A DNA stretch of 64,000 bases from Companilactobacillus allii (GTDB lineage: Bacteria; Bacillota; Bacilli; Lactobacillales; Lactobacillaceae): contig NZ_CP019323.1 in NCBI RefSeq assembly GCF_001971585.1, positions 310,001-374,000 of the forward strand. Reading direction: 5' to 3'. The translations under genes and the position numbers were made by a program. The first letter of the stretch is position 1; each line of letters begins with the position of its first letter. The notes under the pieces were generated by a model. That model ran no database searches, was not told where the DNA came from, and saw only the letters and a list, made by a program, of their open reading frames with translations. Positions 1-64,000 of this stretch are shown here, one piece after another.

Positions 1-20
1 GTTCTGTCACACTTTTTAAA

Positions 21-1904
21 TTATTTTGTAAATCCTGCTTTTGTACTATAACCTTTGCCAGCAGTTAGATCATATTGGATCAATTTATAATCCTTCATCA
101 ATTTCTTTTGCTTCTTAGTTAAATCCTGATATGAAATACTCTTGCCAGTCTTTTTGTTAACGTATAAACTCTCAGAATTCCCAACTGTACTTTTGGCCAT
201 AGCCGGTTCATCTTCTTGAATCTTTGTTAACATCGCATAAAATGGCGTTACTTTTTGGCCCATTTGTTTATATGCCAAAGCTATGAATCCATTGGGATCG
301 GTAATCTTAGTATTCTTACTTATTTTCTTAGTTCCATAACCATGGTTTATAGCATATTTATTACTATAGATAAAGTAGTCAGTCTCATGTTGCGCAACGT
401 TATACTTCTCCATACTATTACCATCATAAATACCAGGTAAATGATCCCCATACCAAACAACTGTAATGGGCTTTTTAATACTGTCCAGCTTACTTAGAAA
501 TTCCTTAGTCGAGGTATCGGTCAAACTGATTCCCTTTGAGAAATTCTCAACTTGTTTCGTATTTTTCCCAGCACCTGAACCACTAACTTTGAAGTTACTA
601 TTCTTATACTTATTAGTATAAGGCATATGATTTTGCATAGTTACTAGACTTATAAACTGACCATCTTTAACATGATCGACCTGCCAAAGGACATTTTTAT
701 AAGACGACTCATCACTCACATATTGACCACCGTCAGCTGTATCAGTATATTGAAGTGCTAAATCCCCAGTAGTATTGATATTTCTGAAAGTTTGAAAACC
801 AAACTTCTTATATACACTAGCTCGGCTATAGAAATTACCAATGTAAGGATGTATTGCTGATTTAGTATCAAACTGATTGGTGATATTCTCTGGGTTAGTT
901 TGTTTCTGCACTAGTTGAACGTATGGTGACTGTAGGGACTTGGAAAATTGATTATATGCCAAGCCAGTGAAGGTCATATATTCCATATTAGCCGTACCAC
1001 CACCGTAGCCTGAACTGAGCATCAAACCAGATGTAGTGTTTGCTTTGATATTACGAATATTAGGCATAGAGTCGGTATTAACTTTAACGTTAGGAACTCT
1101 ACTAGGATCTGAGAAGCTTTCACTCAGAACATAAATCAAAGTCTGTTTATTAATATTGCTATTAGGCCGATTCTTATTAATACTCTCGGCTTCTTTTTTA
1201 TACTTTTTAACAATTGAATCAATCTTACTTTGACTGTATCCTTTTGGTTCATCCATCACATTGACTCGTACATTAGTCAAGAAAGTAATCAGTGGACCAT
1301 TGCTGTTAGTTTCCCAAATCAAATTAGCAGTGAAATCAGAACGTCCTGCTTTTGTTAAAAACTTATTAGTCAAGGATCCCTCATCATTAGCAGAATAGAA
1401 ACTCCCTAAACTCAAAACAGCTAATAATAAGAAGACAATTCTAGTTTGCCATTTCATTCTAAGTAAATATTTACCAAATCTATGTTCCAAAAAGATACAA
1501 ATACCAATTCCGATTATTAATACGATTGCTACTTCAATAACCAATTTCAAACTGATCATTGTCAAAAGCTCTTTGATATTGCTCAAGAACATCAAGTCAC
1601 TTGGTAAGATCGGTTCAGTACGATAAATAACTTTCAATCTATTGGCAATAGAGAAAATCAAAAAAACGACATAAAATAACGCCGTTGAATAGAAGAAACG
1701 ATTGATAATCCCAAATAAACCAATATATATGAAAAATAGTACTAGAACTGTGACCAGATACATTCCCGGGAATGTTGAAGTAGCGTTGGTAAAGGCGAAT
1801 GATAGTGACCCTGTTTGTGAATAATCAATCACCAACCCCATAATGAAGGCTGATAATATTATAAAAATGAACTGTAAAATATATATTTTATTAAATCTTT
1901 TCAT
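21..1904 (-). CDS. LTA synthase family membrane sulfatase
   Basis: Predicted membrane-anchored phosphoglycerol transferase of the LtaS type, which polymerises or decorates cell-envelope glycerol phosphate using phosphatidylglycerol as donor. About five hydrophobic segments fill residues 1-170 and an extracellular sulfatase-fold domain follows from about residue 250. Seen motifs are LSESFSDP (metal-ligand Glu near 262), GGGTANMEY (the candidate catalytic Thr near 304) and WYGDHLPG (Asp/His metal ligands near 475). The start ATG is preceded by an AAGGATG ribosome site. The 627-residue length is typical. It stands alone, reading leftward, with its own upstream region. Whether it is the main LTA synthase or an accessory paralogue cannot be told here. 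Confidence 0.87.
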   Translation of the reverse strand: MKRFNKIYILQFIFIILSAFIMGLVIDYSQTGSLSFAFTNATSTFPGMYLVTVLVLFFIYIGLFGIINRFFYSTALFYVVFLIFSIANRLKVIYRTEPILPSDLMFLSNIKELLTMISLKLVIEVAIVLIIGIGICIFLEHRFGKYLLRMKWQTRIVFLLLAVLSLGSFYSANDEGSLTNKFLTKAGRSDFTANLIWETNSNGPLITFLTNVRVNVMDEPKGYSQSKIDSIVKKYKKEAESINKNRPNSNINKQTLIYVLSESFSDPSRVPNVKVNTDSMPNIRNIKANTTSGLMLSSGYGGGTANMEYMTFTGLAYNQFSKSLQSPYVQLVQKQTNPENITNQFDTKSAIHPYIGNFYSRASVYKKFGFQTFRNINTTGDLALQYTDTADGGQYVSDESSYKNVLWQVDHVKDGQFISLVTMQNHMPYTNKYKNSNFKVSGSGAGKNTKQVENFSKGISLTDTSTKEFLSKLDSIKKPITVVWYGDHLPGIYDGNSMEKYNVAQHETDYFIYSNKYAINHGYGTKKISKNTKITDPNGFIALAYKQMGQKVTPFYAMLTKIQEDEPAMAKSTVGNSESLYVNKKTGKSISYQDLTKKQKKLMKDYKLIQYDLTAGKGYSTKAGFTK

Positions 1905-2023
1905 TAATGAAACATCCTTATACTTGCATAATTAACTCTTTTATATACTAACCCATATTTTTAATAAATGGAAAATTAATTGAAGATTTGAGTTGTATCA
2001 ACATATTGGATTCTGATCTAAAC

Positions 2024-2059
2024 AAAATAACCGCTATTTACCAACGTAAATACCGGCTA
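2024..2059 (-). terminator. Rho-independent terminator of the dga/kdg operon
   Basis: On the minus strand, CCGGTATTTAC and GTAAATAGCGG form an 11-bp stem with one mismatch and a GTTG loop, followed by TTATTTTG. It lies 11 nt past the kdgK stop codon and closes the operon. Confidence 0.7.
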
Positions 2060-2070
2060 CTTCATATCAA

Positions 2071-3063
2071 TCATCTGATCAATTCATTTTTACCATCACA
2101 AGCTAGATAATCAAAAATATCTTCCTTATCAAATAGCGGTGTATCATTCAAAGACTCTTGTGTAAGTACTGAGTTAGCAACTGCAAATCTCAACGTATCT
2201 TCATATTTCCAGTTTTCGATCAACCCCGTTATAACGCCACTAGCAAATGCATCTCCGCTACCAATGCGATCTAGAACCTTTACCTCTCGCAATTTTGACT
2301 TATACAATTGACCATTATGCGCTATGAACCCTTGGAAATATCTTTTATGCTCATCACTTTTACGATTACTACCTGCAAAATATTCTATATCATAATCAGC
2401 TGAAAATTTGGCATATAAATCGGATTCCTTTATCTCTGCATAATCCAACAAATCAGTTAAATCACGCTTACTTCCAAACGCAATATCAACATATTCAAGC
2501 ATCTCTTGATAAAGTTCCTTCATCATTTGATGACTATTGTTTTCATTTAGACCCATACGATAATTAAAGTCAAAACAAACTTTAACACCTTTTTTGTGCG
2601 CTACTTTGGCTAACTCTAGTGCAGCAGATCTAGTTTCTTTAGTTAAACTCAAAGCAATTCCACAGATATGAACATAATCCACTCCTTCAAGTGCGGAATT
2701 AAAGTCATATTCATCTGGACCCGTAATACAAAACGAACTAGATAATCTATCTTGATAGGTAACGCGTTGTGGTCTTGATCCGTGACCCAATTCAACGAAA
2801 AAGCTTCCCAAATATCCATTAGTGTAACCAACTAAACTATCATCTATACCCAATTTCCTTAAATCAGCTACAGCCTTCTTACCCAAAGAATTATCAGGAA
2901 CTTGAGTAATCATACCCGTCTCATATCCCAAATGGGATAAGCTGCCTAGTAGGTTAACTCCAGTTCCAACTGTTGACATAAGTACCGTGTCACTCTGCTC
3001 TAAGAGCATGTGCTCTGGTACGGTATAACGTAGCATTACTTCACCAAAAGCCAAAATTTTCAT
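2071..3063 (-). CDS. kdgK: PfkB-family 2-keto-3-deoxygluconate kinase
   Basis: Ribokinase-fold sugar kinase, 330 residues, expected to phosphorylate 2-keto-3-deoxygluconate at O6 to give KDGP for the neighbouring aldolase. It opens with KILAFGEVMLRY, typical of KDG kinases, has the FDFNYR strand near 165 and the C-terminal anion-hole/catalytic-base motif GSGDAFASG near 268 (Asp is the base; GS replaces the commoner GA). The start has an AGAGGT ribosome site 7 nt upstream. It is the last gene of the operon, 11 nt after dgaF. Assignment to KDG rather than another keto-sugar rests on the operon context. Confidence 0.82.
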   Translation of the reverse strand: MKILAFGEVMLRYTVPEHMLLEQSDTVLMSTVGTGVNLLGSLSHLGYETGMITQVPDNSLGKKAVADLRKLGIDDSLVGYTNGYLGSFFVELGHGSRPQRVTYQDRLSSSFCITGPDEYDFNSALEGVDYVHICGIALSLTKETRSAALELAKVAHKKGVKVCFDFNYRMGLNENNSHQMMKELYQEMLEYVDIAFGSKRDLTDLLDYAEIKESDLYAKFSADYDIEYFAGSNRKSDEHKRYFQGFIAHNGQLYKSKLREVKVLDRIGSGDAFASGVITGLIENWKYEDTLRFAVANSVLTQESLNDTPLFDKEDIFDYLACDGKNELIR

Positions 3064-3074
3064 CGACTTGACCT

Positions 3075-3809
3075 CTAAAACTTCTTGATGATTTCATACA
3101 ATTTAGCAACATCACTTGGTCTAGTATCTCCAGTTGATTTATCAATGATAGAGCTATAAACATGAGGAATAACACGTTTAACTCCAGCACTTTTGGCAAT
3201 TGATACTATTTCCTCAAAGTTATCTAAGTCAATACCACCAGTTGGTTCAAGGTCAAAGTCATTCTCTGCACAAGCTTTAGCAACGGCTTTGAATTCTTCA
3301 ATATGTGCTAGTCCCTTCATTGGGAAATACTTGATCGATGAGCCACCCATATCTTTCAATAGTGCAATGGCAGACTCTATAGGAACTTGTGTTTCTGTTG
3401 ATTGACTGCTCAATGGACCAGTAGCAATGTTTACAAATCCAACTTTGCCTGTAGGTGAAACCAATCCATTAATAATTGTTTCATCTTGACCTAACAATGC
3501 ACGACTAGCTCCAACTCCAGTAAATACTTGGTTAACGTGTTGTGGTTGAACTTCTTTGGAAACTCTAGCAACCATGCCACTTTGATTAGGATCTCCAGCA
3601 CCAAGACCAACTGAAACGGCGTTATGGATCACTTCTTTATATTTAAGCATATCTGAAATAGCTGCTTCATCTGTTGGATAGTTCTTTGTTAATACACCAA
3701 GAACTACATGTCCTTGTGCTGCGTCGTAACATTCCTTAGCATTCTCCACTGAATTAGCTAGTACATTTAAGCATATTCCGTTATCTAAATAATTAGGTTT
3801 CAAGTCCAT
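3075..3809 (-). CDS. dgaF: KDGP aldolase of the DgaF type
   Basis: A 244-residue TIM-barrel aldolase resembling the KDGP_aldolase family (DgaF of the D-glucosaminate pathway), which splits 2-keto-3-deoxy-6-phosphogluconate into pyruvate and glyceraldehyde 3-phosphate. Visible family features are the GVGASRALLG segment, the SIKYFPMKGL strand analogous to the Schiff-base region of KDPG aldolases, and LEPTGGIDLDNF near the phosphate-binding end. The start overlaps the dgaE stop by one base (TAATG), so translation is probably coupled to the preceding gene. That coupling matters because dgaE has an internal stop. Confidence 0.83.
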   Translation of the reverse strand: MDLKPNYLDNGICLNVLANSVENAKECYDAAQGHVVLGVLTKNYPTDEAAISDMLKYKEVIHNAVSVGLGAGDPNQSGMVARVSKEVQPQHVNQVFTGVGASRALLGQDETIINGLVSPTGKVGFVNIATGPLSSQSTETQVPIESAIALLKDMGGSSIKYFPMKGLAHIEEFKAVAKACAENDFDLEPTGGIDLDNFEEIVSIAKSAGVKRVIPHVYSSIIDKSTGDTRPSDVAKLYEIIKKF

Positions 3810-4894
3810 TATAGAGCCTCCATAATTTCTTTCATTCTTATAATAATTTGATCCATTTCAACATCATCAACTGATCTAATATCAAATTCGATAATACCAA
3901 CATTGACACGATACTCGCGTGCGTAGATAGCTATATCGCCGTTACGTAACTGCTCACATATTTGCTCTGCCTTATCAGTTTTGACACTTGCTCGATAAAT
4001 ATCTCTACCTGCACCATCTTGAACAATTTTTACATCCAAACCAATAGATTGGAGTTTTTCAACAAACGGTTCCAAGCGTTTTATCATCTGCTGACCATTT
4101 TCAGGTCCTTCATCTAGATACTGCTCGATTGCACTAGTAAGTCCAATGATATTTTCTTTACCAATCTTCATCGCACGTCCCATGCCTTTGCTTTGTATCC
4201 TGGCCCAACTGATATATTTTTCTTTACCAAAAACGACACCTGAAGCAGGACCCTCAATCGACTTGGCACCGCTATATATCACTGCATCAACACCCATTTG
4301 TAGATACTTGGTTAGATCTTCCTCAGCGGCAGCATCTAAAACTAAAGGTAAATCGTGCTTGTGGGCAACCTTTATTGCATCTGGAATTGATAACATACTC
4401 TTTTGCACAGTATGATGACTCTTGATATATAAAATTGCAGCTGTCTGTTCAGTAATTTGCATTTCAATATGTTCTGGAGTACACATGTTGGCATATCCAG
4501 CCGGGATCATCTTTGCCCCAGCAACACCAAGCATCACATCTACTGGTGCACCGTAATCGACGTCATGTCCCATTGGAAGGATTACTTCGCGCTTAGTGAT
4601 TCTTGTAGTATAAGGATGATATACATGATACATATCACCTTGACCAATGATTCCGGCTATTACTTGAGCAATACCAGCTGACGCTGAATTAACTATCAGA
4701 GCATCTTATGAACCAACAAGTTTGGCAATATATTTTCCAGTTTGTACAACCAAATCAGACATTTCAAAGAAATTTTGTCCACCAATCTTTTGTGCCTCAG
4801 CGACTTTGTCAGACACTTTTGAAACTCCAAGAATGGTCATTTTCCCATCCGCATTAATTACGTGTCTCAAATTGTACTTTTCATATACATCCAT
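3809..4894 (-). pseudogene. dgaE: DgaE-type PLP-dependent ammonia lyase, interrupted by in-frame TAA
   Basis: SelA-like PLP enzyme of the D-glucosaminate-6-phosphate ammonia lyase type, which would remove ammonia to give KDGP. The reading frame is intact over 361 codons except for one TAA at 4706-4708 (codon 63). Immediately after it the frame continues as DALIVNSASAGIAQ and then YHVYHPYTTRITKRE, so this is a single nonsense change, not a frameshift. The PLP lysine is in YSGAKSIEGPASG, in the downstream part. An ATG at 4631-4633 preceded by AAGGTG could restart translation, but that product would lack about 87 N-terminal residues. All flanking operon genes are intact, which suggests a recent mutation, a strain variant or a sequencing error. 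Confidence 0.8.
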
Positions 4895-6013
4895 TTAGAT
4901 TCCTCCAATTGAATACACATTACCGCCGACAATACTGTACTTCGGTTTGACAAGTGTATCAGTAATTCTTGTATTACCATTTGAATCCGTTAATTCCTTA
5001 CGTCCATGTTTGATATCAAATATTGTCACATCGGCATCATATCCAGACTTCAATAACCCTTTTCTCGATAAACCAAAGTTCTTGGCGGGACGACTTGTTA
5101 TCATTGGGATTATCTCTGAAATTTTATATCCCAGTAATAGTAACTTCTCAATACAAGTGGACATATCATAAACTGGCCCATCTTCTCGATTATGATGATA
5201 AATATCAGTACTCAAAGTTTCGGGATATAACTTATATTGTTTAGCAATCTCAGCTGTGTGGAAGTTAAAGCTATCAGTCCCATGTCCAACATCGAAAATA
5301 ATGCCATGCTCATAGCCATCTTGGACAAAGTCCTTGATATTGTCATTTTCATCCAAAATACCATTTGTTTTGCCGTTAAAGCAGTGTGTCATAATGTCGC
5401 CTTTATCCATAATTGTCATTATCTCTGACAATTCAGGAGGATTAGTACCCACGTGAACCATTAGTGGTAGATGTTTATTGAGCTTCATTTGGAAGTACTT
5501 TGCTTCAACCAGTGGATTGATACCGTTTGAGACCACGACAGACTTACTGATTCTTGCCTTAATTCCAACGATAAAATCAGGATATTCATCGACTGCTGCT
5601 TGCAGTTTTTGAAGATTCAATCTTCGCATATCCCCCAGCTCATCTTGTGCTAAAATACCAGTCTCAGAAATATTGATCATAGCGTAAACGTTAGTCAGCT
5701 TGTCACGGGTACGTGTGTAAAAGTCCTTGATATTATTGGCTCCGGTTGACCCCGCATCAATGACAGTCGTAACGCCGGTTTTATATCCATCTTCGTCTGG
5801 ATCATCATAATACAGTGTTAATTTTTCATAACAATGTACATGATCATCAATCCAGCCCGCAGAAACGATCGATTGTCGTTCCAGGTCAATTGTTTTGTCT
5901 GCCACAACGTTTCTTATCTTGGAACTAACACGTTCAATTTTTCCATTTGTAATCAACAATTCGATTGGTTCTAAATATTCATTCAGTCCATTCTTTATGT
6001 ATAAATCGGCCAT
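4895..6013 (-). CDS. amidohydrolase/deacetylase family metallohydrolase
   Basis: A 372-residue amidohydrolase-superfamily TIM-barrel enzyme. It shows the N-terminal metal motif as DDHVHCYEKL (residues about 56-65), a candidate carboxylated-lysine region in VGIKARIS, further metal histidines in MVHVGTNPP and MTHCFNG, and the catalytic Asp in STDIYHHN. This subgroup is usually named amidohydrolase/deacetylase. In this operon it would remove an acetyl group from a 2-acetamido sugar acid before DgaE acts, which is an inference. It abuts dgaE with no gap (stop codon then ATG). Confidence 0.8.
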   Translation of the reverse strand: MADLYIKNGLNEYLEPIELLITNGKIERVSSKIRNVVADKTIDLERQSIVSAGWIDDHVHCYEKLTLYYDDPDEDGYKTGVTTVIDAGSTGANNIKDFYTRTRDKLTNVYAMINISETGILAQDELGDMRRLNLQKLQAAVDEYPDFIVGIKARISKSVVVSNGINPLVEAKYFQMKLNKHLPLMVHVGTNPPELSEIMTIMDKGDIMTHCFNGKTNGILDENDNIKDFVQDGYEHGIIFDVGHGTDSFNFHTAEIAKQYKLYPETLSTDIYHHNREDGPVYDMSTCIEKLLLLGYKISEIIPMITSRPAKNFGLSRKGLLKSGYDADVTIFDIKHGRKELTDSNGNTRITDTLVKPKYSIVGGNVYSIGGI

Positions 6014-6015
6014 TA

Positions 6016-7107
6016 TTAAATTTCCTCCAATTTAAACTTAGCCCATGGAGTTATGTAGTCTAATAAAAATAGCTCTTGGTCAGATATTTCTGCGACTTTA
6101 TTCTTTCTTTCATCACTATGAGCTTGTAGAACAATCTGTAACTCATTTTTATATTTCCCGAATTCATCGTTACCAATGACAATGTCACCACGTTTGAATT
6201 CATGTGAGCAATCATTTTTAGGGTTCTTCTCTGCCTTATACTTTTTACGCACTTCAGTTGATCGAACCACTAGATTGGTAATATCACCACGTCTGACATG
6301 TTGGTTATCCAATAAAATTTCTTTTTCAACCTTATGGATACAATCACAAAGTTTCACATCAAAGGTAACTTGATATCTATTCAAATTGCCCAATCTGTCC
6401 AATTCTTCATCCGAAGCATAGGCGTTACCAATAATCACACAATCGATCAATCCAGTGGCAAATAAGTGCTTAGCCTGTAATTCTATTGGCAGATCTCTGT
6501 GCATCTCTAATGTTGGTAGACCATCATTAATACTCCAAGGTCCAATTTTACCGACTTGCGATGTAATAAAGGCAGCGGTTTGAATTCCTTTTTCTTTGAA
6601 ACGACGTGAACAGGAATTGAAAAAATCAAGTGGTAGTCCTGTTCCACGTTGTGGATAAAAGTTGTGACAGCCGTAAATGAAAGGTTCATTAGCGCAATAG
6701 GATAAGATATTGTTCAAATAATCGACATCATTACTCATATTCAATTCAATATTTAATTGCTGTTGATTGTATGAGATCATAGCTTCCTTGCGACCGTCAA
6801 ATCCTTCATCCAACCTGATACCGTCTGCACCTAATTCAGAGAAGAAACTCAAATCCTGATACGATATCCCTAGTTGATCAAATATGCTAGGGGCAACATC
6901 TAGTGTTATCGTATACCCGAGCTTTTTGGCATAAGAAATTAAATCACGATACTTTTCTATGACTGCTTCTTTTCCACCACTAACTTCAAGCATACTCATA
7001 AATATTCTAGAAAATCCATGTTGAGACGCTTTAAGTAAATATGCTTTATCCTCATCAACATTACTGTGGTCGGGATAAACTGAGACTCCTAAGGTTCTCT
7101 TTGTCAT
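6016..7107 (-). CDS. MupG/DUF871 family TIM-barrel glycosidase-like protein
   Basis: A 363-residue protein matching the DUF871 family, whose characterised member MupG is a 6-phospho-N-acetylmuramidase. The N-terminal barrel starts LGVSVYPDHS and contains GISYQDLSFF, GADGIRLDEGF and YGCHNFYPQRGTGL. The C-terminal third (from about 240, FDVKLCDCIHKVE) is the cyclophilin-like domain of the family. It probably hydrolyses a PTS-phosphorylated disaccharide brought in by the upstream IIC. The start overlaps the stop of the small membrane gene by 4 bp and the next gene is 2 nt away. The exact glycosidic bond is unknown; a muramyl or an oxidised amino-sugar disaccharide would fit. Confidence 0.8.
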   Translation of the reverse strand: MTKRTLGVSVYPDHSNVDEDKAYLLKASQHGFSRIFMSMLEVSGGKEAVIEKYRDLISYAKKLGYTITLDVAPSIFDQLGISYQDLSFFSELGADGIRLDEGFDGRKEAMISYNQQQLNIELNMSNDVDYLNNILSYCANEPFIYGCHNFYPQRGTGLPLDFFNSCSRRFKEKGIQTAAFITSQVGKIGPWSINDGLPTLEMHRDLPIELQAKHLFATGLIDCVIIGNAYASDEELDRLGNLNRYQVTFDVKLCDCIHKVEKEILLDNQHVRRGDITNLVVRSTEVRKKYKAEKNPKNDCSHEFKRGDIVIGNDEFGKYKNELQIVLQAHSDERKNKVAEISDQELFLLDYITPWAKFKLEEI

Positions 7108-7370
7108 ACTTTTTTACCGCCTTCCATATCTGAAAAAACGTTCAAATATTTATTCGAGATGACTGTTGCTAGATAAATTGTTGCTAAAATCACTAATACG
7201 GCTGTAATTTTAAGTAACATTCCTATTGCTGCGACAACTAACAAAATCAGTAACGATCTTAGAATTGTTTTACCAGCTGAAATGTTTTTTAGAAATTTGG
7301 GCATGATTTTCTTTTGAACCAAAACTTCACTTAATAAGAAGAATCCTGCCAATCCAATCATGTAATACAT
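7104..7370 (-). CDS. small membrane protein of unknown function in the dga operon
   Basis: An 88-residue protein with an N-terminal hydrophobic stretch (residues 1-17) and two more between about 36 and 72, and a short polar tail. I do not recognise a family. It has a good ribosome site (AAGGAG, inside the end of the PTS IIC gene) and sits between IIC and the MupG-like gene with tight overlaps, so it is a genuine translated member of the operon. It may assist the membrane transporter, which is only a guess from position. Confidence 0.7.
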   Translation of the reverse strand: MYYMIGLAGFFLLSEVLVQKKIMPKFLKNISAGKTILRSLLILLVVAAIGMLLKITAVLVILATIYLATVISNKYLNVFSDMEGGKKV

Positions 7371-7375
7371 AATTT

Positions 7376-8653
7376 TTACTCCTTAGCCAACTGTTGTTTT
7401 TCAAATACCTTAAAGAATGGGTAATAGATTGCTAGGTCAATTAGGAAATTGACACAAGTTAAAATCAGCGCTGGAATACTCCAGTTTGTACTGATAAATG
7501 CTCCCAGTGGACCCGGTACAGTGAACGGCAATCGAGCCATCATCATTGGGACGACTCCAGTAATAGTTAAGATATATGAAAGTGTACCTGTAACTAATGG
7601 TGCGACAATGAACGGAATACCTAATATTGGGTTCATAACGATAGGTGCACCGAAAACAATAGGTTCGTTGATATTGAATAATCCAGGTAGTATTGCTAAT
7701 TTACCCAAATCCTTTATATACGCTGACTTAGAGAACATGAACAAAATGACAAGTGCCAAAGTACCACCGGCACCACCGATCCAGATGAACCATTGTAAGA
7801 ATTGTTCTGTAAAGATTGTTGAAAGGTGATGTGCACTCGTTCCACCAGCGAATTCACTCATGTTTTGTGCAATTGACATTTCCCAAAATGGACGAACGAT
7901 TGGATCCATTATAGCTGCACCATGAATACCTAATGTCCAAAATCCTGTAATAAGGAAGATTGTCAATAGTCCACCGAATAGACTGTTTCCAACCAATATA
8001 CCCTTCAATGGCATTAAGATAGTGCTTAGAAATGATGCAATATCAAAATCAAAGATGTATCTTACTATCCAAAAGAAAAACAATATTACTGCTGCTGGAA
8101 TTAATGCAACAAATGAATTAGATACTTCTGGTGGAACTCCATCTGGCATCTTGATCGTAATATTCTTATTTTTTAAGAATCGATAAATTTCAACGGTCAA
8201 GAGTCCAGTAACGATTGATGCGAAGAGTGATGACGCACTTAGATTAGCGATATTAATATATCGACCGGCATCGATCACTCCATTAACATTTTTTAATACG
8301 TGTACGGGTGCTGCTGTGGAAACTAAGAATGCTAAAACAGCTAACATACCATTGGTGAGTTTATCTAACTTGTAACTTTCGGCCAGTGAAGAAGCAATCC
8401 CAAAAGTTGCATATAAGGCCAGAATACCAACAGTGTATCTGAATGGTATATCCAAAATTTCCTTATATGGTGCAAGGAAATTGGCTACTGACTCAATTGG
8501 TATATTATTGATAATCGTAAAGAACGATCCCACGATAGTAAGTGGTAGTGTTGAGATTATTCCCTTACGAATAGCTGTCATGTGGCGTTGTGTTCCCATT
8601 TTATTGGCAATTGGTAAAACCTTTGCGTTAAGCATATTAACAAAATTATCCAT
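7376..8653 (-). CDS. PTS system lactose/cellobiose-family IIC component
   Basis: A 425-residue membrane permease of the PTS EIIC family 1 (CelB-like), with about ten hydrophobic segments. Family landmarks are the N-terminal MDNFVNMLNAKVLPIANKMG, the re-entrant motif GFWTLGIHGAAIMDPIVRPF, and GLFNINEPIVFGAPIVMNP near residue 325. It imports and phosphorylates a beta-linked disaccharide. No IIA or IIB gene is in this operon, so those domains must come from elsewhere in the genome. It is the first gene of the operon, with a GGAGGG ribosome site. Confidence 0.87.
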   Translation of the reverse strand: MDNFVNMLNAKVLPIANKMGTQRHMTAIRKGIISTLPLTIVGSFFTIINNIPIESVANFLAPYKEILDIPFRYTVGILALYATFGIASSLAESYKLDKLTNGMLAVLAFLVSTAAPVHVLKNVNGVIDAGRYINIANLSASSLFASIVTGLLTVEIYRFLKNKNITIKMPDGVPPEVSNSFVALIPAAVILFFFWIVRYIFDFDIASFLSTILMPLKGILVGNSLFGGLLTIFLITGFWTLGIHGAAIMDPIVRPFWEMSIAQNMSEFAGGTSAHHLSTIFTEQFLQWFIWIGGAGGTLALVILFMFSKSAYIKDLGKLAILPGLFNINEPIVFGAPIVMNPILGIPFIVAPLVTGTLSYILTITGVVPMMMARLPFTVPGPLGAFISTNWSIPALILTCVNFLIDLAIYYPFFKVFEKQQLAKE

Positions 8654-8671
8654 ATAACCCTCCTCAATTCG

Positions 8672-8713
8672 ATTACATCATAACATCATAACATTATAAT
8701 GTAAACGCTTAAT
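8672..8713 (-). promoter_or_regulatory. promoter, operator and cre-like box of the dga operon
   Basis: Between the GntR gene and the PTS gene the minus strand carries TTTACA-N17-TATGAT. A perfect 12-bp palindrome ACATTATAATGT (8691-8702) and two direct copies of CATCATAA lie in the same stretch and are candidate GntR operators. TGTAAACGCTTAAT (8700-8713) resembles a CcpA cre box but departs from the consensus at two positions. Confidence 0.45.
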
Positions 8714-8719
8714 ACGAAA

Positions 8720-9409
8720 TTATATTTCGTATTCAATTTCATATGGAAACCTATTAGTATCATAAAGTGCTACAGAATATTCAATGACATTTTCAAACCT
8801 ATCAAAGCCCTTGCGTATCCGTTTAATTGCCAATTCATCAGTTGTTCCAAGTATTTTTTTGTCATCATCACCAAGCTTTACTGCTCTAAAATCATCTTTG
8901 AAATTATAAATATCTTGTCCGCTATCCTTTAAAATTTTATACAGAGATTTATGACGTAAATCCTTTAATTCATCTTGAATGCCAACATTGGGAAGATAAT
9001 GTTCAAAGATAATGAACGGCTCTTTATCAAGTGAATATAAGCGTTTAATATACAAGACTTTTTGTTGCGATTCTTCAAATGGTGTCCCAGCTGGATCGAC
9101 TAATTTGATTTGTAAAATTTCTTTGGTCAAGTCGCCATGATCATTAACAATTGACGAGAAAGATCTTGCTTTAGACAATTTATTGAAAAGATTATTACTG
9201 ATCACCTTAGTACCAATACCACTTTTTTTCTCCAAATATCCTTCAGAAACAAGTAACTCAACTGCTTTTCGTATCGTTATTTTACTAACTTTATACATAT
9301 CTTCTAGTTCATTTTCAGTAGGGATCAATGTTCCAATTTCATATTTATTCGACAGAATATTCTTCTTGATATCCGCTGCAATATTCTGATATAAAGTACC
9401 TGTTATCAT
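8720..9409 (-). CDS. GntR/HutC-family transcriptional regulator
   Basis: A 229-residue regulator with an N-terminal winged helix (residues about 5-70: IAADIKKNILSNKYEIGTLI, TENELEDMYKVSKITIRKAV) followed by a UTRA ligand-binding domain ending in NRFPYEIEYEI. The start at 9409 is chosen because AAGGAG stands 7 nt upstream; an ATG-like extension to 9469 has no ribosome site. It sits directly upstream of the dga operon on the same strand and is probably its ligand-responsive repressor, likely sensing a phosphorylated amino-sugar. Confidence 0.85.
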   Translation of the reverse strand: MITGTLYQNIAADIKKNILSNKYEIGTLIPTENELEDMYKVSKITIRKAVELLVSEGYLEKKSGIGTKVISNNLFNKLSKARSFSSIVNDHGDLTKEILQIKLVDPAGTPFEESQQKVLYIKRLYSLDKEPFIIFEHYLPNVGIQDELKDLRHKSLYKILKDSGQDIYNFKDDFRAVKLGDDDKKILGTTDELAIKRIRKGFDRFENVIEYSVALYDTNRFPYEIEYEI

Positions 9410-9532
9410 ATGTTTCTCCTTTGATAAAGATTTAATTAAACAGTATATCATTACATTATTATAATACATATATACATTATCAAATATCCAAATAGCAATA
9501 TATTAATTTTATCCGTTAAAATTAATTATAAA

Positions 9533-9555
9533 CAAAAAGGACAGATCAACTGTCC
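9533..9555 (-). terminator. terminator of the metal ATPase gene
   Basis: On the minus strand GGACAG-TTGAT-CTGTCC followed by TTTTTG, about 28 nt beyond the ATPase stop codon. Confidence 0.75.
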
Positions 9556-9582
9556 CTACACACTCCAATCACCTATTAAGTT

Positions 9583-11487
9583 TTACTTTAGAAACTCTAG
9601 TCTAACAGCATTTAGCACCGCTATAACGGTGACACCAACATCGGCAAATACCGCTTGCCACATGCCCACAAATCCAAATGCACCAAGAATTAAGAACAAT
9701 ACCTTGATACCGATGGCAAAGCTGATATTCTCCATCACTATTTTCCTAGTTACTTGAGCTATTTTTATAGTTTTAGATACTTTGGATGGTTCATCACCCA
9801 TGATAACAATATCGGCAGCCTCAACAGCTGCATCACTTCCAAGTCCTCCCATAGCAAATCCAATATCTGCACTGGTTAAAACTGGCGTGTCATTAATACC
9901 ATCACCGACAAAGGCGACTTTCTTGTTGCGTTCTCTAGATTTCTTTAATAAGTCAGCTACTATATTGACTTTATCTTCAGGTAATAATTGAGTAAAGGCT
10001 TGATCAAGGCCCAATTTATTTGCAGTTTGTAAGCCAACAGACTCATTGTCACCGGTTAACATAACGCTCTTAATTCCACGTTTATGTAATAGTTCTATCG
10101 CTGATTTAGCATCATCTTTAGGTTCATCTGCAATGACAATACTTCCCATGAATTCATTATCAGCACTAACGTATACGATTGTCCCGATATTATCATTTTT
10201 GATAATATCAATTCCACGCATTGATTTGGCATTGCCAACCACGATCATCTTGCCATTTACAGTTGCGCTTATTCCTTGCCCAGCACTTTCATTAACATTG
10301 CTAACAACAAGTGATCGTAAATCACCCTTGAAGGATTTCTCAATTGACTGTGCAATGGGATGGGTCGAATTCTGCTCTACAGCAGCAGCATAGCTCAATA
10401 ATTCTTGCTTACTAATACTCTTTATTGGAGCAACGTCGATCACTTCAAATTTACCCTTAGTCAAAGTACCCGTTTTATCAAAAGCAATTGTATCTACATC
10501 ATTTAACAACTCCAAATAACTGCTGCCTTTAACCAAGACGCCTTGCTTTGAAGCAGCTCCAATCCCACCAAAGAAACTTAGTGGTACAGATATAACCAAT
10601 GCACATGGACAAGAAATAACTAGGAATACTAATGCTCTAGAAATCCACATACTCCATTCACCAGTGACCAATGGTGGTAATATTGCCAACATTAATGCCA
10701 TAGCAACAACAATAGGTGTATATATCTTTGCGAATCGAGTAATGAACTTCTCTGCAGGAGCCTTTTTGGCACTCGCATTTTGAACCATATCCAAAATTTT
10801 GACTACTGTAGAATCACTGTATTTTTTAGTTACTTTTATTTCTAAAGTACCATTTTGGTTGATAGATCCACTCAATGCTTCATCATCTATCGTCAAACTT
10901 TGTGGCATTGACTCACCTGTTAAAGCTGATGTATCAACATTTGAGTTTCCCGCAATAACTACTCCATCTAAAGGGATCTTTTCACCTGGTTTAACGACGA
11001 TCACTTGTCCTATTTGAACCACACTAGGATCAACATGCTTAGTTTTGTCAGACAACTTCAAAGTCGCAAAGTTTGGCTTGACCTCTAGTAGTGCTGAGAT
11101 TGATCTCTTAGAATTATTTGTAGCAATATCTTCGAACAAGTTACCTACTTCGTAAAAAAACATTACAGCAACAGCTTCAGGATACTCGCCTAATACAAGT
11201 GCTCCGACAGTAGCAATAGTCATTAAGAAATTCTCATCAAATATTTTACCGTGAAAAATGTTTCTAACAGCTTTAAATACAATTCCGCCACCAATGACAA
11301 AGTAGCCGATAAAGTAAAATAAGATACTAATATTTGGTGCCAATAATTTACTGAATCCAATAATCATAAATATGGCCGAAATAATTAGTTTCCAAATTCT
11401 TACAATAGATTCTTGATCCAATTTATTTTTAGACTTTTTTTGTTTATTTTTAACTCCATATTCGGATTGGACATTATATAATTTCAT
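9583..11487 (-). CDS. P1B-type heavy-metal (Zn/Cd) exporting ATPase
   Basis: A 634-residue P1B ATPase that pumps divalent metal out of the cell. Motifs in order: about two N-terminal helices, the A-domain TGES, the membrane metal site SCPCALVIS, the phosphorylation site DKTGTLTKGK near residue 330, the nucleotide-domain HP (STHPIAQ) and GDGINDTPVL. The CPC motif with no N-terminal His/Cys-rich metal-binding domain suits the Zn/Cd/Co group better than Cu. The start at 11487 has GAGGAGGA just upstream. It is divergent from a zinc-type ArsR/SmtB sensor across a shared operator. Confidence 0.9.
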   Translation of the reverse strand: MKLYNVQSEYGVKNKQKKSKNKLDQESIVRIWKLIISAIFMIIGFSKLLAPNISILFYFIGYFVIGGGIVFKAVRNIFHGKIFDENFLMTIATVGALVLGEYPEAVAVMFFYEVGNLFEDIATNNSKRSISALLEVKPNFATLKLSDKTKHVDPSVVQIGQVIVVKPGEKIPLDGVVIAGNSNVDTSALTGESMPQSLTIDDEALSGSINQNGTLEIKVTKKYSDSTVVKILDMVQNASAKKAPAEKFITRFAKIYTPIVVAMALMLAILPPLVTGEWSMWISRALVFLVISCPCALVISVPLSFFGGIGAASKQGVLVKGSSYLELLNDVDTIAFDKTGTLTKGKFEVIDVAPIKSISKQELLSYAAAVEQNSTHPIAQSIEKSFKGDLRSLVVSNVNESAGQGISATVNGKMIVVGNAKSMRGIDIIKNDNIGTIVYVSADNEFMGSIVIADEPKDDAKSAIELLHKRGIKSVMLTGDNESVGLQTANKLGLDQAFTQLLPEDKVNIVADLLKKSRERNKKVAFVGDGINDTPVLTSADIGFAMGGLGSDAAVEAADIVIMGDEPSKVSKTIKIAQVTRKIVMENISFAIGIKVLFLILGAFGFVGMWQAVFADVGVTVIAVLNAVRLEFLK

Positions 11488-11524
11488 TATAAACGTCCTC
11501 CTCTCAGTAATGTAAGCGTTTATA

Positions 11525-11546
11525 TGAATATATGAGCATTCATTCA
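11525..11546. promoter_or_regulatory. candidate SmtB/ArsR operator between the ATPase and sensor genes
   Basis: A 22-bp imperfect inverted repeat begins TGAATATATGA and ends GCATTCATTCA (three mismatches per 11-bp half). It lies just upstream of a TATAAT at 11556-11561 serving the sensor gene and in front of the ATPase start. This is the usual position and TGAA/TTCA character of SmtB/CzrA sites. Confidence 0.55.
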
Positions 11547-11613
11547 TACTTCATGTATAATATAATATATCCTATATAGAATTTCAATGATTTCTTGAGA
11601 AAAAGGTGAACTA

Positions 11614-11976
11614 ATGTCAGCAGCAGATTTTCCAGAGCAAGAACATCAAAATGCTCTAAACCATCTAAAAGAATCGATGCCAGCTAATGAAGAATTAGAA
11701 TCAATAGTAGGTATATTTAAGGCGTTCGGTGATATGACACGTGTTAAAATCATTCTGGCATTGGCCAAAACACCTTTAAGCGTTGGCGAAATAGCTGACA
11801 CTTTAGATATGAGTCAATCTTCAATATCCCATCAATTGAGCCTCTTGCGCCAATTAAATCTAGTTTCAAGCGTTCGACATGGGCGAAATATTCATTATCG
11901 TTTAAGTGATCAGCATATAATTACTATTTTTAATCAGACCAAAGAACATATTGTTGAAGATGAAAATGATCAATAA
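11614..11976 (+). CDS. ArsR/SmtB-family zinc-type metal sensor
   Basis: A 120-residue winged-helix repressor. The DNA-reading helix is in SVGEIADTLDMSQSSISHQL (residues 66-85). The C-terminal helix reads DQHIITIFNQTKEHIVED. Its Asp-x-His, then His at +11 and Glu at +14 from the first His, reproduce exactly the alpha-5 zinc site spacing of SmtB (D104, H106, H117, E120). No N-terminal cysteine site (CadC type) is present. It should repress the divergent ATPase until Zn or a similar ion binds. Confidence 0.9.
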   Translation: MSAADFPEQEHQNALNHLKESMPANEELESIVGIFKAFGDMTRVKIILALAKTPLSVGEIADTLDMSQSSISHQLSLLRQLNLVSSVRHGRNIHYRLSDQHIITIFNQTKEHIVEDENDQ

Positions 11977-12009
11977 AAACTTCGAAGCGAATTTGCTTCG
12001 AAGTTTTTT
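11976..12009 (+). terminator. terminator after the metal sensor gene
   Basis: CTTCGAAGC-GAATTT-GCTTCGAAG followed by TTTTTTT, directly after the stop codon. Confidence 0.9.
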
Positions 12010-12020
12010 TATTACACCCA

Positions 12021-12048
12021 TTGACTTTTAAAATTACCGAACTATAAT
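12021..12048 (+). promoter_or_regulatory. promoter of the small membrane protein gene
   Basis: TTGACT (12021-12026), 16-nt spacer, TATAAT (12043-12048). The predicted transcript start falls near 12055, just ahead of the 28-bp palindrome. Confidence 0.7.
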
Positions 12049-12058
12049 GAATTTTGTA

Positions 12059-12086
12059 ATCAGATAGTGAGTGCTCACTTTCTGAT
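12059..12086. promoter_or_regulatory. 28-bp TetR-type operator palindrome
   Basis: The left half ATCAGATAGTGAG and right half CTCACTTTCTGAT are inverted copies with a single mismatched pair in each half and a TG centre. The site starts about 4 nt after the predicted transcript start, so a bound protein would block transcription. The TetR-family gene two positions downstream is the obvious candidate ligand. Confidence 0.65.
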
Positions 12087-12120
12087 AATGATTAAGTTTA
12101 TAGATGAGGAGTGATATATC

Positions 12121-12396
12121 ATGTTTACAACAATATTTTGGATTTTGGCCGTTTGGTTCATAATTAACCTTATTTGGATGTGGAATAAACGTGACGACAA
12201 ACAATTGCAAAAAACTCTAGGCTGGGTCAATGTAGTTGCAGTCATTGCAGGATTTTGGACTTTCTATGCAGCTACCAGAGTTGGTAATATCGAGACTTGG
12301 TTCAATGTCTTGAATTATGTCAACATTGTGATTGCTGCCACCCAATTATATCTTGGTTATCGTAATGGTGACGGTCACAGTGTCAAACATGCGTAA
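12121..12396 (+). CDS. small membrane protein, putative TetR target
   Basis: A 91-residue protein with hydrophobic segments at about residues 3-19, 33-50 and 64-79 and a charged loop (NKRDDKQLQK) after the first. I do not recognise a family. A GAGGAGTGA ribosome site precedes the ATG. It has its own strong promoter with a large palindrome over the start region and its own terminator, and is followed by a TetR gene. This is the arrangement of a stress- or drug-inducible membrane protein, but no substrate can be inferred. Confidence 0.7.
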   Translation: MFTTIFWILAVWFIINLIWMWNKRDDKQLQKTLGWVNVVAVIAGFWTFYAATRVGNIETWFNVLNYVNIVIAATQLYLGYRNGDGHSVKHA

Positions 12397-12429
12397 TTTT
12401 TTTAAGTGAATTTTAGTATACCCTTGATG

Positions 12430-12465
12430 AAGCTGGCGCAAAGAAAATTTTGTACCAGCTTTTTC
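12430..12465 (+). terminator. terminator after the small membrane protein gene
   Basis: AAGCTGG ... CCAGCTTTTT with an inner CAAA/TTTTG pairing. A TATAAT at 12479-12484 just beyond it probably serves the TetR gene. Confidence 0.65.
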
Positions 12466-12512
12466 GATATTACTATCTTATAATTGTACTAATATGTAAA
12501 ATGAGGTTAATA

Positions 12513-13163
12513 ATGAAAAATCTAATTGAAGTTTATAAAGAATCTCCTGAAACCAGTAACATGACAGATAAGCAGATGAAAATTTTCCGATCTGCAATCA
12601 AACTTTTTGCTCAAAAAGGATATAAGGATACTAGCACTAAAGAAATAGCTAGTGGAGCTGGTGTTTCTGAGGGTAGTCTATTCAAACGTTTCAATAATAA
12701 AGAAGACTTGTTGCTAGCAATACTCAAACCCATTTCACGTGTCATATTACCTGAAGTACTAGTTGAATTATCCACAACCGACCAACAATATGACCATTCT
12801 AATTTGCAAGACTTTATTAATGTGCTGGTACGCAACCGCCTAGAATTCTTCATGGAAAATATCGATGTAATTAAAATATTTGCTAATGAATTTATTTACG
12901 ATGAAAAAATCAGACAAGATATGGTTGCTGAGATGCCACGTGAATATATTACTAATATCAATAACTCATTTGATAAGTTGAAATCAGATCAACAGTTGAT
13001 TGAGTGGGATAACGTAGAAATATTCAGATTTATTTTTTCGAATATCTTTGGTTATATTGCACAACATTACTTCTTATTTAAATCACCAAAATGGAATGAG
13101 AAAAAGGAAATAGATCATTTGGTCGATTTTTTAGTTAAAGGCTTAACTCCAACTATCAACTAA
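12513..13163 (+). CDS. TetR/AcrR-family transcriptional regulator
   Basis: A 216-residue TetR-type repressor. The N-terminal helix-turn-helix is unmistakable: FRSAIKLFAQKGYKDTSTKE and IASGAGVSEGSLFKRFNNKE (residues about 24-65). The C-terminal ligand domain is of no specific known class. The start at 12513 is chosen because TGAGGT lies 6 nt upstream and upstream codons show no homology-like content. It most likely controls the preceding small membrane gene through the palindrome at 12059-12086. Confidence 0.87.
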   Translation: MKNLIEVYKESPETSNMTDKQMKIFRSAIKLFAQKGYKDTSTKEIASGAGVSEGSLFKRFNNKEDLLLAILKPISRVILPEVLVELSTTDQQYDHSNLQDFINVLVRNRLEFFMENIDVIKIFANEFIYDEKIRQDMVAEMPREYITNINNSFDKLKSDQQLIEWDNVEIFRFIFSNIFGYIAQHYFLFKSPKWNEKKEIDHLVDFLVKGLTPTIN

Positions 13164-13361
13164 ATTACTCTAAAACTTTCATCCATTTGTCTAGCTATCA
13201 CAATACGTATTTATTCCAAAATTTTTTCTGATAAATAATAAGTATTTATAGTTATTTTTCTGAAAATTTACATGTTTTTTACATAAAATTTACTCCATAT
13301 TTACATTGGTTCGATATGATTAAATAGATCAAAAATATTAAACCCATGAGGAGAGATTCTA

Positions 13362-15050
13362 ATGAAAAAGACTAAGTCCCTTGTTATCACGAGTTTGTTG
13401 TTTAGCACAATGATTTTGAACCCTAGCGTTATTAATGGTGTTATGGTCCAAGCCGCTGCCAATGAAGCCCAAGTTGGACAAGTTGAACCAGGTAAACCAA
13501 ATCCAGTTACTCCACCTACTACTGCCACAAAAGATGTTACTGTAATTTATTTGGATGCAGCAACAAAAAAGCCAATCGATAACATCAAAAACGGTACAGT
13601 AACAGTCGATAAAGACGCTACTTCTGTTGATGAAAAATTAGTTAAAGCTACAGATGGTTTTAAGCTTTCTGAAAAGCAAGACTACACAATTAACGACAAG
13701 GGAGAAATCAACGTACTTGTAACTCCTGATTCAGCTGTAAAACCTGATGACAAGAAAACTAAGACAATTACTGTAACTTTTGTTGATACTGATGACAGTA
13801 AAGTAACTTTCAATTCATCTGTAGAAGTTCCTAAAGATGCTACAAATATTGATAGTTCAAAACTTAAGGATATTACTCCCAGTGGATATGAAATTTCTCT
13901 TAAAGAACTCATAGATATTAAAGATAATCATATTACTGTTTCAGTTAAGAATTTATTCAAAACTGTAACGATTAGATTCCAAGATTCTACAGATAACACT
14001 AAAAAGTTTGAATCAACTACTATGAAAGTAGATAGAAAAGCTAAAAAAGTTAAAGGTTCAACAATCAAGGCTCCAAAGGGTTACGTAGTAACCGGTAGAG
14101 AACTAATCACTATTAAAAATGGTCAAATGCTTGTTCACATCAAACCAGCAGATTATAATGCAGGTCACGTTGCAAGCAAATCAGATATTTACGTCCACTA
14201 TATCAACGATAAGAATACATCTGCTAAATTCAAAGAAGCAATTATTAAAGATGTTGCAAGTGACATCACTTCTATTGACAACTCATTAGTAACTGCACCA
14301 AAAGGTTACAAAATTGTTGAAGGTCAAAAATTCAATATCAGTTACGGTATGATCAAGGTCCATGTTGTTCCTTCTACTACTAAACCTACTGCACCTACTA
14401 AGCCCACTAAACCCGGCCACTCAAATGGCTCTGGTGCAACAACCACTCACGCAAAGCACAAAACAACTGTTCACTTTATTGACAAAGAAACTGGCAAAAC
14501 AATTCACTCAACATCTATCACTGGTACAGAAGGTCAAAAACACGAAATTGATTTACCAGAAAACTATGAATTAGCTACTGGTGAAACAAATAAGACTTCA
14601 ACTGGTAAAGCAGATAAGACTATTGAGATCAAAGTTGTTAAGAAAGCTGTAAGTGGTACTATTACTAACCACAAAACAGTTATTTCATCATTGCACGTTG
14701 CTACACTATACTCAAAAGATGGTAAAGCAATCAAGAACCGTGCAATCTCAGCAAATTCAAATTGGGCAGCTGATAAGAAACTTGTTCTTAATGGTGTAAC
14801 TTATTATCGTGTTGCTACTAATGAATGGGTGAAAGCTAGTGATGCATATGAATATGTTGCAGTTAACAAGTCTATTACAACTTCTGGTCACACAGCCAAA
14901 ACTTTATACAATTCAAATGGTACTGTAATTAAAAGTCGTGCCCTTAGTGCTGGATCAGCATGGCACACAGATAAGACAGCTACTATTAACGGTAAAACAA
15001 TGTATCGTGTTGCTACTAACGAATGGGTACTTGCAAGCGATTTAGTTTAA
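13362..15050 (+). CDS. secreted surface protein with MucBP-like repeats and SLAP domain
   Basis: A 562-residue exported protein. The signal peptide ends near residue 32 (VMVQAAA). It is followed by four beta-rich repeats of about 70 residues beginning KDVTVIYLDA, KTITVTFVDT, KTVTIRFQDS and DIYVHYINDK, then a Pro/Thr linker (TKPTAPTKPTKPG), a fifth repeat (TTVHFIDKETGKTI) and two C-terminal SLAP-type repeats, each ending YRVATNEWV. SLAP repeats attach proteins non-covalently to the cell wall, and no LPxTG sorting motif is present. GGAGAGA precedes the start. Adhesion or S-layer association is likely; the ligand is unknown. Confidence 0.87.
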   Translation: MKKTKSLVITSLLFSTMILNPSVINGVMVQAAANEAQVGQVEPGKPNPVTPPTTATKDVTVIYLDAATKKPIDNIKNGTVTVDKDATSVDEKLVKATDGFKLSEKQDYTINDKGEINVLVTPDSAVKPDDKKTKTITVTFVDTDDSKVTFNSSVEVPKDATNIDSSKLKDITPSGYEISLKELIDIKDNHITVSVKNLFKTVTIRFQDSTDNTKKFESTTMKVDRKAKKVKGSTIKAPKGYVVTGRELITIKNGQMLVHIKPADYNAGHVASKSDIYVHYINDKNTSAKFKEAIIKDVASDITSIDNSLVTAPKGYKIVEGQKFNISYGMIKVHVVPSTTKPTAPTKPTKPGHSNGSGATTTHAKHKTTVHFIDKETGKTIHSTSITGTEGQKHEIDLPENYELATGETNKTSTGKADKTIEIKVVKKAVSGTITNHKTVISSLHVATLYSKDGKAIKNRAISANSNWAADKKLVLNGVTYYRVATNEWVKASDAYEYVAVNKSITTSGHTAKTLYNSNGTVIKSRALSAGSAWHTDKTATINGKTMYRVATNEWVLASDLV

Positions 15051-15100
15051 TTTCAATATTACTCTCCCTGATTAAATATAAATGAAACTAAAATTCACGC

Positions 15101-15131
15101 AAAAAAACAGCCAATTGGCTGTTTTTTTTTT
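15101..15131 (+). terminator. terminator after the SLAP protein gene
   Basis: The perfect palindrome ACAGCCAATTGGCTGT followed by ten T residues. Confidence 0.9.
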
Positions 15132-15392
15132 AATTCTCAAATAAATAAACTATGCTTCCATTTAATTCAAAATGTCACTGAAGTTTTTAACGCTACTTTT
15201 GATTAGTTTACAAAAGCATTACCTAACAACCATACCAGACGTTAAGTAACGCTTAGTGAAACAGAAAATACTAATTTATATTGCTATGACACAATAATAT
15301 CGATAATTGTATTTTTTTTAGTGTTCTCAGTCTTTTAAAATTTGACAGTCAAACTTGCGCAACCAACTGCTACCCGGCCACATGGCTTTTCT
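15132..15392. other. intergenic stretch with no recognised feature
   Basis: About 260 nt between the SLAP terminator and the MFS gene. I see no open frame, hairpin with T-tract or known motif. There are A/T-rich stretches and scattered GTTA/TAAC words. The MFS/TetR pair on its right may be an acquired cassette, so this stretch could contain its boundary, but no repeats mark one. Confidence 0.4.
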
Positions 15393-16799
15393 TTACTCTT
15401 CATAAGCTAAAACCTCATCAGACAAGGGTTCCGCCTTTAAAAACAAACTAAGTACTAGCAATAATCCAGCTAATGGAATTCCCCATCCGAATACCGTTTG
15501 AAATGCCTGTAACTGGCTAAGCGTTGGTTTAGCCAATTGTGCTGTTAAAATGACCCCAAAGATAGCTGATCCAAATGCTCCACCTAATGTTTTAAAAAAG
15601 TTCAAGGTTCCAGTAGCCGTACCTAAATCCTGGACAGCCACAGTATTTTGGCCAACTAACAGCGATATCTGCGTAAAAATACCAATACCTATACCAATTG
15701 GAATTTGCCAAATCATCATTGACCAACTGCTAACTAATTGTGATAACCCGTAAAAGCCGACTAACATTAGTAAGGCTCCAATGATTGGCAGTATTTTATA
15801 CTTGCCAGTTCTCTCAATAACTATTCCAGCAATCATTGTACCAATAATCAACGCGACTAAAGTTGGAATAATATAAAATCCTGTTCGACTGGTTGTCACT
15901 CGATAAACTCGTTGCGCCACCATTGGTACATAAATCATCGCCATAAATAGTGCGGCAGTTGATAATGCAAACATAAGACTTGCTAAGTTGAACGTACCAT
16001 TATGAAATAATGTTAATGGCGTTAACGCACTCGTCTTAGCTCTTTGCTCGACCACTATATACACAGCTATTAAAATTAAATCTCCTAACAGCATACCCAG
16101 CATCATTAGTGACTCCCAAGAAAACATTGTTCCACCTAACGTGACCATTAATAGCGTTAATGTTGTAATACCAGTGGCCAAAATGCCCCCTAAATAATCA
16201 ATTTTAATCGTCATCGGCTTTGTTTGTGGTAACTGCAATTTGAATCCCAAAATAACCATTGCAACAATGCCAATGGGCAAATTGATAAAGAAAATCCATC
16301 GCCACGTTAAGTACTGTACAAAATAACCACCTAATACCGGCCCGGCAATCAACGCCACCATGCTAACTAATCCGAACAAGGCTTGATACTTACCACGTTG
16401 ACGAGCCGGAACCAAATCAGCAAGTACGGCTTGGACTAACGAATTCAATCCCCCCGCTCCGATACCCTGAAAACCACGAGATAAAATTAATACTAGCATC
16501 GATGTAGACAATCCACTCATTAACGATCCAATCATAAATAGTCCTAACGCAAGTTGTAAAATTCGTTTGCGCCCAAAAATATCACCCAATTTACCAAAAA
16601 TAAGTGTCATGACGGCACTCGTCAAGAGAAAGCTAGTAATTACCCACACCGATTGATTTAAATGACCCAACTCCTTTACAATCCCATTGAGTGCCGTGGT
16701 TGTAATAGTTTGATCTAAAGTTGCCATAAATAGAACTAAACCCAAAGATAAAAAGAGCCAATAACTATTTAAACGTTTTTCTAATTGCATTCTATCCAC
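15393..16799 (-). CDS. MFS multidrug exporter, DHA2 (14-helix) family
   Basis: A 468-residue EmrB/QacA-type drug:proton antiporter. Motif A is GKLGDIFGRKRILQ (residues about 69-82), motif C is GPVLGGYF near 150, and LDQTITTTALNGI near 29 is the family D1-type motif. About 14 hydrophobic segments are visible. It is divergent from a TetR repressor and driven by a consensus promoter flanked by two copies of an inverted repeat. Base composition looks richer in G+C than the neighbours by eye, so the gene pair may be acquired. Confidence 0.9.
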   Translation of the reverse strand: MDRMQLEKRLNSYWLFLSLGLVLFMATLDQTITTTALNGIVKELGHLNQSVWVITSFLLTSAVMTLIFGKLGDIFGRKRILQLALGLFMIGSLMSGLSTSMLVLILSRGFQGIGAGGLNSLVQAVLADLVPARQRGKYQALFGLVSMVALIAGPVLGGYFVQYLTWRWIFFINLPIGIVAMVILGFKLQLPQTKPMTIKIDYLGGILATGITTLTLLMVTLGGTMFSWESLMMLGMLLGDLILIAVYIVVEQRAKTSALTPLTLFHNGTFNLASLMFALSTAALFMAMIYVPMVAQRVYRVTTSRTGFYIIPTLVALIIGTMIAGIVIERTGKYKILPIIGALLMLVGFYGLSQLVSSWSMMIWQIPIGIGIGIFTQISLLVGQNTVAVQDLGTATGTLNFFKTLGGAFGSAIFGVILTAQLAKPTLSQLQAFQTVFGWGIPLAGLLLVLSLFLKAEPLSDEVLAYEE

Positions 16800-16809
16800 T
16801 TCTCCAATT

Positions 16810-16826
16810 AAGTAACTGAGTTACTT
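16810..16826. promoter_or_regulatory. TetR operator O1 (MFS side)
   Basis: AAGTAACT-G-AGTTACTT is a perfect 17-bp palindrome with a single central base. It lies downstream of the predicted start of MFS transcription, in its leader. Confidence 0.8.
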
Positions 16827-16848
16827 TTTATTTTTATAAAACAGGGCA

Positions 16849-16877
16849 ATTATATAAACTCCACTAAGACATGTCAA
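16849..16877 (-). promoter_or_regulatory. consensus promoter of the MFS exporter
   Basis: On the minus strand TTGACA (16872-16877), exactly 17 nt, TATAAT (16849-16854). Both hexamers are perfect, so this should be a strong promoter that needs tight repression. Confidence 0.85.
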
Positions 16878-16881
16878 TAAA

Positions 16882-16898
16882 AAGTTACTGAGTTACTT
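16882..16898. promoter_or_regulatory. TetR operator O2 (TetR side)
   Basis: AAGTTACT-G-AGTTACTT, one mismatched pair relative to O1. It overlaps the -35 region of the TetR gene and abuts the MFS -35 hexamer, so one site could control both directions. Confidence 0.75.
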
Positions 16899-16920
16899 TT
16901 TTAGAAAGATATGTTATAAT
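16893..16920 (+). promoter_or_regulatory. TetR promoter giving a probable leaderless transcript
   Basis: TTACTT (16893-16898), 16 nt, TATAAT (16915-16920). The ATG begins at 16927, seven bases after the -10, which is where transcription should begin. No ribosome-binding sequence precedes the ATG. Confidence 0.6.
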
Positions 16921-16926
16921 TACTTC

Positions 16927-17493
16927 ATGGGAAAACGAGAAATTAAAAAAGCTGCTAAACGGCTTGAAATCTTTAATGTGGCTACAAAACTCTTTGTTCA
17001 ATTTGGTTATGACAATGTCACTACGGCTGAAATTGCCACTCAGTCACACATTGCTAAAAAAACGTTATTTGAATATTTTTCATCGAAGGAAAATATTATT
17101 TTTGACCATGAAACCAATTTAATCGATGCCTTAATTCTTGCATTACCTCCTGAAAGCAACATCTGGGAAGCTTTTATTGCTTTTGTTCGTAAATCTATCA
17201 TGACCCCAAAATCCCGACAACAGTCCATCATTCCAGAAGCACTGCAGCTCCCGCAAATTATCCAAGATAGTGATGTCTTAACAGGTCGATTACTTAAAAT
17301 GTGGGCACAAGATGAAAAAAAATTATCTGCTTATTTCCAAACAATTGGGTATGCAGAGGCCCCTGCCCAGGCCTTAGCAATGATTATGATTAACATCTTA
17401 CGTCAACTATTTGCTACTGAAATTCCATTTGAAACTTTATTGGCGGCGCACGTTGATATTGCAAAACTAATAAGTAATACACCCAATAATTAA
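16927..17493 (+). CDS. TetR/AcrR-family repressor of the MFS exporter
   Basis: A 188-residue TetR-type regulator with helix-turn-helix in FNVATKLFVQFGYDNVTTAE and IATQSHIAKKTLFEYFSSKE (residues about 17-57). It is divergent from the MFS gene across two matching operators and should repress both genes. Its mRNA is predicted to begin at or within a base or two of the ATG (see the promoter entry). The ligand is unknown. Confidence 0.88.
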   Translation: MGKREIKKAAKRLEIFNVATKLFVQFGYDNVTTAEIATQSHIAKKTLFEYFSSKENIIFDHETNLIDALILALPPESNIWEAFIAFVRKSIMTPKSRQQSIIPEALQLPQIIQDSDVLTGRLLKMWAQDEKKLSAYFQTIGYAEAPAQALAMIMINILRQLFATEIPFETLLAAHVDIAKLISNTPNN

Positions 17494-17504
17494 TGCGCTT
17501 CGTC

Positions 17505-17553
17505 AAAAAGAGCATCACCAGATGAGTTGTCCTCGTCCAGTGATGCTCTTTTT
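17505..17553. terminator. bidirectional terminator between TetR and the alpha-glucosidase gene
   Basis: AAAAAGAGCATCAC ... GTGATGCTCTTTTT, a perfect 14-bp stem with A/T tracts on both sides. It can serve the rightward TetR gene and the leftward PTS/glucosidase operon. Confidence 0.88.
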
Positions 17554-17643
17554 ACTCCATTTTATTTTTTTAACCAAAGTATTATTTAAATTAATTTCAA
17601 ACGTAATAACACCTTTAATATATTAATTTTCAACTCTCAACAT

Positions 17644-19332
17644 TTAGTTTTCAAACAAATAAACTACAGTTCCATATGGAGGTAATATGATGTCTCCACT
17701 CTTAACTACATCTGGAGAATCATAGTTACTAATAAGCTTTTTACCACTGCCACTTAGTTCAGGGATATTTACAACCTGACTATCAGTAGCAAAATTGCCA
17801 GCAACAAACATAGTGCCTTCACTACCTTTTCTCAAGTAGCAATACGTCTTTGAATTGTCCTTATCTAATAACTCATATTTTCCTGTAGTAATTATCGGTA
17901 ACTCATGTCTCAATTTTATTAATTTTTGGTAATAATAGAAAACTGAGTTCTTATCTGATAGAACATTTTCGACATTAATTTCTTTATAATTAGGATTTAA
18001 TTTAATCCAAGGATTTACTGTAGAAAATCCTGCATTAGCCTTGTCTGACCAAGGCATTGGTGTACGTGCATTATCACGCGACTTAAGGTAAACACTACGC
18101 ATTGTAAAATCTTTAGGTAATTTATATTGATCAATAAAACGATGATAAGTATTAAATGTCTCAATATCAGTATAATCATCAATTGACTGATATTTAGCAT
18201 TTGTCATACCCAGTTCTTCACCTTCAAAAATAAAGGGTGTTCCCTGTTGCATATGTAAAATGGTACCGAGCATCTTAGCAGATTCAACTCTATATTTACC
18301 ATCGTCATCCCCAAACCTAGTAACAGGCCGAGCCTGATCATGATTACTCCAATACAAGCTATTCCAACCGTCATGCTCATACATAGCATTTTGCCACTCT
18401 GATAATACCCTTTTCAAATCAACAAGTTTGAATCTTTTATCTGAATATTTACCATATTTACCATAATCCAAGTGCATATGATCAAAGTGAAAGACCATAT
18501 TTAATTCTTTTCTAGAAGCATCAGCGTATAAAACACCATCCTTAGAAGACGTATGTGGTGTCTCACCGACTGTCATAATATCGTATTTACTCAATACTTC
18601 ACGATTCATTTCTTGTAGATAATCATGGACCTTGGGGCCATTGGCAGCACCGGCATAATAACTACCTAATTTTCTGTTTTGAACTAATGGACCGTCTGGA
18701 TACTTTGGATCTTTAGAGATCAAAGAGATTACATCCATTCTGAAACCATCTATTCCACGATTTAGCCAGAACTTCATAATATCGTATACATCTTGTCGAA
18801 CATTGGGATTCTCCCAATTTAAGTCTGGTTGTTCTTTAGCAAACAAATGTAAGTAATATTGTCCTAGTTTATCGACATAATCCCAAGTTGATCCACCAAA
18901 TGAAGATCCCCAATTATTGGGTGTTTCATCAGGTTTTCCATCTTTCCAAATATAATAATTATGATATTTACTATCCTTACTCTTCAAAGCATCCTTGAAC
19001 CAAGGATGTTCACTAGAAGTATGATTAACAACCAAATCAAGAATTATTTTAATGCCCATTTCATGTGCACTATTCAAGAGAGTTTCAAACTCTTCATCAG
19101 AACCTAATCTTGGATCTATTTTACGATAGTTACTAATATCATAACCATTATCAACTTGTGGAGAAACATAAATTGGATTCAGCCAAATTACATCTACTCC
19201 TAATTTTTTTAAATAACCTAATTTTTCAGTAATACCAGCAATATCACCGATACCATCATTATTGGAGTCATTAAAGCTCTTAGGATAAACTTGGTAAACT
19301 ACACTATTCTTCCACCACTTTATATCATTCAT
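17644..19332 (-). CDS. GH13 alpha-glucosidase, oligo-1,6-glucosidase-like
   Basis: A 562-residue GH13 enzyme starting MNDIKWWKNSVVYQVYPKSF. Conserved regions: DLVVNHTS, the nucleophile in GFRMDVI, the acid in VGETPH, and the transition-state region WSNHDQAR. The Val after the nucleophile Asp is the residue usually seen in alpha-1,6-specific members (Thr/Ala in maltases), so isomaltose-type substrates are favoured. It is the last gene of a mannose-type PTS operon. Its ATG overlaps the PTS IIA stop by 8 bp (ATGAATGA), so translation is probably coupled. A further upstream start exists but lacks support. Confidence 0.88.
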   Translation of the reverse strand: MNDIKWWKNSVVYQVYPKSFNDSNNDGIGDIAGITEKLGYLKKLGVDVIWLNPIYVSPQVDNGYDISNYRKIDPRLGSDEEFETLLNSAHEMGIKIILDLVVNHTSSEHPWFKDALKSKDSKYHNYYIWKDGKPDETPNNWGSSFGGSTWDYVDKLGQYYLHLFAKEQPDLNWENPNVRQDVYDIMKFWLNRGIDGFRMDVISLISKDPKYPDGPLVQNRKLGSYYAGAANGPKVHDYLQEMNREVLSKYDIMTVGETPHTSSKDGVLYADASRKELNMVFHFDHMHLDYGKYGKYSDKRFKLVDLKRVLSEWQNAMYEHDGWNSLYWSNHDQARPVTRFGDDDGKYRVESAKMLGTILHMQQGTPFIFEGEELGMTNAKYQSIDDYTDIETFNTYHRFIDQYKLPKDFTMRSVYLKSRDNARTPMPWSDKANAGFSTVNPWIKLNPNYKEINVENVLSDKNSVFYYYQKLIKLRHELPIITTGKYELLDKDNSKTYCYLRKGSEGTMFVAGNFATDSQVVNIPELSGSGKKLISNYDSPDVVKSGDIILPPYGTVVYLFEN

Positions 19333-19738
19333 CGTCATCATCGACCTCAACTTGCATAGTATTCACATAAACAATAGCCTCTTTGGCCTGTGAAATAAGT
19401 TCTTCAACTTTGCTTGTTGTTAAATACTGATCAGTTGGTTCCATTGCTAACGACAACGCCAACGGTAAGTTCATACCACTAATAATATGTGTGTGTGCAC
19501 GTGTACGGTAACTGAAGAACTTCTGATTGACACTTCCTGCTGTCATATCTGTTAGAACAACTATTTCAGTATCCTCTGGTTCATCCATAAGATCTTTGAT
19601 CTTATTTTCGATTGGATCATTATCCATATAGGCTGATAATGTTTCAACTTTGGCCACTCCACCAGTAATGAAGTCCAGTGTATCAGCCAATCCATCAGCT
19701 AATTTATGATGTGAAGCTAGTATTAATTTACGTTTCAT
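19325..19738 (-). CDS. PTS mannose/fructose/sorbose family IIA
   Basis: A 137-residue cytoplasmic phosphocarrier. The phosphorylated His is in LILASHHKLADGLADT (residues about 5-20; the fold conserves the HG/HxxxA region). VVLTDMTAGSVNQKFF matches the family core. The C-terminus is an unusual acidic tail (VEVDDDDE) whose codons overlap the start of the glucosidase. It accepts phosphate from HPr and passes it to the separate IIB. Confidence 0.85.
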   Translation of the reverse strand: MKRKLILASHHKLADGLADTLDFITGGVAKVETLSAYMDNDPIENKIKDLMDEPEDTEIVVLTDMTAGSVNQKFFSYRTRAHTHIISGMNLPLALSLAMEPTDQYLTTSKVEELISQAKEAIVYVNTMQVEVDDDDE

Positions 19739-19750
19739 TTTTATTTTCCC

Positions 19751-20563
19751 CTAAGCTTTAAAGATTCCTAAGAATGTACCCACAAGTGAAATGGCAATTA
19801 CTAACAAAATAACTCGTGTTGGTGTCCATTTTTTATTTCCTAATAATTTAAAAATCAAGAATGTAAGTAATGCTGGCAATAATGCTGGCATAATTTTGTC
19901 AAAAATACCTGTTTGTAAATTAAGTGTTACTTTTCCAAATTGAAATTTGACTGGTGCGGATATCTTGACCACTGTAGCAATCAATCCTCCAACAACACTC
20001 AAGCCCATAATGGATGCGGCCTCTGTAAAAATTGTCAACTTGTTACCTAATGAAGTGATAAGTTTGGTACCAGATGTGTATCCAACATCAAACAACTTTA
20101 ACTTTAGGAACCAAAAGGCTATGTTGGCAATCAACCAAACGATTGCTCCTAAAGGATTGCCTTGAAGTGCCATGTATCCTGAAATAGAACCCATAATTGT
20201 TGGCCATAATACCCAAACTAAAGTATCTCCAACACCAGCTAAAGGACCCATCAAACTTGTTTTTAATGACTGAACAGCATCCTTTGCTTGAATACCATCA
20301 CGTTCCTCCATTGCTAATGTTGCTCCAAGGATCATTGATGACATTACCGTTGTAGAATTGTAATAGTTAAAATGATTATTTACTGCTGCTTTATACTCAT
20401 CATCATCTTTATAAATTTTGCGTAAGACTGGTGCCATTGACCAAGCAACTGCTGGACCCATTTGAGATTCATAATTAAAAAGATTGCAGGCCATAAAATT
20501 GTAACGAACAGCTACTCTTCTTCTATCTTTTTTTGTTACTTTATATTTATCTACATCATTCAT
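19751..20563 (-). CDS. PTS mannose-family IID
   Basis: A 270-residue membrane subunit of the mannose-type PTS. It starts MNDVDKYKVTKKDRRRVAVR and carries the family signature FNYESQMGPAVAWSM, MEERDG and SLMGPLAGVGDTLVW. C-terminal hydrophobic helices follow. The start at 20563 is chosen because it follows the GAG-rich end of IIC and overlaps the IIC stop by 8 bp (ATGAATGA). IID with IIC forms the membrane channel. Confidence 0.88.
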   Translation of the reverse strand: MNDVDKYKVTKKDRRRVAVRYNFMACNLFNYESQMGPAVAWSMAPVLRKIYKDDDEYKAAVNNHFNYYNSTTVMSSMILGATLAMEERDGIQAKDAVQSLKTSLMGPLAGVGDTLVWVLWPTIMGSISGYMALQGNPLGAIVWLIANIAFWFLKLKLFDVGYTSGTKLITSLGNKLTIFTEAASIMGLSVVGGLIATVVKISAPVKFQFGKVTLNLQTGIFDKIMPALLPALLTFLIFKLLGNKKWTPTRVILLVIAISLVGTFLGIFKA

Positions 20564-21350
20564 CGTAATCATCATCCTCATCATCACTAGTTGCACCTGT
20601 TACGGGCTCACTGACCTTCTTTGATTCACTGAAGAAGTACCAATATGCACCAGCAAAACCGATCAATGCAATACCTAATACTCCAACGTTCAAGTAAGCT
20701 GCTAGTACAAATCCAACAATTATATATGGTAGGAACTTCTTAACTGGCATGTAATGTAGTAACATTCCAATACCAACAACTGGAAGCATTCCTCCTGCGA
20801 CTGTCAAACCGTCTGTAACCCAAGTTGGAACAACTTTTAAAATAAATGTCACAACCTCTGGACCGAAAAATACAATCAAAATTGCAGGTAATGCTGTTTG
20901 TAAACTGAATAGAATTGGTCCGAGCCAAGCTTCTAGATTCATCTTTTTCCATTGAGAATTGTTATTATCTGATTGCATTTTATGTGCTAAGAAGTTAGCA
21001 ATAATTCTAGCGACGACCTCTAATTGAATGGCTAAAAGTCCTACAGGTAGTCCAACTGCAATTGCTGATTTAATACCTGTTCCCGTACGTGTTGCAATGA
21101 AAACACCGATAATTGTAGCTAATCCATAATTAGGTGCGGAAGCACCACCTAAAGCTGCTACACCTAGCATCATCAGCTGAAATGTACCAGCAATCGTTAA
21201 TGCTGTTGTTAAATCACCCATTATTATTCCGGCAATTGTACCAACAATAACTGGGAACCAAGACATGATTACAAGACCATTTTGATCAATTGTCATATAA
21301 CCTGCCAATATTATTATTAATATATCCTGTAGTAATTGAATTCCAGACAT
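20556..21350 (-). CDS. PTS mannose-family IIC
   Basis: A 264-residue membrane permease with about eight hydrophobic segments and the family pattern GTIAGIIMGDLTTALTIAGT and QLMMLGVAALGGASAPNYG. The C-terminal end is a long acidic tail (TSDDEDDDYDE), unusual for IIC, encoded by GAT/GAG-rich sequence that also acts as the ribosome-site region of IID. It is preceded by IIB with an 11-nt gap. Confidence 0.87.
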   Translation of the reverse strand: MSGIQLLQDILIIILAGYMTIDQNGLVIMSWFPVIVGTIAGIIMGDLTTALTIAGTFQLMMLGVAALGGASAPNYGLATIIGVFIATRTGTGIKSAIAVGLPVGLLAIQLEVVARIIANFLAHKMQSDNNNSQWKKMNLEAWLGPILFSLQTALPAILIVFFGPEVVTFILKVVPTWVTDGLTVAGGMLPVVGIGMLLHYMPVKKFLPYIIVGFVLAAYLNVGVLGIALIGFAGAYWYFFSESKKVSEPVTGATSDDEDDDYDE

Positions 21351-21361
21351 GATAAATCCCC

Positions 21362-21829
21362 CTAGCCTTTATATGGTTCTTCTGTATCTGTTGGTACATA
21401 TTGAATTACAGTTGGTATGTTTTTGTCTTGAATAGTCTTTAAATCTGATTTTTCTTTATCGTTCAATGCTACAAACTTAGTAACAGGAACACGTCCATCT
21501 TCATTGAAAATAATTCCTAGATCTACTTTGGGAATTTCAACTCCTGCATCAATTAGCTTGATCAAAGTTTCTGGTTCCTTAACTAGTACAAAGACTCTTT
21601 GTGCATCATATTTGCCACTTGTAAAATTAGTAATAGCCTTCTCAGTATTGATAATTGACATACCTGTTCCTGCTGGCTTTGACATTCTCATGCTTGCTTT
21701 GATATCTTCGTTTTGACTAATCTCATCGTCAACAACCATGAATCTCTTAACTTTCAATGCTTGTGCCCATTGGTTAACTATAAGTCCGTGAACTAAACGT
21801 TGATCTATTCTTGCTAATACTACTGTCAT
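21362..21829 (-). CDS. PTS mannose/sorbose-family IIB
   Basis: A 155-residue cytoplasmic phosphotransfer subunit. The phosphorylated His lies in ARIDQRLVHGLIVNQW (about residue 14), and MVVDDEISQNEDIKASMRM follows as in the family. First gene of the operon IIB-IIC-IID-IIA-glucosidase; the ATG has a GGAGG site. A perfect 14-bp LacI-type operator lies 18 nt upstream of the ATG. Confidence 0.88.
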   Translation of the reverse strand: MTVVLARIDQRLVHGLIVNQWAQALKVKRFMVVDDEISQNEDIKASMRMSKPAGTGMSIINTEKAITNFTSGKYDAQRVFVLVKEPETLIKLIDAGVEIPKVDLGIIFNEDGRVPVTKFVALNDKEKSDLKTIQDKNIPTVIQYVPTDTEEPYKG

Positions 21830-21846
21830 AATAAAATTCCTCCATT

Positions 21847-21860
21847 TGGTATCGATACCA
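21847..21860. promoter_or_regulatory. LacI-family operator in front of the mannose-type PTS operon
   Basis: TGGTATCGATACCA is a perfect 14-bp palindrome with the central CG typical of LacI/GalR sites. It lies between the LacI gene terminator and the IIB ribosome site. Confidence 0.8.
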
Positions 21861-21871
21861 TTTTTAATTTT

Positions 21872-21894
21872 AAAAAAAGAATATAAAAATATTC
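21872..21894 (-). terminator. short terminator after the LacI-family gene
   Basis: On the minus strand GAATAT-TTTT-ATATTC followed by seven T residues. It is an A/T-only stem, so probably leaky, and some transcripts may continue into the PTS operon. Confidence 0.55.
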
Positions 21895-21897
21895 TTC

Positions 21898-22902
21898 TTA
21901 TGCTGACTGTCTTGGTATAACTTCAAGTTTTAATAATTCTATGTTTCTTTCCTTGTTTCCATCAAGTTCCGATATCATCACTTGTGCCGCCTTTATTCCC
22001 ATTTCATCAACTGGTTGCCTAATTGTGGATAAAGGTATATTTAATTTTGAGGACATCGGCTGATCATCAATCCCTAGAATTCCCAGCTGAGAAGGAACTA
22101 AAACGCCACGGCTTCTGGCCTCTTCTACAATTCCGGCGGCGACTTCATCACTACCTGCAATGATCGCATCTGGCTTATCTTCTAATTGAAGAATCGAATC
22201 CAGAATGTTGTTTCCGTCCTCTTCTGTATGTGCGTTATAAAATATCAAATTAGAGTTATAACTCATATCAGCATCTTGTAATGCATCTTGGAAACCATGG
22301 AATCTATCTGAATCAAAATCACTACCTAATGGTGCAATCGACAAGGTTTTTCTACCCGTTGCATATGCAATATTCTTGAATCCTTGTTTTATCAGATATT
22401 CTGTTCCTGACTTCAATCCTTGATACTGATCGGCATATATCATTGGAATTGGCAGGTCTTTCAAGTACTCGTTAGCAAGTACAATCTTGCCGAATTTGAG
22501 ATATTCACTTATTACAGACCATTCATTTTCCAGCGAACAAAGGATTACGCCATCTACTTGTTGCATTTTCAAAAGTTCCAATGCATTCAATTCCTGCTTC
22601 TTACTTCCATAGGTTTGAACAATTATGGTGTTGAACTCTGCACTTACTAATGTACGTTCAATTGCATCAATTAAATGTGAAAAGAATGGGTTAACAATTC
22701 TTGGAACAACTACAGCAAGAGATTTCGAGCTTGATCCTCTCAATTGTCGTGCCGCTGGTAAAGGAACATATCCCAATTGGTTCATTGCTTCTTTAACTAA
22801 TTTTCTTTTTTTAGGAGAAACATGTGGACTATCATTTATGACTCTAGAAACAGTAGATACAGATAATCCCGCTAATCTTGCTACATCTGAAATAGTTGCC
22901 AA
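21898..22902 (-). CDS. LacI-family sugar-responsive repressor
   Basis: A 334-residue regulator. The N-terminal helix-turn-helix ATISDVARLAGLSVSTVSRV and hinge VPLPAARQLRG are canonical. The periplasmic-binding-like domain includes DGVILCSLENEW and the C-terminal LGILGIDDQPMSSKL. It should repress the PTS/glucosidase operon through the palindrome at 21847-21860 and possibly itself through 22979-22992. Inducer is presumably a product of the imported alpha-glucoside. Confidence 0.9.
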   Translation of the reverse strand: MATISDVARLAGLSVSTVSRVINDSPHVSPKKRKLVKEAMNQLGYVPLPAARQLRGSSSKSLAVVVPRIVNPFFSHLIDAIERTLVSAEFNTIIVQTYGSKKQELNALELLKMQQVDGVILCSLENEWSVISEYLKFGKIVLANEYLKDLPIPMIYADQYQGLKSGTEYLIKQGFKNIAYATGRKTLSIAPLGSDFDSDRFHGFQDALQDADMSYNSNLIFYNAHTEEDGNNILDSILQLEDKPDAIIAGSDEVAAGIVEEARSRGVLVPSQLGILGIDDQPMSSKLNIPLSTIRQPVDEMGIKAAQVMISELDGNKERNIELLKLEVIPRQSA

Positions 22903-22947
22903 TGATATTTTCCTCCCTTCATGAAATCGTTATCATGACATTATAAT

Positions 22948-22961
22948 AGCAAGCGTTTACA
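22948..22961. promoter_or_regulatory. cre box inside the LacI gene promoter
   Basis: On the minus strand TGTAAACGCTTGCT fits the CcpA consensus. It occupies the spacer of the promoter TTGACA-N17-TATTAT of the LacI gene, a position that predicts catabolite repression. Confidence 0.7.
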
Positions 22962-22978
22962 TAAATGTCAATAGTTTT

Positions 22979-22992
22979 TGGTATCGATTTCA
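22979..22992. promoter_or_regulatory. second LacI-type half-conserved operator
   Basis: TGGTATCGATTTCA shares the TGGTATCGAT core of the operator at 21847-21860 with two mismatched pairs, just upstream of the -35 of the LacI gene. It would allow autoregulation or looping with the first site over about 1.1 kb. Confidence 0.5.
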
Positions 22993-23125
22993 AAAAAACA
23001 TTATATATCATTATTCTCAATATAAAAATCATATAATCTAATCGAATCCACTAAAAGTAAGCGCTATATCTATGTTAAACTAGTACTAACAGCAACAAAC
23101 AAAAACAAACAGGGGGGTGATAAAA

Positions 23126-23578
23126 ATGAAATATACATATAAAATGAAAGCATCGCAAGAAGCTGTCTACCAAGCATTAATGCGTGAACAACTTCATTAT
23201 TTCCAACAATTCATCCCTGGTCTAAAAAAGTTAAGACCCAGAGTTGAAATAAACAAAAAGCTACAAACAAAACAAAGCAAAAAATCTGTTGATACAACGA
23301 TCAAGGTATCTGAGATTAAGCAACCAGAATTATATATTCAAGAAGCAGACAGCTCCAATGGTCATATCGTTCAAACATTCAATATTGTTAAGACTGGAGA
23401 AACCTGTGAGTTGGTATATTCTGAAGACATGTACACTATCAAAGGTGGCGCAAAAAGAAGCTACGGCTTATTGACCCCTCTTTACAAATATTCATTTAAT
23501 TCCGCATGTAAAAAACGTGGTATATATTTGGATAAAGTTGCACTTGAACGTTTCACAAAATCTGAAAGTAAAATTTAA
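23126..23578 (+). CDS. DUF3284 domain-containing protein
   Basis: A 150-residue cytoplasmic protein beginning MKYTYKMKASQEAVYQALM, matching the DUF3284 family often found beside beta-glucoside PTS genes. The pattern resembles an SRPBCC-type binding fold, but no catalytic residue is evident. The ATG at 23126 follows AGGGGGGTGA. It lies between the LacI and lac gene groups and is transcribed opposite to both, so its role in sugar use is only suggested by family habit. Confidence 0.75.
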   Translation: MKYTYKMKASQEAVYQALMREQLHYFQQFIPGLKKLRPRVEINKKLQTKQSKKSVDTTIKVSEIKQPELYIQEADSSNGHIVQTFNIVKTGETCELVYSEDMYTIKGGAKRSYGLLTPLYKYSFNSACKKRGIYLDKVALERFTKSESKI

Positions 23579-23585
23579 TTAAGCA

Positions 23586-23622
23586 AAAAAAGAGCGATCA
23601 ACTTAAAAGTTGGTCGCTCTAT
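23586..23622. terminator. bidirectional terminator between DUF3284 gene and lacE
   Basis: AGAGCGATCAACTT-AAA-AGTTGGTCGCTCT with an A-run on the left (T-run for the leftward lac transcript) and ATTATTTT on the right. Confidence 0.85.
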
Positions 23623-23633
23623 TATTTTACAAA

Positions 23634-25415
23634 TTAATCATTACTTGTAGCAGGATCTGAAGTTGTTTCTTCATTATTCTTCTTCAAATTCTCCATAACA
23701 AAGTCTAATGCTTTCTTAGAATCTCTAGTCAATGCAATATATTGTTGACCTTTTGTAGCAACTAATTGGATACCTAAACGATCAGTATCAGCTTTCAAAT
23801 CGTCGTAGTAAATTCTAACTTGTGGAGCCAAGACAACTAAGTCAAAGTTTGGAAGAATATCACGATGTGATCCGTAAGCTCCGGCACTAGCGATAATAGG
23901 AACATTATACTTCTTAGCACCGTCTGTTAAAGCGTTAGCTAGTTGTTCACTTGTACCACCACCGGCACAAAGAACAAGGACTCTAATTTGATGATCTAAT
24001 TTGGTAATATCTGATGGATCGGAAACTTTATCATTTGAATCTGTATCTTCTGTTGCAACTTCTGGAGTTGCTGTAGTACTTGAACCAGTTGAAGAACCGG
24101 CTAACGCAACGCCATCTGTATCTTCTGCTTCTTCTTTTTCGAGATTTTCTGCTTCTTCTTTAACCAAAGTAGCATCGTAAGCTCGGCAGAATGGTAGGTA
24201 AATCAATGTATCTAGAACTAATAATAATACCATCAATACTAATGAAATTGGTTGGAAGTTCGTATCAAAGAATGCACCAATTGGACCAGGTATGGCCCAG
24301 GATAGAATGTACATAAACCCACGCATACCTAGAACATCGATAAAGAACTTACCAATAACGACGTTTACAACTGGAGCCAAAACGAATGGTATGAAGAAAT
24401 ATGGATTCAAGATAATTGGAGCACCAAACAATAGTGGTTCGTTAACGGCGAACATTACAGGAATAAACGACGCTTTACCGATAGCCTTCAATTGCTTAGA
24501 TTTCATTAAGAACATAAAGATAAATGGAACAACGAAAGTAGCACCAGTACCACCAAGTTCACCAACGAAGTTACCGAAGTTTTCTGTTAGTGAATGGAAT
24601 GGGAAATTACCAGCTTTGAACAAGTCCAAGTTAGCAGTAGTGTTACCGTAAAGTGCTGCTGTAATAGCAGGTTTTACGATTGAAGGTCCATGGATACCCA
24701 TAAACCAGAACAAAGGAATCAAGAACCAGATGAATGCCATACCAACGTAACTTTCAGCACCCTTGAATATTGGAGCAATCAATGTAGCAATCATTTCTGA
24801 GAACGGAACATTTAACCAAGCACGTACACCTACATCTAATAATCCCATGATAATAATTGAAAATGAGAATGGGAAGACGTCACGGAAGACTTGTGAAATT
24901 GTACCAGGAACTTCCTTAGGCATTTTAATAGTAATATCTTTTTCAACACAGAACTTATAAACAAGTACTGTGATAAAAGCTGAAACAAAGGCTGAAAGAA
25001 TACCCTTTGTACCAAAGTAATCACCAACAAAGGCACCAGATTTTGTTTGGCTGATAGCCAACATCATAAATCCTGCCATTGAGGCCATTTGTGTAGAAGT
25101 AGCGTTAATAAATCTACTTCCTTTGATACGCTGGTTCATTGAACCAGTCAAGGCTCTAGCCGTAGTACCTGCAACATAGAATCCAACGAATCCCATGGTG
25201 TAGTTATAGATCTTATTGAACCAATCATTCAAGCCAACCGGTAGATTGACATGGAACAATGGTGGAATATTCGTCAACATAATGAAGACTGACGAGAACA
25301 AGATAATTGGCATTGCTGCTAAAAATCCGTCTTTGATAGCCATCAAATAAATATTTTTTGAAATTTTATCAAAAAACTTTTGATGCTTTTCCAACTTATC
25401 AATGATAAATTGCAT
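23634..25415 (-). CDS. lacE: lactose PTS IIC-IIB fusion (IICB-Lac)
   Basis: A 593-residue fused lactose-type permease. The IIC part (residues 1-430) has GIHGPSIVKPAI and FAVNEPLLFGAPIILNP. A Ser/Thr/Glu-rich linker follows, and the C-terminal IIB domain carries the phosphorylated Cys in VLVLCAGGGTSEQLA near 487. It imports lactose as lactose-6-phosphate together with LacF. The start at 25415 has GAGGGG upstream. It is the last lac gene, separated from lacG by its own antiterminator/terminator module and an extra hairpin. Confidence 0.92.
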   Translation of the reverse strand: MQFIIDKLEKHQKFFDKISKNIYLMAIKDGFLAAMPIILFSSVFIMLTNIPPLFHVNLPVGLNDWFNKIYNYTMGFVGFYVAGTTARALTGSMNQRIKGSRFINATSTQMASMAGFMMLAISQTKSGAFVGDYFGTKGILSAFVSAFITVLVYKFCVEKDITIKMPKEVPGTISQVFRDVFPFSFSIIIMGLLDVGVRAWLNVPFSEMIATLIAPIFKGAESYVGMAFIWFLIPLFWFMGIHGPSIVKPAITAALYGNTTANLDLFKAGNFPFHSLTENFGNFVGELGGTGATFVVPFIFMFLMKSKQLKAIGKASFIPVMFAVNEPLLFGAPIILNPYFFIPFVLAPVVNVVIGKFFIDVLGMRGFMYILSWAIPGPIGAFFDTNFQPISLVLMVLLLVLDTLIYLPFCRAYDATLVKEEAENLEKEEAEDTDGVALAGSSTGSSTTATPEVATEDTDSNDKVSDPSDITKLDHQIRVLVLCAGGGTSEQLANALTDGAKKYNVPIIASAGAYGSHRDILPNFDLVVLAPQVRIYYDDLKADTDRLGIQLVATKGQQYIALTRDSKKALDFVMENLKKNNEETTSDPATSND

Positions 25416-25496
25416 AATATACACCCCTCTTGTATTTTTAACGCAGATAATTAGAATAATAATTTCGTAAAAATAGGTCCTCAATGGAACGACTAA

Positions 25497-25551
25497 TTAC
25501 CGCGCCTAGTGATTACATCAGAAGTTCTGGTGCAATCACTAGGATCGGTAA
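25497..25551 (-). other. long hairpin in the lacE leader
   Basis: In the minus-strand transcript TTACCG ... CCTAGTGATT pairs with AATCACTAGG ... CGGTAA around a loop of about 19 nt. The stem totals about 16 bp and has no T-tract, so it is not a terminator. It lies between the lacE terminator module and the lacE ribosome site and may stabilise or process the lacE mRNA. Confidence 0.6.
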
Positions 25552-25565
25552 ACTACCAATCCCAT

Positions 25566-25632
25566 AAAAAAATGACCGCAACACTAGATACAGTAGGATT
25601 ATTGTCCTACTGATATCCAATGCCGCGGTCAT
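25566..25632 (-). terminator. LacT-controlled terminator in front of lacE
   Basis: The outer stem ATGACCGC/GCGGTCAT encloses an inner hairpin CAGTAGGA/TCCTACTG and is followed by TTTTTTT on the minus strand. Its 5-prime stem overlaps the RAT sequence, so LacT binding should prevent its formation. Confidence 0.85.
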
Positions 25633-25655
25633 GCCTAATTTGATAGTAACAATCC
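25627..25655 (-). promoter_or_regulatory. ribonucleic antiterminator (RAT2) between lacG and lacE
   Basis: A 29-nt minus-strand sequence begins GGATTGTTACTATC and ends TTAGGCATGACC, matching the BglG/LacT RAT pattern. It differs from the RAT in front of lacT at one base. Confidence 0.88.
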
Positions 25656-25668
25656 ACGTCTATTAAAT

Positions 25669-27099
25669 TTATTTCATCGTATCTGCAAGTGCCTTGTACC
25701 ACAAAGCACTCTTCTTGATATAACGTTTTTGTGTAGCAAAATCGATAAAGAACAAACCATAACGCTTATTGTATCCATTGGCCCATGAGAATTGATCTTG
25801 TAAGGACCAGATGAAGTAACCATTAACATTGACTCCCTCGTCTCTTGCACGAAGAATTGCTTCCATGTGTTGATCAACAAAGTCGATACGTTTGTCATCC
25901 TCAATAATAGTGTCGTCTTTAACATCCTCAGGTAATTCTTCCTTCAATCCCAAACCATTCTCTGTGATGAAGATTTCTTTACTCTCTGGATAATCTGTAC
26001 TTACACGTTTCAAGATATCGTACAAACCTTCTGGATAAATGTTCCAATCCCAGTCGGTTGTAGGGATATTAGGATTCTTAACTGCTTGGCCAACACCCTT
26101 GAACTTGAATGATGAAGTACCTTTTTCACCTGTACCATTGAAGTGATTAGTGCTATCACCAGCATATGCGGCAACAAATGATGGTTGATAATAGTTCAAA
26201 CCAAAGTAATCATTTTGTGTTGAAGCTTTCTTCAAGATATCCATATCTCCATCTTGAATATCCAACTTGGCATCATTAGCAGTAAGTATTTCATTGATAA
26301 GTTTCATAGTTTTGTCGCTATACTCACCTTTGAATGTACCGTCTAATAAGAAGGCATTCATGAAAGCATCTTGAAGATCAGCAGCGTGTTGATTTTCTTT
26401 TTTTTCAGGATATGGATAAACTGGTTGAAGTACATGGATCAAGCCAATTTTACCGTCATATCCGCCATCTTTGAACAAGTTAACTACACGGGCATGAGCC
26501 AATAGTTCATTATGTTCAGCTTGAATAGCACTTGTAACATCAAACTTGTGGTTTGGTGGGAAGTTACCTTGGATATATTGTGAGTAGGCAAGTGAAATCA
26601 ATTCATTGATAGTGAACCAATGTTTGATCTCTGTGAACTCATCAAAACAGAACTTAGCATACTCAACGAAGTAATCGATATTCTTTCTGTTCAACCAATC
26701 ACCATCATCAAAGAGTGTCTTTGGTGAATCGAAGTGATGTAGTGAAACATAAGGCGTGATTCCTTGGTCGATGCATTCTTTGAACAATCTGTGATAGTAA
26801 TCAACACCAGCTTGAACTGGTTTACCGAAACCTTCTGGGAAGATACGTGTCCAAGAAATTGATACACGGATCGCATTCAATCCATATTTCTTAGATAGTG
26901 AAATATCTTCAGGATAACGATTGTAAAAGTCACTAGCTGGATCTGGTGAAAAACGACCTTGTTTCTTCAAGTAGTCATCCCACATTGTTTTACCTTTGCC
27001 GTCTACTTTAGTAGAACCTTCGACTTGATACGCTGCAGTAGCTCCACCCCAGACAAATCCTTTTGGCAATTTCTTAACTCTGTTTAATTCAATATCCAA
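25669..27099 (-). CDS. lacG: 6-phospho-beta-galactosidase (GH1)
   Basis: A 476-residue GH1 enzyme that splits lactose-6-phosphate into glucose and galactose-6-phosphate. The acid/base Glu is in HWFTINEL near 165 and the nucleophile in IFITENGLG near 380. The C-terminal SWANGYNKRYG carries the Lys/Tyr pair that binds the 6-phosphate in this subfamily. It lies between lacF and lacE; the lac context favours galactosidase over 6-phospho-beta-glucosidase. Confidence 0.92.
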   Translation of the reverse strand: MDIELNRVKKLPKGFVWGGATAAYQVEGSTKVDGKGKTMWDDYLKKQGRFSPDPASDFYNRYPEDISLSKKYGLNAIRVSISWTRIFPEGFGKPVQAGVDYYHRLFKECIDQGITPYVSLHHFDSPKTLFDDGDWLNRKNIDYFVEYAKFCFDEFTEIKHWFTINELISLAYSQYIQGNFPPNHKFDVTSAIQAEHNELLAHARVVNLFKDGGYDGKIGLIHVLQPVYPYPEKKENQHAADLQDAFMNAFLLDGTFKGEYSDKTMKLINEILTANDAKLDIQDGDMDILKKASTQNDYFGLNYYQPSFVAAYAGDSTNHFNGTGEKGTSSFKFKGVGQAVKNPNIPTTDWDWNIYPEGLYDILKRVSTDYPESKEIFITENGLGLKEELPEDVKDDTIIEDDKRIDFVDQHMEAILRARDEGVNVNGYFIWSLQDQFSWANGYNKRYGLFFIDFATQKRYIKKSALWYKALADTMK

Positions 27100-27131
27100 A
27101 TCGTTACCTCCTCAAATTTTTGTAATAGGTT

Positions 27132-27470
27132 TTATCCCAACTTTTTCTCAATTTTATTGATTCTATCGTATTCATCAATGAAGAATTCAACTTCATCTTT
27201 CAACATCATTGTTGTCATCAAAGTATCTTGACCATGAACCATGATAAATGTGACGTCCATGTCTTCGCCACCAGCTTCTTTACTTAGAAGCTTTGTTTGT
27301 TCATTATGTGCATCATTGATGGAATCGTTAGCTGACTCAACTAGCTTATGTGCAGCTTCAATATCACCATCACGTGCTTTTCTTAGTGCTGAGATCAAAT
27401 CTGTCTTAGCATCACCTGCATAAGCCACGATTGAAAAACCTGTCATTGAAATTTCTTCTTTAGTTGCCAT
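27132..27470 (-). CDS. lacF: lactose PTS IIA
   Basis: A 112-residue helical phosphocarrier of the lactose/cellobiose IIA family. The phosphorylated His is in IMVHGQDTLMTTMM near residue 79. N-terminal EISMTGFSIVAYAGDAKTDL and the heptad-like middle helix agree with the trimeric family fold. It transfers phosphate from HPr to the IIB domain of LacE. It follows lacT by 17 nt. Confidence 0.92.
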   Translation of the reverse strand: MATKEEISMTGFSIVAYAGDAKTDLISALRKARDGDIEAAHKLVESANDSINDAHNEQTKLLSKEAGGEDMDVTFIMVHGQDTLMTTMMLKDEVEFFIDEYDRINKIEKKLG

Positions 27471-27487
27471 TTGAATTTCCTCCTAAT

Positions 27488-28354
27488 TTAACTATTCGAC
27501 GATGTCGTCTCAGATTCTTGAATCAATCTTTGAATATGGATAATGAAGTAAACTAATTCGTTATCGTTCAAAGTGATATGAAGGCTTGATTGTAATTTGT
27601 CAGTTATTTCATTCGCAATCTCAAATGACTTTGGGTAGAGCTTTTGAAAATCTGATTCTATATCTTGACTCAATAACCTTTTATCTTGTTCATTAGTCTG
27701 TAATCTTTCAACCAAATACTGCAGATGGATCATCAATCTATCAAAGTAATTCTGATTGGTGATATTACGTGTAATGCCATATTCCTTAAAGACACTTTGC
27801 ACCACTTCGTTCACTCTAGTACTGGGATTTTCTTCTTTGGGATGATCCTCTTGCTCAGTACCACGAGCGTTGATAAAGTGCAGTGCCAATGCTTTAGTAG
27901 CATCATTTGGAAAATGTACATTTAAGTCATGATTGATCATTTGTAATGCCTTATCTGCGATCTTATATTCAGTTGGATAGCGCTCGCGAATATCTGGAAC
28001 TGTACTCTTCTCATACTTACCTGCCATTAAATGCTTGTAGGTCTGTGAGATATGATCTGTAAGCGTTACATAAATATAATCAAGCAATGGATAATGGTAA
28101 GTTTTCTTGGCCATTTCAATAATGGAAAAACTTGTCATTGTTATATCTATTGGAACATCCTTGAGTAGGGATCCGAAGCGATGTCTTGCTTCATCAGTAT
28201 CTAGATAAAAGATTCTTTCAACTGACGCTGGTAAAACCTCATCTCCACGACGTCTTTGAAATCCGACACCACGGCCTTGAATAATGGCTTGTTTATTTTT
28301 ATCAACATCCACAAGCACTGTGTTGTTATTGTAGACTCGATTTACCACCAACAA
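27488..28354 (-). CDS. lacT: LacT transcriptional antiterminator (BglG family)
   Basis: A 288-residue antiterminator: N-terminal RNA-binding CAT domain (VVNRVYNNNTVLVDVDKNKQ), then two PRD domains whose regulatory histidines are visible in LTDHISQTY and DRLMIHLQYL. I place the start at a TTG at 28354 because GGGAGG lies 7 nt upstream; an in-frame ATG at 28369 sits on top of that ribosome site. When not phosphorylated by the lactose PTS it binds the two RAT sites and keeps the lac transcripts going. Confidence 0.88.
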   Translation of the reverse strand: MLVVNRVYNNNTVLVDVDKNKQAIIQGRGVGFQRRRGDEVLPASVERIFYLDTDEARHRFGSLLKDVPIDITMTSFSIIEMAKKTYHYPLLDYIYVTLTDHISQTYKHLMAGKYEKSTVPDIRERYPTEYKIADKALQMINHDLNVHFPNDATKALALHFINARGTEQEDHPKEENPSTRVNEVVQSVFKEYGITRNITNQNYFDRLMIHLQYLVERLQTNEQDKRLLSQDIESDFQKLYPKSFEIANEITDKLQSSLHITLNDNELVYFIIHIQRLIQESETTSSNS

Positions 28355-28375
28355 TATAATGCCTCCCATCGGATG

Positions 28376-28420
28376 AAAAATGACCATAAACCCACAGTAC
28401 GTTCTGGGATTTATGGTCAT
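28376..28420 (-). terminator. LacT-controlled terminator in front of lacT
   Basis: On the minus strand ATGACCATAAATCCCA pairs with TGGGTTTATGGTCAT and is followed by TTTTT. The first bases overlap RAT1. Confidence 0.88.
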
Positions 28421-28443
28421 GCCTAATTTAATAGTAACAATCC
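28415..28443 (-). promoter_or_regulatory. ribonucleic antiterminator (RAT1) upstream of lacT
   Basis: A 29-nt sequence starting GGATTGTTACTATT and ending TTAGGCATGACC, overlapping the terminator stem in the classical mutually exclusive way. Confidence 0.88.
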
Positions 28444-28480
28444 ATTTATTTACTTAACTTACAAAATTCAGTGTACACTT

Positions 28481-28507
28481 TGTAAGCGCTTTTTGCAAAC
28501 GATTTCA
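28481..28507. promoter_or_regulatory. double cre region of the lac promoter
   Basis: TGTAAGCGCTTTTT (28481-28494) and TGCAAACGATTTCA (28494-28507) lie side by side, each one base off the CcpA consensus. They overlap a minus-strand promoter TTGCAA-N17-TACACT that would start the lac transcript. Confidence 0.6.
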
Positions 28508-28542
28508 GTAAATGCTTTAGTAAACTTTGTTTACTATGCGAC

Positions 28543-28578
28543 AAAAAAAAGAAGTACATCTTTCGACATACCTCTTCC
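28543..28578 (-). terminator. terminator of ddl
   Basis: On the minus strand an AGAGGTAT ... TGTACTTCT hairpin followed by eight T residues, 13 nt after the ddl stop. Confidence 0.65.
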
Positions 28579-28591
28579 ATGTTCAATTATT

Positions 28592-29644
28592 CTATTTTTC
28601 GTTTTCGTAAATACGTACTTTACTCTTAATAATACTCTCGCATAAGTCAGCGTATGAAATACCAGCGGCCTTGGCCTCACGTGGCATCAATGAAAGTGGT
28701 GTCATACCAGGTAATGTGTTAGCTTCCATGACATATAATTCACTATCACGTAATAAGAAATCAACACGTCCATAGTTACTCATACCTAAGGCTTCAAAAG
28801 TATCCTTAGTCATTTCTTGCATACGTTGATGTGTTTCATCATCAAGATCTGGAGGAGTAATGAAATGTGTAACATTATTCTCAACAAACTTGTGTTGGAA
28901 GTCATACCAACCAGTATCAACTGTGATCTCAACAGCTGGTAATGCATGGTTATCAACCATAGCTACTGAGAATTCTCTTCCTTTGATATATTCTTCGATC
29001 AAAACTTCTTTATCAAATCTCAAAGCGTCTGCGATATTGTCTTTAAGTTCTGATTCATTTCTGATGATATGTGTACCAACACTTGAGCCACCATTTGATG
29101 GTTTAACTACCATTGGGAAACCAAATGGTATATCATCAGCGGTGATATCACTTGTTGTTGTAGTTGTATAATCAGCTGTTTGAATGTGATTTTGGACAAA
29201 AACTTCTTTAGAGAACTTCTTATCCATAGCAATTCCTGAAGCTAGCGATCCGCTTCCTGTATATTTAATATCAAAGACATCAAAGACAGCTTGCATCTTA
29301 CCATTTTCACCATCTTCACCATGAAGTCCCATGTAGACGATATCGGCATGTTGACAGATCTTCAATACATTCTTTCCAAGTAGTCCAATAGTGTCATCTT
29401 TACGCAAAGCATTGATCTTTTCGTCAGTCAAAACTTCATCCGCAATAACCAAGTTCTTTTCGTCTTCTGGTTGAGTAGTGAATAAATCATCGATTCTTTC
29501 TTCTTCTACATCTACTCCAAGAAATGAATCAACATATGCGACTTCATAACCCTTACTTCTTAATGCGTTTGTAATCTTCACACCTGAAGATAAAGAAACG
29601 TTTCTTTCGGTACTTCTACCACCTGAGAGGACAACGATTTTCAT
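28592..29644 (-). CDS. ddl: D-alanine ligase with the D-Ala-D-lactate-type Phe
   Basis: A 350-residue ATP-grasp ligase making the D-Ala-D-X end of the peptidoglycan precursor. Seen: SGGRSTERNVSLSSG (residues 7-21), GLHGEDGENGKMQ, YTGSGSLASGIAMDK, VKPSNGGSSVG, and NTLPGMTPLS. In the omega loop the sequence is WYDFQHKF, with Phe near 253 where D-Ala-D-Ala ligases have Tyr (YDYEAKY in E. coli DdlB). That substitution is the known mark of D-Ala-D-lactate ligases in vancomycin-tolerant lactobacilli and Leuconostoc. The start at 29644 follows AGGTGA; a GTG four codons upstream overlaps that site. Confidence 0.92.
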   Translation of the reverse strand: MKIVVLSGGRSTERNVSLSSGVKITNALRSKGYEVAYVDSFLGVDVEEERIDDLFTTQPEDEKNLVIADEVLTDEKINALRKDDTIGLLGKNVLKICQHADIVYMGLHGEDGENGKMQAVFDVFDIKYTGSGSLASGIAMDKKFSKEVFVQNHIQTADYTTTTTSDITADDIPFGFPMVVKPSNGGSSVGTHIIRNESELKDNIADALRFDKEVLIEEYIKGREFSVAMVDNHALPAVEITVDTGWYDFQHKFVENNVTHFITPPDLDDETHQRMQEMTKDTFEALGMSNYGRVDFLLRDSELYVMEANTLPGMTPLSLMPREAKAAGISYADLCESIIKSKVRIYENEK

Positions 29645-29732
29645 TGTTCGTTTCACCTATTCTTTCTTTTTTTATAAATCAAAGCGATTTCCTAGAACCT
29701 ATAGGATACCACAAACACTATTTGTTGACTAT

Positions 29733-29746
29733 TTTAAGCGTTTACA
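29733..29746. promoter_or_regulatory. cre-like box between ddl and the DUF1002 gene
   Basis: TTTAAGCGTTTACA is one base off the CcpA consensus and lies after a TTGACT hexamer facing the DUF1002 gene. Function is uncertain. Confidence 0.35.
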
Positions 29747-29820
29747 TTTAGACGATTGTTCCAAAATTCTCGAATTATTCATATTTTTTTGGTTTAATGT
29801 AGACAAGGAGGATTTGACTC

Positions 29821-30771
29821 GTGAAAAAGTTAAATATTGTTTTACTTAGTTTAGTATCTTTAATCACCTTTGGGATTTTTACCACTCAAAGTGTTAAGGC
29901 AGACAGCCTTAGTGACCAACCGGTAATGACGCTTGGTACATCATTGACTGATAGCCAAAAGCAAGGTACGATCTCTGCTTTATCATCACAGATCAGTGGT
30001 AGTGATAGCAACTATACTACCGTTACTGTAACAGGTGATACCTTAGTTAAGTACCTGAACCCTAGTGGAAGTTCTTTTACAAGTAGTTCTGGTGTATGGT
30101 CATCAGCCTTGATCCAAAAGACTTCATCAGGTTCTGGTATTAACGTAAAAATCGTCGATTACAATGGTACCAACAACATTACTACCATCACAGCTGACCA
30201 ATATCGAAACGCTGCAATTACTGCTGGTATCAGTGATGCCAATATATACGTAACTTCAGCTACTCAAATTGACGGTTCCGGTGCCTTAGCTGGTATTTAT
30301 GCCGCATATGCAAGTACTGGTAATTCACTGAATCAAAGTCAAGTTAACGCTGCCCAAAACGAAATGGGTGTTTTAAGTGGAATAACTGACGCTAACAAAG
30401 GTACTGACGGATATACTGATAAGCAATTGAACAACGCTGTTGCTGGTATGAAGTCAGACATTGCTCAAAAAGGTACTAATATTACCGTTAATCAAATCAC
30501 AACTATTGTTAATAACAACTTACAAAGAAATGATCTACAAAATATCATTACCGATAATCAAAAACAAAAGATTATTAACTTAATGGTAGAAATAAGAGAT
30601 TCTGGTGCCTTGAAGAACTCTAATTTTAAAAAACAAGCTTCACGGTTAAGTAGTGATATTACAAGTAAGGCTAAGAATCTCTTCAACAACTTGGATACTC
30701 AAGAAAATCGTAACTTTATTCAAAAGATCTGGGACAGTATTGTTTCATTCTTCCAAGGTCTCTTTAATTAG
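29821..30771 (+). CDS. secreted DUF1002 domain protein
   Basis: A 316-residue exported protein with a GTG start after AAGGAGG. The signal peptide ends near residue 27 (TQSVKADS). The mature part matches the DUF1002 family: LGTSLTDSQKQGTISALSSQ, the Ser/Gly-rich middle, and ISDANIYVTSATQIDGSGALAGIY. Function in this family is not established. The tail is helical and ends with an amphipathic WDSIVSFFQGLFN. It is convergent with the RNase HI gene. Confidence 0.82.
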   Translation: MKKLNIVLLSLVSLITFGIFTTQSVKADSLSDQPVMTLGTSLTDSQKQGTISALSSQISGSDSNYTTVTVTGDTLVKYLNPSGSSFTSSSGVWSSALIQKTSSGSGINVKIVDYNGTNNITTITADQYRNAAITAGISDANIYVTSATQIDGSGALAGIYAAYASTGNSLNQSQVNAAQNEMGVLSGITDANKGTDGYTDKQLNNAVAGMKSDIAQKGTNITVNQITTIVNNNLQRNDLQNIITDNQKQKIINLMVEIRDSGALKNSNFKKQASRLSSDITSKAKNLFNNLDTQENRNFIQKIWDSIVSFFQGLFN

Positions 30772-30795
30772 GATTTAGGTTAGGATTTCGGAAAC

Positions 30796-30979
30796 GCAAT
30801 TTGAATCACAATTTCTTCTCTTTTGAATCTTTTTTAGGCCTTTTAGTACTTTGAGCTTGTAACCTTTCTACTCAAACTTGCTGAAATGCGATTCAAATCT
30901 TGGTTTCTTCTCTATTGAATCTTTTTTAGGTCTTTGAGTGCTTTGAGCTTGTAACCTTTCTACTCAATCTTGCTAAAAC
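30796..30979. repeat. two tandem 92-bp repeats derived from a 3-prime element arm
   Basis: Two direct copies (30796-30887 and 30888-30979) start with GCAATTTGAATC or GCGATTCAAATC and share TTGAATCTTTTTTAGG, CTTTGAGCTTGTAACC and TTTCTACTCAA. A third start, GCGATTCAAATC at 30980, is the outer arm of the full element at 30980-31092. The array thus repeats the element arm plus its flank. Confidence 0.85.
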
Positions 30980-31092
30980 GCGATTCAAATCACAATTTCT
31001 TCCGCTTAACGCTAAAAATGGCGGTCAACACTTTCGTGTTGGCCGTCATTTTTTGTGTTAATGCTCGGAAATTCCCGTGATTTGAATCGCTC
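30980..31092 (-). repeat. 3-prime stem element, copy D (after RNase HI gene)
   Basis: Read leftward from the RNase gene stop: GAGCG, arm ATTCAAAT, CACGGG, AATTTCCG, AGCA, TTAA, then a hairpin CAAAAAATGACGGCCAACAC / GTGTTGACCGCCATTTTT, then TTAA, G, CGGAA, GAAATT, GTG, arm ATTTGAAT, CGC. The two 8-nt arms are perfectly complementary. The inner hairpin with T-tract can act as a bidirectional terminator for the convergent DUF1002 and RNase genes. Confidence 0.85.
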
Positions 31093-31098
31093 TGCTCT

Positions 31099-31776
31099 CT
31101 ACATTTTATCCATGGTCTCATTCAACAACTCATCAACGCGGTTATTACCAACGTTTGTCGCATGTCCTTTGGTCCACTCAAAGGTCTTATCTGATACTGT
31201 TGGTAACAATTTATCTAGTTCTTTCCATAATTCAACATTGATTGGAACTTTTCCATCAGCTTTTTTAAATCCGCGGCGTTTCCAGCCATTTAACCAATTT
31301 TTCGTTATGGCATTAAGTACATATTGTGAATCTAAAATGAAGATTATCTTCCTATTATTAAGTTTCAATTCATTCAATCGTTTAATGCTCTCAATTAGAG
31401 CCATAATTTCCATTCGATTATTTGTGGCACCGAACTCTCCATCGGTTCCTTCAAACACTTTGCTCCCAGCGTTGATATGATATGCCCAGGCTGCTCGATC
31501 ATTACTTTTGACGTGTCCACCTTTGACGTTTCCATGATTACGGGATCCACCGTCGGTATAAATAACGATATCGAAGTCTTTAATATCACTAGATTTGTTG
31601 GTCTTAGTCTTTGGTGTATATGAATCCTTACCCTTCAAAAATTCTTTAGCCTCAGCTTCTGTAGTGAAGCTTTTATAACGGGCACCGGTAAAACCGTCAA
31701 CTTGACTCTTACATTCTGCCCAAGAACGATAAATTCCCGGATTTTTGCCACGTCGTACTGCGTAATATTTTTGCAC
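31099..31776 (-). CDS. rnhA: ribonuclease HI with N-terminal hybrid-binding domain
   Basis: A 225-residue RNase H. Residues 1-45 (KYYAVRRGKNPGIYRSW, FTGARYKSF) form the caulimovirus-VI-type RNA:DNA-hybrid-binding domain. The catalytic domain from about 75 has the four acidic residues in IYTDGGSR, NNRMEIMAL, FILDSQYV and NNRVDELL. The GTG start at 31776 is chosen because GAGGT stands 6 nt upstream. It degrades the RNA of RNA:DNA hybrids. It is divergent from the DUF915 hydrolase gene. Confidence 0.88.
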   Translation of the reverse strand: MQKYYAVRRGKNPGIYRSWAECKSQVDGFTGARYKSFTTEAEAKEFLKGKDSYTPKTKTNKSSDIKDFDIVIYTDGGSRNHGNVKGGHVKSNDRAAWAYHINAGSKVFEGTDGEFGATNNRMEIMALIESIKRLNELKLNNRKIIFILDSQYVLNAITKNWLNGWKRRGFKKADGKVPINVELWKELDKLLPTVSDKTFEWTKGHATNVGNNRVDELLNETMDKM

Positions 31777-31842
31777 TGTCTTACCTCGTCTGGTTATAAT
31801 TTTATACTTTTCATTATATAATAGGTTAGCTGGGGTGAAACA

Positions 31843-32592
31843 ATGGAAAATAAACAATGGCCGATATTTTATATTCACGGCTTTCGTGGTGGGGACTACA
31901 CGACTGAAAAAATGATTGAGTCTGCATTGAAGTTTAATCATAAAGACGAATATTTAAAAGCTACAATTAGTTGGCGTGGAAAAATCACATATGAAGGAAC
32001 TTGGACTAGTGATCATCATCCAATAATTCAAGTTGTTTTTAAGAACAAATATGTCGGAAGTACGCAGATATCATACTGGTTATCCAAATTACTATTCAAT
32101 CTAAGAACTAAGCATGAATTTGATACTTATGATGCAATCGGGCATTCACTTGGTGCTGTAGCTTTACTTTTGGTTAATTTAAAAGAGAAGCTTCATCCCT
32201 ATATGCCTAGATTAAAAAAGCTAGTTACTATAGCTGGTCCATTTAATGGCATATTAGGTCTAGGGGACCTTCCAAATGTCAACCGTATTAAGCCTGATGG
32301 CCGGCCGGCCTTTATGAGTCCGACTTATTTCAGAATTTTTATGGGTAGGAATTCTATATCAGACGATTTGAGAGTCTTGAATATATACGGTAATGTTGAT
32401 GATCATTCAAATAGTGACAAATATATTTCGGTGACATCTGTAAAATCAATTTCATATATTCTTAAACCTCGTGTCAAAGAATATATTGACTATCCAGTCA
32501 ACGGATCCAAGGCTGAACATTCTCTTATGCACGATAATTCAGAAATATTAAAGCGAGTAAATAATTTTATTTATTCCAATCCATTAACATAA
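31843..32592 (+). CDS. DUF915 alpha/beta hydrolase
   Basis: A 249-residue cytoplasmic alpha/beta-hydrolase. IFYIHGFRGG (residues 9-18) is the oxyanion strand, AIGHSLGAVA (about 104-113) the nucleophile elbow, and EHSLMHDNSEI near the end supplies the catalytic His. No signal peptide is seen. Substrate is unknown for this family. GGGG precedes the ATG and the gene shares a short divergent promoter region with rnhA. Confidence 0.83.
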   Translation: MENKQWPIFYIHGFRGGDYTTEKMIESALKFNHKDEYLKATISWRGKITYEGTWTSDHHPIIQVVFKNKYVGSTQISYWLSKLLFNLRTKHEFDTYDAIGHSLGAVALLLVNLKEKLHPYMPRLKKLVTIAGPFNGILGLGDLPNVNRIKPDGRPAFMSPTYFRIFMGRNSISDDLRVLNIYGNVDDHSNSDKYISVTSVKSISYILKPRVKEYIDYPVNGSKAEHSLMHDNSEILKRVNNFIYSNPLT

Positions 32593-32673
32593 TATTTAAT
32601 TTATGGTTTATTTAATTGTTTATTTATGTTAACTTGGTTTGTTAGTAACCGAACCATTTAGGAGGGCGACTTT

Positions 32674-35418
32674 ATTAAATCTTTTGAATTATTTAAGTTA
32701 GATATTAAACGTACTTTAAAATCAACGCCGGCAACTCTTTTGATGCTAGCGCTGATTATTTTGCCATGCCTTTATTGCTGGTTTAATGTATGGGCATTGT
32801 GGGACCCATATTCCAATACTAGTGATTTGAAAGTGGCTGTTTATTCTGATGATCAATCAGTTAAATTAAACGACGAAAAAATTGCGATTGGTAAAGATCT
32901 AATTGCCAATTTAAAGAAGAACGATGGTTTAGGATGGACATTTGTCGACTCTAAACAAGAATTGAATCAAGGGGTAAAGGACGGTAGTTATTATGCTGGT
33001 ATCTATATTCCCAAGAATTTCTCCAAAGATATTATTAGTTTTGCTTCTGGAAAAATAAAGAAGCCTACTTTGGTATACTCTGTTAATCAAAAAATAAACG
33101 CTGTTGCGCCAAAACTGACCAGTTCCGGAGCGACGACTCTGCAGAATACAATTTCTGAAGAGTTCATCGGAACCGTCAGTAAGACAATAACTAATGTCTT
33201 GAACAAATCTGGCGTAGAAATTGAAAATAACCTACCAATGTTACGTCGTTTATCCAGTCTATTAGTCACGACTGATGATAATCGCGATGAATTACAAGAC
33301 ATCATGGACAAAGTTAAACAAGCTAATACAATCGTGCCTGATTTAAATAACAAATTAAGTGAAGCAAACGAAATGTATGGCTACATTCCACAATTAAATA
33401 CTGATGCACAAAAGCTCGTTACATTGAATAACTTCTTACCACTAGCTGATTCCGGTGGTACCGCTGTAAAACAACTTCAAAATAAAATACCCGAAATCCA
33501 GAGTGCTGGTACTCAGATCAACACTGTTGACACTGATTTTAGCCAAATTTCCAACTTAATGGATAGCAGCATAACTCAGGTCAATAACGGTATCAATGTC
33601 ATTACATCAGTGGAAAACGTTATGCCAGAAGTTACCGAATTTGGTAAAAGTGCCCAATCTAGCGTTGAAGATGTTAATAACAATCTGATCCCAAAACTCC
33701 AAAAGGCACTGCCAGTTATTAAATCAACTGTCGATACTGGATTATCAATGGTTTACAACTTATCCAAACAGATCAGTACTTCAGCAACCAATATAAATAC
33801 CTTGATCGATAAAATCAAAGAAAATCCTGATAATGATCAGGTACAGTCACAGTTAAAGACGGTACTTCAAAATATCGCTGATAATGGTGCACAGATTGGG
33901 AGCGTGGCTAAACAAGTCGCTTCTACATTAACTGATCTGCAGAATACTTATAATCAACTTGCCTCTCAAAACGGTAAGGAACAAACAACAAAACTTGATC
34001 GACCAATCAAATTGCTCAATAACTTAGAACCCTTAGGGAATACCTTGGCAACACAGGCCAACTACATTCTTGATAATTACGACAATTTGAGTACTGATGA
34101 ACTGCAAAGCAAATTGACTGAACTAGCAACACAATCAAATACTCTTGCTGACCAAGTGACTTCGATCCAAAATCTTGGGATTATAGATTCTGTCTCTGAT
34201 ACTATATCCACTACTCAGTCACTGTTAACAAGTGCCAGTACCGTCTTAAGTGACTTAAATACCAGTGTCATCCCTGAGATTCCAGCGTTATTGAACAATA
34301 CCAAAGGAATCCTGCAAACAGCTCAAACTTATCTACAGAAGTATCAACAACAATTGCCCGCAATCGGTAATGAAATTCACGATGCCAACACATTGCTCAA
34401 TGGCAATATGAGTAACATCGTTACAGGAATCAATGTTGCCAATGACTTTTATAACAATGACTATCCTAATTTAAAGAAAAAATTAGCTACGGCAACTTTC
34501 TTCGTTCAATATCAATTACCTGAAATTGAGAACCAGTTAAGTACAACTTTGAATCTGATCAATACTAAAACACCAGAATTAGAGCAATCACTAGCCGCAG
34601 CTAATGACTTCGCTGTAAACGACTGGCCTCAATTAGAAAAAGACGTTCATCACTCTGCCAAGTTATTAAAAGCTGGGACAAAGGATGTCGATCTTTCAGC
34701 CATTATCAAATTAATGAAGGCTGATGCTAATACTGAATCTGACTTTTTCTCCAATCCAGTCAAATTGAAGCAAGACAACTTGTATAACATCCCTAATTAC
34801 GGTTCAGCTAGTGCACCATTTTATCTAGCCTTATGTATTTGGGTCGGAGCCCTACTCCTATCTAGTGTTTTCACAGTTCACTTCAAACTAAACGACAAAG
34901 AAAAACTTCGATATGGTTTCAAGCAACAATTCAATGGACGTTACTTAACTTTCTTCTCATTGAATCTATTCCAATCAATCGCAGCATCCCTAGGTAATAT
35001 CTTCATATTACATGCATACGTTCAAAACAAAGTGGCACTAGTCTTGTTTGCTATGTTGATAAGCTTTGTCTTCATATCTATCCTGTATTCACTTGTGCAG
35101 ATGTTTGGGACAGTTGGTAAAGGACTTGGAATTATCATCTTAGTACTATCAATTTCTGGTGCTGGTGGTAACTTCCCGGTTGTTCTATCAGACGGATTCT
35201 TCCGAGTCATTAATCCATACCTACCCTTCACATATGCGGTAAACTTATTCCGTGAAGCTGTTGGTGGAATTTATTGGCCGAATGCAATCAAAGACATTGT
35301 AGTTTTACTAGCCTTTGGTATCGTATTTTACTTGATGGGACTTCTACTAACCGAAAAATTGAAACCACTGATCAATAAACTTCACAAGAGTGCTAAGAAG
35401 AGTATGATAATCGAATAA
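32674..35418 (+). CDS. YhgE/Pip-family membrane protein with probable ATT start codon
   Basis: A 914-residue membrane protein of the YhgE/Pip (phage infection protein) family. It has one N-terminal hydrophobic segment (TLLMLALIILPCLYCWFNVW), a long extracellular helical region rich in Asn/Gln/Leu (residues about 150-670), and six C-terminal hydrophobic segments (ABC-2-like). The family N-terminal pattern FxLFKLDIKRTLKSTP lies upstream of the first ATG/TTG and is only in frame from an ATT at 32674, which has AGGAGGG exactly 7 nt upstream. I therefore take ATT as the start. It heads a three-gene operon. Confidence 0.85.
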   Translation: MKSFELFKLDIKRTLKSTPATLLMLALIILPCLYCWFNVWALWDPYSNTSDLKVAVYSDDQSVKLNDEKIAIGKDLIANLKKNDGLGWTFVDSKQELNQGVKDGSYYAGIYIPKNFSKDIISFASGKIKKPTLVYSVNQKINAVAPKLTSSGATTLQNTISEEFIGTVSKTITNVLNKSGVEIENNLPMLRRLSSLLVTTDDNRDELQDIMDKVKQANTIVPDLNNKLSEANEMYGYIPQLNTDAQKLVTLNNFLPLADSGGTAVKQLQNKIPEIQSAGTQINTVDTDFSQISNLMDSSITQVNNGINVITSVENVMPEVTEFGKSAQSSVEDVNNNLIPKLQKALPVIKSTVDTGLSMVYNLSKQISTSATNINTLIDKIKENPDNDQVQSQLKTVLQNIADNGAQIGSVAKQVASTLTDLQNTYNQLASQNGKEQTTKLDRPIKLLNNLEPLGNTLATQANYILDNYDNLSTDELQSKLTELATQSNTLADQVTSIQNLGIIDSVSDTISTTQSLLTSASTVLSDLNTSVIPEIPALLNNTKGILQTAQTYLQKYQQQLPAIGNEIHDANTLLNGNMSNIVTGINVANDFYNNDYPNLKKKLATATFFVQYQLPEIENQLSTTLNLINTKTPELEQSLAAANDFAVNDWPQLEKDVHHSAKLLKAGTKDVDLSAIIKLMKADANTESDFFSNPVKLKQDNLYNIPNYGSASAPFYLALCIWVGALLLSSVFTVHFKLNDKEKLRYGFKQQFNGRYLTFFSLNLFQSIAASLGNIFILHAYVQNKVALVLFAMLISFVFISILYSLVQMFGTVGKGLGIIILVLSISGAGGNFPVVLSDGFFRVINPYLPFTYAVNLFREAVGGIYWPNAIKDIVVLLAFGIVFYLMGLLLTEKLKPLINKLHKSAKKSMIIE

Positions 35419-35858
35419 TGACAAAATTAAAATCTTACAGACCATTTATAACAAAGAATTTTTTATGGGAATTCCCAACGCATTTTAAATTAAAAGAAGC
35501 CAGTGAATTTCTTGGTGACAGCATCGCTGAAACAACTGATTATATCAGTAATACTGCCAAAAACATTATGCGCAACAACAGTATCTATTGGTTTTTACAA
35601 GATAAGCGTACTAAGGAACTAGTTGGATTGATTGCTGTTGAAAATATTGATCAAGATAAAAAATCCGGAAAATTAGTAGTACAACTATCCGTTACAGACT
35701 CTATCGACAAAGAAGAAATCGCCGATAGATTAGTGACTTTTGTTAAAGAACAAATTGACCTTGATACTTTGGAATTCGAAGCCTTGGACCACATAGTTCA
35801 AGAAAAATTCACAAATAATGGTTATAATATAAGTAGTAAAGAATTAAAGAGGAGTTAA
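35418..35858 (+). CDS. GNAT-like protein
   Basis: A 146-residue protein whose start overlaps the previous stop by one base (TAATG). The arrangement YWFLQDKRTKELVGLIAVEN, then GKLVVQLSVTDSIDKEEIAD, then LEFEALDHIVQEKFTNNGY resembles the strand-helix order of GNAT acetyltransferases, but the acetyl-CoA loop is not clear. Function unknown. It lies between the YhgE/Pip protein and a membrane metallopeptidase. Confidence 0.6.
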   Translation: MTKLKSYRPFITKNFLWEFPTHFKLKEASEFLGDSIAETTDYISNTAKNIMRNNSIYWFLQDKRTKELVGLIAVENIDQDKKSGKLVVQLSVTDSIDKEEIADRLVTFVKEQIDLDTLEFEALDHIVQEKFTNNGYNISSKELKRS

Positions 35859-35864
35859 CAATAA

Positions 35865-36566
35865 ATGTATGGATATTTAGGGTATGGCTTTGGCCCCACT
35901 TTCATCTTAGTTATTATTGGTATTGCTATAAGTTTGTGGGCGTCATGGTATGTCAAGCACACTTTTAACAGGTACGACCAATATGACAGTAGTCGTGGCA
36001 CTACCGGTGCTGATGCGGCTCGTTATATTCTGGATCAATCAGGTCTCCAAAACATCCAAATCAATCGTGTCAGTGGTAATTTAACAGATAACTACAATCC
36101 TGGTAATAAGACGTTGAATCTATCAGATTCGACCTTTGCTTCTACCTCAGTTGCGGCTATCGGTGTTGCTGCCCATGAATGTGGACACGCTATCCAAGAT
36201 AAGAATGCTTATGTACCAATGCGTGCAAGAGCTGCATTAGTTCCAGCTGTGAATCTTGGATCTAATTTCTCCATTCCTTTGATCTTTGTTGGTATCCTTT
36301 TAGGAAGAAACCACACTTTGATCATGGCAGGGATTATCTTGTTCTCACTAGTTGTATTGTTCCAATTGGTCACTTTACCAGTTGAATTCAATGCCTCTGG
36401 ACGTGCAATAAAGATACTTAGTTCTGGTGATTTACTTGAAAAGAACGAAGTACCAATGGTAAGAAAAGTCCTTGGTGCAGCCGCTTTAACTTATGTTGCT
36501 GCAGCATTGTCATCAGCACTTCAATTGATACGTTTGATTTTGATATTTGGTAATAACCGAGATTGA
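35865..36566 (+). CDS. membrane zinc metallopeptidase, YugP-like
   Basis: A 233-residue membrane protease of the Zn_peptidase_2 type. An N-terminal helix (residues 9-28) is followed by a cytoplasmic or extracellular domain with the zinc motif AAHECGHAIQD near 104-114, then three hydrophobic segments. LPVEFNASGRAIKIL is a conserved third-ligand region of the family. It follows the GNAT-like gene by 6 nt and ends 2 nt before a 3-prime stem element. Confidence 0.85.
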   Translation: MYGYLGYGFGPTFILVIIGIAISLWASWYVKHTFNRYDQYDSSRGTTGADAARYILDQSGLQNIQINRVSGNLTDNYNPGNKTLNLSDSTFASTSVAAIGVAAHECGHAIQDKNAYVPMRARAALVPAVNLGSNFSIPLIFVGILLGRNHTLIMAGIILFSLVVLFQLVTLPVEFNASGRAIKILSSGDLLEKNEVPMVRKVLGAAALTYVAAALSSALQLIRLILIFGNNRD

Positions 36567-36568
36567 AA

Positions 36569-36677
36569 GAGCGTAACAACACGCGAATAATTTATGAGCA
36601 TTAGCTCAAAAAAAGAGCCTTCACGAAAAGTGAAGGCTCTTTTTTAGCTAAGCGGAATAAATTGTGTGTTGTTACGC
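36569..36677 (+). repeat. 3-prime stem element, copy B (after zinc metallopeptidase gene)
   Basis: GAGCG, arm TAACAACA, CGCGAAT, AATTTATG, AGCA, TTAGCT, hairpin AAAGAGCCTTCAC / GTGAAGGCTCTTTTTT, then AGCTAA, G, CGGAA, TAAATT, GTG, arm TGTTGTTA, CGC. The arms are perfectly complementary and differ from those of the other copies. It begins 2 nt after the stop codon. Confidence 0.85.
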
Positions 36678-36804
36678 CTATGCAAATCAATCAATATAAA
36701 AAATCAACAATCCCAAATACATACTAATCATCTCACCTGTATAAATAGATTTTATTGACGAATTGGGATAAACTCTTTTATATGAAATAAAGGGGAGTTT
36801 ATAT

Positions 36805-38301
36805 ATGATTGATGTCTGGATTATTTGGTTAATATTAATTATTTTATTACTTAATACAATATCAGCACTTATCACCGTCTTCCACAGACCTAGAAATATC
36901 GTTACGACCTGGGCTTGGATCTTAGTTTTAATCCTCCTACCGATAGTAGGGTTTTTAATTTACGCTTTCTTTGGGCGTGGAATTGCTCAAGAGAAAATAT
37001 TCAGTATCAGTAACCAAAAGCACGTTGGTTTAGATCAATTAAAACTAATGGAAATTGCGGATACAACCAAACGTAGATTAATTGAAAATCAGAATAATAA
37101 CAATGATCCTGCCACAAGATCGGATCAAACACATTATGCAGATCATATTATTAAATTCTTCAATGAAACCGAAGAAGCTCCTTTGACACGACATAATAAA
37201 GTAGACTTGTTCTTTGATGGTAAAGAAAAATTCGAAAAAATGTTTGAAGATGTTAGAAACGCCAAAGAAACAGTCCACGTTGAATACTATGCTTTCATAA
37301 AAAGTGACATCGGGGACGAGTTTTTGAAACTTCTGACACAGAAAGCTAAAGAAGGACTCGAAGTACGCTTGATTTATGATCCATGGGGTTCAAATGGAAC
37401 ACGTAAAAGCTGGTTTAAGGATTTTGAAGCAGCCGGCGGCGAGGTCCTCCAATTTATTACCTCTAAAAACGTTATTGCCAAAACTCGACTCAACTATCAC
37501 TTGCATAGAAAAATCGTTGTTATTGATGGATGCATTGGCTGGACAGGTGGATTCAACGTTGGTGATCAATATGTAAATGTTACAGAGAAATTTGGATATT
37601 GGCGTGACACCCATGTCCGTATAAAAGGTGTCGCTACTTTACTTCTACAGGAACGCTTCTTCCAAGACTGGAATGCTTCTATTGAAAAAAGTGAAGAGGC
37701 ATTGGTATTTGACGAGAAGTACTTCCCATCTGATAAGTTCGATGACACTGACAATTCACCTATTCAAATCGTCAGTGACGGACCAGATAGACGTGAAGAG
37801 GTACTAAAAGATGGCTTCATTGATATGATTGTCAGTGCAAAAAAAAGCGTTTGGATTCAATCACCTTACCTAGTTCCTGACGATCCTATGTTTACTGCTT
37901 TAACAATTGCGGCCAGATCAGGAGTTGACGTCAGGATCATGATCCCATGTATGCCAGATCATCCCTTCATCTATCGTGCCACACAGTATTACGCTAACTT
38001 ACTAACTAGTTATGGTATCAAGATCTATAGCTATCAAAAAGGGTTCTTACACGCCAAAGCTAGTGTCTTTGATGGCAAGATATGTACTGTTGGATCAATG
38101 AATCAAGACTTTAGAAGTTATTCATTGAACTTTGAGGCAAATGCCTTCATCTATGATTCTAAAGTTGCTCACAAAATATCACGTGCCTTTGAAAATGATA
38201 TGAAAGATAGCCTTTTGATAACGCCTGAAGTAATTAAAAGTCAGGGTCATTGGTTGCATTTCAAACAAAGATTTTCTAGATTATTATCACCTATTCTATA
38301 G
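36805..38301 (+). CDS. cls: cardiolipin synthase
   Basis: A 498-residue membrane enzyme that joins two phosphatidylglycerol molecules to give cardiolipin. Two N-terminal helices (residues 1-23 and about 35-58) precede two phospholipase-D domains with HxKxxxxD motifs: YHLHRKIVVIDG near 233 and FLHAKASVFDG near 413, each followed by the GG/GS-x-N segment (GWTGGFNVGDQ, TVGSMNQDFRS). AAGGGGAG precedes the ATG. It is monocistronic with its own terminator. Confidence 0.93.
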   Translation: MIDVWIIWLILIILLLNTISALITVFHRPRNIVTTWAWILVLILLPIVGFLIYAFFGRGIAQEKIFSISNQKHVGLDQLKLMEIADTTKRRLIENQNNNNDPATRSDQTHYADHIIKFFNETEEAPLTRHNKVDLFFDGKEKFEKMFEDVRNAKETVHVEYYAFIKSDIGDEFLKLLTQKAKEGLEVRLIYDPWGSNGTRKSWFKDFEAAGGEVLQFITSKNVIAKTRLNYHLHRKIVVIDGCIGWTGGFNVGDQYVNVTEKFGYWRDTHVRIKGVATLLLQERFFQDWNASIEKSEEALVFDEKYFPSDKFDDTDNSPIQIVSDGPDRREEVLKDGFIDMIVSAKKSVWIQSPYLVPDDPMFTALTIAARSGVDVRIMIPCMPDHPFIYRATQYYANLLTSYGIKIYSYQKGFLHAKASVFDGKICTVGSMNQDFRSYSLNFEANAFIYDSKVAHKISRAFENDMKDSLLITPEVIKSQGHWLHFKQRFSRLLSPIL

Positions 38302-38330
38302 AACAAAATACAATTTCTTCCATATAAGCC

Positions 38331-38369
38331 AAAAAAATGATATTTACTTGCGTAAATACCATTTTTTTT
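38331..38369 (+). terminator. terminator after cls
   Basis: ATGATATTTAC-TTGC-GTAAATACCAT with A-run before and eight T residues after. Confidence 0.85.
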
Positions 38370-38416
38370 GATTTATACACGAAAACTGAACGTGTTTTGG
38401 TGCACTCTAATTTTGA

Positions 38417-38445
38417 AAGCGTAATAAATTGTGTTTTATTCCGCG
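38417..38445 (+). repeat. remnant right arm of a 3-prime stem element (copy E)
   Basis: AAGCGTAATAAATT-GTG-TTTTATTC-CGCG has the right-arm pattern of the element family and the usual orientation relative to the upstream cls gene, but no matching left arm GAATAAAA is present. An ACAATTTCTTCC word at 38310-38321, right after cls, may be another scrap. Confidence 0.5.
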
Positions 38446-38465
38446 ATTTAGTAAATTTAAGAAAC

Positions 38466-38487
38466 AGAAAAGCAAAAGAGCTTTTCT
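38466..38487 (-). terminator. terminator of the catalase gene
   Basis: AGAAAAGC-AAAAGA-GCTTTTCT directly after the catalase stop codon, followed on the minus strand by TGTTTCTT. Confidence 0.65.
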
Positions 38488-39954
38488 TTAAACAAAGTTC
38501 TCACTGTTCATAATCTCATCAATATCCATGTTTAATGCCTTGGCAACTCTAGTACCGTAATCTTTATCGGCTCCATAGAATTGTTTGATTTCTAATATCT
38601 TGATCTCATCTTTCTTCACTTGTCCAAGATTATCTTTGATCGTTTCGATCAATCGATCCTTTTCCTCATCAGACATCAATCTGTAAAGGTCACCGGGTTG
38701 AGTCGTATAATCAACGTTATGACTATATGCCTGATTACCGGCCATTCCTTCAACTTCGTAATGTTTGATTGCTGCATTAGGAACTTCTTTAGGGCCATCA
38801 AATGAGTTAGGTTCATAGTTAACTCCTGAACCTTGATTGTCGCTCTTCATTGCTCCATCACGTTCATAATTATGTACTTCAACCAATGGTCTATTTACCG
38901 GTAGATCTTCGAAATTAGCACCTAGTCTATATCTTTGCGTATCCTTATATGCGAACAATCTACCTTGTAACAACTTATCAGGTGAAGGTTCAATACCAGG
39001 GACAAAGTTAGCTGGTGATACAGCAGCCTCTTCAACATCTGTGAAATAATTCTCAGGATTCTTGTTCAAGGTCAACTTACCAACTTTTATCAACGGATAG
39101 TCTTTATGAGAAACAACTTTTGTAACATCAAAAATATCCCATTTATACTTCAAACCTTCTTCATATGGAATTATTTGAACATACATATTCCATGATGGAA
39201 AGTCGCCTTTATCAATGGCATCGAACAAATCATCTTGTAGATAATCAGTATTTTCAGAGGCAAGTTTATCAGCAAGTTGTGCTGAAATATTCTTAACCCC
39301 TTGATTTGACATCATATGGTACTTGATCCAGAACTGTTCTCCATCTTTATTGACCCACTTGAATGTATGTGAACCGTATCCATTCATAGTCCGATATGAA
39401 GCTGGAAGTCCACGATCACCCATTAAGTAAGTCACTTGATGTAATGACTCAGGTGAATGTGACCAAAAGTCCCACTGCATATCTTGAGTACGTCTATTAG
39501 TTTTGGGATCACGTTTTTGAGAATGGATAAAGTCAGGGAATTTCAGCGGATCATTCACAAAAAATACCGGTGTATTATTACCGACAATATCGTAATTACC
39601 CTCTTGTGTATAGAATTTAATAGAAAATCCTCTAACATCTCTAACTGTATCTGGATAACCTTTCTCACCAGCAACTTGAGAAATTCTCATCATAATAGGT
39701 GTTTTCTTACCTGCTCCAGAAAATAGATCAGCTTTTGTATACTTTCCCATATCATTTTCTAGTTCAAATACTCCTGTAGCACCCGCACCCTTAGCATGAA
39801 CGACACGTTCGGGAATACGTTCTCTATCAAAATGTGCTATTTTTTCCAACATATCATAATCTTGGATCAATACAGGTCCCCTTGAACCAGCAGTTTGTGT
39901 ATGTTGATTATCTGCAAAAGGTTGTCCGGCTTCCGTTGTAAGTTTCTTTGTCAT
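38488..39954 (-). CDS. katA: haem catalase
   Basis: A 488-residue clade-3-type monofunctional catalase that converts hydrogen peroxide to water and oxygen. The catalytic His is in [12 protein letters not shown] (near 52-60), the Asn in [11 protein letters not shown] near 125, and the proximal haem-ligand Tyr in [14 protein letters not shown] near 335. Lactic acid bacteria usually cannot make haem, so activity would need exogenous haem. No haem gene is in this window. GGAGGAA precedes the ATG. Confidence 0.93.
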
Positions 39955-40248
39955 CGTTTAATTCCTCCACATGCATTATTATGCTATTACATAATCGAAT
40001 TATATCTAAAAATTGTCAAATAAATCAAACTATATACAATCGCTATATTATACGTATATATGCCATACATCTTGTACAGTAAGGGATAAGTCCGTTTAAA
40101 TAAATGCTATTGTAAAGTTTTAGCACTATTTATGTTCAAAAAAGACAATAATAATTATTTATAAAATGCAGAGCATATCAATTGCATAATTATTATCTTT
40201 CACATAATATTAAATTTGTTAAATTAATTGATTAAGGAGAATAATTTT
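39955..40248. promoter_or_regulatory. divergent control region of katA and the esterase gene
   Basis: A/T-rich 294-nt region. On the katA side an inverted repeat ATTATG-N6-CATAAT (39978-39995) resembles a peroxide-regulator (PerR) type box but is not a clear match. A minus-strand TTGACA lies at about 40013-40018. Nothing else recognisable was found; the esterase side has GGAG 8 nt before its ATG. Confidence 0.35.
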
Positions 40249-41202
40249 ATGATTAACAGAATATCTTTAGAGTCAGAAGCTTTAGCTATTTGTGAGGGAA
40301 CAGATCCACATCCACGTATTTATGAGGGATCAGCCGATGATGGTAGAAAGATCCTAAATGATCTTCAAAACAGCCCTGTAACTAAGAGTAATGTGGATAT
40401 ACAAGATGTAGCCGTAGATACAGGAGAATGGGGTCAAATCAACGTACGTATTATTAGACCTGAAGCAAACTATGGTAAATTGCCTGTTATTTTCTACATT
40501 CATGGTGCTGGTTGGGTGTTTGGTAATGCCCATACACATGACAAACTTGTTAGAGAACTTGCCCTAAGAACTAACTCAGTCGTTGTCTTCCCTGAGTACA
40601 GCCTATCTCCAGAAGCAAAATATCCAACAGCCATCGAACAAAACTACGCCGCTTTAAAATGGGTTGAAAAAAACGCTAAAGATATCAATGTAGACATTGA
40701 TAAACTAACAGTTGCTGGTGATAGTGTTGGAGGTAACATGGCTACTGTTATGACATTAATGGCAAAAGAACGTAAGGGTCCACAGATTAAACAACAATTA
40801 TTATATTACCCTGTAACTAATGCCAACTTTGATACTGAATCATATAACACATTTGCAGATCACTATTATTTAACAAAGGAAGGAATGGAATGGTTCTGGG
40901 ATCAATACACAACTGACCCTGAACAAAGAGCTGAGATCACTGCCTCACCTTTACGTGCAACTAAAGAACAACTTGAAGGATTACCAGATGCAATGATCCT
41001 AAATGGTGAAGCCGACGTTTTACGTGATGAAGGTGAAGAATATGCCAGACACTTACGTGAAGCCGGCGTTGATGTAACTCAAATCCAATTCCAAGGTATG
41101 ATCCATGACTTTGTAATGATCAATTCATTAGATGAAGCAAAAGCTACTAGAGCTGCTATGGACGCTTCTACAAAGTGGTTAAACAAGAAGAACAACAAAT
41201 AA
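40249..41202 (+). CDS. HSL-family alpha/beta hydrolase (esterase)
   Basis: A 317-residue esterase. The hormone-sensitive-lipase motif appears as FYIHGAGWVFGN (oxyanion hole; HGAGW for HGGG), the nucleophile elbow is VAGDSVGGNMA near 158, the Asp lies in LNGEADVLRDEG and the His in GMIHDFVM. It probably cleaves short acyl esters. ATG chosen at 40249 after AAGGAG; an upstream TTG has no such site. Confidence 0.87.
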   Translation: MINRISLESEALAICEGTDPHPRIYEGSADDGRKILNDLQNSPVTKSNVDIQDVAVDTGEWGQINVRIIRPEANYGKLPVIFYIHGAGWVFGNAHTHDKLVRELALRTNSVVVFPEYSLSPEAKYPTAIEQNYAALKWVEKNAKDINVDIDKLTVAGDSVGGNMATVMTLMAKERKGPQIKQQLLYYPVTNANFDTESYNTFADHYYLTKEGMEWFWDQYTTDPEQRAEITASPLRATKEQLEGLPDAMILNGEADVLRDEGEEYARHLREAGVDVTQIQFQGMIHDFVMINSLDEAKATRAAMDASTKWLNKKNNK

Positions 41203-41235
41203 TAATCAATTAACACTACATACGATTTCCACAAC

Positions 41236-41291
41236 AAAAAAGTGTAACAAGGCATGCCTTCTGAGTACAAACATGTTTGGTTACACTTTTT
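41236..41291. terminator. bidirectional terminator between esterase and BspA-type genes
   Basis: AAAAAAGTGTAAC ... GGTTACACTTTTT with an inner GGCATGCC palindrome. It lies between two convergent genes. Confidence 0.85.
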
Positions 41292-41314
41292 GTGTATCTT
41301 CAAATTTAATAAAT

Positions 41315-43423
41315 CTAAACACTATCAACCATAGTCCAATCAAGTGTACCTTGATAATCACCAGAGAGCTGTGTTCCATCAAGATTCAATAATAATCCTC
41401 CATCATCATCCCATAAGAGTTGTTGATTTCCAGACCCATCATCTCCTATTGTAGATGGAATCGAACCATTAAAGATACTTTGGTTATTGTCATTCAATGT
41501 GACAGTTTCACCATTTTCTTTTTTAAATATCAAAGAATCGTTCAAAACGTTCCCTTCAGTCGATGTTAATGGACTAGATACTTTCACCTCTATCGACTTG
41601 GTCAGTGGTTGAGCTGGATATGAATAATTGTGAAAGATTATTCCCCAGTCACTTTGACGCTGAACCACACCTTTGGCACTAGGTAGTGACGCTTTAAAAT
41701 CAACCGATGGGACCTCAATAGATGCTTCATAATATGGTTCTTGTTGCCAAACAATCGTCGAATCACTACTGGATGGATTCGCATAAAGGTTGTATATATC
41801 ATCTACTGAATAAGTTGGACCTTTTGGATCATGGTCAGTACCATTTAGGACCGTTTGCCAATGATCACTGATATTTGTATAGACCTCAGAAGTAGTATCA
41901 TCAAAGATCTCCGTGTCATTACCGGGTGGCGTAACTAAACCAATATTACTAGACAGAATAGTCTTGGGGCCTAAGTTTATCTTCCATAAACTGTCAGTAC
42001 CAGAAAGCGCATCACCCATATCAAGATTGGTAGTATCCCAACTCGAAAGATCCAGTGTCCTTAGTGAAGTATCACCTTCAAATATTGATGACGCACTCGA
42101 TACCTTGCTCAGGTCAAACTTGGAGACATCGATACTAGTAAGGTTTTTACATCCCGAAAACATTTCACTAATAATAAATGCTTTAGAAAAATCGAAGTTT
42201 GCGACCACATCTAGGTTGGTAAATGTCGTATTAGTAAACATATTGGAAAAATTAGTACATTTGCTAGTATCCCACTCTTCTAGATTCAGCCCGCTAAGAT
42301 CATTCAATGAACTATTTGAAAACATCGTATCCAAACTAGTAGTACTACTAGTATCAAAGCTACCTAGTAAGGTTGTTAAATACTTAGTATTAGAAAACAT
42401 CCATGACATATTCAAAACTTTACTCGTATTAAAATTGGACAGATCTAGTGTCTCCATGTTACTAGACGCAAACATCAAACTGAAATTCGTTACATTCTCA
42501 GTAGTGAATTTACCACCCATATTGATAACAGGATAGGCTGACATCTGTGTGAACATCGACTGCATGGAAGTTGCACTGCTTGTATCCCAATTCGACAAAT
42601 CAATCTCGGTCAATTTAGTACATGATCCAAAGAACCAAGCAAAATTCTCCACTTTAGATACATCCCAATTCTCAATATCATCAAGAGATTCTTGTCTGGA
42701 ATTATAAAACATATACTGCATATCTGTGACCTGACTAGTATCCAAATCATTCAATCCCGTAACTTTCAAAGCACTGTCACCAGCAAATAATCTGCCCATA
42801 TCGACCACATTAGAAGTATCCCATGTGGATAGATCGAGTGTTTTTAGTGAAACAACAGTATCAAACATCCCGTGCATATTAGTTGTTTGACTCGTATCAA
42901 AGTTCTTAATACCAGAAATCGTCGTTAAAACTGGACAACTCTTAAACATGTTGGACATATCGTAAACGTTACTAGTATCCGCATTAGTGACATCTATTGT
43001 TTTCACATTCGTCAATGAAGCGAATAAGTTCGACGAATCCTGATTGAAAATAACTCCATCATCAATTTTGACGTTAACAATATAATCCACATATGACATC
43101 CAATTTCCTGCACCAGCATCTAAAGTTCCTTCATGAATGGTCAAAGTACCATCGGAATCGACATCCCAATCACAAGTCCCAAATACTCCGCTCATCAAAG
43201 AATCGTCTTTTGGCTGAATCACAGAAACTGCATCACTACTTGTTGCCTCAGACTCTAAGATAGCATTAACATCCATTAACCGCTGAATCTCACTGTCGTT
43301 TTTAGAGGCATGCACAGTTACACCTCTGCAGACAAATAAACATAGTCCGCCCATTGCTATTATCCCAGTCAAAATAGTTTTCCGGAATTTAATGGAAATT
43401 TCGTATGTACTATTTTGTGCCAT
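41315..43423 (-). CDS. BspA-family leucine-rich-repeat surface protein
   Basis: A 702-residue exported protein. A long signal region (hydrophobic at about 17-33, ending VTVHASK) precedes about thirteen DUF285/BspA repeats of 23-30 residues, each with a W/F-D-T-S ... M-F pattern (for example WDTSNVVDMGRLF, WDTSSATSMQSMF), spanning residues about 130-470. The C-terminal part ends YQGTLDWTMVDSV, which resembles the last strand of WxL-type cell-wall domains, but no LPxTG is present. It is likely an adhesin or wall-binding protein. Confidence 0.85.
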   Translation of the reverse strand: MAQNSTYEISIKFRKTILTGIIAMGGLCLFVCRGVTVHASKNDSEIQRLMDVNAILESEATSSDAVSVIQPKDDSLMSGVFGTCDWDVDSDGTLTIHEGTLDAGAGNWMSYVDYIVNVKIDDGVIFNQDSSNLFASLTNVKTIDVTNADTSNVYDMSNMFKSCPVLTTISGIKNFDTSQTTNMHGMFDTVVSLKTLDLSTWDTSNVVDMGRLFAGDSALKVTGLNDLDTSQVTDMQYMFYNSRQESLDDIENWDVSKVENFAWFFGSCTKLTEIDLSNWDTSSATSMQSMFTQMSAYPVINMGGKFTTENVTNFSLMFASSNMETLDLSNFNTSKVLNMSWMFSNTKYLTTLLGSFDTSSTTSLDTMFSNSSLNDLSGLNLEEWDTSKCTNFSNMFTNTTFTNLDVVANFDFSKAFIISEMFSGCKNLTSIDVSKFDLSKVSSASSIFEGDTSLRTLDLSSWDTTNLDMGDALSGTDSLWKINLGPKTILSSNIGLVTPPGNDTEIFDDTTSEVYTNISDHWQTVLNGTDHDPKGPTYSVDDIYNLYANPSSSDSTIVWQQEPYYEASIEVPSVDFKASLPSAKGVVQRQSDWGIIFHNYSYPAQPLTKSIEVKVSSPLTSTEGNVLNDSLIFKKENGETVTLNDNNQSIFNGSIPSTIGDDGSGNQQLLWDDDGGLLLNLDGTQLSGDYQGTLDWTMVDSV

Positions 43424-43557
43424 ATTTCACCTCGCAAGATTATACATATCAAATAAATTATATTTTAATTATTACATATAATTCACTTTTTTAAATTTAT
43501 TTTTGCTCAAAATGATAATATGTATAATTTACTGATATTCTTACTGGCAAAATAGCA

Positions 43558-43938
43558 CTATATATCTTGTTCGATCGTTCCAACTGCAAAATGATGATCT
43601 TCTGGATCAGAGAAGTTAAATACCAATTGATCTCCTTGAGTGGATATCTCACTAATAGTATTCGCAAACATTTCGATCCTGTCATGAACTTCTCGGATAT
43701 CGTTAGTCAAAAACATCAATGATGGCATTTCCAAAGAGACCATAGGTGAATATTCTCTGATGAATTCTACATCATATAGGTTGATATTGACTTGATCTAG
43801 TACACTCAATTTAATTTCAGTGCTGGTATCGATCATTTCAGTTTCTTTGATCAACGTTGCTCCCAAAGCATCCTCAAAGAATCTGGCTATTAAATCTACA
43901 TTTCTTACATACAACATAACTTCAAGTTTTTGTAACAT
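43558..43938 (-). CDS. VOC-family (glyoxalase-like) protein
   Basis: A 126-residue single-domain VOC protein. MLYVRNVDLIARFFEDALGA is the opening strand-helix unit, and FNFSDPEDHHFAVGTIE the closing one with possible metal ligands. Substrate cannot be told. GGAGG 6 nt upstream fixes the start at 43938. The ribosome site directly follows the T-tract of a terminator-like hairpin, which leaves no room for a promoter. Confidence 0.75.
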   Translation of the reverse strand: MLQKLEVMLYVRNVDLIARFFEDALGATLIKETEMIDTSTEIKLSVLDQVNINLYDVEFIREYSPMVSLEMPSLMFLTNDIREVHDRIEMFANTISEISTQGDQLVFNFSDPEDHHFAVGTIEQDI

Positions 43939-43948
43939 AATTTCCTCC

Positions 43949-43984
43949 AAAAAAAAAGATATACTTCACCAGAAGTATACCTTA
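43949..43984 (-). terminator. hairpin with T-tract abutting the VOC ribosome site
   Basis: On the minus strand AAGGTATACTTC-TGGT-GAAGTATATCTT then eight T residues, then GGAGG and the VOC start. It may act as an attenuator for VOC or as the terminator of the small membrane gene upstream. Confidence 0.75.
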
Positions 43985-44012
43985 CTTAAGTAATAAGAGT
44001 CTGTGATGGTAC

Positions 44013-44297
44013 TTAGACTCTTTCATACATTTGTTTAGCTATTCTCTTAACCGTTCTACGGTGATATAGATCATTGCCTTGTCCCCAGAAAATAAAGCTT
44101 AGCGAGATATAGATTATTGAAACTAATATATCTAATAAATCCAATCCTAATTGCTTTGATATTAACAACCAAAGAATAAATCCGATTGAGACAATTGGAA
44201 TGATTGCCCCCATCCAATTGATTGAATTATTGGCTAAGACATATTTCTCAAGCAATAACGCAACTAGTGATCCCGCAACAAATAAAATTTCCCTCAT
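44013..44297 (-). CDS. small membrane protein of unknown function
   Basis: A 94-residue protein with three hydrophobic segments (about residues 2-20, 28-47, 52-70) and a basic C-terminus (HRRTVKRIAKQMYERV). I do not recognise a family. GGGGAGGA precedes the ATG. It lies upstream of the VOC gene on the same strand, and its last codons are part of an AGAGTCT/AGACTCT hairpin (43996-44021). Confidence 0.65.
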   Translation of the reverse strand: MREILFVAGSLVALLLEKYVLANNSINWMGAIIPIVSIGFILWLLISKQLGLDLLDILVSIIYISLSFIFWGQGNDLYHRRTVKRIAKQMYERV

Positions 44298-44405
44298 AAA
44301 TACGTCCTCCCCTAAAACAACGTGTTTTTTGCACCATTAAAAATGGTAACATAGTTATTTTCAGAAAATAAGGAATTAGTATTATGAAAGCGTACCCAAC
44401 GGCAA

Positions 44406-44942
44406 TTATTTCTCTTTTCTAATTAATGGACGTATTTCTTGAATGTTATCAGCGAAGACAAGTGGAATTATAATTCCGGTCAATTTATGCGGTGTGAGTT
44501 TCATCCCATCCTTGACCCACTTTTTCAGAACACTTTGAAGTCCTGCCATCAAATAGACCTCTTGATAAGCATCTATATCCAAGTTTATGGGATCAAAGTT
44601 CTCAAATAACTTCTCTAACAGACGGGTTTTCCCTTCTACGAAAACCAAATTGCTGAGCCGTTTATGATGATAGAACTCATTCAAGACCATCTCCATACCT
44701 TGCATTGGAGAATTGACCATCTCCGAATTGAGTGATTCTAAGAACTCAGCTTCAATATTATCAACACAGCCATATACATCATCAAAATAACGATAAAATG
44801 TCGTGCGATTAATATCTGCTAACTTACAGACTTCTGTCACTGTAATATTATTGATAGTCTTGCTCTCAAGTAAAGACAACACCGCGTCTTGTATTACCTT
44901 TCTAGTATATTGAGCTCGACGGTTGTTTTTTATTCCTACCAT
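44406..44942 (-). CDS. TetR/AcrR-family regulator next to a MacB-like exporter
   Basis: A 178-residue regulator: helix-turn-helix in RKVIQDAVLSLLESKTINNI and VTEVCKLADINRTTFYRYFD (residues about 14-54). The C-terminal part resembles the TetR_C_7-like group found in Firmicutes. It is divergent from the ABC transporter gene and most likely represses it. Confidence 0.85.
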   Translation of the reverse strand: MVGIKNNRRAQYTRKVIQDAVLSLLESKTINNITVTEVCKLADINRTTFYRYFDDVYGCVDNIEAEFLESLNSEMVNSPMQGMEMVLNEFYHHKRLSNLVFVEGKTRLLEKLFENFDPINLDIDAYQEVYLMAGLQSVLKKWVKDGMKLTPHKLTGIIIPLVFADNIQEIRPLIRKEK

Positions 44943-45025
44943 ATAAGTAACACTTCCTTTGCGTCATTAATGCAACAAACTACCCAAACGTGTTACACTT
45001 ACAACAAATTATTTATAATTGATGA

Positions 45026-45075
45026 TTGTTTTTTAGGTAAAAAATTTCTATTATATGAAACATGGTGTTGCAACA
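45026..45075 (+). promoter_or_regulatory. promoter and palindromic operator of the MacB-like gene
   Basis: TTGTTT (45026-45031), 17 nt, TATTAT (45049-45054), then the perfect 10-bp palindrome TGTTGCAACA (45066-45075) just after the predicted start. A TetR-like repressor bound there would block transcription. A GCAACAAA word near 44971 on the TetR side may be a second half-site. Confidence 0.5.
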
Positions 45076-45133
45076 ATGCAATTTTATCAAAGTTGACTGT
45101 AACATTACAAATCTTAAATAAAGGGAATAAAAT

Positions 45134-47470
45134 ATGCTGGAATTAAAACACATAAAGAAGTATTTCTATGTCGGCGATTCTGTTACCAAGGCTCTTGATG
45201 ATGTTTCTGTATCATTCAGACCAAAAGAATTCGTCGCTATTTTGGGACCTAGTGGTTCCGGTAAAACCACTATGCTCAACGGAATCGGTGGATTAGATAT
45301 ATATGATTCTGGTGACTTAATTATTAAGGGTAAATCAACTAAGGATTTTTCTGAAGCAGATTGGGATGCTTACCGTAACAATTCAGTTGGTTTCATTTTC
45401 CAAAGTTACAATATTATCGGACATCTAAGTATTCTAGACAACGTCGAAATGGGTATGACACTTAGTGGTGTTGATAATGCCGAAAAGAAAGACAAGGCCA
45501 TTAAGGCTCTTGAACGTGTTGGTTTAGGACCACATATGAACAAAAAGCCTAACCAATTATCCGGTGGTCAAATGCAACGTGTTGCCATCGCTAGAGCTAT
45601 CGCCAATGATCCTGAGATCCTTCTTTGTGACGAACCAACAGGTGCTCTGGATACTGAGACCAGTGTTCAGATCATGGAACTTATCAAAGAATTATCCAAG
45701 GAACGACTAGTAATCATGGTTACTCATAACCCTGATCTAGCTAAAGAATACGCAAATCGTATCATCAACTTTGCGGATGGTAAGATTCAAGATGATTCTA
45801 ATCCATATTCAGAGGATACAGACAAAGATAATTTCGAATTAAAGAAGACCAAAATGACATTTTGGACAGCTTTGAAATTGTCATACACTAATATCAAAAC
45901 TAAAAAGGCTCGTACTTTCCTGACTGCCTTTGCTTCCAGTATTGGTATCATCAGTATTGCCATTGTTTTGGCGCTGTCTTCTGGATTCCAAAAGCAAATT
46001 GATAAGACTCAATCCAATACACTTGCACAATTTCCAATCACTATTTCACAAGTTGCATCAAGTCAGACTGCCCCAACTACTAATGACAATAAATTAACGA
46101 AGTCTAAGAAGACCAAAGTTACTGCCAAGCTAAGTCAAGCTGACAAAGCAACTCACGTTAACAAGATAACCAAAAAGTACACTAAATATATCGATAACAT
46201 CGACCCTGAATTGAGTAAGACAATTACTTATACTTATTCAACTGGTATGAACTTACTTAGCGAGAATAACGGCAAAGTCAAGACTGCCACGTTCTCAAAT
46301 ACTGATAGCAGTAGTGCCAATACAGCCAGCGCTATGACAAGCGCCATGGCAACATCAACTGGTATCGGTGGTTCTGTTTATCCTAGTGGTAAAAATGGTC
46401 AGGCATTTTTGAAGAAGCACTACAAGGTAGTATCTGGATCAATGCCTAAGAGTGCCAACGATGTTGTTTTATTGGTTGATAGTGATAATTCAACTAACAT
46501 TAACGCATTGAAGAACATTGGTCTAACAGTTAAAGATGGTCAAAAATTCAACTTTAACAAACTTGTTGGTAAAGAATTCAAAATAGTTAACAACAATGAT
46601 TATTATAAGAAGTTAGCAACTGGAACATTCTTGCCTAACTCTGCTGACTCAACACTTTATAACAATAGTTCAAACACAACTGTAAAGATCTCTGGTATCT
46701 TGCGTGTTAAGTCAAAATCTTCAGAGAATATATTAGCTTCTGGTATTGCATATAGTGATAAATTAACGAAGAATATCATCAACGCAAACAAGAACTCTGA
46801 TATTGTTGAAGCTCAAAAGAGTAGCAGTACTAACGTCTTAACTGGTGCTAGTGTTGAAGATTCAACAACTAAATCTACACTGATCAGCTACCTTGGTGGA
46901 TCAACAACACCAGCAAGCATCATGATTTATCCAAACAACTTCAAGAATAAAGACAAAGTTCTCAAGTACTTGGACAAATACAATAGTGGTAAGAAGAAAT
47001 CTGATAAGGTTATCTATACAGATATGGCCGGTTCAGTTTCCAACCTAACAGGTGGATTGATGGACGCCATTACTTACGTCCTAGTTGCCTTTGCAGGTAT
47101 CTCACTAGTAACAAGTATGATCATGATTTCAATCATTACCTATACATCAGTCCTTGAGCGTACCAAAGAAATTGGTATTTTAAAGGCATTGGGTGCTAGA
47201 AAGAAAGATATCACCCGAGTATTTGATGCTGAGACAACTATTCTCGGTGTTGCATCCGGTGTATTAGGTGTGGTAATTGCCTACTTGGCAACATTCCCAA
47301 TTAATATCATCTTAAAAAATATGACAGATTTGTCTAACGTTGCACAATTGAACCCAATACATGCAATTGTCCTAATAATTGTAAGTACAGTTCTAACAGT
47401 ACTTGGTGGACATATTCCTGCTCGTATGGCAGCTAAGAAAGACGCCGCTACAGCGCTTCGCTCAGAATAG
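45134..47470 (+). CDS. MacB-like ABC transporter, ATPase-permease fusion
   Basis: A 778-residue fused exporter. The ATPase (residues 1-230) has Walker A GPSGSGKTT, signature LSGGQMQR and Walker B ILLCDEPTGALD. Then come one membrane helix near 265, a large extracellular domain (about 290-640, Ser/Asn/Thr-rich) and three C-terminal helices of the FtsX/MacB type (TYTSVLERTKEIGILKALGA). It probably exports or confers tolerance to a peptide or other toxic compound. It is controlled by the divergent TetR and its stop codon runs straight into a 3-prime stem element. Confidence 0.88.
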   Translation: MLELKHIKKYFYVGDSVTKALDDVSVSFRPKEFVAILGPSGSGKTTMLNGIGGLDIYDSGDLIIKGKSTKDFSEADWDAYRNNSVGFIFQSYNIIGHLSILDNVEMGMTLSGVDNAEKKDKAIKALERVGLGPHMNKKPNQLSGGQMQRVAIARAIANDPEILLCDEPTGALDTETSVQIMELIKELSKERLVIMVTHNPDLAKEYANRIINFADGKIQDDSNPYSEDTDKDNFELKKTKMTFWTALKLSYTNIKTKKARTFLTAFASSIGIISIAIVLALSSGFQKQIDKTQSNTLAQFPITISQVASSQTAPTTNDNKLTKSKKTKVTAKLSQADKATHVNKITKKYTKYIDNIDPELSKTITYTYSTGMNLLSENNGKVKTATFSNTDSSSANTASAMTSAMATSTGIGGSVYPSGKNGQAFLKKHYKVVSGSMPKSANDVVLLVDSDNSTNINALKNIGLTVKDGQKFNFNKLVGKEFKIVNNNDYYKKLATGTFLPNSADSTLYNNSSNTTVKISGILRVKSKSSENILASGIAYSDKLTKNIINANKNSDIVEAQKSSSTNVLTGASVEDSTTKSTLISYLGGSTTPASIMIYPNNFKNKDKVLKYLDKYNSGKKKSDKVIYTDMAGSVSNLTGGLMDAITYVLVAFAGISLVTSMIMISIITYTSVLERTKEIGILKALGARKKDITRVFDAETTILGVASGVLGVVIAYLATFPINIILKNMTDLSNVAQLNPIHAIVLIIVSTVLTVLGGHIPARMAAKKDAATALRSE

Positions 47471-47506
47471 AGCGATACACAACACGGTTAATTTCCGAGC
47501 ATTAAC
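47471..47506 (+). repeat. 3-prime stem element, copy C, left half
   Basis: Directly after the stop TAG: AGCG, arm ATACACAA, CACGGTT, AATTTCCG, AGCA, TTAA. The matching right half lies at 49313-49343, beyond an insertion sequence. Confidence 0.85.
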
Positions 47507-47514
47507 TGAAAAGG

Positions 47515-49306
47515 GAGCTTGTGACATAACTCTACATTAAAAGAGCCTTCATACAGAAACGTTCGGTTTCCGTATGAAGGCTCTTCTTGTATAATAAAAG
47601 AATAATAAAAAAAGAGCACCGGTCCGAACACCGATACTCCACGAAATCACCCTCGAAAGGATGTTCCAAATTATGTTCAATAATTATAACATAAATCAGA
47701 CAAGTTTAAATATGGCAATCGAATTTATTCCAGAGAAAGATCACGAAGCGTATTATATCAATGAATTAGTGGAATCTATTGAGTTTCACGATAGTTATGA
47801 GACAGGACGTCCGCGTGAATATGATTTGCGGGCCGTCCTAAAATTAGTACTATTTTCATATCTTAGAGGTCGCTACACTTGTCGCCAAATTGAGCGAGAA
47901 GCTCGCGAGAATATCTATGCACGTTGGTTGACTCAAGAACACGTTCCTTCATATCGCACAATTGCACGCTTTATAGTTTCCGACGAAGCTATGGAGATGA
48001 TTCAATCAAGTTTTGAATCTATGCGTAGCTTTTTAGTTGAACATAACTTGATTGACGATTGTGTATTTATTGATGGGACCAAGATTTTGGCGAATGCCAA
48101 TAAATATTCGTTTGTCTGGAAGAAGAAAATCATTCATTATGATGATTTAAACCGCGAAAAAGCTGAAGTCATTCTAAATGAAATAAAAGAAGTTGAAACC
48201 ACTGCCTTTTCAGAATCATTACCCATGGACTATGATAATTTAGATTTGACTATTGCTAAGTTAGAAGAACGAATTGAACAATTGGATTTAAAAGTAGAAG
48301 AAACCAAGAAAATCTCTCCTAACTCTGCGAAGCGGGTGCGGAGAATAATGAAATCCAAGTTAAACAAGACAAAACATATCAGTGAGAAGCATGATAAATA
48401 TTCAGAAGATATGAAGATTTTTGGTGAACGTAATAGCTTTTCAAAAACTGACCATGACGCTACATTCATGCGAGTCAAAGAAGACCCAATGCAAAACGGA
48501 CAACTGAAACCTGGATATAACCTACAGATTGCCACTAGTAATCAATTTACCTTGGATTATGATCTGTTCTGGAATCCAACCGATACTCGTACCTTGATTC
48601 CATTCCTCAAAACTCTGGAGACCCACCGAGTTTTAGGACGTTTCATAGTGGCTGATGCAGGATATGGTTCAGAATCTAACTACAGATATATTGAAGATGA
48701 ATTACTAGACCAAACTTCCTTGATTCCTTACGGTACGATGCTCAAGGAAAATAGTCGTAAATGGAAATCAGATGAAAAGAAAGTTCTAAACTGGGACTAC
48801 CATGATATCGATGATTATTACATTGATCCCAACGGTGTTAGATTCAACTTTCTAAGAGTTACTATTAGAACCGATAAATATAAATTTAAAAGACAGTTTC
48901 GTTGTTATAAAGCCGAATCAAAAGATGAGAATCAAGAAATAATTGATGCGGCATTTAATAAAAGTGGAGGTGTCAGATATATTTATATTAATTCTGAATG
49001 GGAATATTTCAAAGCACATGAACGAGAGAAGCTTTATGGTAAAGTTGGGGCAAAAATATATGCCCAACGAAAAATCGATGTAGAACCGGTTTTTGGACAC
49101 CTTAAGGCTTATTTGCATTTTACCAGGTTCACGGTTCGTGGAACTGATAAAGTCAAAAGCCAAATGGGATTAGCCTTAATGGCAATGAATATGGGAAAAC
49201 TAGCCAAAAGAATGGCTTTTTCTTTAAAAAACAAAAGGACCAGAACAGGAAATCTTCGGATTTCCAAGTTCTGGTCTTATTTTTTATGGAGTTTTGTCAC
49301 AAGCTC
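47515..49306 (+). mobile_element. IS1182-type insertion sequence inside element copy C
   Basis: About 1.8 kb bounded by 18-bp inverted repeats GAGCTTGTGACATAACTC (47515-47532) and GAGTTTTGTCACAAGCTC (49289-49306), one mismatch. It contains one transposase gene, an inner terminator hairpin near its left end (47538-47587) and another near its right end (49239-49276). It sits in what would be the terminator-loop part of copy C. No clear target duplication was seen. Confidence 0.75.
47538..47587. terminator. strong hairpin at the left end of the insertion sequence
   Basis: AAGAGCCTTCATAC ... GTATGAAGGCTCTT, 14-bp perfect stem with A/T runs. It would insulate the transposase from upstream transcription, or may be a survivor of the original element hairpin (copy B has a similar AGAGCCTTCA stem). 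Confidence 0.75.
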
Positions 49307-49385
49307 TTTTCAATTAAGCGGAAGAAATTGTGTTGTGTATCGCGTTTACGAAAATAATTTGAGAAACAAACATAGTTTCCCGTGA
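47673..49385 (+). CDS. IS1182-family transposase
   Basis: A 570-residue DDE transposase. The N-terminal region ETGRPREYDLRAVLKLVLFS and GRYTCRQIEREARENI is typical. Acidic residues are visible in FIDGTKILANANKYSF, FIVADAGYGSESNYRYIED and VEPVFGHLKAYLHFTRF. The start follows AAGGATG. The reading frame continues through the right inverted repeat and takes its stop from flanking DNA at 49383-49385, about 79 nt beyond the IS end. Confidence 0.88.
   Translation: MFNNYNINQTSLNMAIEFIPEKDHEAYYINELVESIEFHDSYETGRPREYDLRAVLKLVLFSYLRGRYTCRQIEREARENIYARWLTQEHVPSYRTIARFIVSDEAMEMIQSSFESMRSFLVEHNLIDDCVFIDGTKILANANKYSFVWKKKIIHYDDLNREKAEVILNEIKEVETTAFSESLPMDYDNLDLTIAKLEERIEQLDLKVEETKKISPNSAKRVRRIMKSKLNKTKHISEKHDKYSEDMKIFGERNSFSKTDHDATFMRVKEDPMQNGQLKPGYNLQIATSNQFTLDYDLFWNPTDTRTLIPFLKTLETHRVLGRFIVADAGYGSESNYRYIEDELLDQTSLIPYGTMLKENSRKWKSDEKKVLNWDYHDIDDYYIDPNGVRFNFLRVTIRTDKYKFKRQFRCYKAESKDENQEIIDAAFNKSGGVRYIYINSEWEYFKAHEREKLYGKVGAKIYAQRKIDVEPVFGHLKAYLHFTRFTVRGTDKVKSQMGLALMAMNMGKLAKRMAFSLKNKRTRTGNLRISKFWSYFLWSFVTSSFQLSGRNCVVYRVYENNLRNKHSFP
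49313..49343 (+). repeat. 3-prime stem element, copy C, right half
   Basis: TTAA, G, CGGAA, GAAATT, GTG, arm TTGTGTAT, CGC, followed by GTTT. The arm is the exact complement of ATACACAA in the left half 1.8 kb away. Confidence 0.85.
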
Positions 49386-49443
49386 AACAATCTAAGACAT
49401 TCTAAGTGATTTGTTAGATAATGGACATCTGGGGGGTGTACTA

Positions 49444-50076
49444 ATGTACAAAGAAATCACTATCAAACAATTATTCGAACTATTGAACAAACAACTTGGT
49501 AGACAAAACTGGTGGCCTACTCATAGCACTGAAGAAATGCTAGTCGGGATGATTCTTATCCAAAATACCAACTGGAAAAACGTTGATAAATCCCTTTCCA
49601 ACTTACAAAAAGCAACAGGATTTGACTTGGATAAGTTGCTAGATTTAACACTTGATGATTTACGTGACTTAATTCAGCCTAGTGGATTTTACAAAAACAA
49701 ATCAATCTACGTTCGTTCCTTACTTACCGCTTACCGTGATGAATTCAATGATTGGGAGAAATTATCCACTCAATCATTGCGAAAAAGACTATTAAATCTA
49801 AAGGGGATCGGCAATGAGACCGCCGATGTATTACTACTCTATTATTTCCATCGTTCTACCTTTGTAGCAGATAATTACTGTATGAGATTATTCATGAATC
49901 TTCATGCTTTCACTGAGAAACCAACATATATGCAACTAAAGAATTCCGTTCAAGCAGACTTTGACTTCACACCAGATCAAGCTAGTGAATTTCATGCTCT
50001 AATAGATGAATTCGGAAAGTTAAAAAGCGACTTTTTTGATGGCTATCAGCTAGTTTTACCACGCTCACTTACCTAG
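49444..50076 (+). CDS. HhH-GPD base-excision DNA glycosylase (endonuclease III-like)
   Basis: A 210-residue DNA repair enzyme. Helix-hairpin-helix LLNLKGIGNETADVLLLY (near 120-137) and the catalytic Asp in TFVADNYCMRLF define the family. The C-terminal four-Cys iron-sulfur loop of Nth is absent, as in several short Firmicute members. ATG at 49444 follows GGGGGGTG. Its end overlaps the end of the convergent TetR gene by 12 bp. Confidence 0.85.
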   Translation: MYKEITIKQLFELLNKQLGRQNWWPTHSTEEMLVGMILIQNTNWKNVDKSLSNLQKATGFDLDKLLDLTLDDLRDLIQPSGFYKNKSIYVRSLLTAYRDEFNDWEKLSTQSLRKRLLNLKGIGNETADVLLLYYFHRSTFVADNYCMRLFMNLHAFTEKPTYMQLKNSVQADFDFTPDQASEFHALIDEFGKLKSDFFDGYQLVLPRSLT

Positions 50077-50667
50077 AATGCCATAAAAGAACACACGAGC
50101 CAAGCCATTTGAGTACTTTTTAGTAACAATATCCTTGGTCTTTTTGGCTGTTGCTGGATTCATAAAATAACTCAAAATCATATCAACATACATCAATACC
50201 ACTTCATCTTGAATGTCGTCACTGATCATATTTTCAGCACGACCCTGTTTCAAAATTTTCCTCCAGAATCCATCTTTACCAGTGTTATATGCTTTCATAA
50301 CCCGGTCATCCCCATTGGCAGCTTGAAACTCATCAATCATGAAACCCATGAAGTCTTGATTGATGACATTGACCTCACTACTACCAAAGGCTAAGATACT
50401 TTCGATCTTTTCTTTGAAGTTCATATTTGATTGTTCCAACTTTTTATCATAAGCTTGATACCCTTCAACAATCATATTGATCATGACTTCTCTAGCAAGC
50501 TCAATTTTACTGGGAAAATACTTATACAATGTCACTTGTGACGAATGTGCCTCCTTTGCGATTTCTGCAATGGAGGTATTTTTATATCCATTAGTAGTAA
50601 AAGTCTTAGTTGCCGACTTCAAAATGTCATTTTTCTTTTGATTCTTACGTTTTTGGTTATCTGACAT
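50065..50667 (-). CDS. TetR/AcrR-family regulator of the ABC-2 exporter
   Basis: A 200-residue regulator with helix-turn-helix in LKSATKTFTTNGYKNTSIAE and IAKEAHSSQVTLYKYFPSKI (residues about 14-54). Start at 50667 has GGGAG 8 nt upstream. It is divergent from a two-gene ABC exporter, with matching inverted sites on both sides of the exporter promoter, so it is probably its repressor. Confidence 0.87.
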   Translation of the reverse strand: MSDNQKRKNQKKNDILKSATKTFTTNGYKNTSIAEIAKEAHSSQVTLYKYFPSKIELAREVMINMIVEGYQAYDKKLEQSNMNFKEKIESILAFGSSEVNVINQDFMGFMIDEFQAANGDDRVMKAYNTGKDGFWRKILKQGRAENMISDDIQDEVVLMYVDMILSYFMNPATAKKTKDIVTKKYSNGLARVFFYGILGK

Positions 50668-50744
50668 AATTTTCTCCCAAAATTTTTTTAAACAATATTT
50701 CATTTTTTATACTGGTACATCAATACATTAATTTTCAAATGACA

Positions 50745-50825
50745 GAATAGTTCATTTCAGCGATATTTAGATATTGACACTTGATATCTTCACAACTAAT
50801 ATACTCTTTGATAAATGAACTATTC
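50745..50825. promoter_or_regulatory. paired TetR-type operators around the ABC-2 exporter promoter
   Basis: GAATAGTTCATTT (50745-50757) and its exact inverse AAATGAACTATTC (50813-50825) flank TTGACA (50774-50779) with a -10 near 50797-50803. Each copy contains a TGAA-CTA-TTCA style inverted core. The right copy overlaps the predicted transcript start. Confidence 0.65.
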
Positions 50826-50896
50826 AAGAAAAATATTTCATTTTGTTTTAAATTATTCAAGTTAATTGCTCATATTTTGTAAAGGGGATATCTATT

Positions 50897-51802
50897 ATGC
50901 AACAAACTAATAACGCTATTTTACATGTTGATCATCTACAAAAGAATTTTGGTAAATTTCAGGCTTTAAAAAATGTTACTTTTGATGTTTATCCTGGGGA
51001 AATTTTTGGATTCATCGGCCCTAACGGTGCTGGTAAATCAACAACTATTCGAACACTTCTAGGGATTTTGCGTGCATCGGGTGGCGTTGCTACTTTATTT
51101 GGTAAAGACGTCTATAAGGATTCCGTGTCAATTCACAAAAAATTGGCTTATGTACCAGGCGATGTCTATCTATGGCCAAACTTGACCGGTGGTGAAATTA
51201 TCGATTTGTTTTTGAAACTAGGAAATACTAAACATAACAGTAAAACCGATGAGATGATTAAACGATTCCAATTTGATCCTACCAAAAAAGCTCGAACTTA
51301 CTCCAAGGGTAATCGTCAAAAAGTCGCTTTGATTGCTGCTTTTTCAACTGATGCCGACTTTTATATATTTGATGAACCAACATCAGGTCTTGATCCATTG
51401 AATGAGGAAATATTCCAAAAATCAGTAATGGAGCTAAAAGATCAAGGCAAATCAGTTCTGCTATCGAGTCATATCCTATCAGAAGTTGAAAAAATGTGTG
51501 ATCGTATCGGAATAATTCGTAGTGGTGAAATCGTTGAAACTGGTTCACTTTCTGATATGAGACATCTAACTAGAACTGTCATCCAATTTCAAACGATGAA
51601 ACCAACGCCTGAATTAAAAAATCTAGAAGGTATCCATAATGTTAAGTTGGAAAACAGTGGTTTAACAACTTTCTCAGTTGATTCTGACAAGATTGGTTCT
51701 GCTATGAGTTATTTGGCAGATAAGCAAATTGTTTCGTTACAATCGACTCCCCCAACTCTTGAAGATCTATTCATGAGATATTATTCGGATGAAAGAAGAT
51801 AG
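50897..51802 (+). CDS. ABC transporter ATPase (drug/antibiotic exporter type)
   Basis: A 301-residue ATPase. Walker A GPNGAGKST (near 42-50), signature YSKGNRQKVALI, Walker B FYIFDEPTSGLD, and the switch His in LLSSHILSE. A C-terminal accessory part from about 225 matches the CcmA/drug-exporter type. The partner permease starts 3 nt downstream. Confidence 0.9.
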   Translation: MQQTNNAILHVDHLQKNFGKFQALKNVTFDVYPGEIFGFIGPNGAGKSTTIRTLLGILRASGGVATLFGKDVYKDSVSIHKKLAYVPGDVYLWPNLTGGEIIDLFLKLGNTKHNSKTDEMIKRFQFDPTKKARTYSKGNRQKVALIAAFSTDADFYIFDEPTSGLDPLNEEIFQKSVMELKDQGKSVLLSSHILSEVEKMCDRIGIIRSGEIVETGSLSDMRHLTRTVIQFQTMKPTPELKNLEGIHNVKLENSGLTTFSVDSDKIGSAMSYLADKQIVSLQSTPPTLEDLFMRYYSDERR

Positions 51803-51805
51803 ACT

Positions 51806-53422
51806 ATGGAAAATCGTAATTTTCATCAAACTTGGTTTTTAACACGTTTCAGTTTAAAACGTGACTGGCTAAAATTGGCTCTTTGGTCAGTTACTTTGAT
51901 TGTTTTATTTGCGGCCGTTGCGGCTAAGTTCACAACTATCTATGACAGTCAGGCTTCAATAGATGAAATCGTCAAAACTTTAAAATCTCCATCAATGGTC
52001 TCATTATTTGGGAAATTATCAGGATCAGGTCCTTATACGACTGCGGATGTCTTTGCCGGTGAGATGACCGTCTTTATGGCAATGATTGCTGCCGTTATGA
52101 ACTTTTCGATCATAATAAAAAATACCCGTGGTGAAGAAGATTCTGGATTATTAGAAATAATTCAATCTCATTCTGTGGGTAAACTATCCAATCTCGCTTC
52201 ATCTTTGATTGAACTACTAATTATTAATTTAGTTATCGGTATCTTTTATAGCCTTGGATTACAATTTGCTGGACTATCTGGAACTGATACCAATGGTAAC
52301 TTCTTATTGGGATTAGGATTAGGTGCAGCTGGATTCATGTTCGCCTCCATTGCAGCATTGATGGCACAATTAGTGGACAATTCTCGTTTTGCCATGATTC
52401 TTTCATATATCATATTTGGCATAATGTACATTGCCAGAATGTCGACTGATATCTCCAATCCAAACTTAACTTGGCTAATACCATTTGGATGGGTCGAGAA
52501 GTTTTCAACTTATCAAGATAATAATTGGCTACCAGTATTCTTGATGCTAGGGTTGTCATTGATTCTGTGTATAACGGCGTTATGGATCAATAATCATCGT
52601 GATATTGGTTCTGGAATCATCGCTACAAAGCCGGGACGCGCTACAGCATCAGTATTTCTACGTGGTCCTTTAAGTCTATTTTTTAGACTACATCGTACTT
52701 CGATCATCGTTTGGATAATTGGATTAATGATTCTAGGATTCACTTACGGATCGATCTTTAATACCATTGGTGACATTCTCAAAACTAATCCAACAATGGC
52801 ACAATTAATAGGTGCCAGTGCTGTTCATAAGGCAAATGTTGTTATTATCAAACATTTTGTAGCTATTCTAATGATAGTTTTTGCCTGTTTAGCACTATTC
52901 CCAGGTATTCAAATTATCAATTATCTAAAAACTGGTGAAAGCAAAGGCTATTTGGAATTGATCCACTCTAAACCTGTAAGTAGAAGCTACTTATTTACCA
53001 GTATTTTACTTCTTGGTATTGCGACAAGTGTTGCTACTTTATTTGCCAGTATGATGGGACTCTACCTAGGTGGTATGTCCGTTATGAAACATCCAGTTGA
53101 AATGTCAGTATTCCTTAACAGCTTTGCCGCTTATCTGTCTGCTTTACTTGTAGTACTTGCAATAAGTGGTTGTATAGTTGGACTTATTCCTAGATTTTCA
53201 AGTTTTAGTTATCTATATATTGGTTTTGCATTATTCTCTGGATATTTTGGTAAATTGATAGATTTGCCAAAATGGGTCGCAAAGTTGACACCTTTTGGAT
53301 ACATCCCTGATGTTCCCGTTGGAAAAATTGATCCCGGTACTATGTGGTGGCAGCTTGGTATTACATTTGTTTTGATAGTTGTTGGATATATTGGTTATTC
53401 TTGTCGTGATTTGAAGAGTTGA
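51806..53422 (+). CDS. ABC-2 exporter permease, polyketide-antibiotic-exporter-like
   Basis: A 538-residue membrane protein with about twelve hydrophobic segments in two similar halves (each beginning with a FSLKRDWLKL or FRLHRTSIIV type entry helix). This double-permease layout is known in TipC/EfrA-like antibiotic exporters of Firmicutes. With the preceding ATPase it forms the pump. Substrate unknown; TetR control points to a toxic compound. Confidence 0.85.
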   Translation: MENRNFHQTWFLTRFSLKRDWLKLALWSVTLIVLFAAVAAKFTTIYDSQASIDEIVKTLKSPSMVSLFGKLSGSGPYTTADVFAGEMTVFMAMIAAVMNFSIIIKNTRGEEDSGLLEIIQSHSVGKLSNLASSLIELLIINLVIGIFYSLGLQFAGLSGTDTNGNFLLGLGLGAAGFMFASIAALMAQLVDNSRFAMILSYIIFGIMYIARMSTDISNPNLTWLIPFGWVEKFSTYQDNNWLPVFLMLGLSLILCITALWINNHRDIGSGIIATKPGRATASVFLRGPLSLFFRLHRTSIIVWIIGLMILGFTYGSIFNTIGDILKTNPTMAQLIGASAVHKANVVIIKHFVAILMIVFACLALFPGIQIINYLKTGESKGYLELIHSKPVSRSYLFTSILLLGIATSVATLFASMMGLYLGGMSVMKHPVEMSVFLNSFAAYLSALLVVLAISGCIVGLIPRFSSFSYLYIGFALFSGYFGKLIDLPKWVAKLTPFGYIPDVPVGKIDPGTMWWQLGITFVLIVVGYIGYSCRDLKS

Positions 53423-53439
53423 TTGTTTGCTTCGCAAAC

Positions 53440-53552
53440 GCGCCACAATACACAATTTCTTCCGCTTAATCTAAAAGAGGCTGGTATTTGCATTCGCAAA
53501 TATCAGCCTCTTTTAGATTAATGCTCGGAAATTACCCGTGTATTGTGGCGCT
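53440..53552 (-). repeat. 3-prime stem element, copy A (after the 53553-54020 gene)
   Basis: Read leftward from the stop TAG: AGCG, arm CCACAATA, CACGGGT, AATTTCCG, AGCA, TTAA, hairpin TCTAAAAGAGGCTGATATTT / AAATACCAGCCTCTTTTAGA, then TTAA, G, CGGAA, GAAATT, GTG, arm TATTGTGG, CGC. The arms are perfectly complementary. It lies between two convergent genes and can terminate both. Confidence 0.87.
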
Positions 53553-54020
53553 CTAAATTTGTCCTACTTCGACTTGTACACCAGAGGACAACTTCTTACT
53601 TAAATAATCTTGTATCGTTTTATATGAAGTATTAAAACTCATCTGTATTTGTTGTGGACGATTTGTATTAAAAATGACCGCAACTTTTGGTTTTCTTTGT
53701 GGAACTTCTATTGGAATCAGCGTTACATGAACTATTTGAGAGTAATCAATAACGCCAGAATAGAATCCATTCATCACGACTTTTTTCTCGCCAATTCCAC
53801 CGACACCATTCATAATGGTGAGAGTTATAAATGCAGCAGTCATTATGATATATGGTAAGTCACTGCTGGCTGAAAACAACAGCCATGATCCGATAAATGC
53901 AGCAAAGATCAACGATGAAACTTTATAGATCGATCGTATCTCGATTTGTGACTGCCAGTATATGTTAAATACTGCCCCGGCTAGAAAAATTACATCTACT
54001 ACTATTATTAGTATGTCCAT
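53553..54020 (-). CDS. membrane protein with C-terminal PH-like region, function unknown
   Basis: A 155-residue protein. Three to four hydrophobic segments fill residues 1-78. The C-terminal half (KVVMNGFYSGVIDYSQIVHV, KVAVIFNTNRPQQIQMSF) looks like the bacterial PH-type beta domain of small membrane proteins such as DUF5673. No function can be assigned. Its stop codon is directly followed by element copy A. Confidence 0.65.
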   Translation of the reverse strand: MDILIIVVDVIFLAGAVFNIYWQSQIEIRSIYKVSSLIFAAFIGSWLLFSASSDLPYIIMTAAFITLTIMNGVGGIGEKKVVMNGFYSGVIDYSQIVHVTLIPIEVPQRKPKVAVIFNTNRPQQIQMSFNTSYKTIQDYLSKKLSSGVQVEVGQI

Positions 54021-54106
54021 ATGGCCTCATTCCTTTTTATGTAATTGTAAGTTAGTATCCATCTTTTTACAAATTATTACTTTGATTCAAATCAATTTTC
54101 TTGTTG

Positions 54107-54120
54107 TTAAGCCAACCTAA
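54107..54120. promoter_or_regulatory. possible Mn-regulator box upstream of mntH
   Basis: TTAAGCCAACCTAA has purine/pyrimidine dyad symmetry similar to DtxR/MntR sites and stands 76 nt before the mntH start. The match is loose. Confidence 0.3.
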
Positions 54121-54196
54121 AATTAATTTTTATTCTTGTTTAAAAAACTACTATAACATGATATCATATTGAGAGATTAAAAAGGGGGATACAAGC

Positions 54197-55567
54197 TTGA
54201 GTGATAAAAACAAAAAACACGATAGCCTGATCCATTACGCAAACGGTCCTTCATTAGAAGAAATAAACGATACCGTTGAAATTCCCAAAGACGCTGGATT
54301 CTTCAAGACACTATTAGCATATAGTGGTCCCGGAGCTCTAGTTGCCGTTGGATATATGGATCCTGGTAATTGGGTTACTTCCATCGCTGGTGGTGCTCAA
54401 TTCAAATACAAACTTTTGACCGTCATTTTGATATCTAGTTTAATTGCCATGTTACTTCAATATATGGCTGCTAAACTAGGGATTGTAACTGGTCGGGATT
54501 TGGCACAATTAACAAGAGATAGAACCACCAAAAAGGTAGGTTTTGTACTCTGGATAGTTACTGAGCTAGCTATCATGGCAACTGATATTGCTGAAATAAT
54601 CGGTTCTGCCATCGCTTTAAAATTATTATTTGGTATTCCAATTCTTTGGGGTGTTTTAATTACAGCCTTTGACGTGTTGCTTCTATTAATATTAATGAAA
54701 CTTGGATTTAGAAAAATCGAAGCTATTGTAGCCGCATTGATTCTAGTAATTTTAGCAGTATTTATGTATGAAGTTATTCTAGCTCAACCTGATTGGGGAC
54801 AGATGGTGATTGGATTCGTTCCTGATCCAGTTATTCTACAAAATCAAAGTATGCTTTATATTTCATTGGGTATTGTTGGTGCTACGGTAATGCCGCATAA
54901 TCTATACTTGCATTCAAGTATCTCACAGGCTAGAAAATATGACCGTGCAGATACAAAGAGTGTTAAACAAGCTGTTCGTTTCTCAACTTGGGATTCAAAT
55001 ATCCAATTAACACTAGCATTTGTAGTTAACACCCTACTATTACTTCTAGGTGCTGCCTTATTCTATGGTACAAAGAGTGACTTAGGTCGATTTGTTGACT
55101 TATACAACGCACTACAAGATCCAAAAATTGCCGGTGCTGTTGCTAGTCCAGTATTAAGTATTCTTTTTGCTGTTGCACTGTTGGCTTCAGGTCAAAACTC
55201 AACTATCACTGGTACTTTATCAGGTCAGATTGTTATGGAAGGTTTCGTCCACATGAAGATGAAACTTTGGGTAAGACGTGTTATCACACGTTTGCTATCC
55301 ATCTTACCTGTTATCGCCTTTGCTGTTATTTATCACGGTAATGAAGCAAAAATCGAATCATTATTAACATTCTCACAGGTATTTCTGAGTGTTGCGTTAC
55401 CATTCTCGATTTTTCCACTAATTGCCTTTTCTAGTGATAAGAAGTTAATGGGTGAATTTGCGAATAAGAGTTATATCAAGTACATCGGGTACGGGATTGC
55501 TGTTATTCTAACTATTCTAAATATTTGGTTAATCTTCACAACTCTTAAAGAGGTCTATCATTTCTAA
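54197..55567 (+). CDS. mntH: NRAMP-family manganese transporter
   Basis: A 456-residue proton-coupled Mn2+ importer with about eleven hydrophobic segments. Signatures: [16 protein letters not shown] (metal-binding Asp/Asn, near 54-69) and [13 protein letters not shown] (near 231-243; Met ligand). The start is a TTG at 54197 after GGGGG. High Mn uptake is a normal antioxidant strategy in lactobacilli and fits the neighbouring TerC gene. Confidence 0.92.
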
Positions 55568-55577
55568 GATTTGTTCT

Positions 55578-55626
55578 AAAAAGGGACTGCGACATAATGC
55601 TTTTTTATGTCACGGTCCTTTTTTTG
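55578..55626 (+). terminator. terminator after mntH
   Basis: AAGGGACTGCGACATAA ... TTATGTCACGGTCCTT followed by TTTTT. Confidence 0.8.
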
Positions 55627-55698
55627 TTATAATATATACATAGACAATATGGTAATATACCGTTTGTAAATAAATATATTTTAAGGGAGCAAACCTGA

Positions 55699-56466
55699 TT
55701 GAATGCACTTGTAAACATGTACGGACCGTTCTTCGACCTTCATAATTGGGCAACCGTTATTGAATCCGGCGAAGATTGGTTAATAATTTTATCATTAGTT
55801 GTTATGGAATGTATGCTATCCGTCGATAACGCTGTGGTCTTGGCTGCTCAAACACAGTCATTACCTAACAAAGTCGAACAGGAGAAATCTCTATTCTACG
55901 GATTATTTGGAGCGTATATTTTTCGTTTCCTAGTCATTGGTATAGGTGTATACCTGATCAACTTCTGGTGGATAAAGGTCCTTGGCGCTGGTTATTTATT
56001 CTACTTATTCTTAAAATACTTCTTTCTTGATAGAAGAAAAAAGGATAAGAAAGTTGAAGTTCCAAGTAAAAGACCTGAACCAACAGGCTGGAAAAAGCAC
56101 ATTCATATTTCTAGATTTTGGCAAGTTGTTATCTCAATCGAATTAATGGATATCGTATTCTCAATTGATTCTGTTCTAGCATCCCTAGCCATCTCAAGTA
56201 ATCCAGTCATTGTTTTGATCGGTGGTATGATTGGAATCTTAGCAATGCGTGGTATTGCAGAGCTTATCATGGGTTGGATGGAGAAAATCCCTGAATTACA
56301 AGGAATGGCATATTTCTTGATTCTCTTCATCTCTGTTAAGTTATTCTTATCTATTCCAGCAATCGATATTGAAGTTCCAAATATGTTATTCGTAGCTGTA
56401 TTGGTAGTTTCGATCATCGTCACTTTGATAATTCATTATATGAATAAGCGAAAAACTAATAACTAA
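55699..56466 (+). CDS. TerC-family membrane protein
   Basis: A 255-residue membrane protein with about seven hydrophobic segments. The two Asp-rich motifs are ECMLSVDNAVVLAAQ (near 39) and ELMDIVFSIDSVLASLA (near 149), typical of TerC/YkoY proteins that export Mn2+ or metallate secreted enzymes. TTG start after AGGGAG. Position next to mntH supports a role in manganese balance. The short leader has no room for a yybP-ykoY riboswitch. Confidence 0.88.
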   Translation: MNALVNMYGPFFDLHNWATVIESGEDWLIILSLVVMECMLSVDNAVVLAAQTQSLPNKVEQEKSLFYGLFGAYIFRFLVIGIGVYLINFWWIKVLGAGYLFYLFLKYFFLDRRKKDKKVEVPSKRPEPTGWKKHIHISRFWQVVISIELMDIVFSIDSVLASLAISSNPVIVLIGGMIGILAMRGIAELIMGWMEKIPELQGMAYFLILFISVKLFLSIPAIDIEVPNMLFVAVLVVSIIVTLIIHYMNKRKTNN

Positions 56467-56470
56467 ATAT

Positions 56471-56514
56471 AAAAAAGGTTCTAGTACCCACAAAGTGGAT
56501 GCCAGAGCCTTTTT
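56471..56514. terminator. bidirectional terminator between TerC and AraC genes
   Basis: AAAAAAGGTTCT ... AGAGCCTTTTT with inner CCCAC/GTGG pairing; it lies between convergent genes. Confidence 0.8.
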
Positions 56515-57354
56515 CTATTTACTATGTCTGAATTTGGAAGGAGTAAATCCTGTATATTTCTTAAAGGTTTGACTGAAATAACTCAATCTCGTAAAGCCTA
56601 ATTCATTAGATATTTCTTGGATATTCATATCGGTATCTTTTAACAAAAACATAGCTCGTTGAACTTTTCTTGCATTGAGGTAAACTGAAAAGCTCAACTT
56701 TGTTTCTTTCTTAAATAACTTACTGAAATAATAATCAGACAAATATGCCCTATTAGATACCTGATCAAGTGTTAGGCGTTTATCCAAATTATCATCAATG
56801 AACTCAATTGCGGCAATAATTGCATGATTGGATGTCGAAAGATTCTTTAATTGTTGCAGCGCAATGGCTTCATTATCATCTAACTCTTCAATCATCGTAT
56901 CAACATTGACGGGTTGTTTGATTAAGAATTCATCAATTCCTCTATTATTGATCAACAATCTTGCCATTCCCTCAAATAGAAACTTGAGGAACTCTGCTTG
57001 TTTTTGTAAATTTTGTAATATTACTAAATTATCTGGACCGGGATTTTTATCAACGTCATGCGCAACGTAAAGCTTCCCAACCATCTGATTAATGGTAGTA
57101 ACTCGAATAGGAACATTCGTTAATTCAATGTGATATTTGAATCGATTCTTACTCAAGTCAGCAAAATTGCTGACTGTATCCAGTCTTGCAAGAATACTTT
57201 TTTTAGGAATCTCATCTATAGTTACATATAATAGTGAATCATTATTATCCAAGACAAAAATAACCAGATCGTTGGTTCTGGCATAATTTTGTAATACTCT
57301 GATCAATGCTTTTTCGTTACTAGAAAGAAGGGTCGCTAAGTCGAATTCCTCCAT
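56515..57354 (-). CDS. AraC-family transcriptional regulator
   Basis: A 279-residue regulator. The C-terminal AraC DNA-binding domain (residues about 180-279) has two helix-turn-helix units: LTLDQVSNRAYLSDYYFSKL and MNIQEISNELGFTRLSYFSQ, ending FTPSKFRHSK. The N-terminal part may be a PocR-like sensory domain but is not clearly recognisable. Target genes are unknown; the neighbours do not suggest one. Confidence 0.85.
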   Translation of the reverse strand: MEEFDLATLLSSNEKALIRVLQNYARTNDLVIFVLDNNDSLLYVTIDEIPKKSILARLDTVSNFADLSKNRFKYHIELTNVPIRVTTINQMVGKLYVAHDVDKNPGPDNLVILQNLQKQAEFLKFLFEGMARLLINNRGIDEFLIKQPVNVDTMIEELDDNEAIALQQLKNLSTSNHAIIAAIEFIDDNLDKRLTLDQVSNRAYLSDYYFSKLFKKETKLSFSVYLNARKVQRAMFLLKDTDMNIQEISNELGFTRLSYFSQTFKKYTGFTPSKFRHSK

Positions 57355-57411
57355 TATTATCCATCCTGTCCTATTTCATCACTATTATTATAAAGTCGAT
57401 AGATGTTTTCT

Positions 57412-57780
57412 TCAATTATTATTAATTAGTTTATTAAGATATTCTTCCAAAACTTCTGCATTGTTACATTCTTCATCCTTTGCACCGTATAAGAATAGAA
57501 CATCTTGTTTTTTTAATTCTTCTTCGACTATTTTAATAAATTCTGTTGTATATTCATTATTTTCGATCTCTTTTGTATATTTGATTTCAAATTCTTCATA
57601 CTTATCTTCGTCATGTCCGAACCATTTTCTTAACTCTGTTGAAGGTGAAATATTTTTAGCCCACAAATCCAGTTTGGCATTAATTTTGGATATTCCACGT
57701 GGCCACAAGCGATCAACCAAAATTCTATATCCAGCGGGTAAGTCCTTGTTATAGATACGTTTGACAACTATTTTTGACAT
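57412..57780 (-). CDS. DUF488 family protein
   Basis: A 122-residue cytoplasmic protein with the family motif RILVDRLWPRGISK (near 19-32) and VLFLYGAKDEECNNAEVL near the end. Function in this family is unproved. The start at 57780 follows GAGGTTGG. It is divergent from the opuC operon. Confidence 0.82.
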   Translation of the reverse strand: MSKIVVKRIYNKDLPAGYRILVDRLWPRGISKINAKLDLWAKNISPSTELRKWFGHDEDKYEEFEIKYTKEIENNEYTTEFIKIVEEELKKQDVLFLYGAKDEECNNAEVLEEYLNKLINNN

Positions 57781-57798
57781 AATATATCCAACCTCTTT

Positions 57799-57827
57799 TT
57801 GAATTAATTTCGCTATCATTGTATCAT
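57799..57827 (+). promoter_or_regulatory. promoter of the opuC operon
   Basis: TTGAAT (57799-57804), 17 nt, TATCAT (57822-57827), with the opuCA start 31 nt further on and AGGAGG in front of it. Confidence 0.65.
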
Positions 57828-57858
57828 AGCTAACGTTAGTCATTTTATAGGAGGATTT

Positions 57859-59061
57859 ATGCAGACCGCGAAAGAAATAATTTCATTTCAAGATGTAGCA
57901 AAAAACTACCGTGGCGGCAACGACGCTGTCGAGGATATCAACATAACAATTAACGAGGGGGAGTTCGTCTGTCTAATTGGAACATCTGGTTCCGGAAAGA
58001 CCACAACTATGAGAATGATCAATCGTATGATTGAACCTAGTCGTGGAAAAATCATTTTTAAAGGAAAGAATCTTAAGACATTCGACCCTGTTAAGTTACG
58101 GCGTACAATCGGATACGTTATTCAGAATAATGGACTAATGCCTCACATGACCATCAAGGACAATATTACTCTTGTTCCTAAACTACTCAAATGGTCACAG
58201 GATAAAATGGATCGTAAGGCTGTGGAATTAATAAAATTGGCCGATCTTCCTGAAAGTTATTTAGAGCGCTACCCTGCTGAACTATCTGGTGGACAACAAC
58301 AAAGAATCGGTGTCGTTCGTGCCTTAGCTGCCGATCAAGACATTATCTTAATGGATGAGCCATTTGGTGCCTTAGACCCTATCACACGTGACGATCTACA
58401 AGAATTAGTTAAACATCTTCAAGAAGAACTTGGTAAGACTATCATCTTTGTTACCCACGATATGGATGAGGCATTAAAATTAGCAACACACATTGTCATT
58501 ATGGATAGTGGTCATATTATCCAAGATGACACACCAGACAATATCTTACAGCATCCCGCTTCTGACTTTGTTAAAGAGCTATTAGGTGAAGAGCGTTTGC
58601 TTCAAGCTCAACAAAATACTCTATCTGTCAGTGACATCATGTCAAAAAATCCTGCCAAGATCACACTTGGTCAATCTCTTGCTGAAGCTATTAGAGAGAT
58701 GAGTTTGAAACACGTTGATAACCTTTTGGTTACAGATGATAACAACAAACTCAAAGGTTTTATCGATTTGGAGACCATAAACGACCGCTACTCGAAGTAT
58801 TCGAACGTTTCGGACATCTACCAACCAAATCGTTTTAAGGTCAAGACAACGTCATATTTGCGTGATACAAGTGAGCGTATTTTGAAGCAAGGCTACAAAT
58901 ACGTCCCTGTTATCGACAATGACAATAACCTTATCGGTATAGTTACTCGTGCTTCCTTAGTAAATATCATCTACGACGCTATTTGGGGTAGTGAAGAATT
59001 GGATAATCCTGAAGGCATCAAATTACCTGAGTCAATTGCAAAGGAGAGTGATAATGCATGA
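57859..59061 (+). CDS. opuCA: osmoprotectant ABC transporter ATPase with CBS pair
   Basis: A 400-residue ATPase of the glycine betaine/carnitine/choline importer. Walker [10 protein letters not shown] (near 39-47), signature LSGGQQQR, Walker [14 protein letters not shown]. Two CBS domains occupy residues about 255-380 ([20 protein letters not shown] and [13 protein letters not shown]); in OpuA/OpuC these sense ionic strength or cyclic-di-AMP. First gene of opuCABCD; it overlaps opuCB by 4 bp. Confidence 0.93.
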
Positions 59062-59693
59062 TTACCTTTCTGAACCAGCATGGCTCTGAATTGATAATCA
59101 AAACCTGGGAACAGATCTATATCTCAGCTTTTGCCATTATCCTCGGAATTATAGTTGCTGTACCACTTGGCATTCTTCTGACTCGTTACGATAAAACAGC
59201 CAAGTATGTCATGTCTATCACTGGGATGCTTCAAACCATCCCTTCACTAGCTTTGTTAGCTTTGATGATCCCGATATTTGGTATCGGTAAAGTCCCAGCT
59301 ATTGTTGCTTTGTTTATTTATTCATTATTACCAATTTTACGTAATACATATATCGGTATGAAAAAGGTCAATAAGAACCTACTAGACGCAGCCCGTGGTC
59401 TGGGGATGACCACGATGCAGTCCATTTTTAAAGTTGAGATACCAATGTCCATGCCTATTATTATGTCTGGTATCAGACTATCAACTGTTTATGTTATTTC
59501 TTGGTCTACTTTGGCGTCATATATCGGTGCCGGTGGATTAGGTGATTTCATCTTTAACGGACTTAATCTTTACAATCCAAGTCTTATTATCGGTGGTACT
59601 ATACCAGTTACTATTTTGGCAATTTTAGCCGATTATTTACTAGGTATATTTGAGAAAAAAGTTACGCCAAAAACTAAACGCAGTGAGGTGTAA
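59058..59693 (+). CDS. opuCB: osmoprotectant ABC transporter permease
   Basis: A 211-residue permease with about six hydrophobic segments and the EAA loop [22 protein letters not shown] (split here across residues 108-129 in meaning, key residues A-R-G-L-G-M). It forms the channel with OpuCD. It overlaps opuCA by 4 bp and precedes opuCC by 2 nt. Confidence 0.92.
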
Positions 59694-59695
59694 TT

Positions 59696-60622
59696 ATGAA
59701 AAAAACATTCAAAAAATTATTAACAATTATATCTCTTTTAACAATGTTACTAGTATCTGGTTGTGGTTGGCCCGGACTCGGGTCTGGTTCTAAAGATACT
59801 ATTCGAGTTGCCAGTCTTTCTACAACTGAGTCTATGATCGTGTCAGAAATAATCATGGAACTTATTTCACACGAAACTGATTATAAAACCGAGATCGTCA
59901 ATAACTTAGGTTCTAATCAACTAGTGCACGCCGCTTTGATGCGTAATAACGCTGATATTGCCGCCGAGAATTTTACCGGTGACGAATTGATTGCTACTTT
60001 GAAACATAAACCAATCAAAAATCGTGCTAAAGCAAACCGTACTGTTAAACGACTCTACAATCAAAAATTTGATCAAACTTGGTTCCCAACTTATGGATTC
60101 GCTAACACTTATAATATGTTGGTAACACAAAAGATGGCCAAGAAGTATAACTTACACAATATCAGTGATCTGAAAAAAATTGCTCCAAACATGAATATTG
60201 GTGCTGATAATATCTGGATCAACCGTCCTGACGATGGTTACCCAGCCTTTTCACGTGCTTATGGATTCACTTTCAAACGTGTCTATCCTATGCAAGTTGG
60301 ACTAGTCTATTCTGCTGTAGCTGCTGGTAAAATGTCAGCCGTCTTAGGATATTCTACTGATGGTCGTATCAAGAGTTACAACTTGAAGATATTACCTGAT
60401 AATAAGAATTTCTTCCCTCCATATGATACAAGTATGGTCGTTAATAATAGCTTATTAAAGAAGCATCCTGAGTTAAAACCATTGCTTCACAGACTAGATG
60501 GGAAAATATCGTTATCACAAATGCAAACAATGAACTATGAAGTCGATAATAATCTCCGTGAACCGGCAGATGTCGCTCGAGAATTCTTACAAAAAAATAA
60601 CTATTTCAGAGGTGATAAATAA
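59696..60622 (+). CDS. opuCC: osmoprotectant-binding lipoprotein
   Basis: A 308-residue substrate-binding lipoprotein. The signal peptide ends in the lipobox LVSGC (Cys near 23). The type-II binding fold follows, with TTESMIVSEIIMELI, NADIAAENFTGDEL and GADNIWINRPDDGYP. It captures betaine, carnitine or choline outside the cell and presents it to OpuCB/CD. Its last base overlaps the first base of opuCD. Confidence 0.92.
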   Translation: MKKTFKKLLTIISLLTMLLVSGCGWPGLGSGSKDTIRVASLSTTESMIVSEIIMELISHETDYKTEIVNNLGSNQLVHAALMRNNADIAAENFTGDELIATLKHKPIKNRAKANRTVKRLYNQKFDQTWFPTYGFANTYNMLVTQKMAKKYNLHNISDLKKIAPNMNIGADNIWINRPDDGYPAFSRAYGFTFKRVYPMQVGLVYSAVAAGKMSAVLGYSTDGRIKSYNLKILPDNKNFFPPYDTSMVVNNSLLKKHPELKPLLHRLDGKISLSQMQTMNYEVDNNLREPADVAREFLQKNNYFRGDK

Positions 60623-61284
60623 TGGCTGATCAGCCGCTATGGAGACAATTGATCTTTTATTTCACACACAACGGAATATACGTGCTAGAACAATTTGGTA
60701 GACACTTTTTGATCTCATTTTATGGTGTTTTGATTGCTGCTATAATTGGTATTCCATTAGGAATATATATTGCCAATCATTACAAACTTGGTAATTTCAT
60801 CATCAGTATCGCTAACGTTATCCAAACTGTCCCATCCCTTGCCATGTTATCCATTATCATGTTGGCATTAGGATTGGGGCCAAATACAGTTATCGTAACG
60901 ATTTTCCTTTATTCACTACTACCAATACTCAAGAATACATATACTGGAATGCGAAACGTTGATCCAAACGTTATTGATTCGGCCCGTGGTATGGGGATGA
61001 CTGGATTGCAATTACTATATATGGTCAAGCTTCCACTAGCAATGTCAGTTATAATGTCTGGTATTCGTACCGCTATGGTCGTTGCTATTGGTAATACTGC
61101 CATCGGTTCCTTCGTTGGCGCGGGTGGTCTTGGTGACTTGATCATTCGTGGTACCAATGCTACTGACGGTGCACCATTGATACTTGCCGGTGCCCTGCCA
61201 ACTGCTCTAATGGCAGTTATAACCGACTTATTGATCGGTCTGCTACAGAAATATTTCGAGCCAACTAATTACATGAAAAAATAG
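60622..61284 (+). CDS. opuCD: osmoprotectant ABC transporter permease
   Basis: A 220-residue permease paralogous to OpuCB, with about six hydrophobic segments and the EAA-type loop VIDSARGMGMTGLQLLYMV near 111-129. It completes the opuCABCD operon. A CIRCE element for the next gene begins 4 nt after its stop. Confidence 0.92.
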   Translation: MADQPLWRQLIFYFTHNGIYVLEQFGRHFLISFYGVLIAAIIGIPLGIYIANHYKLGNFIISIANVIQTVPSLAMLSIIMLALGLGPNTVIVTIFLYSLLPILKNTYTGMRNVDPNVIDSARGMGMTGLQLLYMVKLPLAMSVIMSGIRTAMVVAIGNTAIGSFVGAGGLGDLIIRGTNATDGAPLILAGALPTALMAVITDLLIGLLQKYFEPTNYMKK

Positions 61285-61288
61285 TTTT

Positions 61289-61315
61289 TTAGCACTCTAC
61301 TATTCAGAGTGCTAA
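61289..61315 (+). promoter_or_regulatory. CIRCE element (HrcA operator) for hsp20
   Basis: TTAGCACTC-N9-GAGTGCTAA, a perfect CIRCE inverted repeat. It lies 4 nt upstream of a promoter TTGAAT (61320-61325), 18 nt, TATACT (61344-61349) serving the hsp20 gene. Confidence 0.95.
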
Positions 61316-61383
61316 ATTCTTGAATTTCCCCCTGACCAGGTACTATACTGTATTTGTAATGAAGGAAAGGAAGTAATTGATAT

Positions 61384-61818
61384 ATGGCAAATGAAATTAT
61401 GGATCGTCATAACGATACTTTAAGGGACTGGTTTGGTAATTCATTAATGAATAACTTCCCTACATTTTTCAATGACAGTGATATTGATACCGTATTGAAA
61501 ACCGACATTAAGGAATCTGATAAGGACTACGAAGTCAAAGTAGACATGCCAGATTTTGATAAGAAGAATATTGACATCAACTATCAAAACGATACATTAA
61601 CAATTAGTGGTCACCGTGACAGTTTCAACGATCATGAAGATAAAAATGGAGATATGATTATGAGTGAACGTTCTAACGGACGTTTTGCAAGACAATATCA
61701 CTTACCAGCAGTTGACGAACAAAGTATCAAGGCTGATTATACTGATGGTGTTTTGAAGATCACACTTCCAAAAGTTGAAAATAAAAAAGAACTCGGTCAC
61801 CACATAAATATAGGTTAA
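61384..61818 (+). CDS. Hsp20/alpha-crystallin small heat-shock protein
   Basis: A 144-residue chaperone. The alpha-crystallin domain covers about residues 38-135 (KTDIKESDKDYEVKVDMPDF, FARQYHLPAVDE, GVLKITLPK). It holds unfolded proteins during heat or acid stress. AAGGAAG precedes the ATG. HrcA control through the upstream CIRCE is indicated; no CtsR box was seen. Confidence 0.93.
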   Translation: MANEIMDRHNDTLRDWFGNSLMNNFPTFFNDSDIDTVLKTDIKESDKDYEVKVDMPDFDKKNIDINYQNDTLTISGHRDSFNDHEDKNGDMIMSERSNGRFARQYHLPAVDEQSIKADYTDGVLKITLPKVENKKELGHHINIG

Positions 61819-61819
61819 T

Positions 61820-61857
61820 AAAAAAGTGAAATCGCATCTGCGATTTCACTTTTTTTG
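61820..61857. terminator. bidirectional terminator between hsp20 and the permease gene
   Basis: AAAAAAGTGAAATCGC-ATCT-GCGATTTCACTTTTTTT. The permease stop codon (61846-61848) lies inside the right arm of the stem. Confidence 0.92.
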
Positions 61858-63189
61858 TTTCTTAAGTATTGAATATACAACAATCAACATTATCCAAAAG
61901 GCGATGGTAAATATCATCGCCAAACGAGTACTTGAAATTACCAGCAATAATATCAATATTCCAATAAAAAATATCAAACTAAGATAATTTGTATAAGGAT
62001 ATCCAGGCATCTGATATTTACCAAGATGTTTAGTCTGGTGTCTATAAACTACATGAGTCCACAAAAGCACTATCCAAACAATAATAAAATTGATTGTGGA
62101 AATCGTGGCGATAAGACTGAAGACACTTGCCGGCATAACATAATTCAGTAAAACTATGACCAACAAAGCAACACTAGAAAACATCAATGACCAAATTGGT
62201 ACACCATTATTGCCAACCAAAGACATCTTCTTAGGTGCGTTCCCCTTGGCACTTAATCCATAAAGAGTTCGACTGGTACTGAAAAGGCAACTATTGGTAG
62301 CTGACAAAGATGCCGTCAAAACTACAAAGTTCAATATTCCTGCTGCTCCTTTAATACCGATTCCTGAGAATACTTGCACAAATGGACTGATATCTGTGGT
62401 TATCTGGTTCCAAGGATATACGCTCATGATTGCTACCATAGCTCCAACATAGAACAATCCGATCCTAATAGGAACTGAATTGATGGCCCTTGGTAGATTA
62501 AGTTCTGGATTCTTAGTCTCACCAGCTGTGATTCCCACCATTTCGATACCGACAAATGCAAAGACGACCATTTGAAATGACATTAAAAATCCGCTGATAC
62601 CAGTCGGAAACATCCCACCATGACTGATCAAGTTGCTAAACCCAGCATTACCACTGCCAACTGGCAACTTGAAGATTGCCATTCCTATACCAACAACCAC
62701 TAGAACAATTATCGCGATAACTTTGATCATTGAAAAGCCTGATTCCATCTCACCAAAAAGTTTAACATTAACAAAGTTCACAGTGACCAAAATTAGCAAA
62801 ATGACCAGTGCTGACAACCATTGTGGAATAATTGGAAACCAATACTTGATGTAAATACCAGAGGCAGTCAGATCCGCCATAGCTAAGGTGATCCAACAAA
62901 ACCAATATGCCCACCCAGTAACGAATTCGGCTCTATTCCCCAAATATTGTCGAATAAACTCTAAAAATGAATGCTTAGTAGTATCCGATAGTAACAATTC
63001 ACCAATTGCACGCATCATCAAGAAGCAAAATAGTCCTGTTATCAAATAAGAAAAGATGATCGATGGTCCGGACTTATGGATTGCTTCACCAGAACCTAAG
63101 AATAGCCCTGTTCCAATAGCACCACCGATTGCTATCATCTGAATATGTCTACTACCTAAAGACCTAGATAGTGTTTTCTTCTCTTCCAT
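61846..63189 (-). CDS. amino-acid permease, AAT family (APC superfamily)
   Basis: A 447-residue, 12-helix amino-acid:proton symporter. LGSRHIQMIAIGGAIGTGLF (near 11-30) is the family helix-1 signature, followed by GSGEAIHKSGPSI and the conserved FAFVGIEMVGITAGE near 215-229. The sequence resembles D-Ala/Gly/Ser-type or branched-chain AAT members, but specificity cannot be read. A close paralogue lies immediately upstream on the same strand. Confidence 0.9.
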   Translation of the reverse strand: MEEKKTLSRSLGSRHIQMIAIGGAIGTGLFLGSGEAIHKSGPSIIFSYLITGLFCFLMMRAIGELLLSDTTKHSFLEFIRQYLGNRAEFVTGWAYWFCWITLAMADLTASGIYIKYWFPIIPQWLSALVILLILVTVNFVNVKLFGEMESGFSMIKVIAIIVLVVVGIGMAIFKLPVGSGNAGFSNLISHGGMFPTGISGFLMSFQMVVFAFVGIEMVGITAGETKNPELNLPRAINSVPIRIGLFYVGAMVAIMSVYPWNQITTDISPFVQVFSGIGIKGAAGILNFVVLTASLSATNSCLFSTSRTLYGLSAKGNAPKKMSLVGNNGVPIWSLMFSSVALLVIVLLNYVMPASVFSLIATISTINFIIVWIVLLWTHVVYRHQTKHLGKYQMPGYPYTNYLSLIFFIGILILLLVISSTRLAMIFTIAFWIMLIVVYSILKKQKK

Positions 63190-63207
63190 ATTTCACACTT
63201 CCTTACA

Positions 63208-64000
63208 TCATTTTTTGTGGTAAATCGATAACATCACTATCCAAAAGATAATTGTGATGATCATTGGAATCCTAGTTGTATTTACAAACAATAATAAAAT
63301 CAAAATTGCTATAAAAAATATCAAACTAATATAATTACTAAATGGATAAAGTGGCATCTTAAAAATCTTGATACCACTAGGATTTTTCTTTCTGAACAAT
63401 AAATGTGTCCAGATGAGAATTATCCACACAATAATAAAGTTGATAGTTGAAACTGTCGAAATCAAACTGAATACATTGGATGGCATAAAGAAATTCAAAG
63501 CTACGATCACTAATAAAGCTGTCGCAGAAAATATCAATGACCAGACTGGAACTCCGTTATTGCCGACTAATTTGAATTTCTTTGGTGCATTACCCTTCAA
63601 ACTCAAACTATAAAGAGTCCGGCTAGTACTAAATAGACAACTATTAGTGGCCGACAATGACGCCGTTAAAACAACAAAGTTCAAAATCCCTGCAGCTCCA
63701 TTGATACCGATTCCTGAAAAGACTTGAACAAAGGGACTAGTAGTTGTTGAGATCCTTTGCCAAGAATAAACACTCATGATGGCTATCATTGATCCAACAT
63801 AGAACAATCCGATCCTAATCGGTAAGCTATTGATAGCCTTTGGAAGATTGATCTCAGGTTCAGCCGCCTCTCCAGCAGTCAATCCGACCATTTCAATCCC
63901 AACGAAGGCAAAAATAACCATTTGAAATGACATCAAAAATCCCTTAAATCCTGTCGGGAAAAATCCTCCATGACTTACCAGATTGGAAAATCCTGCATTC
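63208..64000 (-). CDS. second AAT-family amino-acid permease (partial, runs off window)
   Basis: The C-terminal 264 residues of a permease highly similar to its downstream neighbour (FAFVGIEMVGLTAGEAAEPE against FAFVGIEMVGITAGETKNPE; LNFVVLTASLSATNSCLFST in both). The frame is open to the window edge, so the N-terminus lies beyond 64000. The two genes are 18 nt apart and look like a tandem duplication. Confidence 0.9.
   Translation of the reverse strand, partial: NAGFSNLVSHGGFFPTGFKGFLMSFQMVIFAFVGIEMVGLTAGEAAEPEINLPKAINSLPIRIGLFYVGSMIAIMSVYSWQRISTTTSPFVQVFSGIGINGAAGILNFVVLTASLSATNSCLFSTSRTLYSLSLKGNAPKKFKLVGNNGVPVWSLIFSATALLVIVALNFFMPSNVFSLISTVSTINFIIVWIILIWTHLLFRKKNPSGIKIFKMPLYPFSNYISLIFFIAILILLLFVNTTRIPMIITIIFWIVMLSIYHKK

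Follow-up and report, generated by a model that had tools for sequence, protein, structure and literature searches.

Natural AUC and AUU starts are rare. In Staphylococcus aureus, AUU and AUA start codons with an extended Shine-Dalgarno (SD) sequence gave approximately 10% of the output of AUG in reporters in poor medium, and ccpN reached up to 30% of AUG output in rich medium, as described in the accessible part of PMC13009471, which also cites the autoregulation of infC in Escherichia coli. IF3 acts on such starts: raised IF3 inhibits non-canonical starts (PMC2268962, in the portion available), and in vitro the share of full-length product made from AUU with a CAU initiator fell as IF3 rose (PMC10158994, likewise). 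Among YhgE/Pip envelope proteins, PIP_EF of Enterococcus faecalis is needed for phage infection, at the DNA entry step, according to the available text of PMC4999554. Here, we analyzed a YhgE/Pip gene of Companilactobacillus allii for which an earlier note, made from the sequence, had proposed a start at ATT.

Results

The YhgE/Pip gene and its candidate start codon

The window analyzed is a 64,000-nucleotide stretch of the C. allii genome (contig NZ_CP019323.1, positions 310,001 to 374,000), and positions below are counted from its first letter. The features of the locus are as follows.

31843..32592, + strand: gene for a DUF915 alpha/beta hydrolase, the upstream neighbour, ending 81 nt before the ATT
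32659..32661, + strand: in-frame TAG overlapping the SD, which rules out a start further upstream
32660..32666, + strand: Shine-Dalgarno AGGAGGG (direct reading; predicted pairing -10.7 kcal/mol; GGAGG core in 25/25 orthologues)
32674..32676, + strand: proposed ATT start codon (direct reading; orthologue alignment; ATG in outgroup loci)
32674..35418, + strand: YhgE/Pip gene, 914 aa (TIGR03061, TIGR03062 and PF12698 matches; dN 0.10 versus L038, the nearest relative)
32740..32745, + strand: first canonical in-frame codons, TTG 32740 and ATG 32743, rejected as a start and without a real SD
35418..35858, + strand: downstream gene of 146 aa, no Pfam match
35865..36566, + strand: Zn_peptidase_2 gene (Pfam match)

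The YhgE/Pip frame is open from the TAG at 32659 to the TAA at 35416-35418 and holds 914 codons counted from the ATT. Its product exceeded the cut-offs of both NCBIfam YhgE/Pip models, the N-terminal TIGR03061 (138.3 bits, cut-off 96.15) and the C-terminal TIGR03062 (156.6 bits, cut-off 102.2), and matched PF12698 (ABC2_membrane_3) with 88.2 bits. An assignment to the type VII secretion protein EsaA was considered and rejected, the TIGR03929 score of 64.1 bits falling below the cut-off of 122. The earlier note had described the stretch ahead of 32740 as devoid of ATG, GTG and TTG, with AGGAGGG 7 nt before ATT 32674, and direct reading from the TAG onward bears this out, the spacer occupying 32667-32673. 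A longer upstream reading in the window is ruled out by the TAG, and a frameshift from an upstream ORF was rejected as not conserved, the upstream reading varying between species when compared by eye. SD pairing was computed against a generic 16S 3' tail, which underlies the value of -10.7 kcal/mol. Among 59 ORFs in the window that are 90 codons or longer and largely free of mutual overlap, YhgE/Pip alone combined a strong SD (-7 or better) ahead of a non-canonical codon with the lack of one ahead of any canonical codon nearby.

Conservation within Companilactobacillus

A search of 36 genomes of the genus returned some match in 35 and a close orthologue in 25; the remaining 11 genomes held nothing (G019) or only distant matches, with identity of at most 38%. 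All but one of the 25 orthologues are in one piece, that of G024 being split over two contigs. The aligned start codon is ATC in 23 of the 25 and ATT in two, including the window, with a GGAGG core 6-9 nt before it in every case and an SD strength, by a first measure, of -10.6 to -12.0 kcal/mol throughout. The question raised earlier, whether orthologues have ATG at this position, thus has a divided answer: no inside the genus, yes outside it, as set out below. A sequencing error at the ATT is excluded, because the aligned codon is ATC or ATT in all 25 orthologues and the 25 species agree. By comparison, five distant YhgE/Pip paralogues read in the genus have an ATG start and SD strengths of -7.2 to -9.0.

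The orthologues form two groups, one of five loci (the window, L038, L039, L040 and L029) and a second, clade 2, of 20 species. In the window and in L039 and L040, an in-frame stop at codon -5 (TGA in the latter two) overlaps the SD and precludes a canonical start further up; these are the three species that have no ATG, GTG or TTG near the N-terminus. This does not hold for the other 22, which carry an in-frame TTG upstream, at codon -5 in the 20 clade-2 species and L029 and at -6 in L038, some with another codon further up. As the start codon is doubled (ATT ATT or ATC ATC) in L038, L039, L040 and L029, the exact start codon is ambiguous in these four, while a single position fits as an AUY start in the window and the 20 clade-2 species.

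The surroundings of the gene are shared as well. The DUF915 hydrolase lies upstream in 24 of the 25 Companilactobacillus loci compared, the exception, L015, holding only the 3' half of YhgE/Pip; the 146-aa gene and the Zn_peptidase_2 gene are each present in 24 of 25, the exception in both cases being L029, which ends before them. L015 and L029 are the two half-loci of G024, cut by contig ends. Two outgroup loci, L126 and L020, likewise carry the Zn_peptidase_2 gene close to their ATG-start orthologue. In the window and L038-L040, the 146-aa gene starts at an ATG that overlaps the stop of YhgE (TAATG), so a weak start could there also limit the next gene by coupling; the 20 clade-2 species have no such overlap. 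Four loci, L006 (about 4667-5154), L027, L028 and L007, have some 250-490 nt extra between YhgE/Pip and the next gene relative to other species; an Rfam search of the extra stretch of L006, L027 and L007 gave no match up to E 0.1.

Selection on the protein and the initiation region

Comparison of the window with L038 gave a dN of 0.10 and a pS of 0.73, synonymous sites thus being near saturation; pS was 0.79 for two others. Low dN with near-saturated synonymous sites indicates that the YhgE/Pip protein is under purifying selection and, given this saturation, the start regions are not alike merely through recency. Within clade 2, the codon is invariant in only 30 of 537 conserved columns (Met and Trp excluded). 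The start ATC is the sole invariant codon among 34 conserved Ile columns, the other 33 all varying, and codons 1-4 form the longest invariant codon run in the gene, the second longest comprising 2. Around the start, a 29-nt stretch, TTGGAGGGGATTTCTATCAAAGCTTGGGA, is fully invariant in the 20 species (for example L004 1986-2014) and covers the spacer, the SD and the TTG upstream of the ATC, while in the rest of the gene synonymous sites vary freely.

This invariance bears on the reading that translation in clade 2 begins five codons further up, at the in-frame TTG (MEGISIKAWELF...), AUY being used by the species of the window and its closest relatives alone. As a start, UUG is stronger than AUC. 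The TTG at -5 is present in 20 of 20 clade-2 species and is as invariant as the ATC, and it is the codon that a mechanical ORF caller picks in L006, as it picks TTG 32740 in the window. As the invariance reaches past the ATC to the TTG, it suggests selection on the whole initiation region and, taken alone, leaves ATC versus TTG undecided. However, the TTG overlaps the strong SD, its own SD has a median of -1.75 and a best value of -3.3 kcal/mol, and a stop takes its place in the window as well as in L039 and L040; the clade-2 ATC, in turn, is never ATT or ATA while the other 33 conserved Ile columns vary. By a second measure, the SD before the ATC of the 20 species ranges from -10.3 to -11.4, with a median of -10.3 kcal/mol. 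We favour ATC because of this difference in SD strength (-10.3 versus -1.75 kcal/mol) and because three species have a stop in place of the TTG, and consider a clade-2 start at TTG improbable.

The 29 invariant nucleotides are more than an SD and a start codon require, and something else may therefore be selected there. Folds of 91 nt for five loci (the window, three relatives and the ATG outgroup L018) gave z-scores of -1.01 to 1.82 and thus no sign of a structured leader. Rfam returned one sub-threshold match, on the opposite strand (21.8 versus a gathering score of 46.4 bits), and a promoter scan around the start found 3 sites versus 2.6 expected. Clade 2 also shows, by eye, a TATATAAT box approximately 45-55 nt before the ATC.

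A start in the window's species at TTG 32740 or ATG 32743 would yield a protein of 892 or 891 aa, and TTG 32740 is the first canonical start in frame. It lies 22 codons downstream of the ATT, with an SD of -1.7 kcal/mol against -10.7 for the ATT, and together with ATG 32743 sits in a hydrophobic stretch that we read by eye as the first transmembrane segment. The earlier observation that N-terminal family sequence lies upstream of TTG 32740 was borne out by the N-terminal model TIGR03061 (164 positions), which the ATT reading matches from position 3 and the TTG-32740 reading from position 16. Starting at 32740 would thus drop 13 positions of the model along with the N-terminal segment common to relatives, and would leave the conserved upstream SD and AUY codon purposeless, making this reading very unlikely.

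No more credible is the idea of re-initiation at the AUU following translation of a short upstream ORF. Studies of re-initiation in E. coli have made use of non-canonical starts (PMC2268962, in the part available), and such an ORF, of 11 codons and in frame, can be read by eye from ATG 32626 to TAG 32661, its stop overlapping the SD and ending 12 nt before the ATT. By eye, however, ATG 32626 is without an SD, and the corresponding ATG lies in other frames in L003, L009 and L029 and leads to an end elsewhere in L002; clade 2, moreover, has no stop overlapping the SD.

The start codon outside the genus

ATG stands at the aligned place or one codon before in all 16 loci of a first outgroup set, drawn from Lacticaseibacillus and two MAGs that bear the label Lactobacillus. 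A second set, with some species in common with the first, came from searching 251 genomes across the family at E up to 1e-100; of the 26 matches, 10 lie inside the genus and 16 in other genera. In the other genera, ATG is again found at the aligned place or one codon before in 15 of 16 loci. The matched frame of the sixteenth, L132, stops short of the N-terminus, and an ATG behind GGAG is visible in another frame. Taken together with AUY and a strong SD in all 25 orthologues of the genus, the ATG of the outgroup loci gives good support to the proposal that YhgE/Pip starts at the ATT.

Unless a deletion of one codon is allowed for, the outgroup ATG falls one codon before the aligned position; such a deletion near the start probably accompanied the change from ATG to AUY. 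In a gene tree of 24 AUY and 5 ATG rows, the two kinds are separated by one branch and one change is needed; this tree, in which a start was placed for just 5 of 19 supplied outgroup loci and long branches were flagged, shows only that one change suffices. These comparisons would be read most simply as a single replacement of ATG by AUY in the lineage leading to the genus.

infC and initiator tRNAs

We also examined the ribosome side of initiation. In the C. allii genome, infC has the start ATA behind GGAGGTGAC. Of 39 infC matches, 30 loci were read, one each from 30 of the 36 genomes, and the aligned start is ATA in 29 of these and ATC in one (L091). A start of infC at ATA implies that ribosomes of the genus already initiate at such codons. 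G017, G020 and G030 have two infC matches each, and L091 is one of the two G020 copies.

The tRNA inventory of the C. allii genome comprised 58 places found by Infernal, of which 55 were called by ARAGORN, two were left out and one was not called. Two of the four CAU tRNA genes are of the initiator type, and no initiator-type tRNA with another anticodon was found among the 55 ARAGORN tRNAs. The uncalled place (L111 348-421, G000:C1:1628797-1628870) is tRNA-like, scores 34.8 bits and lies approximately 230 nt after a tRNA-Ile(TAT) gene; its match to the initiator motif is its T arm. That a dedicated initiator tRNA with anticodon GAU decodes AUC and AUU starts in the genus would fit AUC being commoner than AUU (23/25) but is extremely unlikely, as C. 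allii, the one genome checked, has two CAU initiator-type genes and its three tRNA-Ile(GAU) genes, which are without the GGG/CCC stem, are not of the initiator type.

Discussion

The reading we prefer, to which we assign a probability of roughly 0.88, is that YhgE/Pip is initiated with fMet at an AUY codon, with a strong SD compensating for a weak codon that replaced an ancestral ATG and is kept by selection as a brake on the level of the protein. The AUU, or AUC in most sister species, would be read by the usual fMet initiator tRNA, whose anticodon is CAU, and the third-position mismatch would be tolerated because the strong and well-spaced SD anchors the 30S subunit. In the Companilactobacillus lineage, the weak codon would have taken over from the ancestral ATG and would persist as a built-in brake ensuring a low level of a large envelope protein. 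We infer from the comparison of orthologues that initiation really takes place at the AUY codon. By analogy with S. aureus, the AUY start would lower YhgE/Pip output to about a tenth, and low output would be what selection maintains.

The earlier note had further suggested that expression of this protein could be tied to initiation-factor status, and such a link is plausible, being a reasonable inference from sigR, ccpN and cvfC1. As YhgE/Pip is not a translation factor, there would be no autogenous loop, and YhgE/Pip would at most follow IF3; that the level of IF3 tunes its synthesis is, by the same analogies, only possible. We regard as doubtful the wider proposal that infC, with its AUA start, and YhgE/Pip, with its AUY start, act as a pair responsive to IF3, in which the state of translation would set the surface amount of a phage-receptor-like protein, with a further control element in the invariant 29 nt of clade 2.

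One AUY start kept across 25 species of the genus, with ATG in the outgroups, means that the effect of the codon could be tested in food bacteria by exchanging this codon alone. Annotation is affected too, since a search for ATG, GTG or TTG alone shortens YhgE/Pip in some species and lengthens it in others. Our literature search gave no report of this YhgE/Pip start among the matches listed, most subscription papers lying outside its reach.

The C. allii protein resembles PIP_EF of E. faecalis and Pip of Lactococcus, both YhgE/Pip envelope proteins. No unusual start is mentioned for PIP_EF in the available text of PMC4999554. The role in phage infection is a feature of PIP_EF and speculative for the C. 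allii protein; that low YhgE/Pip expression is beneficial by way of phage entry is likewise speculation, by analogy with Enterococcus.

With respect to the start itself, ccpN (AUA; S. aureus and Bacillus subtilis) and cvfC1 (AUU; staphylococci) combine, like YhgE/Pip, a conserved weak start with a strong extended SD in Bacillota (PMC13009471, accessible part). ccpN, however, is a repressor and cvfC1 a 61-aa protein, and their starts were mapped by ribosome profiling, whereas that of YhgE/Pip is proposed from sequence; the accessible text of that report contains no occurrence of 'AUC', the codon of most Companilactobacillus YhgE/Pip genes. infC (AUA in S. aureus and Companilactobacillus, AUU in E. 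coli) similarly has an AUH start with a strong SD. The AUU start of E. coli pcnB, a weak start limiting a protein, parallels what we propose for YhgE/Pip, although the gene and phylum are unrelated (from a title cited in PMC13009471). sigR of Streptomyces is likewise a gene outside translation whose non-canonical start matters for regulation, but it differs in having a GTC start, in belonging to actinobacteria, in encoding a sigma factor and in that its repression by IF3 has been demonstrated (PMC5472188, in the part available). YhgE/Pip thus apparently joins a small group of genes whose non-canonical start is conserved, among them infC, pcnB, sigR and the staphylococcal ccpN and cvfC1, its own start being apparently under selection and unusual in that the codon is AUC in most species and the gene encodes a large membrane protein.
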